Positions 1-56,028 of a stretch of DNA of 56,028 nucleotides are shown one piece after another. The stretch is from Candidatus Poribacteria bacterium. GTDB lineage: Bacteria; Poribacteria; WGA-4E; WGA-3G. A program made the position numbers and the translations under genes. The notes below the pieces were generated by a model. It was not told the DNA's origin. It worked only from the letters and a program-made list of their open reading frames with translations, and did no database searches. Location of the stretch: the NCBI GenBank assembly GCA_022825665.1, contig JAJDWI010000130.1:1-56028 (forward strand), read 5' to 3'. Each line of letters starts with the position of its first letter. The first letter of the stretch is position 1.

Positions 1-1
1 A

Positions 2-112
2 GCTTCTATGAGATGGGAGGAACAAGGGATCAACGCTGTGCTGAAATGGAAGTGTTTATATAAAAATAAAGATTGGAACAGCTATTGGTATCCAGATACA
101 AAAGCTGCATAA
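2..112 (+). CDS. C-terminal fragment of a probable transposase (partial, 5' end outside window)
   Basis: An open frame enters from the left edge and ends at TAA 110-112, giving 36 residues. It holds MRWEEQGINAVLKWKCLY followed by a DW..YW pair. This resembles the extreme C-terminus of ISKra4-type transposases, where a MRW...A...LRA...G.WD.YW pattern is usual. The call rests only on that short tail, so it could be another gene's end. Nothing of the element's inverted repeat can be identified between it and the ferredoxin promoter. Confidence 0.4.
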   Translation, partial: ASMRWEEQGINAVLKWKCLYKNKDWNSYWYPDTKAA

Positions 113-165
113 TGTTCATGCAAAAAACTTTACACACCCGACAGAAAATTAACCCTGATAACAAT

Positions 166-194
166 TTGACATTATAGCTGTGGTATGATACAAT
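166..194 (+). promoter_or_regulatory. Sigma-70-type promoter for the ferredoxin gene
   Basis: TTGACA (166-171), a 17-base spacer and TACAAT (189-194) lie 24 bases before the start codon. A strong Shine-Dalgarno, AGGAGGAG at 203-210, follows. The leader would therefore be about 18 bases. Confidence 0.7.
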
Positions 195-218
195 AATATA
201 TCAGGAGGAGTAGTTGCT

Positions 219-677
219 ATGGCTTATTTTATTACGGAAGAATGCATCGGATGTATGGCATGTTTAACCAACTGTCCCGTGGATGCGATTACTGGAGACC
301 GTAATGTGCTACATATCATTGACCCAAGTATATGTATTGACTGTAGTGCGTGCGGAATGGTGTGTCCAGTAGAAGCAATACGAGACCAATTTGGAAAGGT
401 GTGCAAATTCATTCGACGTCCAACACATAGACCTATTGCAGTTATATATGAAGAACTGTGTTCAGGCTGCGATTTCTGCGTCCATATATGTCCGTGGGAT
501 TGTTTGGAACTATTAGACCCCGACACAGGTGAACACGCGGAAAGTTTCTTCGGTATATGTGAATTGGTCAAACCTAAAGATTGTGTCGGCTGCAAATTGT
601 GTGAAGAGGTATGCATCAAGGATGCTATCCGAGTTGAATCCCCTGTGTTATTAGAACTCGCTGAAGCCGCTGATTAA
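219..677 (+). CDS. Polyferredoxin with four [4Fe-4S] motifs
   Basis: This 152-residue soluble protein should carry electrons between low-potential redox enzymes. Four complete C-x2-C-x2-C-x3-C motifs are visible: C9/12/15/19, C39/42/45/49, C81/84/87/91 and C122/125/128/132. The first three are followed by Pro as in classical bacterial ferredoxins; the last has Ile instead. That is twice the usual two-cluster load. A well-spaced AGGAGGAG and a consensus promoter precede it, so it is probably well expressed. gmk begins 18 bases after its stop, so it may head the gmk-coaBC-rsmA unit. Plausible partners include the 2-oxoacid:ferredoxin oxidoreductase encoded at 24.8-27.9 kb, but that link is inference. 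Confidence 0.88.
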   Translation: MAYFITEECIGCMACLTNCPVDAITGDRNVLHIIDPSICIDCSACGMVCPVEAIRDQFGKVCKFIRRPTHRPIAVIYEELCSGCDFCVHICPWDCLELLDPDTGEHAESFFGICELVKPKDCVGCKLCEEVCIKDAIRVESPVLLELAEAAD

Positions 678-695
678 TTTATATACTTTACAAAA

Positions 696-1346
696 ATGGT
701 TTCCACTCCGTTCAATAACCACAATTTAGTCGTTGTCATATCCGGTCCATCTGGATGTGGAAAAAGCACTGTTGTAAAAACATTGTGTAAGTTAGATGAA
801 ACGCTACGACTCTCAATATCAGCAACTACACGCACACCGCGTCCTGGAGAAGTAGATGGGAAAAACTACCATTTTATGACACACACGCAATTTGAGAATC
901 AGATCAATGAGGATGTATTCTTAGAATGGGCAAAATACCGCGATAATTACTATGGAACACTTAAATCTGAAATCAACACATCGCAACAAGAAGGCAAAGA
1001 CACTATTTTGGAAATTGAGGTGAATGGTGCGTTACAGATAAAGAAACAAGACCTTACTCCTGCAAGATGCATATTGATTTTCTTGGTTCCAGCATCATTC
1101 GCAATATTAGAAAAAAGATTACGCAGCAGAAAAACCGAGTCAGAGATAGAACTCACAAATAGATTAGAAATCGCTAAAACAGAATTGAAGCAGATTAAAC
1201 ATTACAACTACTGTGTCATCAACCCACAAAATCAACATAAGAAAGCTGCTCATCAGATTCTGTCAATAATCACTGCGGAACGTTCCCGTATCAATCCTGA
1301 GTTGACTCCAGCTTTTGTGAAATCCTTTGGTATCCACAATAAATAG
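696..1346 (+). CDS. gmk: Guanylate kinase
   Basis: It converts GMP plus ATP to GDP in nucleotide metabolism. The 216 residues match the family length (about 200). The P-loop GPSGCGKST lies at the N-terminus, followed by the guanylate-binding signature SATTRTPRPGE and the downstream Y-H-F / F...F-L-E-W-A segment. The C-terminus carries a short extension. It is followed after 20 bases by coaBC, a neighbour arrangement common in many bacteria, although the omega-subunit gene often found between them is absent. Confidence 0.93.
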   Translation: MVSTPFNNHNLVVVISGPSGCGKSTVVKTLCKLDETLRLSISATTRTPRPGEVDGKNYHFMTHTQFENQINEDVFLEWAKYRDNYYGTLKSEINTSQQEGKDTILEIEVNGALQIKKQDLTPARCILIFLVPASFAILEKRLRSRKTESEIELTNRLEIAKTELKQIKHYNYCVINPQNQHKKAAHQILSIITAERSRINPELTPAFVKSFGIHNK

Positions 1347-1365
1347 GATTATTATCCCTGATCCC

Positions 1366-2565
1366 ATGGAACTTAAGAACCGAACCATTCTATTAGGTGT
1401 AACAGGTGGAATTGCAATCCATAAATCGCTTGATTATGCCAGTCAACTTGTTAAATTGGGTGCGTCTGTTCATGTCATTATGACAGAAAACGCCACACGG
1501 TTGATAAATCCGTTACAATTTCAAGTCCTATCACGGAATTCCGTGCTGCTTGACCTATTTGAGACAGGAGAACTTTGGAAACCCCCGCATATTGATTTGG
1601 CTGACCAAGCCGACCTTCTAAGCATTGTCCCTGCCACCGCTAACATACTTGGAAAGATAGCAAACGGTATTGCAGATGATGCACTTTCTACAGTCGCAGT
1701 TTCTGTTCATTGTCCCATTCTCGTAGCAGCCGCTATGAATGGACACATGTATAAAAACCCTTTTGTTCAACAAAATATAGCAAAACTCAGTAAAGTCGGG
1801 ATTGAATTCGTTGAACCTGCAAGTGGGGATCTTGCCTGTGGATATGAAGGCATTGGTCGATTGAGTCCAGTAGAGACCATTCTGCAACGCACCAGACAGA
1901 TACTTACAAATGACCCAGACTTGAAAGGAAAAAGAATACTTGTTACTGCAGGAGCAACACGGGAATACATTGATCCAGTTAGATTCATTACAAACGGTTC
2001 AAGCGGTAAGATGGGATATGCGATTGCAGAAGCAGCTGCACGTAGAGGAGCAACTGTCCATTTAATCAGTGGTCATACATCTGTTCCTTCCCCACAAGGT
2101 ATTGATATATATCATGTTGACACAACACAGGAAATGCATGAGATGGTATTAGATAAATTCAAGGATACCGATATTGCTGTGATGGCTGCTGCACCAACCG
2201 ATTTTCGTCCTGCTGAATATACACACCATAAGATCAAGAAACAAAAAGATAAGTTGACACTCGCTTTAGAAAAGACTCCAGACACAGCACAAACACTCGG
2301 TAAAACAAAAACAGATCAGATAACCGTTTGTTTCGCTGCAGAAACGAACGATGTGCTTGAAAACGCGAAAGAAAAGCTAATTCGTAAAAACTGTGACCTA
2401 ATAGTTGCAAATGACCTTCTTGCTGAAGGTGCTGGGTTTTCTGAAGATACAAATATTGTCACGATATTAGATAAAGCAGGAAATTGTCAGCAACTCCCCC
2501 TCTTATCCAAGTATGAAGTAGCAAATGCAATCTTCGACCAAGTTGTGAAGTTGATAAAAAAATAG
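1366..2565 (+). CDS. coaBC: Bifunctional phosphopantothenoylcysteine decarboxylase / phosphopantothenate-cysteine ligase
   Basis: This enzyme adds cysteine to 4'-phosphopantothenate and decarboxylates the product to 4'-phosphopantetheine in coenzyme A synthesis. The N-terminal flavoprotein half shows LGVTGGIA and the HID and AAAMN catalytic segments ([13 protein letters not shown]). The C-terminal ligase half begins near [19 protein letters not shown] and includes [10 protein letters not shown] and the AAPTDFRP motif. The ATG at 1366 gives 399 residues, close to the E. coli enzyme. An in-frame TTG at 1327 would add 13 residues and overlap gmk; I prefer the ATG because conserved sequence begins directly after it. 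Confidence 0.92.
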
Positions 2566-2590
2566 CACCTACCTAAGACAAACACAGTGT

Positions 2591-3514
2591 ATGGTCGAAC
2601 CTATTCACCTACAGTTATCTGTTTTGATGGTTTGTAATCCTATGCTGAGTTATATGAACAATATAAACCGTGAACGAATGACCCTTCTGCAACAAGCAAA
2701 AACATTCCTTAGAGAAAACCGCATACATCCCAAAAAACAGTTAGGTCAACACTTCCTCATCAATCCTGATGTATTGAATCTGATTGTTGAAGCAGGAGAA
2801 GTTACAAAAAGCGATACAGTCATTGAAATCGGTGCTGGTCTCGGTTGCCTTACAGAGGCACTTGCTGAACATGCTAACACAACCATAGCCGTTGAAGTGG
2901 ATCAAATTTTATATAAAGCGTTGAAAAACATTTTTGGTGATAATGATAATATAGAGGTTCTTCATGCTGATATTCTTGAGTTGGAATTCTCTTCTCTCAT
3001 TCCGCAGGGGACGAAACCAAAGGTAATTGCGAATCTTCCTTACGGTATTACAACTCCAATATTGTGGAAACTACTAAAGTGCAGTGGTCAACTTAGTCAA
3101 TGTATATTAATGATGCAGTGGGAGGTAGCGGAACGGATTGTGGCTGAACCTGGTGGGAAGGAATACGGAGCATTAACAATCGGTATATCTTACTATGCGG
3201 ATTCAAGTCTAATAGCGAGACTGTCTCCAGAAAACTTTTATCCATCTCCAAAAGTTGATTCCGCTATACTGAAGCTAACGGTACGAGATAATCCGAGAGT
3301 TGAAGTTGACGATGAAACATACTTTTTCAGAGTTGTTAGGGAGGCGTTTCGAGGTAGGCGGAAAATGCTAAAAAATTCGTTAAGTAGATTCGCATCATCA
3401 GACATACTTTCTGCTGCACTCAGTGACTTGAATATTGCCCCACAAAGACGGGCAGAAACTTTAGATATTGAAGAATTTGCTGCTTTAGCAAACCTGTTAC
3501 AAACGTATGTCTAA
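2591..3514 (+). CDS. rsmA: 16S rRNA (adenine(1518)-N6/adenine(1519)-N6)-dimethyltransferase
   Basis: RsmA (KsgA) dimethylates two adjacent adenines in the 3' hairpin of 16S rRNA during small-subunit maturation. Visible signatures are KKQLGQHFLIN, the SAM-binding VIEIGAGLGCLTEAL, the catalytic NLPYGITTPI and the late FYPSPKVDSAIL. Conserved sequence starts around residue 42, so the first 20-30 residues may be untranslated; in-frame ATGs at 2654 and 2678 are good alternatives and none has a clear ribosome site. Its 3' end overlaps the convergent lipoprotein gene by 18 bases. Confidence 0.92.
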   Translation: MVEPIHLQLSVLMVCNPMLSYMNNINRERMTLLQQAKTFLRENRIHPKKQLGQHFLINPDVLNLIVEAGEVTKSDTVIEIGAGLGCLTEALAEHANTTIAVEVDQILYKALKNIFGDNDNIEVLHADILELEFSSLIPQGTKPKVIANLPYGITTPILWKLLKCSGQLSQCILMMQWEVAERIVAEPGGKEYGALTIGISYYADSSLIARLSPENFYPSPKVDSAILKLTVRDNPRVEVDDETYFFRVVREAFRGRRKMLKNSLSRFASSDILSAALSDLNIAPQRRAETLDIEEFAALANLLQTYV

Positions 3515-4537
3515 ATTCAACAGCTGCCAGTAGACAATTTTCCAGTCGGTTTCTTCACGGCGAAATTCAAAAATACACTTCGCTTCAATTTGTCTCAATG
3601 CTTTATCATCTGCCCTTTCTGAGTCTACATCCAATAGTAATTCAATTGATGCTTTTCTTGCATGCGTGATGTCCCAATTTCTATCCTTAAAGGCAAACTG
3701 TAACCAGGAATAAGTCTCAAAAACGTTTGTAAATGTTGGGAGTATTTCATCATAGTTTTGGGGTACGTCACCTGAAAGAACACCGAGCAATGTTACAGGG
3801 TCGTTAGATGCAGCATAGGTTTCAGAAAAGAGTGCTTGAATTGCGGGTAGGTTCTCAAAATCCAATGACTCAATCAGATCAGAAAAGGTCTCAAGAAGCG
3901 AGTTGAGTTCTTCCTCAGAATCATTAATCGGTATTATTTCTATATTTAAAACCAACCGTTCTTTATCAAGTGTGAAAGTATCTGTGTAGGTTTGATACAG
4001 AGGGTCTTCAACTGTGAGTTCATGTTCTTCAACATAAGGTATATCTAAGAATGTGAAGATACCATCCACTTCTGTTTTGACTTCAGTACCTAATATACTT
4101 ACCACAGCACCAGGAATTGGTTTATTCGTACTTGCATCAGTAACGGAACCTGAAACGGTCCCAGTAAGTGGGGACAAAGACACATTAACGATCACTTCGT
4201 CTTTATTCAGCGAAAATGTATTACTATAATTTTCATATCGTGGATCTTCAACAGTAATCGTAAGTGAATCTGCATACGGAATATCGGTAAAAGTATAAGT
4301 TCCATCCGCTCCTGTTGTATATTCCTTATCCAGTAAGGTAACTACTGCCCCAGGAATTGGTTTATTTGAAATAGAATCTGTAAGCGTGCCTGAGACCGTA
4401 CCAGACAAATCGGATCCTGGCGTGACAGGTTGTGAAGGATCTTTATCGTCAAGTTCGTCACCTGCTCCACAACCAAACAATACGACTAATCCGACAACTA
4501 AGCAAAGGAAACGGTAATTAGATAGAAATATTTGCAT
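3497..4537 (-). CDS. Lipoprotein with two carboxypeptidase-regulatory-like domains
   Basis: The protein has a lipoprotein signal ending in a lipobox (VVLFGC), so the mature protein probably begins at Cys-23 and is membrane-anchored. Two tandem modules of about 75 residues follow, each with the pattern GTVSG.(L/V)TD..(S/T)NKPIPGAVV and an internal DG.(Y/F)TF.DIPY. This is the beta-sandwich fold called CarboxypepD_reg-like. The last 130 residues look alpha/beta, ending FRREETDWKIVYWQLLN, and may be an NTF2-like domain. No catalytic motif is visible. It converges with rsmA and is divergent from rpmB, with only about 80 bases between the two starts. Confidence 0.75.
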   Translation of the reverse strand: MQIFLSNYRFLCLVVGLVVLFGCGAGDELDDKDPSQPVTPGSDLSGTVSGTLTDSISNKPIPGAVVTLLDKEYTTGADGTYTFTDIPYADSLTITVEDPRYENYSNTFSLNKDEVIVNVSLSPLTGTVSGSVTDASTNKPIPGAVVSILGTEVKTEVDGIFTFLDIPYVEEHELTVEDPLYQTYTDTFTLDKERLVLNIEIIPINDSEEELNSLLETFSDLIESLDFENLPAIQALFSETYAASNDPVTLLGVLSGDVPQNYDEILPTFTNVFETYSWLQFAFKDRNWDITHARKASIELLLDVDSERADDKALRQIEAKCIFEFRREETDWKIVYWQLLNLDIRL

Positions 4538-4619
4538 TTGCGCTCCAAATGTAGTATTCTTTAAGCAATAAGTTAAGACTGAACATCCAAATCTATTCGT
4601 ATTTAAGGAGGTGTTAATT

Positions 4620-4832
4620 ATGGCTCGTATGTGTACTATATGTGGTAAGAAACCGAGAACAGGTCATCAAATAAGTCCATCATTCCGTCATACAAAACGT
4701 CGTTGGCTGCCAAATCTTCAACGTGTTAGGGCTATGACAGAAGACGGTCCAAGGCGAATTCGTGTTTGCACATCGTGCATCCGTAACGGAAAAGTTACTA
4801 AAGTCATTTCAGGTATGTCGTCCGTGGAATAA
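4620..4832 (+). CDS. rpmB: Large ribosomal subunit protein bL28 (zinc-binding form)
   Basis: This 70-residue basic protein begins MARMCTICGKKPRTG and contains SPSFRHTKRRWLPNLQ, the bL28 signature. Two CxxC pairs (MCTIC and VCTSC) mark the zinc-binding form of the protein. A GTG nine bases upstream is in frame but lies inside the strong Shine-Dalgarno AAGGAGGTG (4605-4613), so the ATG at 4620 is the start. It stands alone and its end is three bases from the end of the convergent rel gene. Confidence 0.95.
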   Translation: MARMCTICGKKPRTGHQISPSFRHTKRRWLPNLQRVRAMTEDGPRRIRVCTSCIRNGKVTKVISGMSSVE

Positions 4833-4835
4833 AAC

Positions 4836-6968
4836 TTACATTTTTCGGACGACTCTCTCAACTCCCTTTAATCCTCTGATTGCCTCCATTACCTCCCTCA
4901 ATTGTTCTATCCCCGTTACATCCAATGTGAAATAATCAGCAGCAGTATCGTCTATCCTTGTAACCGTTGAAGCCTTGAAATTCCCCTCTCGAATATTGAC
5001 TTGGAATCTTGCGATTGCAGCTGTTATCTCCTTGAGCATCCCAGGTTTGTCGTGGCATTCAACAAATATTTGTGCGGGATAGATAACACCTTCTTCTGCA
5101 ACCATATTCAATGAAACGAATCTTTCCGGTTCATCAAGTAATCGTGCACAACCGGTCCTATGTACGGAAACACCACGTCCTCGTGTCAAATATCCTACGA
5201 TGTCGTCTCCAGGTATAGGATTACAACATTTCATAACTCGGACCATACCTAAGTCAATCCCATTTTCAAGTTGTATTGCAGAATCTGTGCGTTCGGGTTT
5301 AGGCTTTTCCTGCTCAACTTTGATTTTTTCTGGTTTCAATCGGTTTATGATCTGTGTAGCAGATTCGTTCCCATTCCCAATTCTAATAAATAGTTCGTCA
5401 ACACTCTCAAGACCGAGTTGTTTAGCTATTTCAAGAAGTTTCGGCGATTTCAAATAATCATTTGCATTCAGATAGGAAAGTTGAAGTTCCCACTTAAGGA
5501 AAGTCTTACCAAGTTCAAGGGCATCCGCTCTGTCTTTATCACGGAACCAGTGTCGTATTTTGCTCCGAGCGTTTGCTGTTTTCACTATACGCACCCATCC
5601 TCTACTTGGTGTGCTTTTTGGGTTGGTTAAAATACGCACACGATCACCGTTTTGGAGAGGTTCTCGTATAGGCGTAAGAACATTGTTTACCTCTGCACCA
5701 CAACATGTATTACCAATGTCGGTATGGATTTTGTATGCAAAGTCAATCGCAGTTGAGCCTACAGGTAGCGCATGTATATCACCTTTCGGGGTAAATACGT
5801 AGACCTCATCCTGAAATAGTTCCAATTTCATAGATTCAATGAATCTACCTGGAACTTCAGGTGTATCCTGAATGTCGTTAAGCATCTCTTTGTAATTTGC
5901 ATAGATGGATAGTGCTTCTTTAGTCGTTGGAATGCCTTCCTTATAGCTCCAATGTGCTGCAATACCGTTTTCTGCAACCTGATGCATCTCATTGCTTCTA
6001 ATCTGAATCTCAATTGGTTTTCCATCATCTAAAATAGTGGTATGGAGGGATTGATATCCATTCTTTTTTGGTTGTCCAATCCAATCGCGTACACGATCAG
6101 GCAAATAACTCCATCGTAGATGTAATACTCCAAGTGCACTATAGCAACTCCAATCATCTTCAACAAGTACACGTAATCCAACTAAATCGCATATATCTTT
6201 GAATGGAGTGCCTTTCTGATGCATTTTCTGGTAGATACTATAAATATGCTTGGTTCTTCCCCTAACGACTGCTCTGATACCATGCTTTTTAAACTCAGCT
6301 TGTATGGTGGCTTCCATTTTTTTGCAGTATGCTTGTCGTTCTTCAAGTTTTTCGTTGAGTAGGTCAGCGATTTCTCTATATGCTTCAGGAAAGAGGTATT
6401 TGAATGACAAGTCTTCTAAACGACTCATCATTGACCATATACCAAGTCGGTGGGCGATAGGAGCGTAAATTTCCAAGGTCTCTTTGGAAATTCGTTGTTG
6501 CTGTTCAGTGGATAAATAATCAAGAGTCTCCATATTGTGGAGACGGTCTGCAAGTTTAATCAGGATGACACGCATATCTTCGGCAGTTGCTAATAACAAT
6601 TTTCTGTATGTTTCAGCTTGTCGTTTACGATGACTACCGCTAAATTTATATCTCCCAATTTTGGTCACGCCTTCAACTAAGTTAGTGATGTTATTGCCAA
6701 ACTTTATCTCCATCTCATCGCGCGTGATACCAGTATCTTCTAATACATCGTGCATTAACCCTGCACAGATCGTATCCATATCTAAACGCAGTTGTGCGAG
6801 TATTTCTGCTGTCCTAACACAATGCATAAAATAGGGGTCACCGGATTTTCGCAGCTGTTTCCTATGTGCGTTCTCAGCAAAACTGTAACACGTTCTGAGA
6901 AAATCAAAATCGGTTTCTTCCTCAGGATTATTCTTCTGAATTTTATTGATTAGGGATTCCACACTCAT
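4836..6968 (-). CDS. rel: Bifunctional (p)ppGpp synthetase/hydrolase (RelA/SpoT homologue)
   Basis: The enzyme makes and degrades the stringent-response alarmone (p)ppGpp. The 710 residues show the full long-RSH layout. The N-terminal HD hydrolase has H49, HD at 73-74, ED at 77-78 and D141/N145, all present, so hydrolysis should be intact. The synthetase domain has RTKHIYSIYQKM, DLVGLRVLV, RVRD (292-295, the RxKD-type charge pattern of bifunctional enzymes) and YQSLHT (305-310). A TGS domain (VFTPKGDIHALPVGSTAIDF) and a C-terminal ACT domain (HDKPGMLKEITAAI) follow. Its start lies inside the end of recJ (26-base overlap), so the two are probably translated as a unit. Confidence 0.95.
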   Translation of the reverse strand: MSVESLINKIQKNNPEEETDFDFLRTCYSFAENAHRKQLRKSGDPYFMHCVRTAEILAQLRLDMDTICAGLMHDVLEDTGITRDEMEIKFGNNITNLVEGVTKIGRYKFSGSHRKRQAETYRKLLLATAEDMRVILIKLADRLHNMETLDYLSTEQQQRISKETLEIYAPIAHRLGIWSMMSRLEDLSFKYLFPEAYREIADLLNEKLEERQAYCKKMEATIQAEFKKHGIRAVVRGRTKHIYSIYQKMHQKGTPFKDICDLVGLRVLVEDDWSCYSALGVLHLRWSYLPDRVRDWIGQPKKNGYQSLHTTILDDGKPIEIQIRSNEMHQVAENGIAAHWSYKEGIPTTKEALSIYANYKEMLNDIQDTPEVPGRFIESMKLELFQDEVYVFTPKGDIHALPVGSTAIDFAYKIHTDIGNTCCGAEVNNVLTPIREPLQNGDRVRILTNPKSTPSRGWVRIVKTANARSKIRHWFRDKDRADALELGKTFLKWELQLSYLNANDYLKSPKLLEIAKQLGLESVDELFIRIGNGNESATQIINRLKPEKIKVEQEKPKPERTDSAIQLENGIDLGMVRVMKCCNPIPGDDIVGYLTRGRGVSVHRTGCARLLDEPERFVSLNMVAEEGVIYPAQIFVECHDKPGMLKEITAAIARFQVNIREGNFKASTVTRIDDTAADYFTLDVTGIEQLREVMEAIRGLKGVERVVRKM

Positions 6969-9501
6969 TTATTATGCGCTCCCAAATTTGTTTGCTGTTA
7001 CTTACAAGTTGAAAATTCATAAACTCCTGACTTTCCAGTTTCAACCATTCACATCTCTGATAGGTTTTTGACATTTTTAAATCTTGTTTTTCATTTTGAA
7101 TCAACTTTATATGTTGTCTTTCATTGTTTGATTTTCTTTGGATGAAACCTAATTCCTCAAATATGGATAGTCGTGTTTCTACCTCTTCAACGGAATAATC
7201 CTCAAACCTATTATTTAATTTGTCAAGGTTTGTAAAATCGTTGTCCTTGTTTTCATCCAGTTTTTTGTAAAACGAAGCGAGTGCATCTCTATCAGGATAC
7301 ATATTATCTACACATTCTCGCAACAGCTGCACATCAGATTCCGTGTTGTATAAAAGATAAATTAAGGTAGAATTTTGTGTGTAAGATATTGGTTTACATC
7401 GCGTAAAAAATACATCTGATTGAACCGTCAGATGACAAAATACAACATAATTGATAACTGGAACGGATTCTAATGCAGTTTCAGAAAACTCGTCTGAGGA
7501 AACAATTCCTATGTATTCACCATTCTTGACTTTCTTTAATAACTCAATCTCCTCTGCTTGTGTTGTTGTATCATCATGTCTACCGAGGAGGGATGCTTTA
7601 TCAGCAATTACACTTGTTAGTAATTGGTTTATCTTCTGAGGGTTCTGTACATATATTATACACCCTTTGTTTTTCTTGAGCAAACCTAATAGGATATCTT
7701 TTTTATTTTCATTACGATAATCTACAACTTTACCAATAGATGGTGTGTCAATTGGTGGAAACACAAAAAGATCTGGTTCTCGGTCATTTACACGAAATTC
7801 TTCAAGAGTCAACTGAACTGATTTCTTACCCTGAAAATCATTGATATGTGGTGAGAACGCTATGTCTAACGAGATGTTTTGCCGCTTAAGTGTTGTAATG
7901 TGTTGCGCTTTCCGCCATCCAACTGTGCGTAGTGATGTAGTTCCATCACCGACAAACATTGATATGTGTTGCTGATCTTTTCCCATCAAGGTCGGAGGTT
8001 TTTCTATTGTTAAATTTTTACTGACAAAACAAGGTGATGGATTTGACATTCCAAAAGGTTCAAGTAACTTGAACTGATTTAAGGTTTCTAACGTTAGGGA
8101 TGACAAATTTGTTTCAAAATCAAAGTCGAGTTTAGGTATCAAGTCAGTTTCAGTAAGGTGTTCACAAGCATATTTGTCAAAGGCGTTCTTAAATTTAGTG
8201 AGATTCTCTGTCTTAAGCGTGACTCCTGCTGCAGCCTTATGTCCACCATGTTTGATTAGTAGATTAGAGCAGCTGTTCAAACTATCAGCAAGATTCATTC
8301 CATCAATACTCCTACCCGAACCTGATGCTTCGTCACCATCAATTGTTAGCACAAAAACCGGACGGTAAAACTGCTCCTTCAAACGTGATGCAACAATCCC
8401 AACAACACCTTTTGCATGTTCACCCCAAGAATTACTTGCCACAACCAATCCTTTAGTTTTCTCAAAGTTATCATCTTTGTTGAGAAGTTCTATCGCTTTT
8501 TCTTGTATTTCATTCTCTATGTCTTTTCGATCTTGATTATATGAATCTAAATTCTGTGCAAGTTTCACTGCTAAAGCAGCTGAGTCAGTCGTCAAGAGTT
8601 CAACAACTGTTTTTGCAGTGTCCATACGTCCAGCTGCATTTAAACGAGGTCCCAAAACGAAGGATAGCGTATGTCCCATCAATGGTTTCCCATTATAATC
8701 TGCTACTTCACACAGTTTCTCTATACCGATACGTTGTTTCTTGTTGATTTCTACCAGTCCAAGTCTGCTTAACGTTCGATTTTCACCGGTGAGTGGGGCA
8801 ATGTCTACAACTGTACCTAACACGACGAGATCAAGCAGCGATGTCAAAAATGTTTTATCGTCAATCAAGCCTTGTGCTAATTTAAATGCTAATCCTACAC
8901 CTGCCAATTCAGGATACGGATATTCATTCCCGGTAACTTTAGGAGAAATGATAGCATAAGCAGGCGGAGGGTTAGTTTCTGGTGGTTGGTGGTGATCCGT
9001 AAGGATTACATCCATACTAAGTTCATTTGCCAGTTTAACTTCATCGATGGAAGTAATCCCGCAATCTACAGTAATCATCAATGTACATCCGTTGGATGCA
9101 ATCTTCTTTACTGCATCCATATTGAGACCATAACCTTCATCATAGCGATCTGGGATGTAGTATTCTACCGGATAATCAAGATAACGAAATGCGTTCACCA
9201 ATAGTGCGGTTGCTGTTGTACCGTCAGCATCATAATCCCCATAAATGTATATCTTTTCACCTATTTTTATTGCTTGTCGAATGCGTTCAACTGCTTTCTC
9301 CATATCTGCCATTTTAAATGGGGAGTGAAGGTCAGCATACTTCGGATGTAAATAGGTTTTTGCCTCATCAACGGATTTTATGCCGCGATTTACAAGAAGG
9401 CGCGCAATAAGAGATGGGATATTGAGTTCAGCAGCGAAGGTGAGACTCAATTCTATATCTGGGTCTTGATATTTCCATATCTTGGGTGGTAGGTTACTCA
9501 T
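6943..9501 (-). CDS. recJ: Single-stranded-DNA-specific exonuclease RecJ
   Basis: RecJ degrades single-stranded DNA 5' to 3' in recombination and mismatch repair. DHH-family motifs appear in order: IYGDYDADGTTAT, ITVDCG, ILTDHHQPP, a GTVVDIAPL segment, GPRLNAAGRM and the DHHA1 part with SGSGRS and HGGHKAAAG. At about 850 residues it is longer than the E. coli protein (577) and has a large extra C-terminal part, as in many Firmicutes-type RecJ proteins. The ATG at 9501 starts MSNLPPKIWKY, which fits the family; an ATG at 9537 would add 12 residues. It overlaps rel downstream. Confidence 0.93.
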   Translation of the reverse strand: MSNLPPKIWKYQDPDIELSLTFAAELNIPSLIARLLVNRGIKSVDEAKTYLHPKYADLHSPFKMADMEKAVERIRQAIKIGEKIYIYGDYDADGTTATALLVNAFRYLDYPVEYYIPDRYDEGYGLNMDAVKKIASNGCTLMITVDCGITSIDEVKLANELSMDVILTDHHQPPETNPPPAYAIISPKVTGNEYPYPELAGVGLAFKLAQGLIDDKTFLTSLLDLVVLGTVVDIAPLTGENRTLSRLGLVEINKKQRIGIEKLCEVADYNGKPLMGHTLSFVLGPRLNAAGRMDTAKTVVELLTTDSAALAVKLAQNLDSYNQDRKDIENEIQEKAIELLNKDDNFEKTKGLVVASNSWGEHAKGVVGIVASRLKEQFYRPVFVLTIDGDEASGSGRSIDGMNLADSLNSCSNLLIKHGGHKAAAGVTLKTENLTKFKNAFDKYACEHLTETDLIPKLDFDFETNLSSLTLETLNQFKLLEPFGMSNPSPCFVSKNLTIEKPPTLMGKDQQHISMFVGDGTTSLRTVGWRKAQHITTLKRQNISLDIAFSPHINDFQGKKSVQLTLEEFRVNDREPDLFVFPPIDTPSIGKVVDYRNENKKDILLGLLKKNKGCIIYVQNPQKINQLLTSVIADKASLLGRHDDTTTQAEEIELLKKVKNGEYIGIVSSDEFSETALESVPVINYVVFCHLTVQSDVFFTRCKPISYTQNSTLIYLLYNTESDVQLLRECVDNMYPDRDALASFYKKLDENKDNDFTNLDKLNNRFEDYSVEEVETRLSIFEELGFIQRKSNNERQHIKLIQNEKQDLKMSKTYQRCEWLKLESQEFMNFQLVSNSKQIWERIINECGIPNQ

Positions 9502-9743
9502 TATATTCAAATCTCTGTAATTTGCAATTTGTAACATACATAAGGATAATGTTTGTCAGTTTATATTGCAAACGCATATTTTCCTATAAATATAACATGA
9601 AATTGTTCATGTGTCAATACTGTTATTCTACCTTTCAAAATAGATGTTATCTTCAATCCAGTTGATACGCGGATTTTTTGTCTGACGGTTGTCCCGAACT
9701 ATAAGATTGGAAGATGTCCTATTATGAATTAAATTGCTTTGGA

Positions 9744-9869
9744 AAAAACGCACTAAAAAAGGGTGTTTTTTGCACATTGGTGCGTTTTGGTTTTCGGGGT
9801 TATGCCAGTCTGAAACTGGGTTTATAGGGTGGTACGATTTTTTTGAAATTTTCATTTTAGTGCGTTTTT
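9744..9869 (+). repeat. Dispersed structured repeat, copy 1 (15-bp terminal inverted repeats)
   Basis: The element is bounded by AAAAACGCACTAAAA (9744-9758) and its exact reverse complement TTTTAGTGCGTTTTT (9855-9869). The interior is clearly homologous to 29062-29186 in the same orientation, sharing for example CGTTTTGGTTTT and CTGGGTTTAT. A 75-codon frame read through it on the minus strand is not credible as a gene. It sits in the 900-base gap between recJ and tmk. Confidence 0.75.
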
Positions 9870-10033
9870 CCTTTTCAGTATTTTTTCATATATAGTCGTT
9901 AGTATTAGGATTACAATGGAAACAAAAGGATATTAAATTTGTCTGTTCAATAAGCATCAATTTAGTAACGTTAGTGCACCTGATACACCTCATGCAGCAT
10001 GCCATAAGAGCGTGCTGTCCGTTGGGTTTACAG

Positions 10034-10097
10034 TTATACCAATTCTATAAATTATTTTCCCATTTAGATGGAATGTCCGAGGCGCAATGAATTGCGC
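10034..10097 (+). repeat. Partial inverted-repeat element: TTATACCA-type end plus a hairpin
   Basis: TTATACCAATTCTATAAATT at 10034 matches the ends of elements at 30.8 kb and 51.7 kb. About 25 bases later comes the hairpin GCGCAAT-GA-ATTGCGC (10082-10097). No matching right end is obvious, so this copy is probably degenerate. Confidence 0.5.
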
Positions 10098-10251
10098 GAC
10101 TACAAACGCGTTTTTTTGTAAATGAGAAGTTATTATTTCGAAATGATGATATATTTTAACGGGTGGTGGGTTGTGGCGGGTAGGTTTTCAAGGAGATGGA
10201 ACAATATATATCCAATATGTTTATATTGTGTTTGGGAAATGAGTGTTTTTC

Positions 10252-10325
10252 TGAACCAGGATTTTCAGGATTATAGGATTTTCAGGATAAGAGAAGAGAT
10301 TGAACCATGGTTATCAGGATAAGAG
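10252..10325 (+). repeat. Short direct-repeat block
   Basis: GGATTTTCAGGAT occurs twice in 30 bases, and the pair TGAACC...AGGATAAGAG recurs (10252 and 10301; 10284 and 10316). This is non-coding repetitive DNA upstream of tmk. A 66-codon frame across it has no ribosome site and no recognisable product. Confidence 0.5.
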
Positions 10326-10366
10326 GTCGATCCTACAGAGGAAGACTTTATTTGAAAATCATATTA

Positions 10367-10389
10367 TTTGGAAAACTGAATGGCTCTGA
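10367..10389 (+). repeat. Dispersed motif, copy 1
   Basis: A 23-base stretch beginning TTTGGAAAACTGAAT and ending GGCTCTGA recurs at 29435-29457 with three changes, and partly at 30784-30800. Two of the three copies lie about 55-95 bases upstream of a gene start (tmk and the Gfo/Idh/MocA gene). Confidence 0.5.
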
Positions 10390-10443
10390 CATGTAGACAA
10401 ATTCCACTTGATACACTCCTATCTACGTGGTATTATTTAACTA

Positions 10444-11073
10444 ATGAAACATAAAGGCTTATTCATCACACTTGAAGGCGTTGAAGGTGCTGGTAAAACA
10501 ACACAAGTCCAACGTTTAGCAGATGCAATTGGTGAAAATGTACTTGTTACACGAGAACCGGGCGGCACGCCAATTTCAGAACAGATACGTAACATATTTT
10601 TAACCGACGCTAATATGTCTCCATCAACTGAATTGTTGTTGATTGCTGCCGCACGTGCACAACACGTCACCGAACGTATATTACCCGCATTAAATGCCGG
10701 ACAAATTGTTATCTGTGACAGATTTAGCGATGCAACTGTAGCATACCAAGGATATCGAAAAGGGATTGCACTACAGCAAATTGAAAAGGTAAATCGCATG
10801 GCAACTGGAGGATTATCTCCCAATATAACGTTTCTTCTTGATCTACCTCCAGAAATAGGAATCCAACGTAAACGGAATTCTCATGAACCATTAACAAGAC
10901 TTGAACACGAAAAACTCCCCTCACACCAAAAAGTACGGGAAGGTTATTTAGCAGTCGCAAAAGCTGAACCAGATAGAGTGGTATTAATCGACGCACTGCT
11001 TGATGAAGACACAATTCATCAACTACTCGTGTCCGAAACAAGAAAAAAAATCCAGTTAACGAAATCACGCTGA
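10444..11073 (+). CDS. tmk: Thymidylate kinase
   Basis: The enzyme phosphorylates dTMP to dTDP. The 209 residues match the family. The N-terminus shows FITLEGVEGAGKTTQ (P-loop), then the dTMP-binding VTREPGGTPISEQIR and the signature DRFSDATVAYQGY, with a conserved FLLDLPPEIG strand later. It is followed 33 bases later by holB, a pairing found in many bacteria, so the two are probably cotranscribed. Confidence 0.95.
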   Translation: MKHKGLFITLEGVEGAGKTTQVQRLADAIGENVLVTREPGGTPISEQIRNIFLTDANMSPSTELLLIAAARAQHVTERILPALNAGQIVICDRFSDATVAYQGYRKGIALQQIEKVNRMATGGLSPNITFLLDLPPEIGIQRKRNSHEPLTRLEHEKLPSHQKVREGYLAVAKAEPDRVVLIDALLDEDTIHQLLVSETRKKIQLTKSR

Positions 11074-11106
11074 CATAGTAACATGCTGTAAATTCTACTT
11101 AAGAAA

Positions 11107-12069
11107 ATGCCAAATAAAATAATAGGTCATCAAAACATAATCACACAACTCCAAAACGCTGTCGCATCTGAACGTGTGGCAGGTGCATATCTTTTTTCTG
11201 GTGAGCAAGGAATTGGTAAAGAGACTGTCGCTTTATACTTTTCTAATCTTATTTTGTGTGAGAATACTACAGATGAAGTCATTCCTTGTAGTGAATGCCG
11301 CGCATGCCGAAAGATAAAAAACGGTAACCATCCAGACCTACGCATTATACGTCCAGATGGTGCACAGATAAAGATTGACCAAATGCGTGAACTTCAACAG
11401 CAAATTGTATATCAACCGCTTGAAGGTGAAAGAAAAATATTCATAATTGCAAACACAGAGATGATGAACGACTCCGCAGCAAATTCTTTACTCAAAACTC
11501 TTGAAGAACCACCTGCTGCATCGACGATAATCCTTTTGACAGAAAATCTTAAAACCATGCTTCCTACGATTCGGTCACGTTGTCAGATTCTCACATTTTA
11601 TCCAATGCCGACCGAAGAGTTATCTAAAGCATTAATGGATTCCCTTTCTATTGATACGGAAGCAGCCTCTGCAGCTGCAATACTTTCACGAGGTGTCATA
11701 GGAAAAGCAATTACACTTATTGAGAAAGGGATCACCGAAAGCGGTACAGTCCCAGCAATTATGATGGAAACAGACCTATTAGCTGCGTTCCGTTTAGCAG
11801 AGGCATTTGAAAATGAACAAGAAAGTTTAGATGACTTAATTACGTGGTATCGTGATCTAATGTTGCTGCAACAAGATGCACCTAAAGAATATATAACCCA
11901 TACAGATGCAATAGAACAACTCCAAACACTTGTGCCACGTTATTCTAATAACCGACTGGAACGAGCAATCAAGAATATATTTCAAACTAAGATGTTAATA
12001 CAAAAGACGAATGTTCCGAAAATGTTGGCACTTGAAGTAATGTGCATAAAGTTGATCCAAGGCAGGTGA
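11107..12069 (+). CDS. holB: DNA polymerase III delta' subunit
   Basis: This is a clamp-loader AAA+ subunit. Residues 32-39 form the P-loop GEQGIGKE, a zinc-binding set follows (C51, C61, C64, C67), and the Walker B-like region shows KIFIIANTEMMNDSAANSLLKTLEEPP. The SRC motif (TIRSRCQ) that supplies the arginine finger in clamp loaders is present. Length 320 is normal. The downstream TPR gene starts just after its stop if the ATG at 12078 is used. Confidence 0.92.
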   Translation: MPNKIIGHQNIITQLQNAVASERVAGAYLFSGEQGIGKETVALYFSNLILCENTTDEVIPCSECRACRKIKNGNHPDLRIIRPDGAQIKIDQMRELQQQIVYQPLEGERKIFIIANTEMMNDSAANSLLKTLEEPPAASTIILLTENLKTMLPTIRSRCQILTFYPMPTEELSKALMDSLSIDTEAASAAAILSRGVIGKAITLIEKGITESGTVPAIMMETDLLAAFRLAEAFENEQESLDDLITWYRDLMLLQQDAPKEYITHTDAIEQLQTLVPRYSNNRLERAIKNIFQTKMLIQKTNVPKMLALEVMCIKLIQGR

Positions 12070-12077
12070 TTAGAGTA

Positions 12078-13022
12078 ATGAACCTTCTTGAACACGCCCA
12101 AAAACTGGAAAATGATAAAAATATAGCCGCAGCTATCCAAGCATACGAAGATATGATTCGAATTGAGACTGATTCAAAATCACTTGGCTATGCACACTAT
12201 CGTCTTGGTAAAATCTATCTGGATTGGAGTGAGCTCTTTGCTGCACAACGATTCTTATCACAAGCACACCAACTTGATCCGGAACATTCGGAGATACGAC
12301 AAGCAGTTGATAATCTAAATCAACACTTTTCTCAAAATAGAGAAGAGATTACCGATCAAATGTCACGTCAAAATAGTGACCAAATCGTATCGCTTTTTCG
12401 CATAGCAACTGGTATCAAACTGATAGCTATGGATAAACCAGTGCAGGCATATCCGTTAATGGCAAGCCGAACTAAGATATTTCCAAATGCTGCTGTAGCA
12501 AAGCATCTGCTGACCGATATCAGTATTACAGAAGATGAACGGAATTCGGCAATAGATTATCTAATCGAAAGAGACTGGTTGATTAACGACACTGCTGAAC
12601 TTTACTCCATTTCTGATGAAGGACTATACACATTTTATTTAGCATTAGCACAACTGCACATTGATAACGATGCACACGCAGATGCAATTTCCTGCTATGA
12701 GCAGGCATACTGGCTTGATAATACGCAGTTGACACCGTTATTTCAGAAGGTAATCTGTTATGCTGAACTTGAGACATGGCACAAGGCAATCCAAACTATA
12801 AAAGAACTCCCAACTGATCTTCCAACAGATATTGATGGAATTGCATATTATACCGCGATTGCAAATAGTTACCATCACACATATCAAGAAACTGGACTTG
12901 GTGAAGACAAACAGAAGGTTATTGAGGCATGTGATGCAGTATTGCATATTGACAAGAAAGACAAAGTAATAACAAAACTCCTTACGGCGTATCAAGAGAG
13001 AAGGAGTTGGTGGAGAAAATAA
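12078..13022 (+). CDS. Tetratricopeptide-repeat protein
   Basis: A soluble protein of about 314 residues made largely of helical repeats. TPR-like units are visible as AYEDMIRIE...GYAHYRLGKIYLDW, AQRFLSQAHQLDPE, and again AISCYEQAYWLDN. It has no signal peptide, so it is probably cytoplasmic and acts as a scaffold. The ATG at 12078 has AGGTG nine bases upstream; an ATG at 12042 is possible but would overlap holB by 28 bases and lies outside the repeat fold. It probably belongs to the tmk-holB transcription unit. The partner is unknown. Confidence 0.8.
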   Translation: MNLLEHAQKLENDKNIAAAIQAYEDMIRIETDSKSLGYAHYRLGKIYLDWSELFAAQRFLSQAHQLDPEHSEIRQAVDNLNQHFSQNREEITDQMSRQNSDQIVSLFRIATGIKLIAMDKPVQAYPLMASRTKIFPNAAVAKHLLTDISITEDERNSAIDYLIERDWLINDTAELYSISDEGLYTFYLALAQLHIDNDAHADAISCYEQAYWLDNTQLTPLFQKVICYAELETWHKAIQTIKELPTDLPTDIDGIAYYTAIANSYHHTYQETGLGEDKQKVIEACDAVLHIDKKDKVITKLLTAYQERRSWWRK

Positions 13023-13035
13023 AGATGCGGACTAA

Positions 13036-13107
13036 ACTTTATACGGTATTTATGATGGAACTATCATGCTTTGGGATGTGCCTTCAAATAGAGAACGGTC
13101 GCACTAA
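13036..13107 (+). pseudogene. WD40-repeat relic
   Basis: A 23-residue open stretch reading YGIYDGTIMLWDVPSNRE ends at TAA 13105-13107. DGT(I)..LWDV is the end of a canonical WD40 blade. No start codon or further blades are present, and a stop lies directly upstream (13033-13035). It looks like the tail of a deleted WD40 gene. Confidence 0.45.
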
Positions 13108-13147
13108 GATTCTATGATATAGTGCATCAATAAATATGAGGTGTAAT

Positions 13148-13680
13148 ATGAGATATATTTTGTTACCTTGTTTCGTTATACTTTTTATAGGGTGCGGACC
13201 GAAGAGTATCCCTTATTCACAAAAAACTAATGTTTCTGAACCCAGCGAAGCAGCAAGAGCACATTATCAATGGGGATTAGATTATGCCAAGGTGATCTTC
13301 ACAGAGCTGTAACAGAATTCAATATGGCAATTCTTCTTGAACCGAGATGGGCAATTCCCTATTACAATCTTGGATCAGTTTATGGTAATATGGAAGAAAT
13401 TAATAAAGCAATTCTTGCTTGGGAACGAGCTACACAACTTGACGCGGATTTTGCAAAGGCACATTATAACCTTGCAGTTGCTTATGCTGTGAAAGCAGAT
13501 GAAGTAAATATATTCCCCTCAAAAACAACCTATATCAAAAAAACTTTAACTCATCTACGAGAAGCAATTCGTACTGACAAATCAGCACATAACGCAGCAA
13601 AAATGGACTCAGCTTTTGACAATATACGAGAACTTCCTGAATATATAACGTTAATCCAATCTACTGAACCAAACAAGTGA
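13148..13680 (+). pseudogene. TPR lipoprotein gene broken by a frameshift near 13290
   Basis: From ATG 13148 (GAGGTG ribosome site at 13138) the frame reads a lipoprotein signal with lipobox LFIGC, then AARAHYQWGLDYA, which is the first half of a TPR helix. It runs into TAA at 13310-13312. The rest of the TPR continues in another frame: QGDLHRAVTEFNMAILLEP, then YYNLGSVYGNMEEINKAILAWERATQL and a further unit, up to the stop at 13678-13680. Restoring AAG CAA GGT at GCCAAGGTGAT would give a perfect TPR spacing, so a four-base CAAG unit seems lost. It is either a genuine pseudogene or a sequencing error. The intact product would be an about 178-residue outer-membrane-attached TPR protein. Confidence 0.8.
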
Positions 13681-13698
13681 TATAATCCCAAACACTAT

Positions 13699-14619
13699 AT
13701 GGCACAATACACTACACTATCACCAGATGAACTTACAGATATTGTGTCACATTATGCAATTGGTAACACACTATTGTTAGATAATATTCCCGGTGGATTT
13801 GGAAACAGCAACTTCAAGTTGACTACAACAGAGGGGACATATCTACTAAAAATATGTGATGAGAAAAATTTAACAGAACTCCGAATACAGATTGAAATGT
13901 TGGAACATCTTCAGCAGCATTCATATCCAACCGTTTATCCAATCTCACAGAAAAGTGGTGACGTACTCCACGTCACCCCAGACTACAATGTGATGATTTA
14001 TCCGTTTTTAGAAGGTAAGACTCCAAACCCGTCGCAAAGTGTGCTTGAACAAATTGGTGATACGTTAGCGAGGTTACACAGTATTTCACCACTGACAGGA
14101 CTGCCACGTTTTCCTATGGGGTTGGCACAAATAACACCTTTTCTGGAAGAAGTGAAAGAGACAAGATTTTACTCACATCCATTTATTACATGGCTAAAAT
14201 CAGAACTTGAATGGATTAGACCTGAGATGAGTAAAACGTTACCTAAAGGATTATTACACGGAGACCTTTTCTTAGATAACACCCTATTTGACGGTGGTAA
14301 AATGGTGGCAATCTTGGATTTTGAGGAAGCATGTCACGATACATTACTAATTGATGTTGCAATGACCATAATAGGGTGCTGTTATACAAACCAACATCAA
14401 CTAAATATTTCCTCTGTCCACGGATTCTTAAATTCATATAATGCATCGCGTCCCTTAACCGACGAGGAATGGAACAGTTTGGATTGTTTTGTTCATTATG
14501 CTGGATTGTCAATTGCATTTTGGCGATTTAGACAATATAATATACGTCATCCTAATAAACAGCTTGCTGAAATATACCAAGAGATGATTACTCGCAGTGC
14601 AAATTGGCAATCAATTTAG
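13699..14619 (+). CDS. Homoserine-kinase-type phosphotransferase (APH/ThrB-II fold)
   Basis: The 306 residues have the aminoglycoside phosphotransferase/choline kinase fold. Visible are the N-lobe GGFGNSNFKL with YLLK, the catalytic loop LLHGDLFLDNTLF (HGD...N) and the metal-binding ILDFEEAC. Length and pattern fit type II homoserine kinases, which phosphorylate the hydroxyl of homoserine on the way to threonine, but other small-molecule kinases in the fold cannot be excluded. No threonine pathway genes are nearby. It begins 18 bases after the broken TPR gene. Confidence 0.75.
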   Translation: MAQYTTLSPDELTDIVSHYAIGNTLLLDNIPGGFGNSNFKLTTTEGTYLLKICDEKNLTELRIQIEMLEHLQQHSYPTVYPISQKSGDVLHVTPDYNVMIYPFLEGKTPNPSQSVLEQIGDTLARLHSISPLTGLPRFPMGLAQITPFLEEVKETRFYSHPFITWLKSELEWIRPEMSKTLPKGLLHGDLFLDNTLFDGGKMVAILDFEEACHDTLLIDVAMTIIGCCYTNQHQLNISSVHGFLNSYNASRPLTDEEWNSLDCFVHYAGLSIAFWRFRQYNIRHPNKQLAEIYQEMITRSANWQSI

Positions 14620-14620
14620 T

Positions 14621-14762
14621 TTTATAGTGAAACCCTGAAATAAGTGCACACTCTCCGGTAAATGCGGTTTCCTAACCGCATCTATATGACTGAACAAACA
14701 CCGGTTCGGTTAGGAAACCGAACCTACCGTGGTGTGGAAATAAATTTGGATTTTACTATAAA
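14621..14762 (+). repeat. Small inverted-repeat element, family B copy 1 (MITE-like)
   Basis: TTTATAGTGAAA (14621-14632) and TTTTACTATAAA (14751-14762) form imperfect terminal inverted repeats (11 of 12). Inside are two strong hairpins: ATGCGGTT-TCCT-AACCGCAT (14662-14681) and GGTTCGGTT-AGGA-AACCGAACC (14703-14724), which are themselves inverted copies of one core. It carries no coding capacity and resembles 24695-24766. Confidence 0.7.
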
Positions 14763-14806
14763 TAATTTATATGAATTGTAATTTATTCACCACTCACATT
14801 AATTTT

Positions 14807-16543
14807 ATGTCTTTAGTCACATTAACAAACATTACAAAACGATATGACCCCGATGTAATCCTTGATGATATATCTGTTGCAATTGCCCCCGGTGATAGAA
14901 TTGGGTTAATTGGTCGTAACGGATGTGGAAAAACTACGTTATTAAAAGTGATAAGTTGTATCCTCACCGATATTAAAGGGAATGTAGTATTAGCTAAGGA
15001 CAAACGGATCGGATACCTAAGCCAAGAACCTGACTTAGAACGCGATTGTACGTTACGTCAGGAAATGCTAAAGGTATTTCATGAACAGTCTGCACTTGAA
15101 GACAAAATGCTCATGCTTGCTGAGGAGATGGAAACCGATGAAACTCCTCAGTTATTACGGGAATATTCACGAATACAGGAACAACATGACAGACTCGGTG
15201 GATACGATTATGAACACAAGATCAATCGAGTACTCGGTGGGTTAGGCTTTAGCGAACAGGATTTCAACTTACCTGTCAACGTTCTCAGTGGAGGTCAAAA
15301 GAGTCGAGCAACTTTAGCAAAACTACTCTTAGAAGAACCTGATTTATTACTCTTTGATGAACCGACCAACCATCTTGACATTAACGGGATAGAGTGGTTA
15401 GAGAATTATCTGAATACCGAATTTAAAGGTGGTGTTCTTGTCGTATCTCATGATAGGTATTTCTTAGATAAAGTCGTACATAAAATATGGGAACTCGAAT
15501 CAAGTAAGATAAACACCTATCGTGGGAACTATTCTAAGTACTTAGAGACCAAAAACATTGAACGTATCGTTGACCAGCGCGCATTCAAAATGCAGCAAGC
15601 ATTCGTCGCACAGGAAAAGGAGTTCATTGAACGGAATATAGCAGGACAGCGTACTCGTGAGGCACAAGGAAGACGAAAAAAACTGGAACGAATGGAGACA
15701 GTTGAAAAACCGAAACGAGATGCACCGACTGTTAAACTCAACTTCACACAGGAGACACGTGGTGGAAATGACATCTTACGATGTCATAACGTTAGCAAAC
15801 AGTTTGACGAAAAGGTCTTATTTACAGATCTGACTTTTGAGGTGGACCGCGGAGATGTCATTGGAATACTGGGAGCAAATGGCACTGGTAAGACCACGCT
15901 CTTCAGAATGATATTGGGACAGGAACAACCAACAAAAGGTGAACTTTGGGTGGGTCCAACGCTCAAATTCGGGTATTACACACAGGAATTAGAAGGGCTC
16001 AATCAAGATAACGAAGTCCTTGAGGAGGTGTGGGAACTTTGTCCACAGAAGACACAACAAGAAATTCGAAGTTACTTAGCAAAGTTTCTTTTTACTGGTG
16101 ATGATGTCTTCAAACAAATTGGAAACTTAAGCGGTGGAGAACAGAGTCGTGTTCAACTGGCGAAGTTATTATTAGAAAACGCTAATGTCCTATTGCTTGA
16201 TGAACCAACGAACCATCTTGACATTCCAGCACGTGAAGCACTTGAGAAAGCACTTGAACAGTATCCTGCAACGATATTTGTTATTTCTCATGACAGATTC
16301 CTATTGAATAGTTTAGCAACCAAAATGTTGATTTTTGAAGTCACAAAAGAAGGGACAAATACCCACTTTTTTAATGGGACTTATGCAGAATATGAAGCGG
16401 AACAGCAGAGACAAGTTATTGAGGAAATGCAGAGTCAACAGCAACAGGAAGTTGTTCAAACTAAGAAAACACAAAAACCGACTAAAACAAAATCTAAACG
16501 AAAACGGAAAATGAAGGCACAACGTCTTGTCGGTAGTAATTAA
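14807..16543 (+). CDS. ABC-F family ATPase
   Basis: A soluble protein with two ATP-binding cassettes and no membrane domain, as in the ABC-F translation factors that act on the ribosome. Cassette 1 shows GRNGCGKTT, LSGGQKSR and LLLFDEPTNHLD; cassette 2 shows GANGTGKTT, LSGGEQSR and LLLDEPTNHLD. The linker between them is basic and helical (QGRRKKLERME). The C-terminus is a lysine/arginine-rich tail after a Gln-rich stretch, suited to nucleic-acid contact as in Uup-like proteins. The start at 14807 (MSLVTLTNITKRY) matches where the cassette begins; an ATG at 14771 would add 12 residues. Confidence 0.9.
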   Translation: MSLVTLTNITKRYDPDVILDDISVAIAPGDRIGLIGRNGCGKTTLLKVISCILTDIKGNVVLAKDKRIGYLSQEPDLERDCTLRQEMLKVFHEQSALEDKMLMLAEEMETDETPQLLREYSRIQEQHDRLGGYDYEHKINRVLGGLGFSEQDFNLPVNVLSGGQKSRATLAKLLLEEPDLLLFDEPTNHLDINGIEWLENYLNTEFKGGVLVVSHDRYFLDKVVHKIWELESSKINTYRGNYSKYLETKNIERIVDQRAFKMQQAFVAQEKEFIERNIAGQRTREAQGRRKKLERMETVEKPKRDAPTVKLNFTQETRGGNDILRCHNVSKQFDEKVLFTDLTFEVDRGDVIGILGANGTGKTTLFRMILGQEQPTKGELWVGPTLKFGYYTQELEGLNQDNEVLEEVWELCPQKTQQEIRSYLAKFLFTGDDVFKQIGNLSGGEQSRVQLAKLLLENANVLLLDEPTNHLDIPAREALEKALEQYPATIFVISHDRFLLNSLATKMLIFEVTKEGTNTHFFNGTYAEYEAEQQRQVIEEMQSQQQQEVVQTKKTQKPTKTKSKRKRKMKAQRLVGSN

Positions 16544-16587
16544 AATACAATAAATTGCTGAAGAATACAGGCTTACCGCATTTTAAT

Positions 16588-16616
16588 TTGACAACCTCCA
16601 ATTATTAATATATAAT
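16588..16616 (+). promoter_or_regulatory. Consensus sigma-70 promoter of the MarR-ferritin gene
   Basis: TTGACA (16588-16593), exactly 17 bases, then TATAAT (16611-16616). Both hexamers are perfect. Such a strong core would need repression, which fits the operator that follows it. Confidence 0.85.
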
Positions 16617-16620
16617 TTAT

Positions 16621-16632
16621 GTCGTATACGAC
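16621..16632 (+). promoter_or_regulatory. Palindromic operator candidate over the transcription start
   Basis: GTCGTATACGAC is a perfect 12-base palindrome starting four bases after the -10 box, so it covers the expected start of transcription. It precedes a MarR-family gene, and such regulators commonly bind palindromes in their own promoters. Autorepression is inferred. Confidence 0.65.
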
Positions 16633-16664
16633 GGAATATATCTCTCATATAGGACGTATTTGTA

Positions 16665-17543
16665 ATGTCAAAAAACCGAGAATTTAACCAGGAAATTGAT
16701 ATCGTGATGCGCGTGATGCGACATGCGCAGGCGGCAGTCAAATCCAGGTTTATTCAGGATGTCGTCCCCAATCGTTTGACAATTGTTCAGTTCAATGCAT
16801 TGCAGCATCTTCATTGGTACGGTCGTGATAACGGCATGTATGTCAATGAATTAGGTGAGCATTTAGGTCTTGCACATAATACTGTCTCAGGTTTGGTCAG
16901 TCGACTTGAGAAACACGGTTGGGTTGTCCGTCGGAAATGTGAAGAGGATCGGAGGCGTGCACGCATTCAACTTACTCCACAATCCGTTGCATTGTTTAAG
17001 GAACGAATTGAATATGCAGTCGATTTTTGGGATCATACTTTCGGTCAACTTTCTCCTGTTGAACAAGAGAATCTGATTGAAAGTTTGAACAAGTTGAAAC
17101 AGGTTATGGCAAAGCCGGTTTGGCCAAGTTATGCTCAGTTACATCCACGTGATGACGATAGTTTACGTGAAAAGTTTGAAACAGATCTTGACGAACTTGC
17201 ACAAGCAAAACTGAAACTCGTTGGGATTCGTCTTATACTGGCACAAATTGCCGAAAACCGTAATGAACATGAACTTGCCGCATACCTTAACCAAGCTGCC
17301 TCAGAGGAAATCCGACATACAAATCAGATATTCTCATTACTCGGACATGGAGAACATTTTGAAAATCTACTCTCATCCCTTATAGATGAAGACAAAGTAG
17401 TCTACGAAGAATTGTTAGCATTACTTGATAATGCACCATGTGAAGATGAGGATGAGGAATTCGTCTTACTTCGACAAATGCTTGAAGATAGTGACAGATA
17501 TAAACGTTGGTTTCGTAATGTCAAAAAACAAAAGAATCGGTGA
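16665..17543 (+). CDS. MarR-family regulator fused to a ferritin-like C-terminal domain
   Basis: Residues 1-150 are a typical MarR winged-helix dimer: the recognition region YVNELGEHLGLAHNTVSGLVSRLEKHGWV (about 59-87) and the wing DRRRARIQLT (95-104). Residues 165-290 are a second, all-helical part with a four-helix pattern. Its second helix holds E214, E215 and H218 (EEIRHTNQIFSLLG), which resembles the E-x-x-H metal motif of rubrerythrin/ferritin proteins. A glutamate-rich helix follows, but the last helix lacks an obvious ExxH, so the metal site is only partly visible. The inferred role is a transcription factor sensing iron, oxygen or peroxide through its own diiron-like domain. AGGA at 16651 precedes the ATG. 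The gene lies under a consensus promoter with a palindromic operator and is followed by an ECF sigma gene. Confidence 0.75.
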   Translation: MSKNREFNQEIDIVMRVMRHAQAAVKSRFIQDVVPNRLTIVQFNALQHLHWYGRDNGMYVNELGEHLGLAHNTVSGLVSRLEKHGWVVRRKCEEDRRRARIQLTPQSVALFKERIEYAVDFWDHTFGQLSPVEQENLIESLNKLKQVMAKPVWPSYAQLHPRDDDSLREKFETDLDELAQAKLKLVGIRLILAQIAENRNEHELAAYLNQAASEEIRHTNQIFSLLGHGEHFENLLSSLIDEDKVVYEELLALLDNAPCEDEDEEFVLLRQMLEDSDRYKRWFRNVKKQKNR

Positions 17544-17605
17544 CTTCTATTCTATCAACGGTTAACTGGTTTCAGTTTCCAACCATTGACACAAAAGAGG
17601 AGAAC

Positions 17606-18223
17606 ATGCAGTCCCAAAGCCACGAAAGTATTCCTCCTGCTTGTAACTATGATGATGCACAATTGATTGAACAGTTTCAGCAGGGTGACACAGAAGTGTT
17701 TGATACTCTATTTACACGTTATCAGAAACGTACCTACCGGTTAGTTCAACGTTTTGTTCCTAACCATGAAGATGCCCTTGATATAACTCAAGACGCATTC
17801 ATACGGGCATACCAAGGTTTGGGTGATTTCAAGGGGCAGTGCCAGTTTTATAGTTGGCTATACCGCATCACATTCAACCTATGTATTGATTTCCTAAGAA
17901 AAAAATCGCGGTCAGAAGTGATGGTTTATGAATCTGAAGAAGGTGATGAGTTACCTATGGCAAATTTCCCTGATTTACGTTCAGATTCTCCCGCCAAAGC
18001 TGCTGTAAATAAGGAACTTAGAGTTCAGATTCGAAAGGCGATACGTCAATTACCACCGAAGCAACGACAAATCTTCATCCTACGACATTGGGATGGATTA
18101 TCACTTAAAGATATCGCTGCTGTGGTCGGTAGATCTGATGGAACGGTCAAGGCACATCTATTCCATGCACATCGCAATCTACGCAAACATCTACAACCTT
18201 ATTTGAAGGAGTCGGATGTGTAG
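17606..18223 (+). CDS. ECF-type RNA polymerase sigma factor
   Basis: A group 4 sigma factor of about 205 residues. Region 2 is visible as LFTRYQKRTYRLVQRFVPNHEDALDITQDAFIRAY followed by SWLYRITFNLCIDFLRKK; region 4 as LPPKQRQIFILRHWDGLSLKDIAAVVGRSDGTVKAHLFHA. The ATG at 17606 has AGAGGAG (17596-17602) at ideal spacing; a GTG at 17540 overlapping the previous stop is in frame but lacks one. No anti-sigma gene follows, since the next gene is convergent ftsY. It is probably cotranscribed with the MarR-ferritin gene and so controlled by the same signal. Confidence 0.9.
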   Translation: MQSQSHESIPPACNYDDAQLIEQFQQGDTEVFDTLFTRYQKRTYRLVQRFVPNHEDALDITQDAFIRAYQGLGDFKGQCQFYSWLYRITFNLCIDFLRKKSRSEVMVYESEEGDELPMANFPDLRSDSPAKAAVNKELRVQIRKAIRQLPPKQRQIFILRHWDGLSLKDIAAVVGRSDGTVKAHLFHAHRNLRKHLQPYLKESDV

Positions 18224-18304
18224 CATATTTATTATTTGTCAACTGATTTAATTGATCGTAATTTACTATTCTACAACTATTTTCAATCTGTGTGTTTTCG
18301 TGTG

Positions 18305-18336
18305 GTAACCCACAGCAAATCTATGCTGTGGGTTAC
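18305..18336. terminator. 13-bp perfect hairpin between convergent genes
   Basis: GTAACCCACAGCA (18305-18317) pairs with TGCTGTGGGTTAC (18324-18336) around a six-base loop. It overlaps the ftsY stop codon and lies 80 bases after the sigma factor. No T-run follows on either strand, so it may be a repeat-type hairpin that blocks read-through rather than a standard intrinsic terminator. Confidence 0.5.
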
Positions 18337-19331
18337 ATCTCTATGGTAGGTTCTTCTGTTGCAAAAAGTGCCTCAACAAAATCTACCCCTTTAAAGTCCC
18401 GTAAATCTTCAAGTTTCTCACCAATTCCTATCAATTTGACTGGGGCACCAAGTTCGGCTTTTACTGCTAACACAATCCCACCTTTAGCTGTACCATCCAG
18501 TTTTGTAACGACGACACCAGTAATTGGTACCGCTTCATTGAATATCTTTGCCTGCATCAATGCATTCTGACCTACAGTTCCGTCAATTACAAGTAGTACT
18601 TCATGTGGAGCACCTGCTTGTGCTTGTCCCATCACGCGTCCTATTTTAGATAACTCGTCCATCAACGGTTTTTTAGTATGAAGTCTACCCGCTGTATCCA
18701 CAATTAGCACATCTGCTTCACGATGCTTCGCTGCCTGAATTGCATCATATACTACAGATGCAGGTTCGGCACTTTCTCCACCTCGTATTAGTTCTGCCTC
18801 CGCCCGTTCACACCATATTGCCAATTGATCTTCTGCAGCCGCACGAAATGTATCTCCTGCAGCAACAAGAACTTGGTTCCCATTAGATTTAAATCGACTT
18901 GCGAGTTTTCCGATTGTGGTGGTTTTACCAGCACCGTTCACACCGAGAACCAATATGGTATAAGGGGTTTCACCTTCCAAATTCAATGGAACATCTTCAC
19001 CGAGTAGATTCATAATCTCATCTTTTATGACTGTTCCCAATTCTGAAGAATCACCCAAACCTTTTTCTTTCACGGTTTCCCTGACGTTCTCCATCAATGT
19101 AAGGGTTGTGTCAACTCCTACGTCCGCCCGGATTAGTAATTCTTCTATCTCTTCCATGAGATCTTCATCAATCTTTCTACCCGTCCGAAGTAAACTTGAA
19201 AGTTCAGAGATAAAACGGTTTCGTGTCTTTGCTAAACCAGATTTTAGTCGGTTGAACCAACTATCTTTTTCCCTTTCTACATCGGATGTATCAGGGGTTT
19301 TGTCACTACCTTTAAATAAGTTTCTTAGCAT
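18333..19331 (-). CDS. ftsY: Signal recognition particle receptor FtsY
   Basis: FtsY is the GTPase that receives SRP-ribosome complexes at the inner membrane for cotranslational insertion. The NG domain shows GVNGAGKTTTIGKLA, the DTFRAAA box, DTAGRLHTKKPLMDEL and TKLDGTAKGG. The acidic A domain is short, giving 332 residues. AAGGAG precedes the ATG. It is the last gene of the minus-strand group that starts with the methyltransferase. Confidence 0.95.
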   Translation of the reverse strand: MLRNLFKGSDKTPDTSDVEREKDSWFNRLKSGLAKTRNRFISELSSLLRTGRKIDEDLMEEIEELLIRADVGVDTTLTLMENVRETVKEKGLGDSSELGTVIKDEIMNLLGEDVPLNLEGETPYTILVLGVNGAGKTTTIGKLASRFKSNGNQVLVAAGDTFRAAAEDQLAIWCERAEAELIRGGESAEPASVVYDAIQAAKHREADVLIVDTAGRLHTKKPLMDELSKIGRVMGQAQAGAPHEVLLVIDGTVGQNALMQAKIFNEAVPITGVVVTKLDGTAKGGIVLAVKAELGAPVKLIGIGEKLEDLRDFKGVDFVEALFATEEPTIEM

Positions 19332-19403
19332 TCATTTCTCCTTAATTCTATAGTCAAAATAGATTCTATAACAACTTCTCTAACGCAATATCCAAACTAT
19401 AAG

Positions 19404-20828
19404 CTAAACATAATCAAACTTTGTCCGATATTCTCCTAAAACAAATATTCCACCACTATAAAATAGAATTGATAGAGGTATTAAAATCCAAATTGTCAAA
19501 AATCCCTTCAACAATATCAAACCGATCCCCATTACCGCAGACAATAGGATAGATTTGAAAATAAAAGATATTTCAGACAGTTTGGTAATGTGTTTTGATA
19601 TATAGACAAACCCAGTGATTAATAGAAACACTTCACTTATAGCCATTGTCATGGCTGCTCCAACATGACTGAAACGCGGTATCAGAGTAAGATTTAGACC
19701 TATATTCAGGAGTGTGGTTGTTGCCATTAGAATAGTAAATACACGTCGTTTATCTGCCGCACGTAGCATTGTCAAGACAACGGTAGTTAAGAAAATCATA
19801 CCTCCTGAGACACTCAACCATTGCATTGCATCGGCAATCTTTTCAATGGTATCTGACGTATATGTAGTAGAGAACAACAAGTGTGTAATCTCGTGGGACA
19901 TAGTTGCAAGTCCAACTGTCAAAGGTACTGCACATATTACCATCCATCGCATGCCAAATGTATATGTGGAGGATAATTTATCACGTTCATTTTCATACGC
20001 ACGAGATAGCACTGGAAACATTGCCCCCATCATAAATGCTCCCGGTAATGTCGTGAATGCGTTGACAAACGTATACGGTAAACCATACCACGTATTTGCA
20101 ATGACACCATACGGACTGAGTTTTGACAACATAATCGCATCAACTCGAAAATAGATGAGGTGGAAAAGGTTACCAACCGCGAACGGAAGTGCCTGTTGCA
20201 TTAGCACTTTGATTATTTCACGACTCGGTTTAAAACGAAGCGATGTGAAACGGAATTTAGTAAATGCAATACTCAACAATAGGTTTATCCCACTTGCAAT
20301 GAGTACCACTTGACATACATTTACAAGGTCATAACCATGTAGGATTGCAACTCCTCCGATAATGCAAAAAATTGCACGTTCTATCACTACCGTCAATGCC
20401 TCATATTTCATATTCTCGTGTGCGCGGAAGACACATCTGTATAGTTGCGCAATAGAATTGACAATTTCCGCTATCCCTAAATACACTATCATTGTCACAA
20501 TTATTGCGGTATATCCAAGGAATATTCCACTCATAATCATGAGTGCGTAAGCAACAACCGACATAATCAGACGGACAAGGAGCGCATTGCCGAGATAGTG
20601 GCGCGTTTGTTGCAATTGTAACGTCATCTCCCGAATCAACGGGTTCTGTATACCGAGTTCGGTCAAACTTGCAATGAGGTTTGTCAAAGCGATTGCAACA
20701 AAATATCCTCCTAATTCGTTTTCCACAAAAAACTTTGGCATTAACCAGAGTGTTACTATGAGTGAACCGAGACGACCAATAAGATGTGCACTAAACAGTG
20801 TAGATGTGTTTTCAAAGATACGGTTCAT
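19404..20828 (-). CDS. Oligosaccharide flippase (Wzx-like, MOP superfamily)
   Basis: A 474-residue polytopic membrane protein with about 12-14 hydrophobic segments. It starts ENTSTLFSAHLIGRLGSLIVTLWLMPKF, as in polysaccharide exporters of the MOP/MviN group, and contains the usual central PLTVGLATMSHEITHLLF segment. It should translocate lipid-linked sugar units across the inner membrane for an exopolysaccharide or glycan. No glycosyltransferases lie beside it, so the substrate cannot be stated. It sits 67 bases downstream of tsaB. Confidence 0.8.
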   Translation of the reverse strand: MNRIFENTSTLFSAHLIGRLGSLIVTLWLMPKFFVENELGGYFVAIALTNLIASLTELGIQNPLIREMTLQLQQTRHYLGNALLVRLIMSVVAYALMIMSGIFLGYTAIIVTMIVYLGIAEIVNSIAQLYRCVFRAHENMKYEALTVVIERAIFCIIGGVAILHGYDLVNVCQVVLIASGINLLLSIAFTKFRFTSLRFKPSREIIKVLMQQALPFAVGNLFHLIYFRVDAIMLSKLSPYGVIANTWYGLPYTFVNAFTTLPGAFMMGAMFPVLSRAYENERDKLSSTYTFGMRWMVICAVPLTVGLATMSHEITHLLFSTTYTSDTIEKIADAMQWLSVSGGMIFLTTVVLTMLRAADKRRVFTILMATTTLLNIGLNLTLIPRFSHVGAAMTMAISEVFLLITGFVYISKHITKLSEISFIFKSILLSAVMGIGLILLKGFLTIWILIPLSILFYSGGIFVLGEYRTKFDYV

Positions 20829-20895
20829 TTCATGGAGGGTGGTTAGAAGGTTGGTGAGTCATAGAAATTAGTTTTGTGTGACCAAATACCTTTAG

Positions 20896-21576
20896 TTAAT
20901 ACAACCCAATTCTAACATAGTTCGGCACTAAAGTCCAATAACTATCGGTATCACCTTGTTTTATACGTTGCGCGCCGAGTCTCGCAATTGATGCACCACG
21001 TGGAACATTGAAGATAGCATCCGCGAAGTTGACTGTGTCACTCAATTGTTCGCGAACAGCATCCCCGTAGGTCGCAAGTCCATCACCAACAAAGATGGTT
21101 GTTGGATTCTGAGATGTATGTTTATTGAGTTCGTTAAGGAAAGCATCAATTGGTAAGCAGAGATCATCAGTAAGACGATCCCATTCAGGACCCCCATGAA
21201 AAACACTTCCATAAATTTCGCTACGCCGCGCGTCAAGGATGGGACAGACAATGCCATCTGTCCACCGTAAGTTATATGCAATTGCTTCTAAGGTTGAAAT
21301 GCCTACGATTGGTTTATCAACTGCGTAGCAGAGGGACTTCGCTGTTGCAACACCTATACGGATACCTGTGAACGACCCAGGTCCGATTCCGACCGCACAT
21401 CCATCTAAGGTATCTGGCGTAATATCACCCCATTTTAGGACGGTGTCAATTGCTGGCATGAGTCTGGAGGAATGTGCTTGGACTATATTAAGGGTATGTT
21501 CTGCGACAATGTTCTCGCCATCTATCAGGGCTATGCTGCCAATGGGGGTTGAGGTGTCAATGCCTAAGATTTTCAT
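20896..21576 (-). CDS. tsaB: tRNA threonylcarbamoyladenosine biosynthesis protein TsaB
   Basis: TsaB is the non-catalytic partner of TsaD in forming t6A at position 37 of ANN-decoding tRNAs. It has the ASKHA start ILGIDTSTPIGSIAL and the signature VGIGPGSFTGIRIGVATAKSL. At 226 residues it is a normal length. Its ATG overlaps the stop of the restriction endonuclease gene as ATGA (21573-21576) and has no clear ribosome site of its own, so it probably depends on translation of the upstream gene. Confidence 0.93.
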   Translation of the reverse strand: MKILGIDTSTPIGSIALIDGENIVAEHTLNIVQAHSSRLMPAIDTVLKWGDITPDTLDGCAVGIGPGSFTGIRIGVATAKSLCYAVDKPIVGISTLEAIAYNLRWTDGIVCPILDARRSEIYGSVFHGGPEWDRLTDDLCLPIDAFLNELNKHTSQNPTTIFVGDGLATYGDAVREQLSDTVNFADAIFNVPRGASIARLGAQRIKQGDTDSYWTLVPNYVRIGLY

Positions 21577-22565
21577 TCAAGGTCAAGTAGTAATTCTGAG
21601 TCGGATTTGTCATTAAACAAAGTCTCTTGCAATACTATCTCTGGGGTTACAGAATCTTGAACATCATCAGAAAGAATGATGGATAATATTTTTTCTAACG
21701 TTTTTTCAAGGTCACCGGTAAAAGGTTTACAAGGAATTGATAATGTCTTTAACACATGTTCAAACCTCTTGTATCCGTCTTTAGTTTGCAATTCAACCCA
21801 GAGGATACCATCTTTTTCCATCTGTTGTTTGTTAGTTTCAGAAAGTTTGTTGGCAACAAGAACACGACTTCCGCGAGCAAACACTGCATCTGCACTTTCA
21901 GGATTGCCCTTTCCCATCAATTTTACTTCGCAAGGATAATCCTTACCGGTTTCGTCAAACAGATAAAAATCAGATTCACGTTCAGATTCTGGAAGGTTCC
22001 TCTGATCAAAGCACTTTTTCGGTACTTGAAAAAGTGCACAAAGCGTTATCATCAAAGGTTTCTCTACTTGTTTCCCAGACGTGCTCCATAACGCTCCCCG
22101 GAGGGCAGATCGTTTGACAGCGAGTGTATTGATAACAATTAAACTTTCATTGATATTTAAATCAACACTGACATCTCTGAATTTTATTGTGAGTGCTACA
22201 TCAAGATCGTCTTGGTCAGTTAAACCGTTAATGGCATTATATAGTGCATCATAGTGTTCAAGTGATGCTTCCAACACGATTTGTTTCCTTGCGGAATTAT
22301 ATGCATTTGTAATTGTTTTCTTATTCAGTCCTGAGTGAATGGCAATTTCTTCAGGTCTATATGAATCTGAATTGAGGAATTCCTTTTTGTACCAGTCAAC
22401 TGTTACAGATTTATTATCCAACTTTGCACAAGCAACACGTTTGAAAAAGTCAACGGCATATTGCAAGAACTCAGCGTTAATCAATGCCAGAACTTCGGAA
22501 CGATGATCCTCTCCTGCAAAAAGTTTGCGAATGATGTTTTTTATAACTGCACCAGTAACAGTCAT
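21573..22565 (-). CDS. Type II restriction endonuclease, CfrBI-like
   Basis: The 330-residue protein resembles the CfrBI family, whose type member cuts CCWWGG; that recognition is from family knowledge and need not hold here. A PD-(D/E)xK core is visible as D199 in ESDFYLFD and E213/K215 in CEVK, followed by the conserved LMGKGNPESADAVFARGS. An upstream segment SALRGALWSTSGKQVEKPLM is also typical as I remember the family. It overlaps the methyltransferase gene by four bases (ATGA, 22562-22565) and tsaB by four bases. The core appears intact, so it should be active. Confidence 0.75.
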   Translation of the reverse strand: MTVTGAVIKNIIRKLFAGEDHRSEVLALINAEFLQYAVDFFKRVACAKLDNKSVTVDWYKKEFLNSDSYRPEEIAIHSGLNKKTITNAYNSARKQIVLEASLEHYDALYNAINGLTDQDDLDVALTIKFRDVSVDLNINESLIVINTLAVKRSALRGALWSTSGKQVEKPLMITLCALFQVPKKCFDQRNLPESERESDFYLFDETGKDYPCEVKLMGKGNPESADAVFARGSRVLVANKLSETNKQQMEKDGILWVELQTKDGYKRFEHVLKTLSIPCKPFTGDLEKTLEKILSIILSDDVQDSVTPEIVLQETLFNDKSDSELLLDLE

Positions 22566-23962
22566 AGTTTTTGGGACTCCTCCACTATGTTTGACTTCAA
22601 TTCAGAAAGCGAAAGGATCCGAGGGTTTATACCAGAAAATAGTGAAGTATCAAGCATTTGTCTTGCACGTTCGACATATTCTGTTTCTTTTTCACATAAG
22701 AAAAAGTGTCTCTCATGCAGCAAAGCGACGTGTCCGACTGTTCCGCTACCACCAAATGGATCAAAAACAAGGTCACCTATGAAAGAATAATATTGAATAA
22801 CGCGCGCAGCTAATTCAGGCGGAAAAACTGCTGGATGTACTTTATCTGTTGCTGGATTGATTTGCCAAACATTAGTTTTTTCATATTCACCCATTACTTT
22901 GCTTGCAGCAATGATTTCATCGTCATACTGTCGAAGATTCCAATCGATCAACTTGTCTGATTTTTTACGATAAACCATTACACTTTCAGTAACTGAATTT
23001 GCTTTATACCCGAGGGGTTTACGATGTTGGAAAAAACCGCCATTTCTGTTTTTCGCGGCGTATTCTGGTTTCATCCAAACGATGTCGTCAATAAATTCCC
23101 ATCCAATTTTGGTGAGGCGTGGATGTATATCGTAAGGAATTGCATACCTTTTGCTGGAATGCGCGCGACTAATTCTCGGAACGATAACAGGAGAAGTATT
23201 AAGGACAAAGAACCTTCCTTCTTTGGTAATTCGGTGTGTTTCTGTGAAAACATCTGTTAGAAAGTCAAGATATGCCTTATAGCTTGGGAAAATTGTATAG
23301 TCGCGTGCATTGTAATAAGGTGGTGAAGTAAAAGTCAAATGAATAGATTCATCTGGAATTGCTTTTAACACATCTTGGACATCAGCACATACAATTACAT
23401 TTTTAAGTGTGTCTGGACTGATTGGATGATTTACCGTTTTGGAGGTTTCTGTTTGATCGTGTTGCTGTAGTTCTCTTGCTATTTGTTCCTGAATTAATTC
23501 ATTAGGATGCTCAGCAAGCGATGCTAATGCTGATTTTGCTTCTTGGTGTTTTTTAAAATAAAGTAAGCCCCGTACCGCTTGCAATACAACTTTTGGATCG
23601 GCATCAGTAGTAAACCGTGTTAAAACCGGGATCGCGTTTTCAGTTTTGAGTCTACCGATTGCAGAAACTGCTTCACGGCGAGCAAGGGAATTTTTCTCAG
23701 TTTCGGCAAATTTGATGAGTTTCTTTAAATAACGTTCATCTTTTAACTTTCCAACGTTTTTTATAGCGAGGCATCGAATTTTTGGATTGGAGTGATTAAG
23801 TAGTGGGACAAACAAATTCCCTTCAAAATCATCCGGTAATTTGCCGATGTTTTTAAGTGTAAACAGCAACTGTTGTTCCTCGTTAGTCGGAGCAAGAGCA
23901 GTCTTAAAAAACGGAGAATTGTGTTTTAATTTTTCATGTTCAATATCGGTTTTGGTTAACAT
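22562..23962 (-). CDS. HEAT-repeat domain fused to a beta-class DNA methyltransferase
   Basis: The C-terminal part is an N4-cytosine/N6-adenine methyltransferase of permuted order: motif IV TSPPYYNARDY (212-222) comes first and the SAM-binding motif I FDPFGGSGT (400-408) last. The SPPY form favours N4-cytosine. It should protect sites cut by the adjacent endonuclease. Residues about 45-165 are different: helical HEAT/PBS-lyase-type repeats (NPKIRCLAIKNVGKL, LARREAVSAIGRL, DPKVVLQAVRGLL). Such a domain normally binds proteins or nucleic acid and is not part of the catalytic core. AAGGAG lies 12 bases before the ATG. A promoter candidate is at 24007-24034. Confidence 0.85.
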   Translation of the reverse strand: MLTKTDIEHEKLKHNSPFFKTALAPTNEEQQLLFTLKNIGKLPDDFEGNLFVPLLNHSNPKIRCLAIKNVGKLKDERYLKKLIKFAETEKNSLARREAVSAIGRLKTENAIPVLTRFTTDADPKVVLQAVRGLLYFKKHQEAKSALASLAEHPNELIQEQIARELQQHDQTETSKTVNHPISPDTLKNVIVCADVQDVLKAIPDESIHLTFTSPPYYNARDYTIFPSYKAYLDFLTDVFTETHRITKEGRFFVLNTSPVIVPRISRAHSSKRYAIPYDIHPRLTKIGWEFIDDIVWMKPEYAAKNRNGGFFQHRKPLGYKANSVTESVMVYRKKSDKLIDWNLRQYDDEIIAASKVMGEYEKTNVWQINPATDKVHPAVFPPELAARVIQYYSFIGDLVFDPFGGSGTVGHVALLHERHFFLCEKETEYVERARQMLDTSLFSGINPRILSLSELKSNIVEESQKL

Positions 23963-23987
23963 TTTTTAGGAAAACTCCTTATGTAGA

Positions 23988-24034
23988 AAAAGTTCACAAC
24001 TTTTCTATAATAAGAATTTACATACATGTGACAA
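23988..24034 (-). promoter_or_regulatory. Promoter and possible operator of the restriction-modification operon
   Basis: Read on the minus strand, TTGTCA (24034-24029) and TATTAT (24012-24007) are 16 bases apart. The expected start falls on AAAAGTT-CAC-AACTTTT (23988-24004), an inverted repeat that could be a control site for the methyltransferase or another regulator. No CCWWGG sequence is present here. Confidence 0.5.
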
Positions 24035-24090
24035 GGGGAGTTAGAATTATATTTGCAATTAAAATAGAGATGTGTTATTATTAAGAAAGT

Positions 24091-24166
<76 letters not shown>

Positions 24167-24167
24167 T

Positions 24168-24668
24168 TTATTGCGGTGTCCGTTCCGATTGTTCTTCAGT
24201 AGGAATTGGAATGTCGCTCTTTTTTTGTTCAGTCGCTTTGTCTGTCTGAGTTTTTGCTATTCTCCGCGGTAAACCGTTATCCAAAATACCTAAAACCGTC
24301 AAATGCAATTGTGCTCGGGGAGATATCGTCTGTATTAATGCTTCTTCAGCTTTATCTATTTGAGTCTGCATTGCTTTCCTTTTCAAACGGGTTTTCTCCA
24401 ACGTTTCCCGAATCTCATTATCTCCAATAAGCGAATCTTTAACAAGGCGATTAAATGTCTTCAAGTCATTAATTGCTTGTGAATGTTTTTGACCTTTTAG
24501 TTTCCACATTGCTTCAATTTGGACTTTCTGTTCCTTTGTTACACCCAGGTCAGATAATGTGATTCCTTCCTTGATTCCATTATCGTTTTTCTGTGCCGAT
24601 GCCAATATGCTACAGAGTACAACGCAACCACATATCTGTATAAAACGGATTATCCACTTCTTCTTCAT
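24168..24668 (-). CDS. Exported helical protein, Spy/CpxP-like in outline
   Basis: About 166 residues. MKKKWIIRFIQICGCVVLCSILASA is a clear signal peptide. The mature part is helical, with LGVTKEQKVQIEAMW and long charged helices, resembling periplasmic Spy/CpxP or zinc-resistance proteins. The C-terminal tail is rich in K, T, E and P. The ATG at 24668 has AAGGTGG upstream; an ATG at 24695 would place nine residues before the signal peptide. No partner is evident. It ends two bases after the tRNA on the opposite strand. Confidence 0.6.
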   Translation of the reverse strand: MKKKWIIRFIQICGCVVLCSILASAQKNDNGIKEGITLSDLGVTKEQKVQIEAMWKLKGQKHSQAINDLKTFNRLVKDSLIGDNEIRETLEKTRLKRKAMQTQIDKAEEALIQTISPRAQLHLTVLGILDNGLPRRIAKTQTDKATEQKKSDIPIPTEEQSERTPQ

Positions 24669-24694
24669 CGTTTCCACCTTCGTTAAAGAAAGCA

Positions 24695-24766
24695 ATTATA
24701 GTAAATAGTGCGGTTAGAAACCGCACCTACCAGGGAGTGTGAACATATTTTTGATTTCGCTATAAA
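24695..24766 (+). repeat. Small inverted-repeat element, family B copy 2
   Basis: TTATAGTAAA (24696) and TTTCGCTATAAA (24755-24766) match the ends of the element at 14621-14762. Inside is GTGCGGTT-AGA-AACCGCAC (24708-24726) followed by CCTACC and GAGTGTG, also shared. It lies between korB and the exported-protein gene and could act as a hairpin in the korB transcript. Confidence 0.65.
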
Positions 24767-24783
24767 TACAGTTATAGGTTTAG

Positions 24784-25821
24784 TTATTCTACCACCCAGG
24801 TGTCACCAGCATTCAGGAGTTCTTCAAGGTTCCCTTCTCCTCTCTGCTGTTTAGCGAACGCAATTTGGTCAGTCATCATATCCTCGTAGCAATTCTGTTG
24901 AACGCTTCTGAATATACCGATTGGATGTGGCATTTCAGGCATATCGCTCATACGAGCAAGGAAGTTTGCTAATGTCGTGTTCTCGGCATATTGATCGTGG
25001 ACGATGAGTTCATCTGTATCGTTAGTTTCAGTAGTGACTTCAGGTTGGAAGTTATTCAATTTAATCCCTTTTTCATCTTCTTTTCCAAAGACCAAAGGTT
25101 CACCGTGTTCAAGAAATACTGTATTATCAGCTTTTGTCTCTTTTTCAGTATACTGAAAGAAGGCACCATCATTGAAAATGTTACAGTTTTGATATATTTC
25201 AATAAAAGATGTACCTTTATGTTCAAAAGCGAATTTAATAATTGATCGCAAGTGCTCAGGGTCTCTGTCAAGTGAACGTGCTACAAATGTTGCACCAGCA
25301 GCAAGTGCGAGACTTATCGGATTAAAAGGGGATTCAAGTGAACCGAATGGACTTGATTTTGTGCTTTTCCCTTGCTCTGAAGTAGGGGAGTATTGACCTT
25401 TAGTAAGTCCATAGATTTGGTTGTTGAAGAGAAGTACGTTGATATCAAAGTTCCTACGCAGAAGATGGATAAAGTGATTTCCACCAATGGACAGTGCGTC
25501 ACCATCACCAGTAATAACCCAAACAGATAGATCAGGATTTGCCATCTTCAATCCGGATGCAATAGTTGGAGCTCTACCGTGGATCGTATGAAATCCATAC
25601 GTGTTCATATAGTAAGGGAAACGACTTGAACATCCAATTCCAGATATAAAAACGATGTTCTCTTGTGGGATGCCTAATTCAGGCATGATACGTCTCGTTT
25701 GTGCAAGAATTGAGTAATCACCGCAACCGGGACACCACCGTACATCCTGATCGGACATAAAATCTTTTTGTGTTAGAGTAGGCACTCCAAGCGGAATACC
25801 TGAGGACTTTTTCTTTTTCAT
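24784..25821 (-). CDS. korB: 2-oxoacid:ferredoxin oxidoreductase, beta subunit
   Basis: The beta subunit binds thiamine diphosphate and, with KorA, oxidatively decarboxylates a 2-oxoacid to acyl-CoA while reducing ferredoxin. Visible are DVRWCPGCGDY, the cluster/TPP region GIGCSSRFPYY, HGRAPTIASGLK, the TPP motif GDGDALSIGGNH and NNQIYGLTKGQYSPTS. 2-Oxoglutarate is the likeliest substrate given the close match to KorB-type sequences. The ATG at 25821 (MKKKKSSGIPLG) is preferred; an ATG at 25842 adds seven residues. It is about 200 bases downstream of korA. Confidence 0.9.
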   Translation of the reverse strand: MKKKKSSGIPLGVPTLTQKDFMSDQDVRWCPGCGDYSILAQTRRIMPELGIPQENIVFISGIGCSSRFPYYMNTYGFHTIHGRAPTIASGLKMANPDLSVWVITGDGDALSIGGNHFIHLLRRNFDINVLLFNNQIYGLTKGQYSPTSEQGKSTKSSPFGSLESPFNPISLALAAGATFVARSLDRDPEHLRSIIKFAFEHKGTSFIEIYQNCNIFNDGAFFQYTEKETKADNTVFLEHGEPLVFGKEDEKGIKLNNFQPEVTTETNDTDELIVHDQYAENTTLANFLARMSDMPEMPHPIGIFRSVQQNCYEDMMTDQIAFAKQQRGEGNLEELLNAGDTWVVE

Positions 25822-25898
25822 AGCATGCCTGCCTTTTTGCACATTTTATATTAACGATTTGTGATAGTTTTGTTGTTTTTCACAACTGTTCATATTCT

Positions 25899-25962
25899 GT
25901 AGGAGCGATCTCCGAATCGCGACAAAACTCACTGATAGTCGGGAATCGGAGTTCCCTTCTAC
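25899..25962 (+). repeat. Imperfect inverted repeat between korA and korB
   Basis: GTAGGAGCGATCTCCGAATC (25899) faces GGGAATCGGAGTTCCCTTCT, closing with CTTCTAC at 25956-25962. The arms can pair imperfectly. It lies in the 200-base gap between two genes of one operon, so it could modulate the relative levels of the subunits. Confidence 0.45.
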
Positions 25963-26046
25963 CTTTGAGGTTGTCAGATATCGGGACCATCGAAATCTAT
26001 AACTGAAGCAATTCTATATTTTTCTCTAATTCTTGCTTATACTATG

Positions 26047-27876
26047 CTAAAGGTATTTACTTATTTTAGATTCCAGTTCATAAACATGGAATGGTTGACC
26101 TTGTACTTTGTTGACTCCAATTGCATCAATAAGATATTCACTACGGACTAATTGGCGAAGATGTCCTGTGTTTAATTCTGGTATTAAGACTTGTTTGAAT
26201 CGTTTTAGTACTTCTCCTAAGTCACTTGGAAATGGATTGAGATAGCGTAAATGGACATGACCGATAGCACAACCTTCTTCAAGTTTAGTTTCAACAACAG
26301 TTCGAATGACACCGAAAGTTCCACCCCATCCAAGCACAAGCAAGTCTCCTTCTTGTGCACCATAGATTTCAGTGGTAGGTATCTCTGTAGCAATTCGTTT
26401 AACTTTCTCCGCTCTGATATTTACCATTTTCTCGTGGTTTTCTGCATCGTAACTCACGTTACCTGTAATATCCGATTTCTCTAAACCACCGATACGGTGT
26501 TCAAGACCGGGAGTACCGGGTTTTGCCCAAGGTCTTGCGAGGGTGTCTGGATCTCTAAGGTATGGTTCAAATCCGTCCACATCAGTTTGGAAATTTGGTT
26601 CAATTTTTGGGAGATCCTCAACATTTGGAATTAACCAAGGTTCTGCACCGAGTGCAATATAAAGTTCGGAAAGGAATATGACTGGAGTCCGATATTTCAC
26701 TGCAATTCTGCATGCTTCATAAACGGTATCAAAACAATCGGTGGGACGACATGCGGCTAAGATTGGAACAGGAGATTCTCCATTCCTACCGTAAAACATC
26801 TGTAATAGGTCTGCTTGCTCAGTTTTTGTTGGCATACCAGTAGAGGGTCCTGCTCTTTGGATATTGCATACAACGAGGGGTAATTCGGCAATCATAGCGA
26901 GATTAATTGCCTCAGATTTTAGTGCGAGACCAGGACCGCTACTACCGGTTACACCAAGTGAACCACTAAAAGCAGCACCGATAGCTACCCCAACTGCCGC
27001 AATTTCATCCTCCATCTGCATTGTTACAATCCCAAAGTTACGATAATTAGCCAAACCGTGAAGGATGTCACTTGCAGGTGTAATCGGATAGCTACCGTAA
27101 ACCAATTGTAATCCAGATTGATGGGATGCGGCTACGAGTCCTAAAACTGTTGATGTATTCCCAGCAATATTTCTATATTTACCTGGTGTGAATTCTGCTG
27201 GCTTCACTTCGTAAGAGATAGCAAATTGTTCAGTTGCTTCGCAATATGTGTTCCCAGCTCGAAGTGCTAAGATGTTTGGTTCAATAAGGTGCGGATTTTT
27301 TGTTGAAAATTTTGTTTTAACCCATCTAATAGTGTAATCCATTGGACGGTTGTATAACCACAAAATCATACCGAGGGCAAAAAAGTTTTTACATAGGTCA
27401 CGCTTACTCAATTCAAGGTCGGTATCTTCAAGTGCTCTGCGAGTAAGTGTTGTCAATTCAACAGGAAAAACTTGATATTTTGTGAGTGTATCGTCCTCTA
27501 ATGGATTGTCTGCATAGCCTGCGAGTCGTAAATTTTTGCGAGCAAAATTATCTGAATTTACAATTAGTATACCGTTATCTTTTAATTTGTGGATATTGAC
27601 TTTTAATGCAGCGGGATTCATTGCAACAAGTACATCACAAGAATCACCGGGGGTGTGGATAGTTTCACTTGAGAAATGTAATTGGAATCCGGAAACACCA
27701 GCGAGTGATCCGGCTGGTGCTTTGATTTCAGCGGGATAATCGGGCAAGGTAGCGACATCATTACCGACAATAGCGGAGGTTTCTGTCATCTGCGTTCCAA
27801 TTGTTTGGGAACCGTCGCCAGAGTCCCCAGCAAACAGAACTGTCGCCGCTTGAATTTGCTCTACTTGCTTACGCAT
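26047..27876 (-). CDS. korA: 2-oxoacid:ferredoxin oxidoreductase, fused gamma-alpha subunit
   Basis: At 609 residues this carries the gamma domain first (TVLFAGDSGDGSQTIGTQMTE, with PAEIKAPAGSLAGVSG) and the alpha pyrimidine-binding domain after about residue 210 (YPITPASDILHGLA, MQMEDEIAAVGVAIGAAFSG, GSSGPGLALKSEAI, QRAGPSTGMPTKTEQADLL). Domain order is that of KorA-type fused subunits. With KorB it forms the 2-oxoacid ferredoxin oxidoreductase. Two CBS-domain genes precede it on the same strand. Confidence 0.92.
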   Translation of the reverse strand: MRKQVEQIQAATVLFAGDSGDGSQTIGTQMTETSAIVGNDVATLPDYPAEIKAPAGSLAGVSGFQLHFSSETIHTPGDSCDVLVAMNPAALKVNIHKLKDNGILIVNSDNFARKNLRLAGYADNPLEDDTLTKYQVFPVELTTLTRRALEDTDLELSKRDLCKNFFALGMILWLYNRPMDYTIRWVKTKFSTKNPHLIEPNILALRAGNTYCEATEQFAISYEVKPAEFTPGKYRNIAGNTSTVLGLVAASHQSGLQLVYGSYPITPASDILHGLANYRNFGIVTMQMEDEIAAVGVAIGAAFSGSLGVTGSSGPGLALKSEAINLAMIAELPLVVCNIQRAGPSTGMPTKTEQADLLQMFYGRNGESPVPILAACRPTDCFDTVYEACRIAVKYRTPVIFLSELYIALGAEPWLIPNVEDLPKIEPNFQTDVDGFEPYLRDPDTLARPWAKPGTPGLEHRIGGLEKSDITGNVSYDAENHEKMVNIRAEKVKRIATEIPTTEIYGAQEGDLLVLGWGGTFGVIRTVVETKLEEGCAIGHVHLRYLNPFPSDLGEVLKRFKQVLIPELNTGHLRQLVRSEYLIDAIGVNKVQGQPFHVYELESKISKYL

Positions 27877-27950
27877 TAGTGTTTAGCCTTTTGTTATCAA
27901 TAGGTTGGAGGGCACCGTAGAGTCCACTTGTAAAAGACCTCGTCCATCTG

Positions 27951-28490
27951 TTATGCTCCTTCACGTGCTTTCAATGCATCTCGTATTGGGTTGGGTGGTA
28001 AAGTTAGCACCTCTTGCGGGAAATATTCAACGAGATAAGAGATTACATCTCGAATTGAAACCATACCGATAGGACGTGTTTGTTCATCAACAATTGGCAA
28101 GTGTCGAAAACCACCTTGTGCCATATATAATATTGCAGTATCTAACATATCATCAGGATTAGCTGTTTGTGGGTCAACTTTCATGAATTGCGTCACAGGA
28201 ATTTGCGTTAAATCACCTACCTGTTTGTTTAAAACCTTACGCAATACGTCGCGTTCTCCAAATATGCCACGCAACACACCATTTTCTACTACAGAGGCGG
28301 CACCGATATGATGTTCAATTAGTAAATCAATAGCGTCCTGTGTGGTAGCGGTCATCTCAATCGTTATACAAGTACGCATCAAGTGACGAAGTGGCACTTG
28401 TATTTCCTTCACTTCCAATACTTTCTTGGATGCCTCAGCATCTTGTTCCATTTGTGCTAATTCTTCATCAATTGCCTGGTCATACAACAT
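27951..28490 (-). CDS. CBS-domain pair protein with an N-terminal extension
   Basis: 179 residues. The first about 45 are acidic and helical (DQAIDEELAQMEQDAEASKKVLEV), then two CBS domains follow (MRTCITIEMTATTQDAIDLLIEHHIGAASVV; FMKVDPQTANPDDMLDTAILYMAQGGFRHLPIV). CBS pairs bind adenine nucleotides or SAM and regulate an attached or partner enzyme. It starts two bases after the upstream CBS gene and is 74 bases before korA. A regulatory or energy-sensing role for KorAB is inferred from position. Confidence 0.8.
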   Translation of the reverse strand: MLYDQAIDEELAQMEQDAEASKKVLEVKEIQVPLRHLMRTCITIEMTATTQDAIDLLIEHHIGAASVVENGVLRGIFGERDVLRKVLNKQVGDLTQIPVTQFMKVDPQTANPDDMLDTAILYMAQGGFRHLPIVDEQTRPIGMVSIRDVISYLVEYFPQEVLTLPPNPIRDALKAREGA

Positions 28491-28492
28491 GA

Positions 28493-28927
28493 TTATACTC
28501 TCCCCTGATTCTCAATGAATATAGCAACATGGTCCAATATGTCTCGGGTTGAAATCAATCCAACAGGAAATGCTTGTTGTTGGTCATCCCATATACAGAG
28601 CGGTACATGCCGAAAATGTCCGAGATGCATAAGGTTCAATGCGAAGGCAATTGGATCACTTGCACGCAATGATTCGGGGTTTTCAGACATTATTTCTTCT
28701 ACGAGAACATCTGATGGGTCTAACCTTTTCCCACATACGTGACTAAGTAGGTCACGATCTGTTACAATTCCGACTAACCTTTGTTCATCATCAACCACAA
28801 GGATGCAACCAAAACCTTCGACTTGCATGATGTCTATTACATCAGATACTGTAGAACCCACTTGGACGGTGGCAGGTTGTTTGTAATCAAGTGTGCTAAT
28901 TGGCAAAGATAATGTTCTCGCGTCCAA
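28493..28927 (-). CDS. CBS-domain pair protein
   Basis: 144 residues made almost entirely of two CBS domains: PATVQVGSTVSDVIDIMQVEGFGCILVVDDEQRLVGIVTDRDLL, then EIMSENPESLRASDPIAFALNLMHLGHFRHVPL and GLISTRDILDHV. It is the first gene of the CBS-CBS-korA-korB run, so the four are probably one operon. It and the next protein could form a heteromeric nucleotide sensor. Ligand unknown. Confidence 0.8.
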   Translation of the reverse strand: MDARTLSLPISTLDYKQPATVQVGSTVSDVIDIMQVEGFGCILVVDDEQRLVGIVTDRDLLSHVCGKRLDPSDVLVEEIMSENPESLRASDPIAFALNLMHLGHFRHVPLCIWDDQQQAFPVGLISTRDILDHVAIFIENQGRV

Positions 28928-29061
28928 AGTTACGACCCCTTGTTATTAACGTTAAAAAATAGTGCTCGGTTTCCTTCTATATTACATTATAGGATACAAT
29001 ATTTGGTATGAATTTGCAAGTATAATTTAGGTGTTAATGGGCATCGGTTTTTGCTCCTTCT

Positions 29062-29186
29062 AAAAACGTACACAAAATGGGCGTTTTTCGTTTCTGTGTA
29101 CGTTTTGGTTTTTGGGATTATGCCACTCTGGGACTGGGTTTATCAGTGTGTACGATACTTTTTGAAAATTTCATTTTGGTTCGTTT
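29062..29186 (+). repeat. Dispersed structured repeat, copy 2
   Basis: It aligns along its length with 9744-9869 in the same orientation. The left arm AAAACGTACACA (29063-29074) pairs exactly with TGTGTACGTTTT (29095-29106), so the inner hairpin is kept although the outer ends have diverged. A 73-codon frame across it is not a convincing gene. Confidence 0.7.
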
Positions 29187-29434
29187 TTTATTTCCTTGGT
29201 CATGGTCAGTTTTCGGGTGAATGTTTTTTGGGTAACAGGTGTCGGTTTTTGTTGAGAATGTGGGGTGTGTAAGCTTTTTGTTTTTCATAGTGGTAGTATT
29301 ATAATATGTGTTAAGAGTGGATGGAAGGATTTGTGGACCTGTGAACCATAAGTTTCATGTATGTTTGGGGTGGTTTTCAGTTTTCAGTGGTCAGTTTTTA
29401 GAAATACGGAAGACTAATATTAAAAATATTAGGA

Positions 29435-29500
29435 TTTGGGAAACTGAATAGCCCTGATAGTTAGTTTTTTTCTTGTATATTTTGTGGTGTGTGTTATACT
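29435..29500 (+). promoter_or_regulatory. Dispersed motif copy 2 and promoter candidate for the Gfo/Idh/MocA gene
   Basis: 29435-29457 repeats the motif TTTGGGAAACTGAAT...GCCCTGA seen upstream of tmk. Sixteen bases later TTGTAT (29473-29478) and TATACT (29495-29500) are 16 bases apart. The start codon is 49 bases downstream. Confidence 0.45.
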
Positions 29501-29549
29501 GAAGAAAATTTGTTCTAATCTGATATGACACAAATGAAAGGTATTTGAT

Positions 29550-30530
29550 ATGACTCAATGTGCATTGATTAGTGGTAGAGGGATGGGTATGATGCATGGT
29601 GGCAATTTCCACAACCATCCCGATGCTGAGGTAGTTGCTGTTTGTGAAATGAATCCTGAACTGCTTGAAAAAGCAAAGGAACACTTCGGTGTTCCTGGTT
29701 ATTTATCGATTCAAGAATTATTAGACAACTGTGATGCAGAACTTGTCCTCTTAATTGTTAACGAAACACGTCGAATTCCTCCTTTACGTGAATTGCTTGA
29801 AGGAGGACGAAATGTCTTCACCGAAAAACCGCTTTGCGGTCTACAAGGACAGGCTACAGTCCGAGAAGCAGACCTTGCCATTGCTGCTCCTGCTATTGCC
29901 AAATGGCGAGACTCAAATCTTAAGTTTGGAATTGACTTCAACTATCGCTTTATGCATCATTTCAAAAAACTCCATGATGATGTTGTGAATGGCACATTAG
30001 GAGAAATTAAAATGGTGCATGCAAGAGCGCATTTCAACTGTTGGTCACACATCATTGACCAGATACTCTGGAGTATGGGTACACCTGAATGGGTAAGCGT
30101 TACAGGTGATCCAAACGCAGGTAGTGGTTGGCAAAGACTCATTCACATCGGATGGGAAAATGGCGTTGTTGGCACTCTTACAGGAACAAACTTGTGGGGT
30201 TATGATGACCATCCCCTACGTGTCAAGATACTTGGTGATAAATCTTATGCCGAAGCAAAGGGTTTAGATGGTTCATACCTGCGCAGGAAAGCAGGCAACT
30301 CTGAAATTGAAGAAAAATGGGAAAATGAACCCGGAAAACCTGAAATGCCAGAATCATTCAAAAGAATGGCTGATGGCGTAATAAAAGCAATGCAAGCGGA
30401 TCAACCATTTCCTGCTGATGGAGAAGCAGCATGGGCAGAACTACTCTTTGAAGCTGCTGTTCATCGTTCCGCATTACAAAATGGGGCACGTGTTTATCTT
30501 GATGATGTTGACAAAGCCGCATTTGTATAA
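29550..30530 (+). CDS. Gfo/Idh/MocA-family oxidoreductase
   Basis: A 326-residue NAD(P)-dependent dehydrogenase of the family acting on sugars, inositols and related carbonyls. The Rossmann start is LISGRGMGMMHGGNF, followed by EVVAVCEMNPELLEKAKEHF and the signature VFTEKPLCG containing the usual EKP lysine. The C-terminal domain includes VDFNYR-type and GEIKMVHAR strands. Substrate cannot be told. The first strand is short (MTQCAL), but no better start is visible. It stands alone. Confidence 0.85.
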   Translation: MTQCALISGRGMGMMHGGNFHNHPDAEVVAVCEMNPELLEKAKEHFGVPGYLSIQELLDNCDAELVLLIVNETRRIPPLRELLEGGRNVFTEKPLCGLQGQATVREADLAIAAPAIAKWRDSNLKFGIDFNYRFMHHFKKLHDDVVNGTLGEIKMVHARAHFNCWSHIIDQILWSMGTPEWVSVTGDPNAGSGWQRLIHIGWENGVVGTLTGTNLWGYDDHPLRVKILGDKSYAEAKGLDGSYLRRKAGNSEIEEKWENEPGKPEMPESFKRMADGVIKAMQADQPFPADGEAAWAELLFEAAVHRSALQNGARVYLDDVDKAAFV

Positions 30531-30671
30531 GAAAAATATATGTGCCGACTGTCTCCAATACATTCGGCACATATATCATCAATCCCGCGTATACTCACCT
30601 ATTCCATCCTCAACTAATCAAAACTATCCGGTCATTATTTATCACATATTATCGAAATAATTGGAATAATT

Positions 30672-30843
30672 CGTAGGTCGGAGCGAGCAAAGCGACCTAC
30701 GCGTTTCATTTTGGGTGTAGCAAGCGAGAACCGACGGACATATAAACTATTGTAAAATCAAAAATCATCAACAGAGGCTTCTCAAAACTAAATAGCCCTG
30801 CTATAACAACCGTAAATGAGACAATAATTTATAGAAATGGTAT
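30672..30843 (+). repeat. Repeat block: GTAGGTCG hairpin and family A element end
   Basis: CGTAGGTCG (30672-30680) pairs with CGACCTACG (30693-30701). At 30832-30843 TAGAAATGGTAT is the end sequence of the element at 51657-51808, and the bases just inside (ATAATTTA) match the copy at 10034. Between them, 30784-30800 holds a partial copy of the AAACTGAATAGCCCTG motif. The left end of the element is not evident. Confidence 0.5.
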
Positions 30844-30912
30844 AATATTTTACAAATTTGACGATAAAACTGAAATAAATTCAAAAAATAGCACAAAAAT
30901 GTAATTTTTAAC

Positions 30913-31476
30913 TTGACATTCGTTATTATTCTACGTTATAATACATATCACATATAATCTATGATTACAAGTAACCCAATTATGTTAATATTTTACGATA
31001 CCAGCATTCTTATGAAATTAAAAAAAAATATACCAAATGGCAGTCAAAAAATTGGTATTTTTCCAGAGGATGCAAAAGTTACCAAAATTAAATTTTTTCT
31101 CCTAAAAAAACCGATGCAAATAACCAATAAAACCACACAGGCACTATACGCAGACCGATTACACCAAAAGTTACCGTTATGTAAAAAAAGGTTACCGTAC
31201 GGTAACCTTTTAAAGGTAGAAAATCCGCTAAAAGTTGTAAGAAAAACTATTCAGCAAAAAGCAGATTACACACATAAACAGAATCATCACCTTCAATTTA
31301 TCATACAGGAAGGTAACACGAAAAAACAGTCAATCATACAAAACTCAAACCGTCCCAAAAATGCCAAATTAAAAAATGCAAAAACCTACATAAAAACATC
31401 AGTAAACTCAGACAGAGACTGGGAAAACACCACCGTACCAAAACCGTACCAAAAAACGAAAACTGGTACGGTTTGA
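30913..31476 (+). other. Gene-poor A-rich region with consensus promoter, palindrome and iterated motifs
   Basis: TTGACA (30913-30918), 18 bases, TATAAT (30937-30942) would start RNA near 30949. A 171-codon frame begins at 30961 but has no ribosome site and encodes a Lys/Asn/Gln/Thr-rich sequence with no domain, so I do not call it a gene. A short stem ATACCAA/TTGGTAT with following Ts is at 31030-31062. A perfect 26-base palindrome centred on GTAC lies at 31186-31211 (half AAAAGGTTACC). At 31431-31476 CCGTACC repeats are followed by GGTACGGTTT. Function unknown. Confidence 0.5.
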
Positions 31477-31570
31477 AGGAAACAAAATCCAGAGAATTTG
31501 AAGAAAAAACGAGATATATACCAATATCTTAAAGCGACAATTGAATATCTCTGTGGCTCTGGAGTTATTA

Positions 31571-31599
31571 TTGAAATCTGTTACAATGTATGGTAAAAT
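31571..31599 (+). promoter_or_regulatory. Promoter candidate for the envelope gene cluster
   Basis: TTGAAA (31571-31576), 17 bases, TAAAAT (31594-31599). The start codon of the first gene is 65 bases downstream, preceded by GGAG. Confidence 0.5.
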
Positions 31600-31664
31600 T
31601 ACGATAAAATAATGACTTAGATTAAGCCATACACATATTTAGAACCAAACGGAGACACAACCCC

Positions 31665-34544
31665 ATGAAACGATTGGTCATTTTCTCTCTCGTGGTCTTC
31701 ATCGGAATATCCATCACAAATGTGTTAGTCCATTCCCAAGAATCGTCAAGCCAAACTACTTTACCTAATAATACAAATAATGAACCAGCATTCAAACGTA
31801 TGACTGCAAGGTTATCGGGTGAGATTGTTTGGAAAGGACATGATCTTTCTCATACAAATGTATCTGTATACCTCGATGAAAAGCTAAAGAACCTTTATAC
31901 AAGTGGAGTTTCACGTTTGGGTACATTTACACTACGAGTGGAACCCGGTAGATACTATCTGGTAGCTTATGTTGATGTTGATAGTTCAGGGAAATTTGAC
32001 GAAGGTGATGGGTACGGTGTGTTAGGTATAAAAGATTGGAACAATAAATCACAGAAACACCAAGCTATTGAAATCGGTGAGAATTCCACTTTGAAAGATA
32101 TAAAGATACCTATTACAGCAAGGCTACAAAGCATAACTGATGAACTTAAGCTTGTTCCCGAATCCACATATCAACCAAGTGATTACCAAAAGTTCAAGGC
32201 AGAATTAAGCCGTGCGACTTCTGGATGTAGAGGTATTCTAAAGTATACAAAAGAACCAGGGCAAAATGATGTTCAAATGTTGATTATTGCTTACACTGAT
32301 ACCTCATGGAAATTCCGTTCAGGAATGACCTTCATTGATTCTACAACAGGAAAATGGGAACTCCGATTGAAACCCGGAAAATACTATTTGATGGCGATAA
32401 TAGATAAGAATTCCAGCAATAAACTTGACAACGGAGATCCTTTCGGATTTTATGGTGTTAAGGATATCACTGAAAAAGGAGCATTTCCACAACCTATTCT
32501 CATAAAACCGAATACATTTATAGATGACCTTGAAATAAATATATCAGCAACATACGCAAATATAGATAAGACAACAAATAACGAGAAATCTGCAATTATT
32601 GTCGGAAGTGTGACTCCGTTTCCGCAGGATGATTCTGAAATACGCGTTGAGGTATATGATGATTCCACATTAGTTAACCCAATTGCTACAACACAAACTG
32701 CACAAGACGGTTCTTTCCGATTCGAACTTCCTCCTGACGAATATTATATAATCGCAAATCATGATGTGGATGGAAACGGTAGATATAGTTCAGGTGATAG
32801 ACTGGGTGGTTTAGGATCAGATTCAATCATCACAAGTCCTCCTGTAGTTGTCAAATTTAATGTTGGTGAAACCCGTGGTGTCAACATTCAGTTGACTGCA
32901 CAATATGATGCTGATGGACAACTTGTTGCACTACAAGATAGTATTACACCTACAATAGGCGGAACAGGACTAAACGGTTCGCCAGATAATTCGGCTATAG
33001 AACAGATGGGTACTATCACAGGAAGAATATCTACATTTTTTGTCACTTCAACAAAAAAATCTAACAATAATGCTGCACACACTGAAAACAATAAAAATAT
33101 ACCCGACGGTATTCTGAGTCTTTCAACAAAACCTACATTCGACTCTCCTATCGTGCTCCCCATATTCCTTGAAGAGGATGGGTCATATCAGGTTGAAGTA
33201 GAACCTGGCACCTATTTTCTCTTAGCAGTTGTTGACCAAAACAATGATGGACGTTCAGGCACCGCAGATGGAATTGGTGTATACGGCACACATCAACCCG
33301 TACGAGGCACTCCCGCAGCAATTACTGTCCTACCCGGTAAAACAACACCACACGTGGATATTGACATATTAGCTTCTTATGTGGATGAAGAAGGAACAAT
33401 GTCGGAAATCTCTGATGGTGGACGTTGGAATACAGCACGAATGCATGGACAACCAGAGGACATCTTCAAATATACAGACAATGGTAAATTAGTTGAAGAA
33501 TGGATGTATTGGACAAAAGGAATAGGATTCATCTTTGAAACAGACGGTTCTGGTTGGAAATTAAAGGATAAAAATGAATTTCAACCGAACACACAGAATA
33601 TCGCTAAAGCCATGGAAACATCAGAAGGTGGGATACAGAATAACCGGGTGGAACAAAATATTGATATAGATACAAGATTCTCGCTTTCAACGGAGTCAGT
33701 ATCTATCTTTTATAGTCATGACGGTGTTTTATGGCGTATTGCACCTGCTACTAAAGAAGATGTCGAATTGAACAAATTTCGCACCGTTCCCGTTGACTCA
33801 CGTTTTGCACCTCTTGATGCAGGTTACCTACCCTCTGTATCGGAAAATGGAACACTTGTATACCATGATATTGATGCCAATGTCGTTTTCAAAGATATAG
33901 TATCAGGCAATAGTATGGTATATCTTAAAAATCGAGAACTGGCACAAGACGTTACAATATCACCTGACGGAGAATTCCTTGCTTATGCTAAATCTGAACA
34001 AGACAGACGAAGAAGGATTGTAATACATCAGCTCAAAGGTGATAGAAAATTCCTCATTCCTTCAACTGCGATAGAAATGTCTGATCCTGCTTGGCGTAGA
34101 GATGGAGAATTACTCGCCTATGCAGCTGCTGGGTCAATAGAAAATACTGAAGCAAGTCCAAATCGAAATATCTATGCCTATGATCTGAGGAGAAACAGCG
34201 TCGAACCAATTGTCATTTCACCTGAAGACGACTCGGAACCTGCATGGCATCCGTCAGAACCGAACACACTCGTTTTTTCTAAGGGTGATGAAGACAAACC
34301 AAGACAAATATGGGTTCTCAATGTTTCCACTACCGGTCAACGGACAGAACGACAGATTACCTTAATGGGAGGGAGTCGTCCTGTCTGGGTTCCACCAAAT
34401 GGACGTTGGATTCTATATGAAAACAATGGTCAACTTTGGACAGTTGATACACTAACACCTAACAGTGAAGCACCCTTAATGAGCAACGGTAGAGTGGTAT
34501 TCGGTTATCAACCATTCGCTGTTCCAGTTGGGAGAGGTGAGTAA
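31665..34544 (+). CDS. Secreted protein with four Ca-loop-like modules and a TolB-type propeller
   Basis: 959 residues. A signal peptide (MKRLVIFSLVVFIGISITNVLVHS) directs export. Four modules recur at about 88-123, 233-264, 352-384 and 508-541, each reading (E/K/P)PG.YYL.A..D followed by an Asp-rich loop such as DVDSSGKFDEGD or DVDGNGRYSSGD and then G.G. These loops have the D-x-D-x-G spacing of calcium-binding sites. The last 270 residues form a TolB/WD40-like propeller (VTISPDGEFLAYAKS, DPAWRRDGELLAYA, EPAWHPSEPNTLVFS, RPVWVPPNGRWILY). It probably works in the periplasm or on the surface, binding other proteins or glycans. It is followed with no gap by the next gene. Confidence 0.75.
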   Translation: MKRLVIFSLVVFIGISITNVLVHSQESSSQTTLPNNTNNEPAFKRMTARLSGEIVWKGHDLSHTNVSVYLDEKLKNLYTSGVSRLGTFTLRVEPGRYYLVAYVDVDSSGKFDEGDGYGVLGIKDWNNKSQKHQAIEIGENSTLKDIKIPITARLQSITDELKLVPESTYQPSDYQKFKAELSRATSGCRGILKYTKEPGQNDVQMLIIAYTDTSWKFRSGMTFIDSTTGKWELRLKPGKYYLMAIIDKNSSNKLDNGDPFGFYGVKDITEKGAFPQPILIKPNTFIDDLEINISATYANIDKTTNNEKSAIIVGSVTPFPQDDSEIRVEVYDDSTLVNPIATTQTAQDGSFRFELPPDEYYIIANHDVDGNGRYSSGDRLGGLGSDSIITSPPVVVKFNVGETRGVNIQLTAQYDADGQLVALQDSITPTIGGTGLNGSPDNSAIEQMGTITGRISTFFVTSTKKSNNNAAHTENNKNIPDGILSLSTKPTFDSPIVLPIFLEEDGSYQVEVEPGTYFLLAVVDQNNDGRSGTADGIGVYGTHQPVRGTPAAITVLPGKTTPHVDIDILASYVDEEGTMSEISDGGRWNTARMHGQPEDIFKYTDNGKLVEEWMYWTKGIGFIFETDGSGWKLKDKNEFQPNTQNIAKAMETSEGGIQNNRVEQNIDIDTRFSLSTESVSIFYSHDGVLWRIAPATKEDVELNKFRTVPVDSRFAPLDAGYLPSVSENGTLVYHDIDANVVFKDIVSGNSMVYLKNRELAQDVTISPDGEFLAYAKSEQDRRRRIVIHQLKGDRKFLIPSTAIEMSDPAWRRDGELLAYAAAGSIENTEASPNRNIYAYDLRRNSVEPIVISPEDDSEPAWHPSEPNTLVFSKGDEDKPRQIWVLNVSTTGQRTERQITLMGGSRPVWVPPNGRWILYENNGQLWTVDTLTPNSEAPLMSNGRVVFGYQPFAVPVGRGE

Positions 34545-35858
34545 ATGAAATTCATAAAAAAAAGATACAAATTGCTTCTACTATCTGTATCTCTTATGAT
34601 AATTGTGTCTACGTCATCTGCACAATATCTCCTCGTGCCGATGGAACAAACACAGACTAACCATCTTAAAGCGTATGGATTAACATATTGGGCATTAGAA
34701 GTGCCGCGTGAATACCAATGCTATTGGTGGCTAAACTATCGTGGTGGGTCATTTGTAATCCCCGATGCTGCAGATGTCAAAATAAAGGCAGCACAAATGG
34801 GAGTTACTATTGAACCTATGAGTATAGTAGAGTATCGTACGATCAAAGAGACCATCATTGAAACCAGTAATATGGACGAGATTTTGCTTGAAAAAGCACC
34901 AAAGATCGCTGTATACGCACCCCCAGAAGCATCACCATATCAAGATCCTTGGGATGATGCTGTTAAAATTGCACTGGATTATGCGGAAATACCTTACGAT
35001 CAAATTTGGGACAAGGAGGTGCAGCGCGGTGCATTACATACAGAAGGTTATGACTGGTTACACCTACACCATGAAGATTTCACAGGACAACACGGGAAAT
35101 TCCACGGTTCATTTTCACATCAAGTGTGGTATCAACAACGGATGGCACTGTTTGAAACTGCTGCAGAAGAAGCAGGATTTAAAAGTGTTTCTCGACATAA
35201 AGGACAAACCGCATTAAATATAGCGGACTATGTTGCAAAAGGTGGATTTATCTTTGCTATGTGTTCAGCACCAGAAACACTGGATATCGCATTAGCTACA
35301 AAGGGTGGGACATTAGACATTGTTGATCCAGTATTAGATACTACACCACTCGCGCCAAATTTCCAAAAACTATTGGATTTTGAACATACTTTTGCATTTG
35401 AGAATTTCACGTTATACCCAAATCCAAACCGTTACGAATTCTCTGACATTGACAATCCAAATCCTGATAGGAGTCAACAATCAGGTGTTGAAGATTTCCA
35501 ACTATTTGAGTTTTCAGCAAAACATGATCCTATACCGACAATGTTGACACAAAACCATGTCTCTGAAGTCCGAGGTTTTCTTGGGCAAACAACGTCCTTC
35601 AACGTGGATAGAGTAAATCCATCTGTCACGATTTTAGGTAAAATAGAAGGCACAAATTATGTAAAATACATACACGGCACTTTAGGTAAAGGTACTTTTA
35701 CATTCCTTGGAGGACATGATCCGGAAGATTATCGCCACCTTGTAGGAGAAGGGAAAATCCCTACAAATCTTGACTTACACAAGCATTCTCCCGGTTACCG
35801 TTTGATACTAAATAATATATTGTTCCCAGCCGCACGAAAAAAACCACAAAAAACATGA
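34545..35858 (+). CDS. Exported amidotransferase-like protein (labelled asparagine synthetase B in relatives)
   Basis: 437 residues with a signal peptide (LLLLSVSLMIIVSTSSA). The mature start YLLVPMEQTQTNHLKAYGLTYWAL and WWLNYRGGSF resemble a group that databases often name asparagine synthetase B. No asparagine synthetase ATP-binding SGG.DS motif is present, so that name is doubtful. The middle part, with YDWLHLHHEDFTGQ and a conserved cysteine in GGFIFAMCSAPETLDIA, suggests a class I glutamine-amidotransferase-like fold. It begins directly after the previous stop, so translation is coupled. Function unknown, probably in the envelope. Confidence 0.6.
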   Translation: MKFIKKRYKLLLLSVSLMIIVSTSSAQYLLVPMEQTQTNHLKAYGLTYWALEVPREYQCYWWLNYRGGSFVIPDAADVKIKAAQMGVTIEPMSIVEYRTIKETIIETSNMDEILLEKAPKIAVYAPPEASPYQDPWDDAVKIALDYAEIPYDQIWDKEVQRGALHTEGYDWLHLHHEDFTGQHGKFHGSFSHQVWYQQRMALFETAAEEAGFKSVSRHKGQTALNIADYVAKGGFIFAMCSAPETLDIALATKGGTLDIVDPVLDTTPLAPNFQKLLDFEHTFAFENFTLYPNPNRYEFSDIDNPNPDRSQQSGVEDFQLFEFSAKHDPIPTMLTQNHVSEVRGFLGQTTSFNVDRVNPSVTILGKIEGTNYVKYIHGTLGKGTFTFLGGHDPEDYRHLVGEGKIPTNLDLHKHSPGYRLILNNILFPAARKKPQKT

Positions 35859-35948
35859 TAGTCGTCAACCATCAACAATCGTTAGTAAGGTAGTTAAGGA
35901 AAGACAAATTGCTGAGTGCTGATGACTGATAGCTGACAACTAAAAAAA

Positions 35949-38054
35949 ATGAAAGCAACACTGGCAACGTGCAACCTTAACCAATGGGCACTTGATTTTG
36001 AGGGTAACTGTCAACGGATTATTGACTCCATTGAACAGTCTAAATCCTTAGATGCACGTTACCGTCTTGGTCCTGAGCTTGAAATTACAGGCTATTCTTG
36101 TGAAGATCATTTCCTTGAAGAGGATACTTTGCGACACAGTTGGGAATCCCTTGCCAGAATTATAAAGGGTGGACATACCGATAATATCTTGTGCGACATC
36201 GGTATGCCTGTAATGCATAAAAGCATCAGATACAATTGCCGTGTATTTGTATGTAATGGCGAGATTCTACTTATTCGTCCAAAAGTCGTGTTGGCTGCTG
36301 AGGGAAACTACCGCGAACCACGATGGTTCGCAGCTTGGCAAAAAGGGTGGACCACTGAACCTTTTCACTTACCACTTGAAATCAAGAACATCACAAAGAA
36401 TAAAACTGTCCCTATCGGATGTGCTGTTATTGTAACACACGATACAATTCTCGCTTCAGAAACATGTGAGGAATTATTCGCACCACATTCCCCACATATT
36501 GACCTTGCCTACAACGGCGTTGAAATCATAACAAACGGATCAGGTTCACATCACGAACTACGTAAACTTGACACAAGGCTGTCACTGATTCGAAATGCTA
36601 CAGATAAATGTGGTGGAGTTTATCTATATGCTAATCAACAAGGCTGTGATGGTGGTAGATTATACTTTGATGGTTGTGCTTCCATTGCACAGAATGGAGA
36701 AATACTTGCACAAGGTTCACAATTTTCACTTAGCGATGTTGAAGTCATCACTGCAACAGTGGATCTTTCAGATGTCCGTTCCTATCGCGGTTCAAGAATG
36801 AGTGGTGCTGTGCAGGCAAGTCGCGGCATTGATATACCACAAATAAATGTTGATTTCAAGATTGCGGATAGTGCTAAACGTGATGTCACTGTGCCAATGG
36901 AGAAACTAAACATTCATTCTCCTGATGAGGAGATAGCATTGGGACCTGCGTGCTGGCTTTGGGATTATTTGAGACGGTCTGAAGCAGGCGGATATTTTGT
37001 ACCACTTTCCGGAGGTTCGGATAGTGGAGCAGTTGCCACACTTGTCGGATCTATGTGCCAACTCGTTGCAAAAGCTATCCTTGCAGATAAACAACACGTC
37101 ATTACGGATACAGAGCGACTTTTGGGTAAAGAATGCGTTACTAAAATTAAGACAGACTTCAATAACTACTTACAGGCAGCACAATTTCTTGCTAATCAAC
37201 TTTTATATACATGCTATATGGGTACTGACAACAGTTCTCGTGAAACAAAACTTCGTGCTAAACAACTGGCAAGTGAAATCGGAAGTTACCACCTTGATAT
37301 CAACATTGAACTACTTGTTAGTGCGTTACGAAAACTCTTTTCTGGAATTACTGGAAAAACACCTAAGTTCAAGACCGATGGAGGAACCACCATAGAAAAT
37401 CAAGCACTACAAAATATACAAGCACGGTTAAGAATGGTCATAAGTTATCTATTTGCCCAAACATTACCGTGGGTTCGTAATAAACGTGGCACTCTACTTG
37501 TTTTAGGAACTGGAAACGTGGACGAAGCATTGCGCGGCTACCTAACAAAATATGATTGTAGTAGTGCCGACATAAATCCAATAGGGAGTATTAGCAAAAC
37601 GGATCTCCGCAGTTTCCTTTACTGGGCACAGGAACACCTCGGTTATCCAAGTCTTGCGACAATCTTAGAAGCACCACCTACTGCTGAGTTGGAACCGATT
37701 ACTGAAACATATACTCAAATTGACGAAGAAGATATGGGAATGACTTATGCCGAACTCAGTCGTTTTGGGCAGTTGCGCAAAGTGCATCGGTGTGGTCCCG
37801 TAAGTATGTTTGAAAAACTTGTTCAAGAGTGGAACCATCTACCTGCAAACGAAGTCGCAGATAAGGTCAAAAAATTCTTTCGTTTTTATGCAATCAATCG
37901 GCATAAGATGACAACTTTAACACCGGCATATCACGCTGAACCTTATTCACCAGATGACAACCGATTTGATTTGCGTCAGTTCCTTTACAACACACGTTGG
38001 ACTTGGCAGTTTAGGAAAATAGATAAGATGTTAGAGGATATCGATAGCGAATGA
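35949..38054 (+). CDS. nadE: Glutamine-dependent NAD+ synthetase, eukaryotic-type
   Basis: It makes NAD from deamido-NAD, ATP and glutamine. At 701 residues it has the long two-domain form. The N-terminal nitrilase-type glutaminase contains YRLGPELEITGY, ICDIGMPVMHKSIRYNCRV, the lysine region RPKVVLAAEGNYRE and the later ANQQGCDGGRLYFDGC. The C-terminal synthetase has PLSGGSDSGAVATLV (ATP loop), CYMGTDNSSRETKLRA and LVLGTGNVDEALRGYLTKYDCSSADINPIG. Layout and wording match human and yeast enzymes more closely than the short bacterial NadE. It overlaps the next gene by ATGA. Confidence 0.93.
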   Translation: MKATLATCNLNQWALDFEGNCQRIIDSIEQSKSLDARYRLGPELEITGYSCEDHFLEEDTLRHSWESLARIIKGGHTDNILCDIGMPVMHKSIRYNCRVFVCNGEILLIRPKVVLAAEGNYREPRWFAAWQKGWTTEPFHLPLEIKNITKNKTVPIGCAVIVTHDTILASETCEELFAPHSPHIDLAYNGVEIITNGSGSHHELRKLDTRLSLIRNATDKCGGVYLYANQQGCDGGRLYFDGCASIAQNGEILAQGSQFSLSDVEVITATVDLSDVRSYRGSRMSGAVQASRGIDIPQINVDFKIADSAKRDVTVPMEKLNIHSPDEEIALGPACWLWDYLRRSEAGGYFVPLSGGSDSGAVATLVGSMCQLVAKAILADKQHVITDTERLLGKECVTKIKTDFNNYLQAAQFLANQLLYTCYMGTDNSSRETKLRAKQLASEIGSYHLDINIELLVSALRKLFSGITGKTPKFKTDGGTTIENQALQNIQARLRMVISYLFAQTLPWVRNKRGTLLVLGTGNVDEALRGYLTKYDCSSADINPIGSISKTDLRSFLYWAQEHLGYPSLATILEAPPTAELEPITETYTQIDEEDMGMTYAELSRFGQLRKVHRCGPVSMFEKLVQEWNHLPANEVADKVKKFFRFYAINRHKMTTLTPAYHAEPYSPDDNRFDLRQFLYNTRWTWQFRKIDKMLEDIDSE

Positions 38055-39688
38055 AATCTTTCTTTTTCTTTACACAAACAAAGACCAACATTAGACTTCT
38101 CTTATCGGTTTTCCTTTCAGTATTATTAATTTACACTTCTGCTATTGGTGCACCAAATATCCCACTGAATTTTGACGGATGGATAATTGATGCTCTTAAC
38201 AAGCTTGAAGTTTCAGGTGTTACCGGTGGTTTCCATCAACATTCATTGCCTCTCTCACGCGATGATGTTGCAAAGATAATCAAACGTGCTGAAAATCGTA
38301 TCAACTCAGACAAAGTCAATGTTTCTGACATAGATAGGAAACTACTTGAGAAACTCAAAAGCGAATTCCAAAGTGAATTATCACATACAAATTTGAAGGA
38401 GACTCTCAAACCATCACAAAAGACTTACATACGAATCCAACCAGAAATGCGTATAACACATGAAAAGTTTGCACCAGCACTTCAAAGCGGATTCCATTTC
38501 GCAGTAGGAAACAGAAATCGCTTAAACATTTACACCGAGTTAGAAGTTTCTAATTTTGAGCAAGGACAAGATTTTGTAGAGAGTTATTTTTTACCTGATT
38601 CACCACCACTACTGAAATCTGCAGATCAAAGATATGAAAAATGGCATGCAGACTATGTAGTTGATTTCAAAAGGAGTTATTTTCAATACCGATTATTTTC
38701 TTATGGAGATGCTGAATTAGATTTCTTAGTTGGGAGAGATTATGTCTTTTGGGGAACAAGTCCATATAAATCAGTTGGAATATCCGACAACTCACCACCG
38801 TTTGAACTTGTCAGACTCGCTGGAACATTTCCCTGTAAATTCGGTTCCCTAAAAGCAACAGCATTCACTGCACAACTCAATTCAACATGGTTTGACAACG
38901 GTACAACCCGCTACCTTGCAAAACGTTCCCTGAGTGCACATAGGATTGATTATCAATTCAGTGATTGGCTGGAAATAGGTGTTAGTGAATGGGTACTTTA
39001 CGGAGGAGATGCCCAAACGGTGAAATGGAGTTACCTCAATCCTATAATACCGTATTATGCTGTGCAATACAATGCAAAAAGTGATGACAACATTATGCTG
39101 AGTTTTGATGGAGCAGTTCGTCCCATTGACGGTGTACGTCTCTATGCAGAATGGCTTGCTGATGATTTCCAGTATCAATCGGACTCCAACGACCCACATG
39201 CTGTTACATGGCTTACAGGCATAGAGTGGTATCCCGTATTTACAGCACGCAAACTCGGTTTTCATACAGAATATGTACGAGTCAATCGTTGGGCATATAC
39301 GCATCTTGAACCGGATAACCAGTTCACCCACTTCGGCACCTTGATAGGACATCCTATTGGCACAGATGCAGACTTATTCAGTTTTCGTCTATCGTATCAA
39401 GCAACACCTTCATCAGTATTTGAGACTAATTTTAGTCATCAACGAAATGGGGAAGCGGATATTACTGACCGATACTACGGAGAGGACTTTGAAAATATAC
39501 CTTTTCCATCCGGTGTAGTTGAAACGTTATCTGAAATTCGCTTTGGATGGAAATACAGACCCATCACCGCATTAAAAGGATCTATCTACTATGCTTGGAG
39601 AAATATCCAAAACATAGCACATAAAAAAGATGAAGCCAAGCAGCAACACCGTTTTATTCTTCTGTTATCTTATACATGGGGAAATTGA
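38051..39688 (+). CDS. Outer-membrane beta-barrel, capsule-assembly Wzi-like
   Basis: 545 residues. A signal peptide (LLLSVFLSVLLIYTSAIGA) is followed by a helical N-terminal segment with LNKLEVSGVTGGFHQHSLPLSRDDVAK, as in Wzi-type proteins, and then alternating beta strands rich in aromatic residues (FFLPD..., YFQYRLFSYGDAELDFLVGRDYVFWG, FGWKYRPITALKGSIYYAWRN). It ends ILLLSYTWGN, a strand typical of barrels. Wzi proteins hold capsule polysaccharide at the cell surface; the function here is by resemblance only. It starts within the end of nadE. Confidence 0.65.
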   Translation: MKSFFFFTQTKTNIRLLLSVFLSVLLIYTSAIGAPNIPLNFDGWIIDALNKLEVSGVTGGFHQHSLPLSRDDVAKIIKRAENRINSDKVNVSDIDRKLLEKLKSEFQSELSHTNLKETLKPSQKTYIRIQPEMRITHEKFAPALQSGFHFAVGNRNRLNIYTELEVSNFEQGQDFVESYFLPDSPPLLKSADQRYEKWHADYVVDFKRSYFQYRLFSYGDAELDFLVGRDYVFWGTSPYKSVGISDNSPPFELVRLAGTFPCKFGSLKATAFTAQLNSTWFDNGTTRYLAKRSLSAHRIDYQFSDWLEIGVSEWVLYGGDAQTVKWSYLNPIIPYYAVQYNAKSDDNIMLSFDGAVRPIDGVRLYAEWLADDFQYQSDSNDPHAVTWLTGIEWYPVFTARKLGFHTEYVRVNRWAYTHLEPDNQFTHFGTLIGHPIGTDADLFSFRLSYQATPSSVFETNFSHQRNGEADITDRYYGEDFENIPFPSGVVETLSEIRFGWKYRPITALKGSIYYAWRNIQNIAHKKDEAKQQHRFILLLSYTWGN

Positions 39689-39706
39689 CAGTGGATTATT
39701 ACCAAA

Positions 39707-40399
39707 ATGGCAAAGATAAAAAAACGCACATTTCTGAGAATACTAATTTTCACCCTATTAATTGTGGCAGTTATCCTATTCGTCCGTGACTGGAACGGTG
39801 TCCGACTTCTCGTCCTTACACCAAAGATTCTAAAGTATCGTCCGATAATTAAAGAACATGCATCAACACATAAGTTAGATTGGCGACTCGTTACCGCACT
39901 GATAGTTCAAGAATCTGGGTTTAACGAAAATGCCGTAAGTCCTGCTGGGGCAAAAGGTTTGATGCAATTGATGCCAGAGACTGCGAAAGAACTTGGAGTC
40001 AATGACCCTTTTGAAGCAGAGGCAAGTATTGCAGGTGCAACACGTTATCTTCGCAGTTTATATGATCTATATCCCAAAAGTCCACATCCGAATCGTATCC
40101 GTATTGCTTTGGCAAGTTACAACGGTGGACGTGGACACATCAAAGATGCCCAGAAAATAACGAGTCACCGTGATGATGACCCATTCCAATGGTGGTGTCT
40201 TAGTATAAGTCTTGGTCACCTAACTGAGATGGACAAGAAATTACATGCTGAAATCTGGGAGTCTGGTATCCCGCCGCACGGATATTTTCGCGGATATAAA
40301 GAAACGCGCGAGTACGTGAAACGGGTAATGAAGTATTATGATCGTCTATGTTTTTATTCCAAGATTGTGCATAAGGGCAAATCAGTTCTAAGTAAATAA
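39707..40399 (+). CDS. Membrane-anchored lytic transglycosylase (SLT domain)
   Basis: 230 residues. An N-terminal membrane segment (FLRILIFTLLIVAVILFV) anchors a periplasmic SLT domain that cleaves peptidoglycan glycan strands to anhydro-muropeptides. The catalytic glutamate is in LIVQESGFNENAVSPAGAKGLMQLMPETAKELG, and RIALASYNGG follows at normal spacing. The catalytic core is complete. It follows the Wzi-like gene by 18 bases and is probably in the same unit. Confidence 0.92.
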   Translation: MAKIKKRTFLRILIFTLLIVAVILFVRDWNGVRLLVLTPKILKYRPIIKEHASTHKLDWRLVTALIVQESGFNENAVSPAGAKGLMQLMPETAKELGVNDPFEAEASIAGATRYLRSLYDLYPKSPHPNRIRIALASYNGGRGHIKDAQKITSHRDDDPFQWWCLSISLGHLTEMDKKLHAEIWESGIPPHGYFRGYKETREYVKRVMKYYDRLCFYSKIVHKGKSVLSK

Positions 40400-40491
40400 A
40401 AAGCAATTGAAATGTTATATCGGAATTAAGTGGAAATCACGGTTTATTTTAAAGATCAATACCTGTTGGTTTTATGAAGGCAACTATTTTA

Positions 40492-41613
40492 TCATTCTTC
40501 AATTGCCTCAACGTTGGCACGAGGTAAAGTAGTTTTTTCTCCATCTTCAAATTCAATCTGCAACACTCGCACCTCTGCTTCCGTTTCCAATTTCTGAAGT
40601 TCAATTGGTAATTCGGTTACACGACCGAGTTTCCCAAAATGTGGTTCACGTATTACACGGACTGCGCTCCCTATATTTAACAATCCCGTAGTATCTTGAG
40701 TGTCCACATCTTTTCCATCTGAAACGAAAGGAATCACAATCTCAGGACGGACGACACCTGCACGAATCTGTGTGGCACCATTTATTGAAGTCTTCATTCC
40801 CCCGCGTGCTTTTAGCAGATCAAAAGTGCGTTGAGCCATTGCAATGCTTCCAAACCCCTCAGTAATAACGAGTGTAATACCCAGTTCCTCTGAACCAGTA
40901 ATTGCTACACCAAGTTCATAGCCGAGAAGTTTTCGCAAATCCGCGTCATCAATACCACCAGCGATGATTCCGTTTACACCAAGTTGTATCGCATTCTGGA
41001 TTGCATCGGTAGTAACAAGAGAACCGCAAACAAGGATTTTTTCCTTGTGTTCAGGTAGTATCTGTTCATCTATCAATCCATCACTGGGTGAGTTAGAGAT
41101 AACCACTAAATCTCCTAATGTCTCACCACCAATCCCGAAGATACCTTGAATGTAAGTACCATAAGTCTCAACTTTGACCCCTTCTTTGGGTATAGTTTCT
41201 ATTACCGTTCCGTCTGTGTATGCCTTAACTTCAACCGGGATAGGCGGTTCACGGAGAATAACTTGTCCCGTAACATCTGATATTGATTCAATTTCCCCAT
41301 CAATCGGTGATTGTGCTTGTGATTTGAAAAGTCCAAATAGACCTTTTGTTGAAGCAATTACTTCGTCTTTTGTAACGGTATCCCCCGGATTCTTCAGCAT
41401 GTTCTCTTCAATTTCATTAGGAGGAATACTCAGCAGATTAGCAACATTCAATAACTGAACATTTCCGGGTAATTCTGCTTTTGCTACGACATCTTCTGCT
41501 TTGACCTTTGCTCCTACTTTAACAAGTACCTCTCCATCAAGTGGAAGTCGACGGTTTTTCTCTACAATTATTCCCTCAGAAACTTTAAGTCCAGGGGTAT
41601 ATGCATGCGCCAT
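40492..41613 (-). CDS. Conserved protein with barrel-sandwich and KOW-like domains
   Basis: 373 residues with no signal peptide. The N-terminal 130 residues contain lipoyl-type barrel-sandwich repeats (LPLDGEVLVKVGAKVKAEDVVAKAELPG; SPIDGEIESISDVTGQVILREPP). The middle has glycine-rich strands (GTYIQGIFGIGGETLGDLVV, ILVCGSLVTTDAIQNAIQLGVNGIIAGG). The C-terminal part, IGSAVRVIREPHFGKLGRVTEL, is a KOW motif as in NusG or ribosomal proteins. I do not know a function for this arrangement. It stands between convergent slt and the dehydrogenase. Confidence 0.65.
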   Translation of the reverse strand: MAHAYTPGLKVSEGIIVEKNRRLPLDGEVLVKVGAKVKAEDVVAKAELPGNVQLLNVANLLSIPPNEIEENMLKNPGDTVTKDEVIASTKGLFGLFKSQAQSPIDGEIESISDVTGQVILREPPIPVEVKAYTDGTVIETIPKEGVKVETYGTYIQGIFGIGGETLGDLVVISNSPSDGLIDEQILPEHKEKILVCGSLVTTDAIQNAIQLGVNGIIAGGIDDADLRKLLGYELGVAITGSEELGITLVITEGFGSIAMAQRTFDLLKARGGMKTSINGATQIRAGVVRPEIVIPFVSDGKDVDTQDTTGLLNIGSAVRVIREPHFGKLGRVTELPIELQKLETEAEVRVLQIEFEDGEKTTLPRANVEAIEE

Positions 41614-41691
41614 TAATTACCTCAATTATTGTGTTTATTATAGGTCTTATATTCTAAATAGTATATGTTGAATAAATAGATGATATGTATG

Positions 41692-42729
41692 CTATCTATC
41701 ATATAATCTGGATAATTTTTGTTTTAATTTTGGGCTATCAATAACATCTCTATTCACAATCCACTTAGGCAACTTTCCAGAAGCAACCCTGATGATACTT
41801 TCACATGCACTCTTGCCATTACCTTCAAAACACTCATCTGTCCAGCAGATACTATGTGGCGTAAGAATAACATTGTCCAATTCTAATAATGGATCGTCAT
41901 CATCAATTGGTTCTTTCTCAAACACATCAAGACCTGCACCTTGAATACGTCTGTTTTGTAATGCATCAGTGAGAGCCTGTTGGTCGACAATAGGTCCGCG
42001 TGCAGTGTTTATCAAATATGCGGTTGGTTTCATAAGTCCGATACATCTTGAATTAATGAGTCCTTTGGTATCATCACTCAAAGGACAGCAAACACAGACA
42101 TAATCTGCAGTTCTCATCAAAGTATCTAAATCAACTATTTCTGCATCGACTTCAGCTGCGTCAGATGGAGAAACATAGGGATCATAAGTAATGTGACGCA
42201 TTCCGAAGGGTTTAGCAAGCTTAAATGTCTCTTTACCAATATTACCCATCCCAACCAGACCGAGCGTCTTTCCAACTAAACCCATACCCATGTAATCTTT
42301 AGTGTCTTCCCATTTACCTGATCGGATGAGTCTATCTTTTATCAACAATTGATGACTCAATGATAGGACAAATGTAATAATAGATGTCGCTACAGGTCGT
42401 CGTACACCGTCTGGGGCAATAGACAGTAAAACACCGTTTTCTGTGCATGCTTGCACATCAACTTTATCGTATCCTACACCAAACCTTGCGATAATTGCCA
42501 ATCTGTCGTTACCAATGAACGTATCAGCAGTGATTCCTGCTCCTAATACCAAGAGTGCATCGTAATCCTTTATATCACCAGCAGAAAGCACTGTTGAATG
42601 TTTAGGAATGTATTCCCAAGACAATTCTGCTTTATCAAACAGTGGTCCAGCAATGTTATCTAAATCTGAACTTCCGTCAGGTTTCAGGAAGTCACGAGTA
42701 ACCCCAACGTGAAAACCTTGTTCTTGCAT
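41692..42729 (-). CDS. D-isomer-specific 2-hydroxyacid dehydrogenase
   Basis: 345 residues reducing a 2-oxoacid or oxidising a D-2-hydroxyacid with NAD(H). The Rossmann motif is GLVGMGNIGKETFKLA with YDPY as the following acidic strand. Catalytic pieces are visible: the arginine in INTARGPIVDQQAL, the glutamate in GLDVFEKEP and the histidine in VILTPHSICW. Which substrate (glycerate, phosphoglycerate, glyoxylate) cannot be decided; there is no ACT domain, so it is not a typical long SerA. It lies downstream of the solute-binding proteins. Confidence 0.9.
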   Translation of the reverse strand: MQEQGFHVGVTRDFLKPDGSSDLDNIAGPLFDKAELSWEYIPKHSTVLSAGDIKDYDALLVLGAGITADTFIGNDRLAIIARFGVGYDKVDVQACTENGVLLSIAPDGVRRPVATSIITFVLSLSHQLLIKDRLIRSGKWEDTKDYMGMGLVGKTLGLVGMGNIGKETFKLAKPFGMRHITYDPYVSPSDAAEVDAEIVDLDTLMRTADYVCVCCPLSDDTKGLINSRCIGLMKPTAYLINTARGPIVDQQALTDALQNRRIQGAGLDVFEKEPIDDDDPLLELDNVILTPHSICWTDECFEGNGKSACESIIRVASGKLPKWIVNRDVIDSPKLKQKLSRLYDR

Positions 42730-42775
42730 TATGATTCCAAATCTATTTGTATTAAGTGGGTTGATTATACCTTAT

Positions 42776-44497
42776 TTACTGAGCTTCCAATGATACTTTC
42801 CGTAAATACTTCCATCCAACAGGAGAAAGATTTAGATTATGAACGTTTCTGTCAATTACCAACAATCTTTGTGCATGTGCTAATGGTACCCAAGGCACAT
42901 CTCTATGGAAAATCGCTTGTGCTTGCTTATAAAGTTCAATACGTTCTTCTCTGTTTGTGCTCATTCTTGCTCGGACCAATACATCTTGCATCTCATCATT
43001 TCTATAGAATGCTATGTTTAGTGCTGGTTTCTCCGCAGTTGTTTTACTTAAAAGATAATAGAAGAAACTATCTGGATCGCCTCCAGCGATCCACCCAAGC
43101 ATTGCCATGTCATGCTCACCATTTTCAGTTTTTTCAAGATGGGTTTGCCAATCATGAGTGACAATGTTTGCATTAATACCGATGTTTTGCAGCTCAGATT
43201 GCAATTCTTCTGCAAATGCCTGTCCATTTGGAATGTAAGGACGTGGAACTGGTAAAGCCCAGAGAGTTGTTTCAAATCCATTGGGAAATCCTGCCTCAGC
43301 AAGCAGTTGTTTCGCGAGTTCAGGATTATATTCGTAATCCTCAATCGTGTCATCATAACCCCATAATGTTGGAGGTATTGGACTTTTCGCAGGGATACCT
43401 GTACCTTGATACAGACGTTCAATAATCTCGGCTTTATTGATAGCATGGTTAATGGCAAGTCGAACCTTCAGGTTATCAAAGGGTGGTTTTTCTGTATTCA
43501 TTGCCAAATAACCGACATTTAGACTCGGTTGCATTAGGAGTTCAAGGTTTGCATCACCACGAATCATAGCCAATTCATCAGGATTAGGAAATTCCATGGC
43601 GTGTAGGTTGCCGTTCTGAAGCTCCATAAACCGTTCAGAATTATCAGGAATAGATCGGAAAACAAGTCTATCTATCGCTGGTTTTCCTGACCAATGTGTG
43701 TCATTTGCCCTAAGAACGATTTGATCCCCTTTATCCCATTTGACATACTTGAAAGGACCTGTACCTACTGGATTATCCCCAAAATTATCACCATAGTGTG
43801 CAACTGCTGCAGGACTTACAATAGCATTTTCAGATGAAGCCATTGTACTGAGAAAAGGTGCATACGGTGTTTTGAGTTCAATCTGAACAGTATAAACATC
43901 TATCGCGGTAATTTGACTGATGAATTCATCATAGAAACTACGGGCTAAGGCATTTGGACGACTTAGTGAAAAAACAACTGCATCCGCGTTGAACGGTGTA
44001 CCGTCGTGGAATTGTACATCTCGTCGCAAGTGAAAGGTCCATATCAGTCCATTTGCAGAACTATCCCAAGTTGCAGCTAAAGCAGGTTCAATGTCAGTTG
44101 TAGCACCTCTATATTGGACGAGGGTATCGTATATCATATCACAAACTTTCGCTGATTCCCCATCAAGCATTCGTGATGGGTCAAGCGTGACAGAATCTCC
44201 ACCACGACCAAATACGAATGTATTACCAGCTAAAGTTTGATCCAATGTAGTAAGTTTTGTTGCGACAAGAACAAGATCTAATATGTTGATCACGCCATCA
44301 TTGTTAACATCAGGATTTGGTGTTTGTGTTGCATCAGGTGTTTTTCCAATATGCATAGCAACTATTACTAAATCTTGTACATTTACAATCCCATCACTGT
44401 TTAGATCAGCATTAACAGTGTGGTCTTCGGCATAGATTGCTGATATATGTATGGCAAAAAGGATAAAAATAATTGCAATAATACTTAATTTCTTCAT
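42776..44497 (-). CDS. Peptide-type ABC solute-binding protein with an N-terminal dockerin module
   Basis: 573 residues. Signal peptide (IIAIIFILFAIHISAIYA), then residues about 25-85 hold two dockerin-like loops: DLNSDGIVNVQDLVIVAMHIG and DVNNDGVINILDLVLVATKL, each D-x-N-x-D-G-x-x-N-x-x-D as in dockerin I. The remaining protein is a family 5 extracellular binding protein (FGRGGDSVTLDPSRMLDGESAKVCDMIYDTLV; HDGTPFNADAVVFSL; NPVGTGPFKYVKWDKGD; AINKAEI), the class that feeds oligopeptides or nickel to ABC importers. No permease or ATPase genes are nearby. It sits six bases after its paralogue. Confidence 0.85.
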   Translation of the reverse strand: MKKLSIIAIIFILFAIHISAIYAEDHTVNADLNSDGIVNVQDLVIVAMHIGKTPDATQTPNPDVNNDGVINILDLVLVATKLTTLDQTLAGNTFVFGRGGDSVTLDPSRMLDGESAKVCDMIYDTLVQYRGATTDIEPALAATWDSSANGLIWTFHLRRDVQFHDGTPFNADAVVFSLSRPNALARSFYDEFISQITAIDVYTVQIELKTPYAPFLSTMASSENAIVSPAAVAHYGDNFGDNPVGTGPFKYVKWDKGDQIVLRANDTHWSGKPAIDRLVFRSIPDNSERFMELQNGNLHAMEFPNPDELAMIRGDANLELLMQPSLNVGYLAMNTEKPPFDNLKVRLAINHAINKAEIIERLYQGTGIPAKSPIPPTLWGYDDTIEDYEYNPELAKQLLAEAGFPNGFETTLWALPVPRPYIPNGQAFAEELQSELQNIGINANIVTHDWQTHLEKTENGEHDMAMLGWIAGGDPDSFFYYLLSKTTAEKPALNIAFYRNDEMQDVLVRARMSTNREERIELYKQAQAIFHRDVPWVPLAHAQRLLVIDRNVHNLNLSPVGWKYLRKVSLEAQ

Positions 44498-44503
44498 GCT
44501 TAC

Positions 44504-46171
44504 TTACCTTTCAAGAGTTACATTACGGAAATATTTCCAATTCAATGGATTAAGTGTGAGATTTTTTACCTGTTTGTTAACGACAAGAATCTGTTTCGCA
44601 TGTGCCATTGGTACCCATGGAATATCTTTATGGAATATCTGCTGTGCTTCTTTGTAGAGAGATGTCCGCTTAGTTTTATCGGTAGTTGCTCTTGCCTTCT
44701 CTAAAATATCTTGCATTGCATCACTACGATAAAATGCGATATTCCCTGCCGGTTTCTCAGCAGAAGTTTTACTTAATAGAAAGTAGAAAAAGTTGTCGGG
44801 ATCACCAAGATCTGCACTCCATCCTAACATAGCAATATCGTGTTCACCATATTTTGTCTTTTCAAGATATGTGCCCCAATCATAGGTCACAATTTTCGTT
44901 TTTATCCCAATATTGCGTAGTTCAGATTGAAGTACTTCTGCAAGTGCCCTACCATCAGGGATGTAAGGACGTGGAACAGGTAATGCCCAGAGAGTTGTTT
45001 CAAATCCATTAGGGTATCCGGCTTCTGTGAGTAGTTGTTTCGCCAATTTAGGATTGTATTCGTAATCCTCAATTGTATCATCATAACTCCAAAGAGTTGG
45101 GGGAATAGGATTCTTTGCTGGAATTCCGAGACCTTGATATAGATGTTCAATAATAGCAGATTTATTTATTGCATGATTAATTGCAAGTCTGACTTTGTGG
45201 TTATCGAAAGGAGATTTCTCCATATTCATTGCTAAATAACCGATACTCATACCGGGTTGTGATAAGAGTTCTATATTCTCATCCTTCCGAATCTGTTCCA
45301 AGTCATCGGGGTTTGGAAATTCCATTGCATGTAGACTTCCTTGTTGTAGTTCAATCAATCGTACTGAGTTGTCAGGAATTGAACGGAAGATTACTCTGTC
45401 TAATTTTGGACTTCCTTTCCAATAGTTCTTGTTTGCCTCAAGGACGATTTTATCTTTCCTATCCCAACGCACAAACTTGAATGCACCAGTACCAACAGGA
45501 TTGCTGGAATACTTGTCTCCATACTCTTTCACTGCTGTTGGACTAACAATAGAGAAAGGAGTGATTGCAATCGTGTAGATAAATGGAGCATAAGCAGTTT
45601 TGAGTTTGATTTGAACAGTAAATTCGTCTTTAGCAGTTATAGTATCTACAATGTCTGCTAATCCAGTGGCAACCCAATAAACATAAGAACCACCAACATC
45701 ATGGAACGGATGTGATTTTACATGCTGTCGGTTAAGTGAAAATAGCACTGCTTCCGCATTGAATGGAGTTCCATCGTGGAATGACACACCTTTTCTAAGG
45801 TAAAATGTCCAGGTTAAACCATCGGCAGAACTTTCCCAATTTGTCGCAAGTCCCGGTTCAATTTCTGTACTACCATCTTTGTAATGAACAAGCGTATCAT
45901 AAATGTTGTCGCAAACCTTGAAGGATTCACCATCTTCTTCAAGGGCAGGATCTAACCCCACTGAATCGCCACCTCTACCGAAGATGAATGTTCCACCCGT
46001 TGAATGTGAATCGGCGGCAACATGCAATACAGGCAAAGTTAACAGTAATACTATTATACTACAGGTAGCGAGGAATGTTGATATTATAGGAAGGTGATGT
46101 ACAATGACTAATTTTCTTAACTTATAAAAACAATTCGTATTGACAATATTCTCTATCATACAGGACTCCAA
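44504..46171 (-). CDS. Peptide-type ABC solute-binding protein (paralogue of the next gene, no dockerin)
   Basis: 555 residues. A long N-terminal region reaches a hydrophobic segment (FLATCSIIVLLLTLPVLHVAA), then the binding domain starts directly: FGRGGDSVGLDPALEEDGESFKVCDNIYDTLVHY, HDGTPFNAEAVLFSL, NPVGTGAFKFVRWDRKD and RSDAMQDILEKARATTDKTKR. It is clearly related along its length to the downstream protein but lacks the Asp-rich module. The true start may be later than 46171 since about 25 residues precede the signal core. The pair looks like a tandem duplication after which one copy gained or lost the dockerin. Confidence 0.85.
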   Translation of the reverse strand: MESCMIENIVNTNCFYKLRKLVIVHHLPIISTFLATCSIIVLLLTLPVLHVAADSHSTGGTFIFGRGGDSVGLDPALEEDGESFKVCDNIYDTLVHYKDGSTEIEPGLATNWESSADGLTWTFYLRKGVSFHDGTPFNAEAVLFSLNRQHVKSHPFHDVGGSYVYWVATGLADIVDTITAKDEFTVQIKLKTAYAPFIYTIAITPFSIVSPTAVKEYGDKYSSNPVGTGAFKFVRWDRKDKIVLEANKNYWKGSPKLDRVIFRSIPDNSVRLIELQQGSLHAMEFPNPDDLEQIRKDENIELLSQPGMSIGYLAMNMEKSPFDNHKVRLAINHAINKSAIIEHLYQGLGIPAKNPIPPTLWSYDDTIEDYEYNPKLAKQLLTEAGYPNGFETTLWALPVPRPYIPDGRALAEVLQSELRNIGIKTKIVTYDWGTYLEKTKYGEHDIAMLGWSADLGDPDNFFYFLLSKTSAEKPAGNIAFYRSDAMQDILEKARATTDKTKRTSLYKEAQQIFHKDIPWVPMAHAKQILVVNKQVKNLTLNPLNWKYFRNVTLER

Positions 46172-46488
46172 TGCAAAATAATATAGATGATTATATATTT
46201 AATTTTGTGAAATGTCAAGATAATCATATTCATATCAAGTCATACATCTTTGCAGATTGAAATATAAAATATTATCTACCCAACCAGCGTATAGATCTCA
46301 CAGTAATGGACATACAGCAATAATTGCAGCTATTCATTATGTAAACAATCCGTTATATGTGATGATTATGGCAAATGTGTATCCATTCAATAAGTGTTAA
46401 CGTTTCATCTATCATACGTTTCACGTAATTCAGTAAGTATTGGTAAGATTCTGTCGGTAGTAATTCACCGATTATCTTTAGGTGTAGA
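46172..46488. other. Divergent intergenic region, 317 bases
   Basis: AT-rich DNA between the solute-binding protein and the HEAT-TPR gene. I see no gene, tRNA or strong hairpin. AGGTG at 46480 is the ribosome site of the right-hand gene. Promoters for both directions must lie here but none is close to consensus. Confidence 0.5.
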
Positions 46489-48417
46489 ATGATGTCCGTT
46501 CATCAACTTTCTCAAATTCTAACAGATACTTCACAACCTGTAGCAACCCGTCGTGCTGCAGTGTTAGAAATTGCTGGAATCGGTGAAGAACAGGCACTTC
46601 CTGTTCTTACCAAGGCACTGCTTGATATTGCACCGGGTGTGCGCCGTGAAGCTGCCAATGCACTAAAACAATACGACTCTCCTGATATTACACCTGCATT
46701 ACTAAATTCAATAAAAGCAGAAGACAACGATCTTACGCTATGGACACTAATAGAAGTCCTTGGAATAATAGGTACTGATGCAGCACTTCCAGATCTAAAT
46801 GATCTATTAAGCTCAACCATATCTCCGTTGACGCGTCGAGAAATACAAAAAAGCATTGATCAAATCACAGATAGACTTCAAAACACTGAAACAGTTGAAT
46901 TATCTGAACGGACATCTGTAGAGATGGAAGATCAGATTGATTCAACTGATATTAGCGAATTACCTCACACGGATTCAGATCTGTCTGACTTGGAAAAGGA
47001 ATCTGGTAACGAATACGTAATTGAGGAACAAGTATATCTTGATGATACTACAACAGAATTAGATGACCATTTAGATGATGAAACTGAATCACCACATATT
47101 GTAAAAGAAAACACAGATATTGAACCTATAGAGGCAGAGATAATAGATATTGATGAATCTGAAGCAAAACAGTCAAATGAATCAGAAAATGACGAATCTT
47201 CAGTTGAAGTCGTAGAATCTGATGAACAAACAAGCAGTTCCCAAGATGAAGATGTTTCTGAAACAGATAATACTATCCGAACATCAAGAATAATAGGATC
47301 ATCCCCAACTTTACCGGTACTTGTTCCAAATACATCGGTTGCTCTATATGATCAGGAAGAACATAACCATAGACCAAGTGTCTTTGCATTAGTGTTACGT
47401 CCGACTGCATATTTATCAAAGCAATGGGTTTCTCGGGCTCGTCTATATTTCGTTCTATTTTGTTTACTAATTGGTTCAGCATTTGCAATGGTTTATTCAC
47501 AGGTCCAACGTCAACCCCGTTCCCCGTATGTACTAAATGAAGAAATAACATACATGGAGAATCCAGAAAAATATCTTTCTGCGGGTAAATTTTTTATCCA
47601 GGAAAGAGACTTTCGTAGTGCAATTGATACACTTGAATTTATTCGGGGTATTGATGTGATTGATCCTGAATTATACGATCTATATAGGAACTTGGGTTTT
47701 GCCTATTTTCAGGAAAACCAATATGCCCTTTCCGCTGAATCCTACGAATATTATTTTCGTACTCGTAGAAATAAAACTGTTGAACCATTTGTAGCTGAAG
47801 CATCGTATTCATACAACCAATTGAATGAAAGTAATCAGAACTCTTCTGATTATAAGATATATAATATGCTGGGGACATCTTATACACGCCTCGGGCAATT
47901 GCATAAAGCACGGAATGCGTTTGAAAAAGCCATAAATTTAGCACCGAATGAACCGGATGCTTACAGTAAACTTGCTAATCTCTACTTGGATGGATACCAA
48001 CAGAAACATCTTCTTACAGAAGGACTTGCTTACTCTGCAGTCCGACTAAATCCTGATGTTCCTTTCTATCATGATACTTTAGGATGGATACTTGGTAAGA
48101 ATGGAAGAATAAATAAAGCAAATCAATCCTTAGAACATGCGATCAGGTTACAAAGAGATTATGTTCCTGCTCATTATCACTTATCAGAGATCGCACATAG
48201 AAATCAGAATAATAATGGGATAAAAGTTGTTCAAAATGACCTAATTAATATGATTCATCCGACATCAAATTCACGTTCTGCAATGTTGAATGTCTTATCC
48301 TATATATACGAGATAGAGGCACAGAAGATTCCTCGTCTCAACTCATCCCTTCTACGTATACGTGGAATAATAGAATCTTTTGAGCGTGGCAGGCAACCCA
48401 TCGGTTACCTGCCTTGA
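46489..48417 (+). CDS. HEAT-repeat / transmembrane / TPR protein
   Basis: 642 residues in three parts. Residues about 1-125 are HEAT repeats (VATRRAAVLEIAGIGEEQALPVLTKAL; DLTLWTLIEVLGIIGTDAALPDL). A very acidic, low-complexity linker of about 150 residues follows. One membrane segment (LYFVLFCLLIGSAFAMVYS) is at about 325-345, and TPR repeats follow outside (LGTSYTRLGQLHKARNAFEKAINLAPNEPDAYSKLANLYL, DTLGWILGKNGRINKANQSLEHAIRL). So a cytoplasmic HEAT domain is linked to a periplasmic TPR domain. No enzyme domain is present; it is probably a scaffold. Confidence 0.8.
   Translation: MMSVHQLSQILTDTSQPVATRRAAVLEIAGIGEEQALPVLTKALLDIAPGVRREAANALKQYDSPDITPALLNSIKAEDNDLTLWTLIEVLGIIGTDAALPDLNDLLSSTISPLTRREIQKSIDQITDRLQNTETVELSERTSVEMEDQIDSTDISELPHTDSDLSDLEKESGNEYVIEEQVYLDDTTTELDDHLDDETESPHIVKENTDIEPIEAEIIDIDESEAKQSNESENDESSVEVVESDEQTSSSQDEDVSETDNTIRTSRIIGSSPTLPVLVPNTSVALYDQEEHNHRPSVFALVLRPTAYLSKQWVSRARLYFVLFCLLIGSAFAMVYSQVQRQPRSPYVLNEEITYMENPEKYLSAGKFFIQERDFRSAIDTLEFIRGIDVIDPELYDLYRNLGFAYFQENQYALSAESYEYYFRTRRNKTVEPFVAEASYSYNQLNESNQNSSDYKIYNMLGTSYTRLGQLHKARNAFEKAINLAPNEPDAYSKLANLYLDGYQQKHLLTEGLAYSAVRLNPDVPFYHDTLGWILGKNGRINKANQSLEHAIRLQRDYVPAHYHLSEIAHRNQNNNGIKVVQNDLINMIHPTSNSRSAMLNVLSYIYEIEAQKIPRLNSSLLRIRGIIESFERGRQPIGYLP
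48388..48413. terminator. Hairpin at convergent gene ends
   Basis: GGCAGGCAACC-CATC-GGTTACCTGCC forms an 11-bp stem with one mismatch on the plus-strand RNA, and a G-U pair on the minus-strand RNA. It lies in the last codons of the HEAT-TPR gene and just beyond the convergent gene. No T-run follows, so termination is only possible. Confidence 0.45.
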
Positions 48418-48433
48418 TTGTTAACACTCTTTG

Positions 48434-49387
48434 TTATTTATTCTGTTGCAACTGTCGCATGACAGCATTTATGAAATCTTCATCCCAAGTTCTACCGAGT
48501 TCTTGACGAATCCCTACCATGGCTTCTGCTCGCTTTTCAGGAGGGATACTCGTCAGTTGTGCAAGGATTCGTTTCGCATATTGGTTATGCAGTTCTGCTT
48601 GTCTGTTCTCATAGTATTTGCGAGCATCTTCGGATGGCAGTCGTTGTGAAAACGCTTCTCTTGCTTCCTTATCTGTATCAGAGAACAAATCCCGATACTC
48701 CTCCATCAGCGTACCGTCCCACTCCGTTACTATATCGTTCCATGAGTTGTTATCTGGTGGTTTATTGGGATCGTTAAAGGAATTGATGGGTGCAACAGGA
48801 TTGCGTTCTATGTGTGTTGGCAGATCGGGTTCATCATCGAAAATATCGGGAATCTCCTGTTCCCTTTTCAAATATAGTTCCAAACGCCCTTTTATCGACT
48901 CGTTCCACGCTTGAAGTTCTCTTAACTCTTGCTGGTATTTCTGCTTGAGTTCAAGCGGTGATAAAGCAGGTGTGAGTTTATCTTTTTTTATTTCTTCTCT
49001 AACCCGTTTCATCTTTTCATCAAATTCTTTTCGTTGAATTCTCCACTCTTCATCAGATAATGCACTCAGTTCTGCTGTGATTTCATCTGGAGACTTTACT
49101 TTTGCCACAATTTGTTTGTGTATAGGTGAGTTTAAAAACCTTTCTAACTCTTCAGGATCACCTTTATGGTTTTCTGTAAAATACTTAACAGACTGACGAT
49201 ACCTGTAATCTGCCAGCTCAGCATCTGTAAGTATTTGTTCAGTTTCTGGTGTTTTTTCAACCTCAGATGCAGTGGTATCAGGGGTTTTCCTTGTGATTTC
49301 ATAGTTCTGTTGAAAATAAACAACACCAATGCCGCTACTGAGTAATATGAGTATCGCTAATGCGATGAATGTTCTACGTTTTGTCAT
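48434..49387 (-). CDS. Membrane-anchored helical protein of unknown function
   Basis: 317 residues. One N-terminal membrane anchor (FIALAILILLSSGIGVVYF) is followed by a charged, strongly helical region (EWRIQRKEFDEKMKRVREEIKKDKLTP; LELKQKYQQELRELQAWNESIKGRLELYLKREQE) that may form a coiled coil. The C-terminal half has DDEPDLPTHIERNPVAP and further helices. No family is recognised. Its start abuts an IS3 relic, but the gene itself looks intact. Confidence 0.65.
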   Translation of the reverse strand: MTKRRTFIALAILILLSSGIGVVYFQQNYEITRKTPDTTASEVEKTPETEQILTDAELADYRYRQSVKYFTENHKGDPEELERFLNSPIHKQIVAKVKSPDEITAELSALSDEEWRIQRKEFDEKMKRVREEIKKDKLTPALSPLELKQKYQQELRELQAWNESIKGRLELYLKREQEIPDIFDDEPDLPTHIERNPVAPINSFNDPNKPPDNNSWNDIVTEWDGTLMEEYRDLFSDTDKEAREAFSQRLPSEDARKYYENRQAELHNQYAKRILAQLTSIPPEKRAEAMVGIRQELGRTWDEDFINAVMRQLQQNK

Positions 49388-49408
49388 TGTCCTATATCTC
49401 CTTTATTG

Positions 49409-49733
49409 TGTTTAGCGCGTTCGGACATAGTGAGAGTAGAAACATAATCACTTGAAAGGGACTGAACGCCTTGATCAGAATGATGGATTTCTGGAACACT
49501 TTGTTGTAATGCGTGCTCCAAGAGTCTCAATGTCAGAGGTGTTGAACATCACTGAGATCATGTTTGCGACAAAGTTCCGCTTGTGAACTTTGACCGCTCA
49601 GTGCTTCAAACACAACTTCAGCCTTAAATTCGGGAGTGAATCTTCTTCGTTTTGCCATCGGATTGCTTCTTCTAATTAGATTATAATTATATCACAATCT
49701 TGTTTTAGGGAGTGGTCTAAATTTCCGATGGCA
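49409..49733 (-). mobile_element. IS3-family relic with internal deletion (left end and orfA start)
   Basis: On the minus strand the left end TGCCATCGGAAATTTAGACC begins at 49733. An orfA start follows (ATG at 49658): MAKRRRFTPEFKAEVVFEAL and SQAELCRKHDLS, stopping at 49533-49535. In another frame the sequence then reads HALQQSVPEIHHSDQGVQ, which is the HHSDxGxQ segment around the second DDE aspartate of OrfB. The orfA C-terminus and most of orfB are missing. It is inactive. Confidence 0.85.
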
Positions 49734-50064
49734 GTACAATTTATAATATTTGTCGATTTTCATTTTATGCACCCTTTTACACCTAAAAATCAGTCTTAAG
49801 GGTATCAGGTATTTATTACCGATTGTAGATTGATACAAGTTTAACAGAGACTAACTAAAATTAACGATTAATTCGTTATAATGTCTAATATGTCTTAATA
49901 CGATTTGTGTTGGTTATTTCTTTGCAAAAAGTTAATAAACACAAGTCGTTATCATATACTGAAGTTAGTAGTAAGCTGCATTATAAAGGACATGTTTTGC
50001 AGCCTGTTCACAATCATTAGTTATGTAAATCCCTATCTTGTCCTTTTCTGCATAGGAGTATAGC
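49734..50064. other. AT-rich spacer, 331 bases
   Basis: No gene, hairpin or repeat is recognised between the left end of the IS3 relic and the next gene, which is preceded by an AGGAG-like sequence (AGGAGTATAGC at 50054). Confidence 0.5.
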
Positions 50065-50823
50065 ATGTTACGTATTCTATCCATAGGTGTGATTGTCGTT
50101 TCTGCTTTTATGATTTTAGTTACTTTCCTTTGGTATAAGGACGTTCAACACGAAATCCATGAAAGCGAGGTTGAACTTCAAGATTTCGTTAAAAAAGGAT
50201 CAGAGTTTGAGGAAAAGGAAAGACAAGAACACACTGATGAAAACCTGAAACTTTCGCAACCCCATATATGGGAAGAAGAATGGACAAAAATACTTGATGA
50301 AGTAAAAAATCAAAATACTCATTTAAACGATGAAACACTTCTTGGAATTTCAGTCGACACTTTTGAATCGCCAGAAGAGTTGCGTGTTTCACCATTTGGC
50401 TTCGGACCTTATCCCGAAATTCCAGAGGATTATCCATATGATGTTGCTTGGGATAGTCTATCTATGGCAAATATACCGCATGAGAGACAACCTACTTTTG
50501 AGTTGTTATCTCGTGTTCGCGTCAAGTTGTGGAAGCAAGGAGACCGCGATGTGATCGGTCTTAAACTCGATACCAATCAAAAGGTATACCTAATATATCC
50601 AAGAACAGTTTACCTTCGATATAAAATTCATGAACATTTTGGTGATGATTCAGATAGTTTTCTTTTTGGTTACGGTATAAGTGCTGACACCTTTGGCGGT
50701 AGCGACATATCGCCATCGGAACATACACGGATAGCAGAAGGGGAAAAACCGCCAGGAATTCGTATATTGGATTACGATTCTAGTGGTTTTGATCCTTACG
50801 AATTTTTAGGTTTAAACAAATAG
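50065..50823 (+). CDS. Membrane-anchored hypothetical protein
   Basis: 252 residues. One membrane segment at the N-terminus (ILSIGVIVVSAFMILVTFLWY) then a Glu/Lys/Gln-rich helical stretch (about 25-75) and a mixed domain with FGFGPYPEIPEDYPYDVAWD and FELLSRVRVKLWKQGDRDVIGLKLD. The end reads YDSSGFDPYEFLGL. No family is recognised. It is followed 13 bases later by a second exported protein, and both lie between IS3 relics, so they may have moved together. Confidence 0.65.
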   Translation: MLRILSIGVIVVSAFMILVTFLWYKDVQHEIHESEVELQDFVKKGSEFEEKERQEHTDENLKLSQPHIWEEEWTKILDEVKNQNTHLNDETLLGISVDTFESPEELRVSPFGFGPYPEIPEDYPYDVAWDSLSMANIPHERQPTFELLSRVRVKLWKQGDRDVIGLKLDTNQKVYLIYPRTVYLRYKIHEHFGDDSDSFLFGYGISADTFGGSDISPSEHTRIAEGEKPPGIRILDYDSSGFDPYEFLGLNK

Positions 50824-50836
50824 GAGGAACCTGATA

Positions 50837-51322
50837 ATGAGACCTAAACATTTTTCTTTAGTCGTTTTTTTATTTATACTACTTTTCTGTGTGTTTAGTA
50901 AGTTTGGAGAAACGCATAGTAAACCTAATCTTACAGCTAGGAGTTCTTGTATGATTGGCGCAGCTGTAGGTGGATTCGCGATGCATCTTCTCGCTAGGGC
51001 AAGCGCAAATGTAAGTGTCACATCTACTGTTGGTGGTGTAGTACCGCGTAGTTGGTATTTCGTAGCAGCAGAAGTTCCAAAGTTACCGGAGGACAGGAAG
51101 GAGCATCCTGCTGCAAAAGCAGGCATTGCAGGGAGCTTCAGTAAACAAGCACACCGATTTAACACTTGGTTTGATAGTGGGAGTGGTGTCTCTATTTATA
51201 AAACTAAGTCTATGGGTGGTATTGTTTCATCTGTCGGTGGTCAGTTACTCATACATGAACATGGTGCTAGAGCCATTTATCCACCGGGTGGTATGGACAG
51301 CGACGGTCCGGTGAACCCATAG
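50837..51322 (+). CDS. Exported hypothetical protein
   Basis: 161 residues. A signal peptide (FSLVVFLFILLFCVFSKFGETHS) is followed by a Gly/Ser/Ala-rich segment (CMIGAAVGGFAMHLLARASANVSVTSTVGG), a central stretch with HPAAKAGIAGSFSKQAHRFNTWFDSGSG, and a Gly/Pro-rich tail. AGGAGG at 50822-50827 is well placed. It is probably cotranscribed with the preceding gene. No function can be given. Confidence 0.65.
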   Translation: MRPKHFSLVVFLFILLFCVFSKFGETHSKPNLTARSSCMIGAAVGGFAMHLLARASANVSVTSTVGGVVPRSWYFVAAEVPKLPEDRKEHPAAKAGIAGSFSKQAHRFNTWFDSGSGVSIYKTKSMGGIVSSVGGQLLIHEHGARAIYPPGGMDSDGPVNP

Positions 51323-51351
51323 GACACATGGAAATATTAATATTATATTTG

Positions 51352-51388
51352 TAGAACTGTTGTTTCATATACTGAAGCAACAGTTCTA
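51352..51388 (+). terminator. Hairpin downstream of the exported-protein pair
   Basis: TAGAACTGTTG (51352-51362) pairs exactly with CAACAGTTCTA (51378-51388), an 11-bp stem with a 15-base loop, 30 bases after the stop. Only a short run of T follows (TTAT), so it would be a weak intrinsic terminator. Confidence 0.5.
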
Positions 51389-51507
51389 TTATGGTTTCTC
51401 AGCACACGCCACAGTTTCCTTTTGTGATACAATTTCTTGTATGAATACATCGGCTGCTCACACGGCATCCGTTTCTACAAAATAGCAGAATAGGTAAGGA
51501 GATGAAG

Positions 51508-51625
51508 TGCCATCGATTTTTAGACCACAATTTAGTTATAGTTAAGACTTAAGACAAGTTTTTTGCTCAAATTCAATAGGTGTTAAATACCCTAATGCCG
51601 AGTGAGGTCGTTTCTGGGTTAGACA
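51508..51625 (-). mobile_element. IS3-family relic (right end and orfB tail)
   Basis: On the minus strand the end of OrfB is readable: RPHSALGYLTPIEFEQ and then KTCLKS with TAA at 51542-51544. The inverted repeat TGCCATCGATTTTTAGACCA follows at 51508 and is clearly the partner of the end at 49733 (TGCCATCG...TTTAGACCAC shared). Homology stops near 51625. It is a second, truncated copy, in the same orientation as the first. Confidence 0.85.
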
Positions 51626-51656
51626 TTTGTTCTATAAAATATCCAATGCAGGTATT

Positions 51657-51808
51657 ATACCATTTCTATATGATAACAAGACATTATTTCGTAGGTCGGG
51701 TAGAAGCGGTAGCGAAACCCGACTTTTTAGAGTGCCTTGTCGGGTTGAGGAACGAAACACGACCTACAATACAATACATTATGACAATTTGTCAATTAGA
51801 AATGGTAT
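51657..51808 (+). repeat. Inverted-repeat element, family A (MITE-like), complete copy
   Basis: ATACCATTTCTA (51657-51668) and TAGAAATGGTAT (51797-51808) are perfect 12-bp terminal inverted repeats. Inside is GTAGGTCGGGT, facing CGACCTAC, with further pairing segments GGGT...ACCC. It has no coding capacity. It lies directly beside the truncated IS3 and just before the protease gene's end. Confidence 0.7.
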
Positions 51809-51812
51809 TAGT

Positions 51813-54800
51813 TTAACGTATGATGGAAACTTTCCCAATATTTCTACCGTTATTACTTTCAATTACATAGATATAAACACCGCTACTCACACCATCTAAT
51901 GACCATATAATATTACACCTGTTGCCAGATGTGTCCTGATCTGTTGGTGAAAATGATGTAATTCTGTTCCCCGCAACATCGTATATATCAATTTTGCTAT
52001 CTACAGTCAACCTATCAAATGTCACCTTATTTCCCCTTACAGGATTTGGATAAACAATTATTTCCTTATTAGGTTGTGTTTGATATTCTACGGATACAAT
52101 TCTACCTTCTTCAGTAAGTTCCGCTCCATAGGTATCTGACAATTGGATCGCTTCAATTTTGTATTGATAATCGGCTGTGAATATACCGGATGCAAATGTT
52201 AATACAACTCTCTTTTGTGATTGATCCAAAATCGCAGATTGTGGTACAAAATATTCTTTGTCGTGATCATCAGTTCCATTCAATTTAACAAATCTATGTA
52301 GCAAATACTGTGAAGCGTTAGCAGCAACAATGTTCATCGGTTTGTCAAAACTTATTAGCACCTGATTCAATGGAGAATGAACTGCTGAGATCAGTTGTGG
52401 AGGAGATGTGGGTATAGCAGATACTGGTGTAGAGGGGATTGAAATATTTCCATCTGATGTTTGTGATGCAATCGCATACCAATAGGTTTGTCCAGATATA
52501 AGACCCACATCAGTATATTGTCTTACCTTTATTCCTTGCTTGATAGGTTTCATCGATAACTCTGTCTTACCACGTAAGATCGTGAAAAACTGCGATTGCA
52601 TGTCAGACTGCCATTCAAGTGATATGGAAGTTTCATTTAAAGGTTTTGCAGACAGTGCCCATGGTGGTAATAACTCATTCTGAATTCCGTAGAGGTTAGA
52701 AGAATTGAAGATTGTATATTTATTTTCATAGTTAAACATCAATTCACTATTACTATCGTTGTCTATATCAGCAATAATCGGATTAAATGTGCCTGTTGCG
52801 GGATGATGCCAAATTGGTCTGTAAGTAGTTCCATTATACTGTATAAGGTAAAAGTTGGGAGGAACAGTTATACACAGTTCATTCACTCCATCGTTATTTG
52901 CATCTGCAATAGTAATTCCACCTTCCACATCATCACGTAGTTCTCTTATACGTTGTGTCCATACAGCACGGTATGAGTCGTTTCCAGTTGAGGTAAATAT
53001 CGTTATCAACCAATGCTGCCGAGGAAGATCTAATTCAGTTGTCCATACCTTTGATCCTACAACAAATTCAGGTGATGAATCTCCATCTAAATCTCCTGCT
53101 GCAAATAGTTGGGGTATACCATCAATAAGTGTGTCAAACCATGTATGTTGATAGCTGCCATCTCCATAGTTTTCGTAGATAAATACTTCTCCATCACTAT
53201 CTCCTGTCAATAGTTCTATTTTTCCATCAGAATCAAAATCTCCTGTTGCAAATCTGGTTGGTAAATTGTTTGATCCTTGCGTTGGATTCTGTAGGGATAT
53301 GGTGTTATTGTAGTTGTTATCTCCAATTGATTTATACACATAGATAGAATTTGTATCGTCATGACGTGAATATATTTCTGGTTTGCCGTCCAAGTCCATA
53401 TCTGCAATTGTCCCACCCCATATACCTTCTTCGCTCCATATTGTTTCAGATAGTTGTTTATCTGATGCTGATTGTTCAAGCAAAAATGTTGATTGATCTT
53501 TGTTGCATAATATTTCTATCAATCCATCACCATCTGTATCTCCTGACGACCATATTCGTGATATTGGTTGATCAAGAGTAGAATATATTTTTAAAACCCC
53601 TAAATTGTCTGTTTCAAAAATATGTGCGGTCGAAGTTTCTGTTGCAATTCCAATTATTTCTAATCGACCATTTCCATTTAAATCGTTAGATGTAACAATT
53701 GCGTGTAGACCAAAAAATATTGGTGTTGTTACCAACAGATGATAGGGTTGTATCTGTTCATTTAGGACAGATATAGGGTAATAATTCCCTTTATTATCAT
53801 CAATTCTTATAAGTCCTCCACGATTTTGTGTTTTCAATCGATATAAGTATTCCCCAGATGGTAATCCCATCTCAGATAAATTGATGACATGTTGTCGGTT
53901 GACTGATTCTGAATATCCTATACGAACAGGTGTCTGTGTATCGGTATTACTAAAAATCTCTACGCTACCGGTTGTAAGTACATCCGTTTGCCAGATAATT
54001 GTTGAATCATAATGGTCACCAGATAGCCAGGGAGATGCTTCATGTTTTGATATGATTGGAGAGGTATTACGTATTTCAACGACGGTTTTATTACGGATTA
54101 TTTTATCATTTTTGGACTGAACACTAAGACGTAATGTATAAATACCTTCATCTAATGCAGATGTATCCCATTCATGTAAAACCCTGTTGTACTTCGGTTT
54201 TGATTGAGGAATTCCAATAGGAAACCAGAGATCAGGTGTTTCTGAAATACCGTAATCAAGCCAATATTGCAGAAAATCTGCACCTCCTGCACTCCCGACT
54301 ATATTTATTATATTATTTTCCTCAGTGTTCTCAATTTGAGGTAAAATTCTGGTAGTAATTTCTGCGATAAGACCGTTATGTGAAGTCAATGCTGCATAGG
54401 CATCAACAAGACCTGTCCCAACAAGATTGGTAATAGAAAGTTGTCGTGAAGAATCCGTAATCCATTGATAAACTTGATCGTTGCTACATGATGGATTTGC
54501 TGAAATCAATAAAGCTGCAACACCAGAAATATGGGCTGCTGCCATTGATGTCCCTGATTTGATACCGTAACTTTGTGATAAATCGGTCGTCAATATCTCT
54601 TCACCCGGTGCAGCTATATCAATTGAAGCACCAAAATTTGAACTACCCAACTGGTTTTCGCTATCAAGTGCTGCTACAGAGATAACTTTCTCAAGTGCTG
54701 CTGGATAATACGACCCCGGTTCGGACGAATTTCCTGCTGCAGCAACTAAAACGCATCCTCGTCTGTAAGCATATTCCACAGCATCTTGAATTAAGAAGGA

Positions 54801-55781
54801 ATTTACCGTGTCTCCAAGACTCATATTAATCACATTCGCACCGTTGTCAGCAGCATAGACAATTGCTGCTGCTATATCGTCATTTTGTAGAAACGCTCCA
54901 CCACCAATTCGGAATCCTGCTCTTAATGTCATTATTTTGCAGTTCCAGACTATACCTGAAATACCTACACCGTTATTTGCCTCCGCTGCGATAATACCTG
55001 AAACTTGTGTACCGTGTCCTGTTTCATCATCAGGCATATTATCACGTTCCTTCCAATCTCCCAATCCTTGTAAAGTAGGTGCATCGCTGAAATCCCAACC
55101 AACTATATCATCAATGTATCCGTTATTGTCATCATCAACACCGTTGTCAGCAATTTCCCCTGAGTTTCGCCACAGTTGATTACGCAGCTCTGGATGTTGT
55201 AGCATAATTCCACTATCAACAACCGCAATTACGACAGAAGGTTTTCCTTGTTCAATATTCCATGCACTCGGCAAATTCATTGTCTTTAAATTCCATTGTT
55301 CATTATACCGTGGATCGTTTGGCGTAATATCAGCACAGAATCTACTTAACCGATTCATTTCAGTTACTTCAATCATTTGATTTTCACGAAACTTTTGCTG
55401 AAAATGTTCAAATTGCGAAGTTTTTGGGAAACGAATGAGATAGTAACGACTAAGCAGTAGGTCTTGTCCAGCAGAGGTTGTTGGTGAGAAGATTGGGAAA
55501 ACCGATTCTACTTCTAATTGATTACAATATTTTTGTAAGTCTGAAAAAACATAGCCAGATTTTAAACGGATGACGATTTCCCGATTAGAAATGTCGGTCA
55601 ATCCATTAGGAAGTATTTCTGAACTAAATTGATTCTGTTCAATTGATACATCTGAGGCATTAACAGTTGAGATGCATGGCATAAATATAAAAACAATTAT
55701 AAGTGCAAGTTTAATAAAGGACTGTTGCATTAAGTAATATAACGTGAGTTCGGATAAGAAACGAGTTTTCATATTTAACAT
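51813..55781 (-). CDS. Large secreted subtilisin-like serine protease with propeller repeats and C-terminal sorting-like domain
   Basis: 1322 residues. An N-terminal signal (IIVFIFMPCISTVNA) precedes a pro-region. The S8 catalytic domain has D189 (VVIAVVDSGIM), H256 (DETGHGTQVSGI), the oxyanion N351 (AAAGNSS) and S412 (SGTSMAAAH), so it should be active. Residues about 680-1040 hold repeated Asp-rich FG-GAP/VCBS-like motifs (DLNGNGRLEIIG, DTDGDGLIEILC, DFDSDGKIELLTG, DLDGDSSPEFVVG), which usually form a calcium-binding propeller. A fibronectin-like segment follows (PPWALSAKPLNETSISLEW). The last 85 residues (VYPNPVRGNKVTFD; IDIYDVAGNRI; GVYIYVI) match the type IX secretion sorting domain. The start could instead be an ATG at 55730. 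Confidence 0.9.
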   Translation of the reverse strand: MLNMKTRFLSELTLYYLMQQSFIKLALIIVFIFMPCISTVNASDVSIEQNQFSSEILPNGLTDISNREIVIRLKSGYVFSDLQKYCNQLEVESVFPIFSPTTSAGQDLLLSRYYLIRFPKTSQFEHFQQKFRENQMIEVTEMNRLSRFCADITPNDPRYNEQWNLKTMNLPSAWNIEQGKPSVVIAVVDSGIMLQHPELRNQLWRNSGEIADNGVDDDNNGYIDDIVGWDFSDAPTLQGLGDWKERDNMPDDETGHGTQVSGIIAAEANNGVGISGIVWNCKIMTLRAGFRIGGGAFLQNDDIAAAIVYAADNGANVINMSLGDTVNSFLIQDAVEYAYRRGCVLVAAAGNSSEPGSYYPAALEKVISVAALDSENQLGSSNFGASIDIAAPGEEILTTDLSQSYGIKSGTSMAAAHISGVAALLISANPSCSNDQVYQWITDSSRQLSITNLVGTGLVDAYAALTSHNGLIAEITTRILPQIENTEENNIINIVGSAGGADFLQYWLDYGISETPDLWFPIGIPQSKPKYNRVLHEWDTSALDEGIYTLRLSVQSKNDKIIRNKTVVEIRNTSPIISKHEASPWLSGDHYDSTIIWQTDVLTTGSVEIFSNTDTQTPVRIGYSESVNRQHVINLSEMGLPSGEYLYRLKTQNRGGLIRIDDNKGNYYPISVLNEQIQPYHLLVTTPIFFGLHAIVTSNDLNGNGRLEIIGIATETSTAHIFETDNLGVLKIYSTLDQPISRIWSSGDTDGDGLIEILCNKDQSTFLLEQSASDKQLSETIWSEEGIWGGTIADMDLDGKPEIYSRHDDTNSIYVYKSIGDNNYNNTISLQNPTQGSNNLPTRFATGDFDSDGKIELLTGDSDGEVFIYENYGDGSYQHTWFDTLIDGIPQLFAAGDLDGDSSPEFVVGSKVWTTELDLPRQHWLITIFTSTGNDSYRAVWTQRIRELRDDVEGGITIADANNDGVNELCITVPPNFYLIQYNGTTYRPIWHHPATGTFNPIIADIDNDSNSELMFNYENKYTIFNSSNLYGIQNELLPPWALSAKPLNETSISLEWQSDMQSQFFTILRGKTELSMKPIKQGIKVRQYTDVGLISGQTYWYAIASQTSDGNISIPSTPVSAIPTSPPQLISAVHSPLNQVLISFDKPMNIVAANASQYLLHRFVKLNGTDDHDKEYFVPQSAILDQSQKRVVLTFASGIFTADYQYKIEAIQLSDTYGAELTEEGRIVSVEYQTQPNKEIIVYPNPVRGNKVTFDRLTVDSKIDIYDVAGNRITSFSPTDQDTSGNRCNIIWSLDGVSSGVYIYVIESNNGRNIGKVSIIR

Positions 55782-55864
55782 AAATTCATAATATGTAACT
55801 GTTAGAATTAGTTGAATCTACATCCTAAATTCCGTTGTCATTGTTTATGTTAGAATAATCTGAA

Positions 55865-55975
55865 TTTTCAGAGTCATTCTTGACTAAATAAGTCATAATT
55901 ACCCCGTAATACCAGGTGGTATATAGGTTTGTGGTACATGAATAAATTAAGCCGTTTTCCTCTTGACTCTGAAAA
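55865..55975. repeat. Distant inverted repeat upstream of the protease
   Basis: TTTTCAGAGTCA (55865-55876) is the exact reverse complement of TGACTCTGAAAA (55964-55975), with 87 bases between. It also contains ATACC-AGGT-GGTAT. The unit may be another small element or a control region for the protease; I see no gene in the last 250 bases. Confidence 0.4.
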
Positions 55976-56028
55976 CTCTGAATCTTTAGAACTTTCAGTT
56001 ATGTAAATATCAGCATAACAAAGAGATC

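Follow-up and report, generated by a model that had tools for sequence, protein, structure and literature searches.

Among MarR-type regulators, two described proteins stand closest to the locus analysed here, namely VvPecS, which is reported to bind two pseudo-palindromes (PMC6391409), and Streptomyces SCO3205, for which two operators are described (PMC3737563). One-component repressors have also been placed beside ECF sigma factors: one review proposes transcriptional control by TetR for ECF203, and names PadR repressors at ECF265 among the proteins associated with ECFs that lack anti-sigma factors (PMC8999054). The present locus combines a MarR-type gene, a palindrome over the expected start point of its promoter and an adjacent gene for an ECF sigma factor.

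The DNA analysed, contig C156, is a stretch of 56,028 nucleotides (hereafter the window) from a genome of 4.53 Mb. This genome belongs to Candidatus Poribacteria, an uncultured, sponge-associated phylum. The features discussed below are as follows:

14771-16543, + strand (the same strand as marR): ABC-F gene, the upstream neighbour
16588-16593, + strand: -35 hexamer TTGACA, a sequence match conserved in family f1
16611-16616, + strand: -10 hexamer TATAAT, after a 17-nt spacer, a sequence match conserved in f1
16621-16632, no strand: O1, the putative primary operator, a perfect palindrome GTCGTATACGAC with core TCGTATACGA, over the expected start and conserved upstream of orthologues
16637-16660, no strand: O2, an imperfect inverted repeat with a strong right half ATAGGACGTATT, recognised by column conservation and symmetry
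16665-17543, + strand: gene for a MarR-type repressor of 292 aa (Pfam MarR, E 9.8e-11; MarR_2, 8.7e-11)
about residues 38-113 of MarR: winged helix (Pfam)
about residues 151-292 of MarR: predicted four-helix, ferritin-like domain, from PF02915 matches of distant homologues and low-confidence predicted secondary structure
17606-18223, + strand: gene for an ECF sigma factor of 205 aa (Sigma70_r2, 1.1e-17; Sigma70_r4_2, 1.5e-17; NCBIfam sigma70-ECF, 6.3e-34)
downstream of the sigma gene, opposite strand: ftsY

An Rfam scan of the window returned one tRNA and nothing else. The ABC-F protein encoded before marR shares 84-85% and 65-66% identity with its counterparts in the two closest genomes and mostly 41-49% across the genus, and may have changed fast or been replaced by another ABC-F; across the genus MarR is 80-85% and the sigma factor 87-93% identical.

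The promoter agrees with the TTGACA-17-TATAAT consensus at 12 of 12 positions (16588-16616), just as the earlier note had read it. When the start point is placed by assuming that the -10 hexamer ends at -7, transcription is expected to begin at ~16622-16624, within GTCGTATACGAC, and the palindrome itself ends 32 bp ahead of the MarR-type gene, which starts at 16665, so that both the perfect palindrome over the expected start and the position of the promoter just ahead of a MarR gene hold as that note described them. Genome-wide there are 52 exact TTGACA-17-TATAAT promoters (25 + 27 strand matches) against 1 in a backwards control; the exact consensus upstream of marR is not unique in the genome, yet such sites are far above chance. 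A second exact copy in the window (46190-46218, - strand) lies just upstream of an ORF (44504-46171, - strand) that by eye resembles a solute-binding protein. The GTCGTATACGAC palindrome has no further exact copy in the window or in the 4.53-Mb genome and occurs within one mismatch at 7 genome places, fewer than the control's 16. Perfect 12-bp palindromes number 14 among the 56,017 positions of the window, where 13.7 are expected (1 in 4096), and the palindrome alone is therefore not significant. Because palindromes occur at this chance number and exact promoters are found 52 times in the genome, the observation by itself proves little.

The case for O1 comes from its relatives. At E <= 0.001, 45 of the 59 relatives have a MarR homologue, and at E <= 1e-20 such a homologue is present in 63 of 84 phylum genomes; the protein of the closest relative is 98% identical to that of the window. 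The earlier note had named absence of the palindrome from orthologous promoters as the observation that would speak against its reading; the core TCGTATACGA, allowing at most one mismatch and at most 200 bp upstream, was found before 51 of 57 distinct MarR-homologue starts and in only 6 of 1140 dinucleotide shuffles, a conservation beyond chance that makes O1 convincing (these analyses do not include L001, which repeats the window locus, or L073, which has no upstream region, and each set of identical regions entered the count as one). The other six regions carry the core with at least two mismatches: four with two (one in f1, three in f4) and two, both in f6, with three. Across the 46 distinct f1 upstream regions the -10 element is always TATAAT and the spacer always 17, and the -35 element is TTGACA in 45 and TTGACT in one. 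The distance from the -10 element to the palindrome centre is 12 nt in 27 of these regions, 10 in 15, 9 in 3 and 14 in one; this variation implies that the palindrome is not merely dragged along by the promoter. O1 is kept although its flanks change among the relatives (alignment A3 holds 25 sequences chosen out of 55), and its five inner steps are symmetric in 46, 38, 42, 45 and 45 of the 46 f1 regions. The TCGTA half-sites may resemble the published PecS consensus of Dickeya; the string was absent from the matches listed in an open-licence literature search.

Beyond f1, family f4, with a MarR protein that is ~60% identical, has the core at one mismatch in 5 of 8 regions and at two in 3 of 8 (the automatic -35/-10 assignment for f4 being unreliable in some rows). 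The genome G051 (locus L085), which belongs to another family and whose MarR is 37% identical, carries, 8 nt after TATAAT, AATATTTCGTATACGAAATATT, which is perfectly palindromic over 22 bp and contains the common core. No TCGTATACGA site was found upstream of the two f6 homologues, L086 and L087 (33-37% identical), where the best match has three mismatches; these two are counted among the 57 starts and, having no site, are excluded from the 55-row spacing and column tables. The leader in genus g2 (L025-L037, L051-L072) is long, with 116-146 nt between the O1 centre and the start codon; in many members its last ~40 bp contain a hairpin-like GCAAGTTT...ACTTGC stretch directly ahead of the start codon, for which translational control is possible.

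The centre of O2 lies 22 bp, or two helical turns, downstream of that of O1; its sequence is ATATCTCTCATATAGGACGTAT in the window and ATATATCCGATATAGGATATAT in several g2 genomes. Spacing between the two elements stays near 22 bp in most f1 rows while the distance from the -10 element to O1 changes, and the O1/O2 pair therefore moves as a unit. O2 was not seen in G051. From its position and sequence, O2 is probably a second, weaker MarR site. One can also suppose that O1 is the MarR operator and that O2 works as an RNA hairpin in the 5'-UTR, controlling mRNA stability or translation, instead of as a protein site: its arms pair well in 27 g2 regions if G-U pairs are allowed, and the transcripts of L055 and L078 outfold most shuffles (z -1.84 and -2.49). 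The O2 transcript of the window, in contrast, folds no better than shuffles (z +0.79), and the right half is nonetheless conserved; the 22-bp spacing matches two helical turns, and in several f4 sequences O2 looks like O1 (TCGT-TAT-ACGA in L079). Taken with these points, an RNA role for O2 is rather unlikely, if still a serious competitor to O2 as a second MarR site.

The protein encoded next to these elements is a MarR regulator by its N-terminal half, scoring 41.8 bits against PF01047 (cut-off 24.6) and 42.3 bits against PF12802 (cut-off 27), and its family profile matches solved MarR chains, down to E 1.6e-17. Pfam gave no match for the C-terminal half (140 residues) of the window protein on its own. 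The f6 homologues, which align over nearly the full length, match PF02915 Rubrerythrin (E 5.6e-9 for L086 and 5.3e-9 for L087), and L086 also matches sulerythrin chains (best E 2.9e-5); both contain the helix-A Glu and the Glu-x-x-His motifs. Aligned with L086, L087 and sulerythrin, the window protein keeps Glu215 and His218 and has Lys182 in place of the helix-A Glu, and Ser276 and Tyr279 in place of the last Glu and His of Glu-x-x-His; all 37 close homologues share Lys182. In rubrerythrins the residues at the positions of Lys182, Ser276 and Tyr279 are di-iron ligands. A complete Glu/His ligand set of the rubrerythrin type is thus absent from the window protein, and with these three residues at ligand positions a standard di-iron centre is unlikely. 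The C-terminal half would then descend from a rubrerythrin-like domain that has lost the expected di-iron ligands. A structure prediction from the 37 close homologues gave the C-terminal helices at low confidence (mean pLDDT 51.8), too low to weigh other sets of ligands, and only its secondary structure was used. The f6 proteins (L086 and L087, in G054 and G050), with an apparently fuller Glu/His ligand set, possibly represent an ancestral, metal-sensing form.

These residues bear on the idea, implied by the assay that the earlier note proposed, that the repressor responds to iron or peroxide. Sensing through a working di-iron centre in the ferritin-like domain would fit the rubrerythrin and sulerythrin matches of the distant homologues and the retention of Glu215 and His218; set against it are the invariant Lys182 (37 aligned proteins) at the helix-A position and Ser276 and Tyr279 in place of the last Glu and His. 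No standard di-iron site is to be expected here, the iron/peroxide proposal is correspondingly weakened, and we regard it as improbable.

The second gene of the pair, which the finding in the earlier note had not mentioned, encodes an ECF sigma factor, with sigma regions 2 and 4 only (PF04542 and PF08281 above cut-off; TIGR02937 at 117 bits, cut-off 42.9). Its start is placed at ATG 17606, with AGGAG just upstream and the support of orthologue alignments; the mechanical ORF opens at GTG 17540. The gap between marR and the sigma gene is 62 bp in the window; the G051 ORFs have a 4-bp overlap instead. By coordinates, the sigma gene directly follows marR in 60 of the 61 f1, f4 and f7 genomes that have MarR, the exception being G068, where the contig ends inside the MarR gene. 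Counted over distinct loci (L008-L037 and L075-L087), it directly follows in 41 of 43; the two without it are the f6 loci L086 and L087, where no sigma gene was found within the stretch examined. O1 and the sigma neighbour hence co-occur, both being missing beside the f6 homologues. In each of these genomes the second-best sigma match is a paralogue that clearly differs, at 42-50% identity in most cases and at most 57% (G047). This difference, together with adjacency in 60 of 61 genomes, is strong evidence from comparative sequence that marR and the sigma gene would form a functional pair. No anti-sigma gene adjoins the sigma gene in the window, where the downstream neighbour is ftsY on the other strand. 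With the sigma-factor gene coming next, O1 probably controls a wider response.

The earlier note had offered the palindrome as a specific query for the rest of the genome, an expectation that the scans did not bear out. Across 18 genomes of the genus the RTCGTATACGAY pattern has 39 occurrences, of which 17 are the marR promoter; the one genome lacking the promoter site, G010 (73% complete), has no MarR match. Among the other 22 copies, 20 lie inside ORFs (often reading Ile-Val-Tyr-Asp) and two are intergenic, at L106 in G006 and at L116 in the genome of the window. The latter (L116:2001-2012, or C165:28120-28131), a GTCGTATACGAT copy 71 bp ahead of a 350-aa ORF, is the sole intergenic extra copy found in the window genome. 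In the near-identical genome G014 the exact copies are the marR site and one coding match only, so that the L116 copy, having no counterpart there, is unsupported by conservation. With a profile of O1 and O2 together, the marR promoter reached 48-56 bits in all but one of the 18 genus genomes, and the best other place 17.0 bits, apart from reverse-strand matches at the marR site itself (up to 19 bits). In six further genomes the marR promoter ranked first in five, and the operator of G051 was missed. Profile scoring covered the best 150 first-look candidates per genome, so weak sites could have been missed. No convincing second target promoter emerged from the 12-mer scan or from the profile within these 150 candidates per genome, and for this reason MarR seems to be a one-promoter repressor. 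It seems to serve its own operon alone, with the sigma factor as the route for any wider effect. Single-site use, the promoter, O1, O2, their conservation and the sigma adjacency are all direct observations.

The same searches bear on the possibility that the palindrome is a true operator belonging to another regulator, with MarR acting elsewhere. A conserved column pattern does not by itself identify the protein that binds it. Against this, promoter copies within the genus are essentially confined to the marR-sigma pair, the site tracks the MarR gene across families, and the f6 genomes, which have a diverged MarR homologue and no sigma neighbour within the stretch examined, lack the site. Local autoregulation is moreover usual among MarR proteins (PMC6391409; PMC3737563), and we consider a foreign regulator quite unlikely. 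The chance rate of perfect 12-bp palindromes in the window (14) and the commonness of exact consensus promoters (52) might suggest that GTCGTATACGAC arose by accident in a strong, AT-rich promoter and has no binding partner. This is very hard to maintain, since the core is conserved in 51 of 57 orthologous upstream regions, compared with 6 of 1140 shuffles, whatever its spacing to the -10 element, and appears again in another family, next to a MarR of 37% identity.

We therefore favour, with a probability of roughly 0.77, the reading that O1 is the operator of the adjacent MarR protein, which would repress the consensus promoter of a two-gene marR and ECF sigma transcript. An operator that lies over the start and is kept in orthologues is the pattern expected of negative autoregulation, and autorepression by the neighbouring MarR, the proposal of the earlier note, is still the best reading of a palindrome that is present in orthologous promoters. 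We infer from this arrangement the binding, the repression, the co-transcription of marR and the sigma gene, the signal and the sigma targets. A MarR dimer would sit on O1, covering the start of a consensus housekeeping (sigma-70) promoter and blocking it, and a second dimer would probably occupy O2, two turns of the helix further down and on the same face of the DNA. The blocked promoter would keep the two-gene transcript, and with it both repressor and ECF sigma factor, low. Some signal would release MarR, whereupon the strong promoter would fire; the ECF sigma factor, with no adjacent anti-sigma factor to be freed from, could then build up and turn on its own regulon, and fresh MarR would reset the switch.

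The present system appears to share with PecS and SCO3205 a winged-helix MarR protein, a palindromic site in its own upstream region and two neighbouring sites. The pecS and SCO3205 genes are divergent from a regulated gene, whereas the partner in the present case runs in the same direction as marR and codes for a sigma factor; the present protein differs further in its 292-aa length with an extra predicted helical domain and in the single target promoter detected. As with the ECF203/TetR and ECF265/PadR pairs, an ECF sigma gene adjoins the gene of a one-component repressor; unlike them, the repressor is a MarR protein with a predicted ferritin-like C-terminal domain, and the sigma factor is without ECF group assignment. 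The C-terminal domains of L086 and L087 match the rubrerythrin/sulerythrin domain (PF02915), and the window protein has Lys182, Ser276 and Tyr279 instead. Within the open-licence literature searched, no MarR protein with a ferritin-like domain was found together with an ECF sigma factor under one operator, the terms 'MarR', 'rubrerythrin domain' and 'fused' did not co-occur, and a search for TCGTATACGA with MarR strings gave only an unrelated miRNA/exosome study. MarR autoregulation through palindromes and paired operators is already well known. Tentatively, and at somewhat below even odds, we propose that a MarR protein fused to a rubrerythrin-derived domain stripped of its standard iron ligands acts as a one-site repressor, taking the role of an anti-sigma factor in gating an ECF sigma factor. 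The old metal fold would now sense something else, and two phased operators on a maximal promoter would make the switch across Poribacteria sharp and all-or-none. The apparent loss of iron ligands turns attention to the cue that such a predicted ferritin-like domain might detect today. For Poribacteria the locus provides a concrete, testable candidate switch whose putative operator, repressor and sigma factor are each defined and shared by several families, and to the repressors adjoining ECF sigma genes that PMC8999054 describes (TetR and PadR) it adds a MarR protein with a predicted ferritin-like domain.
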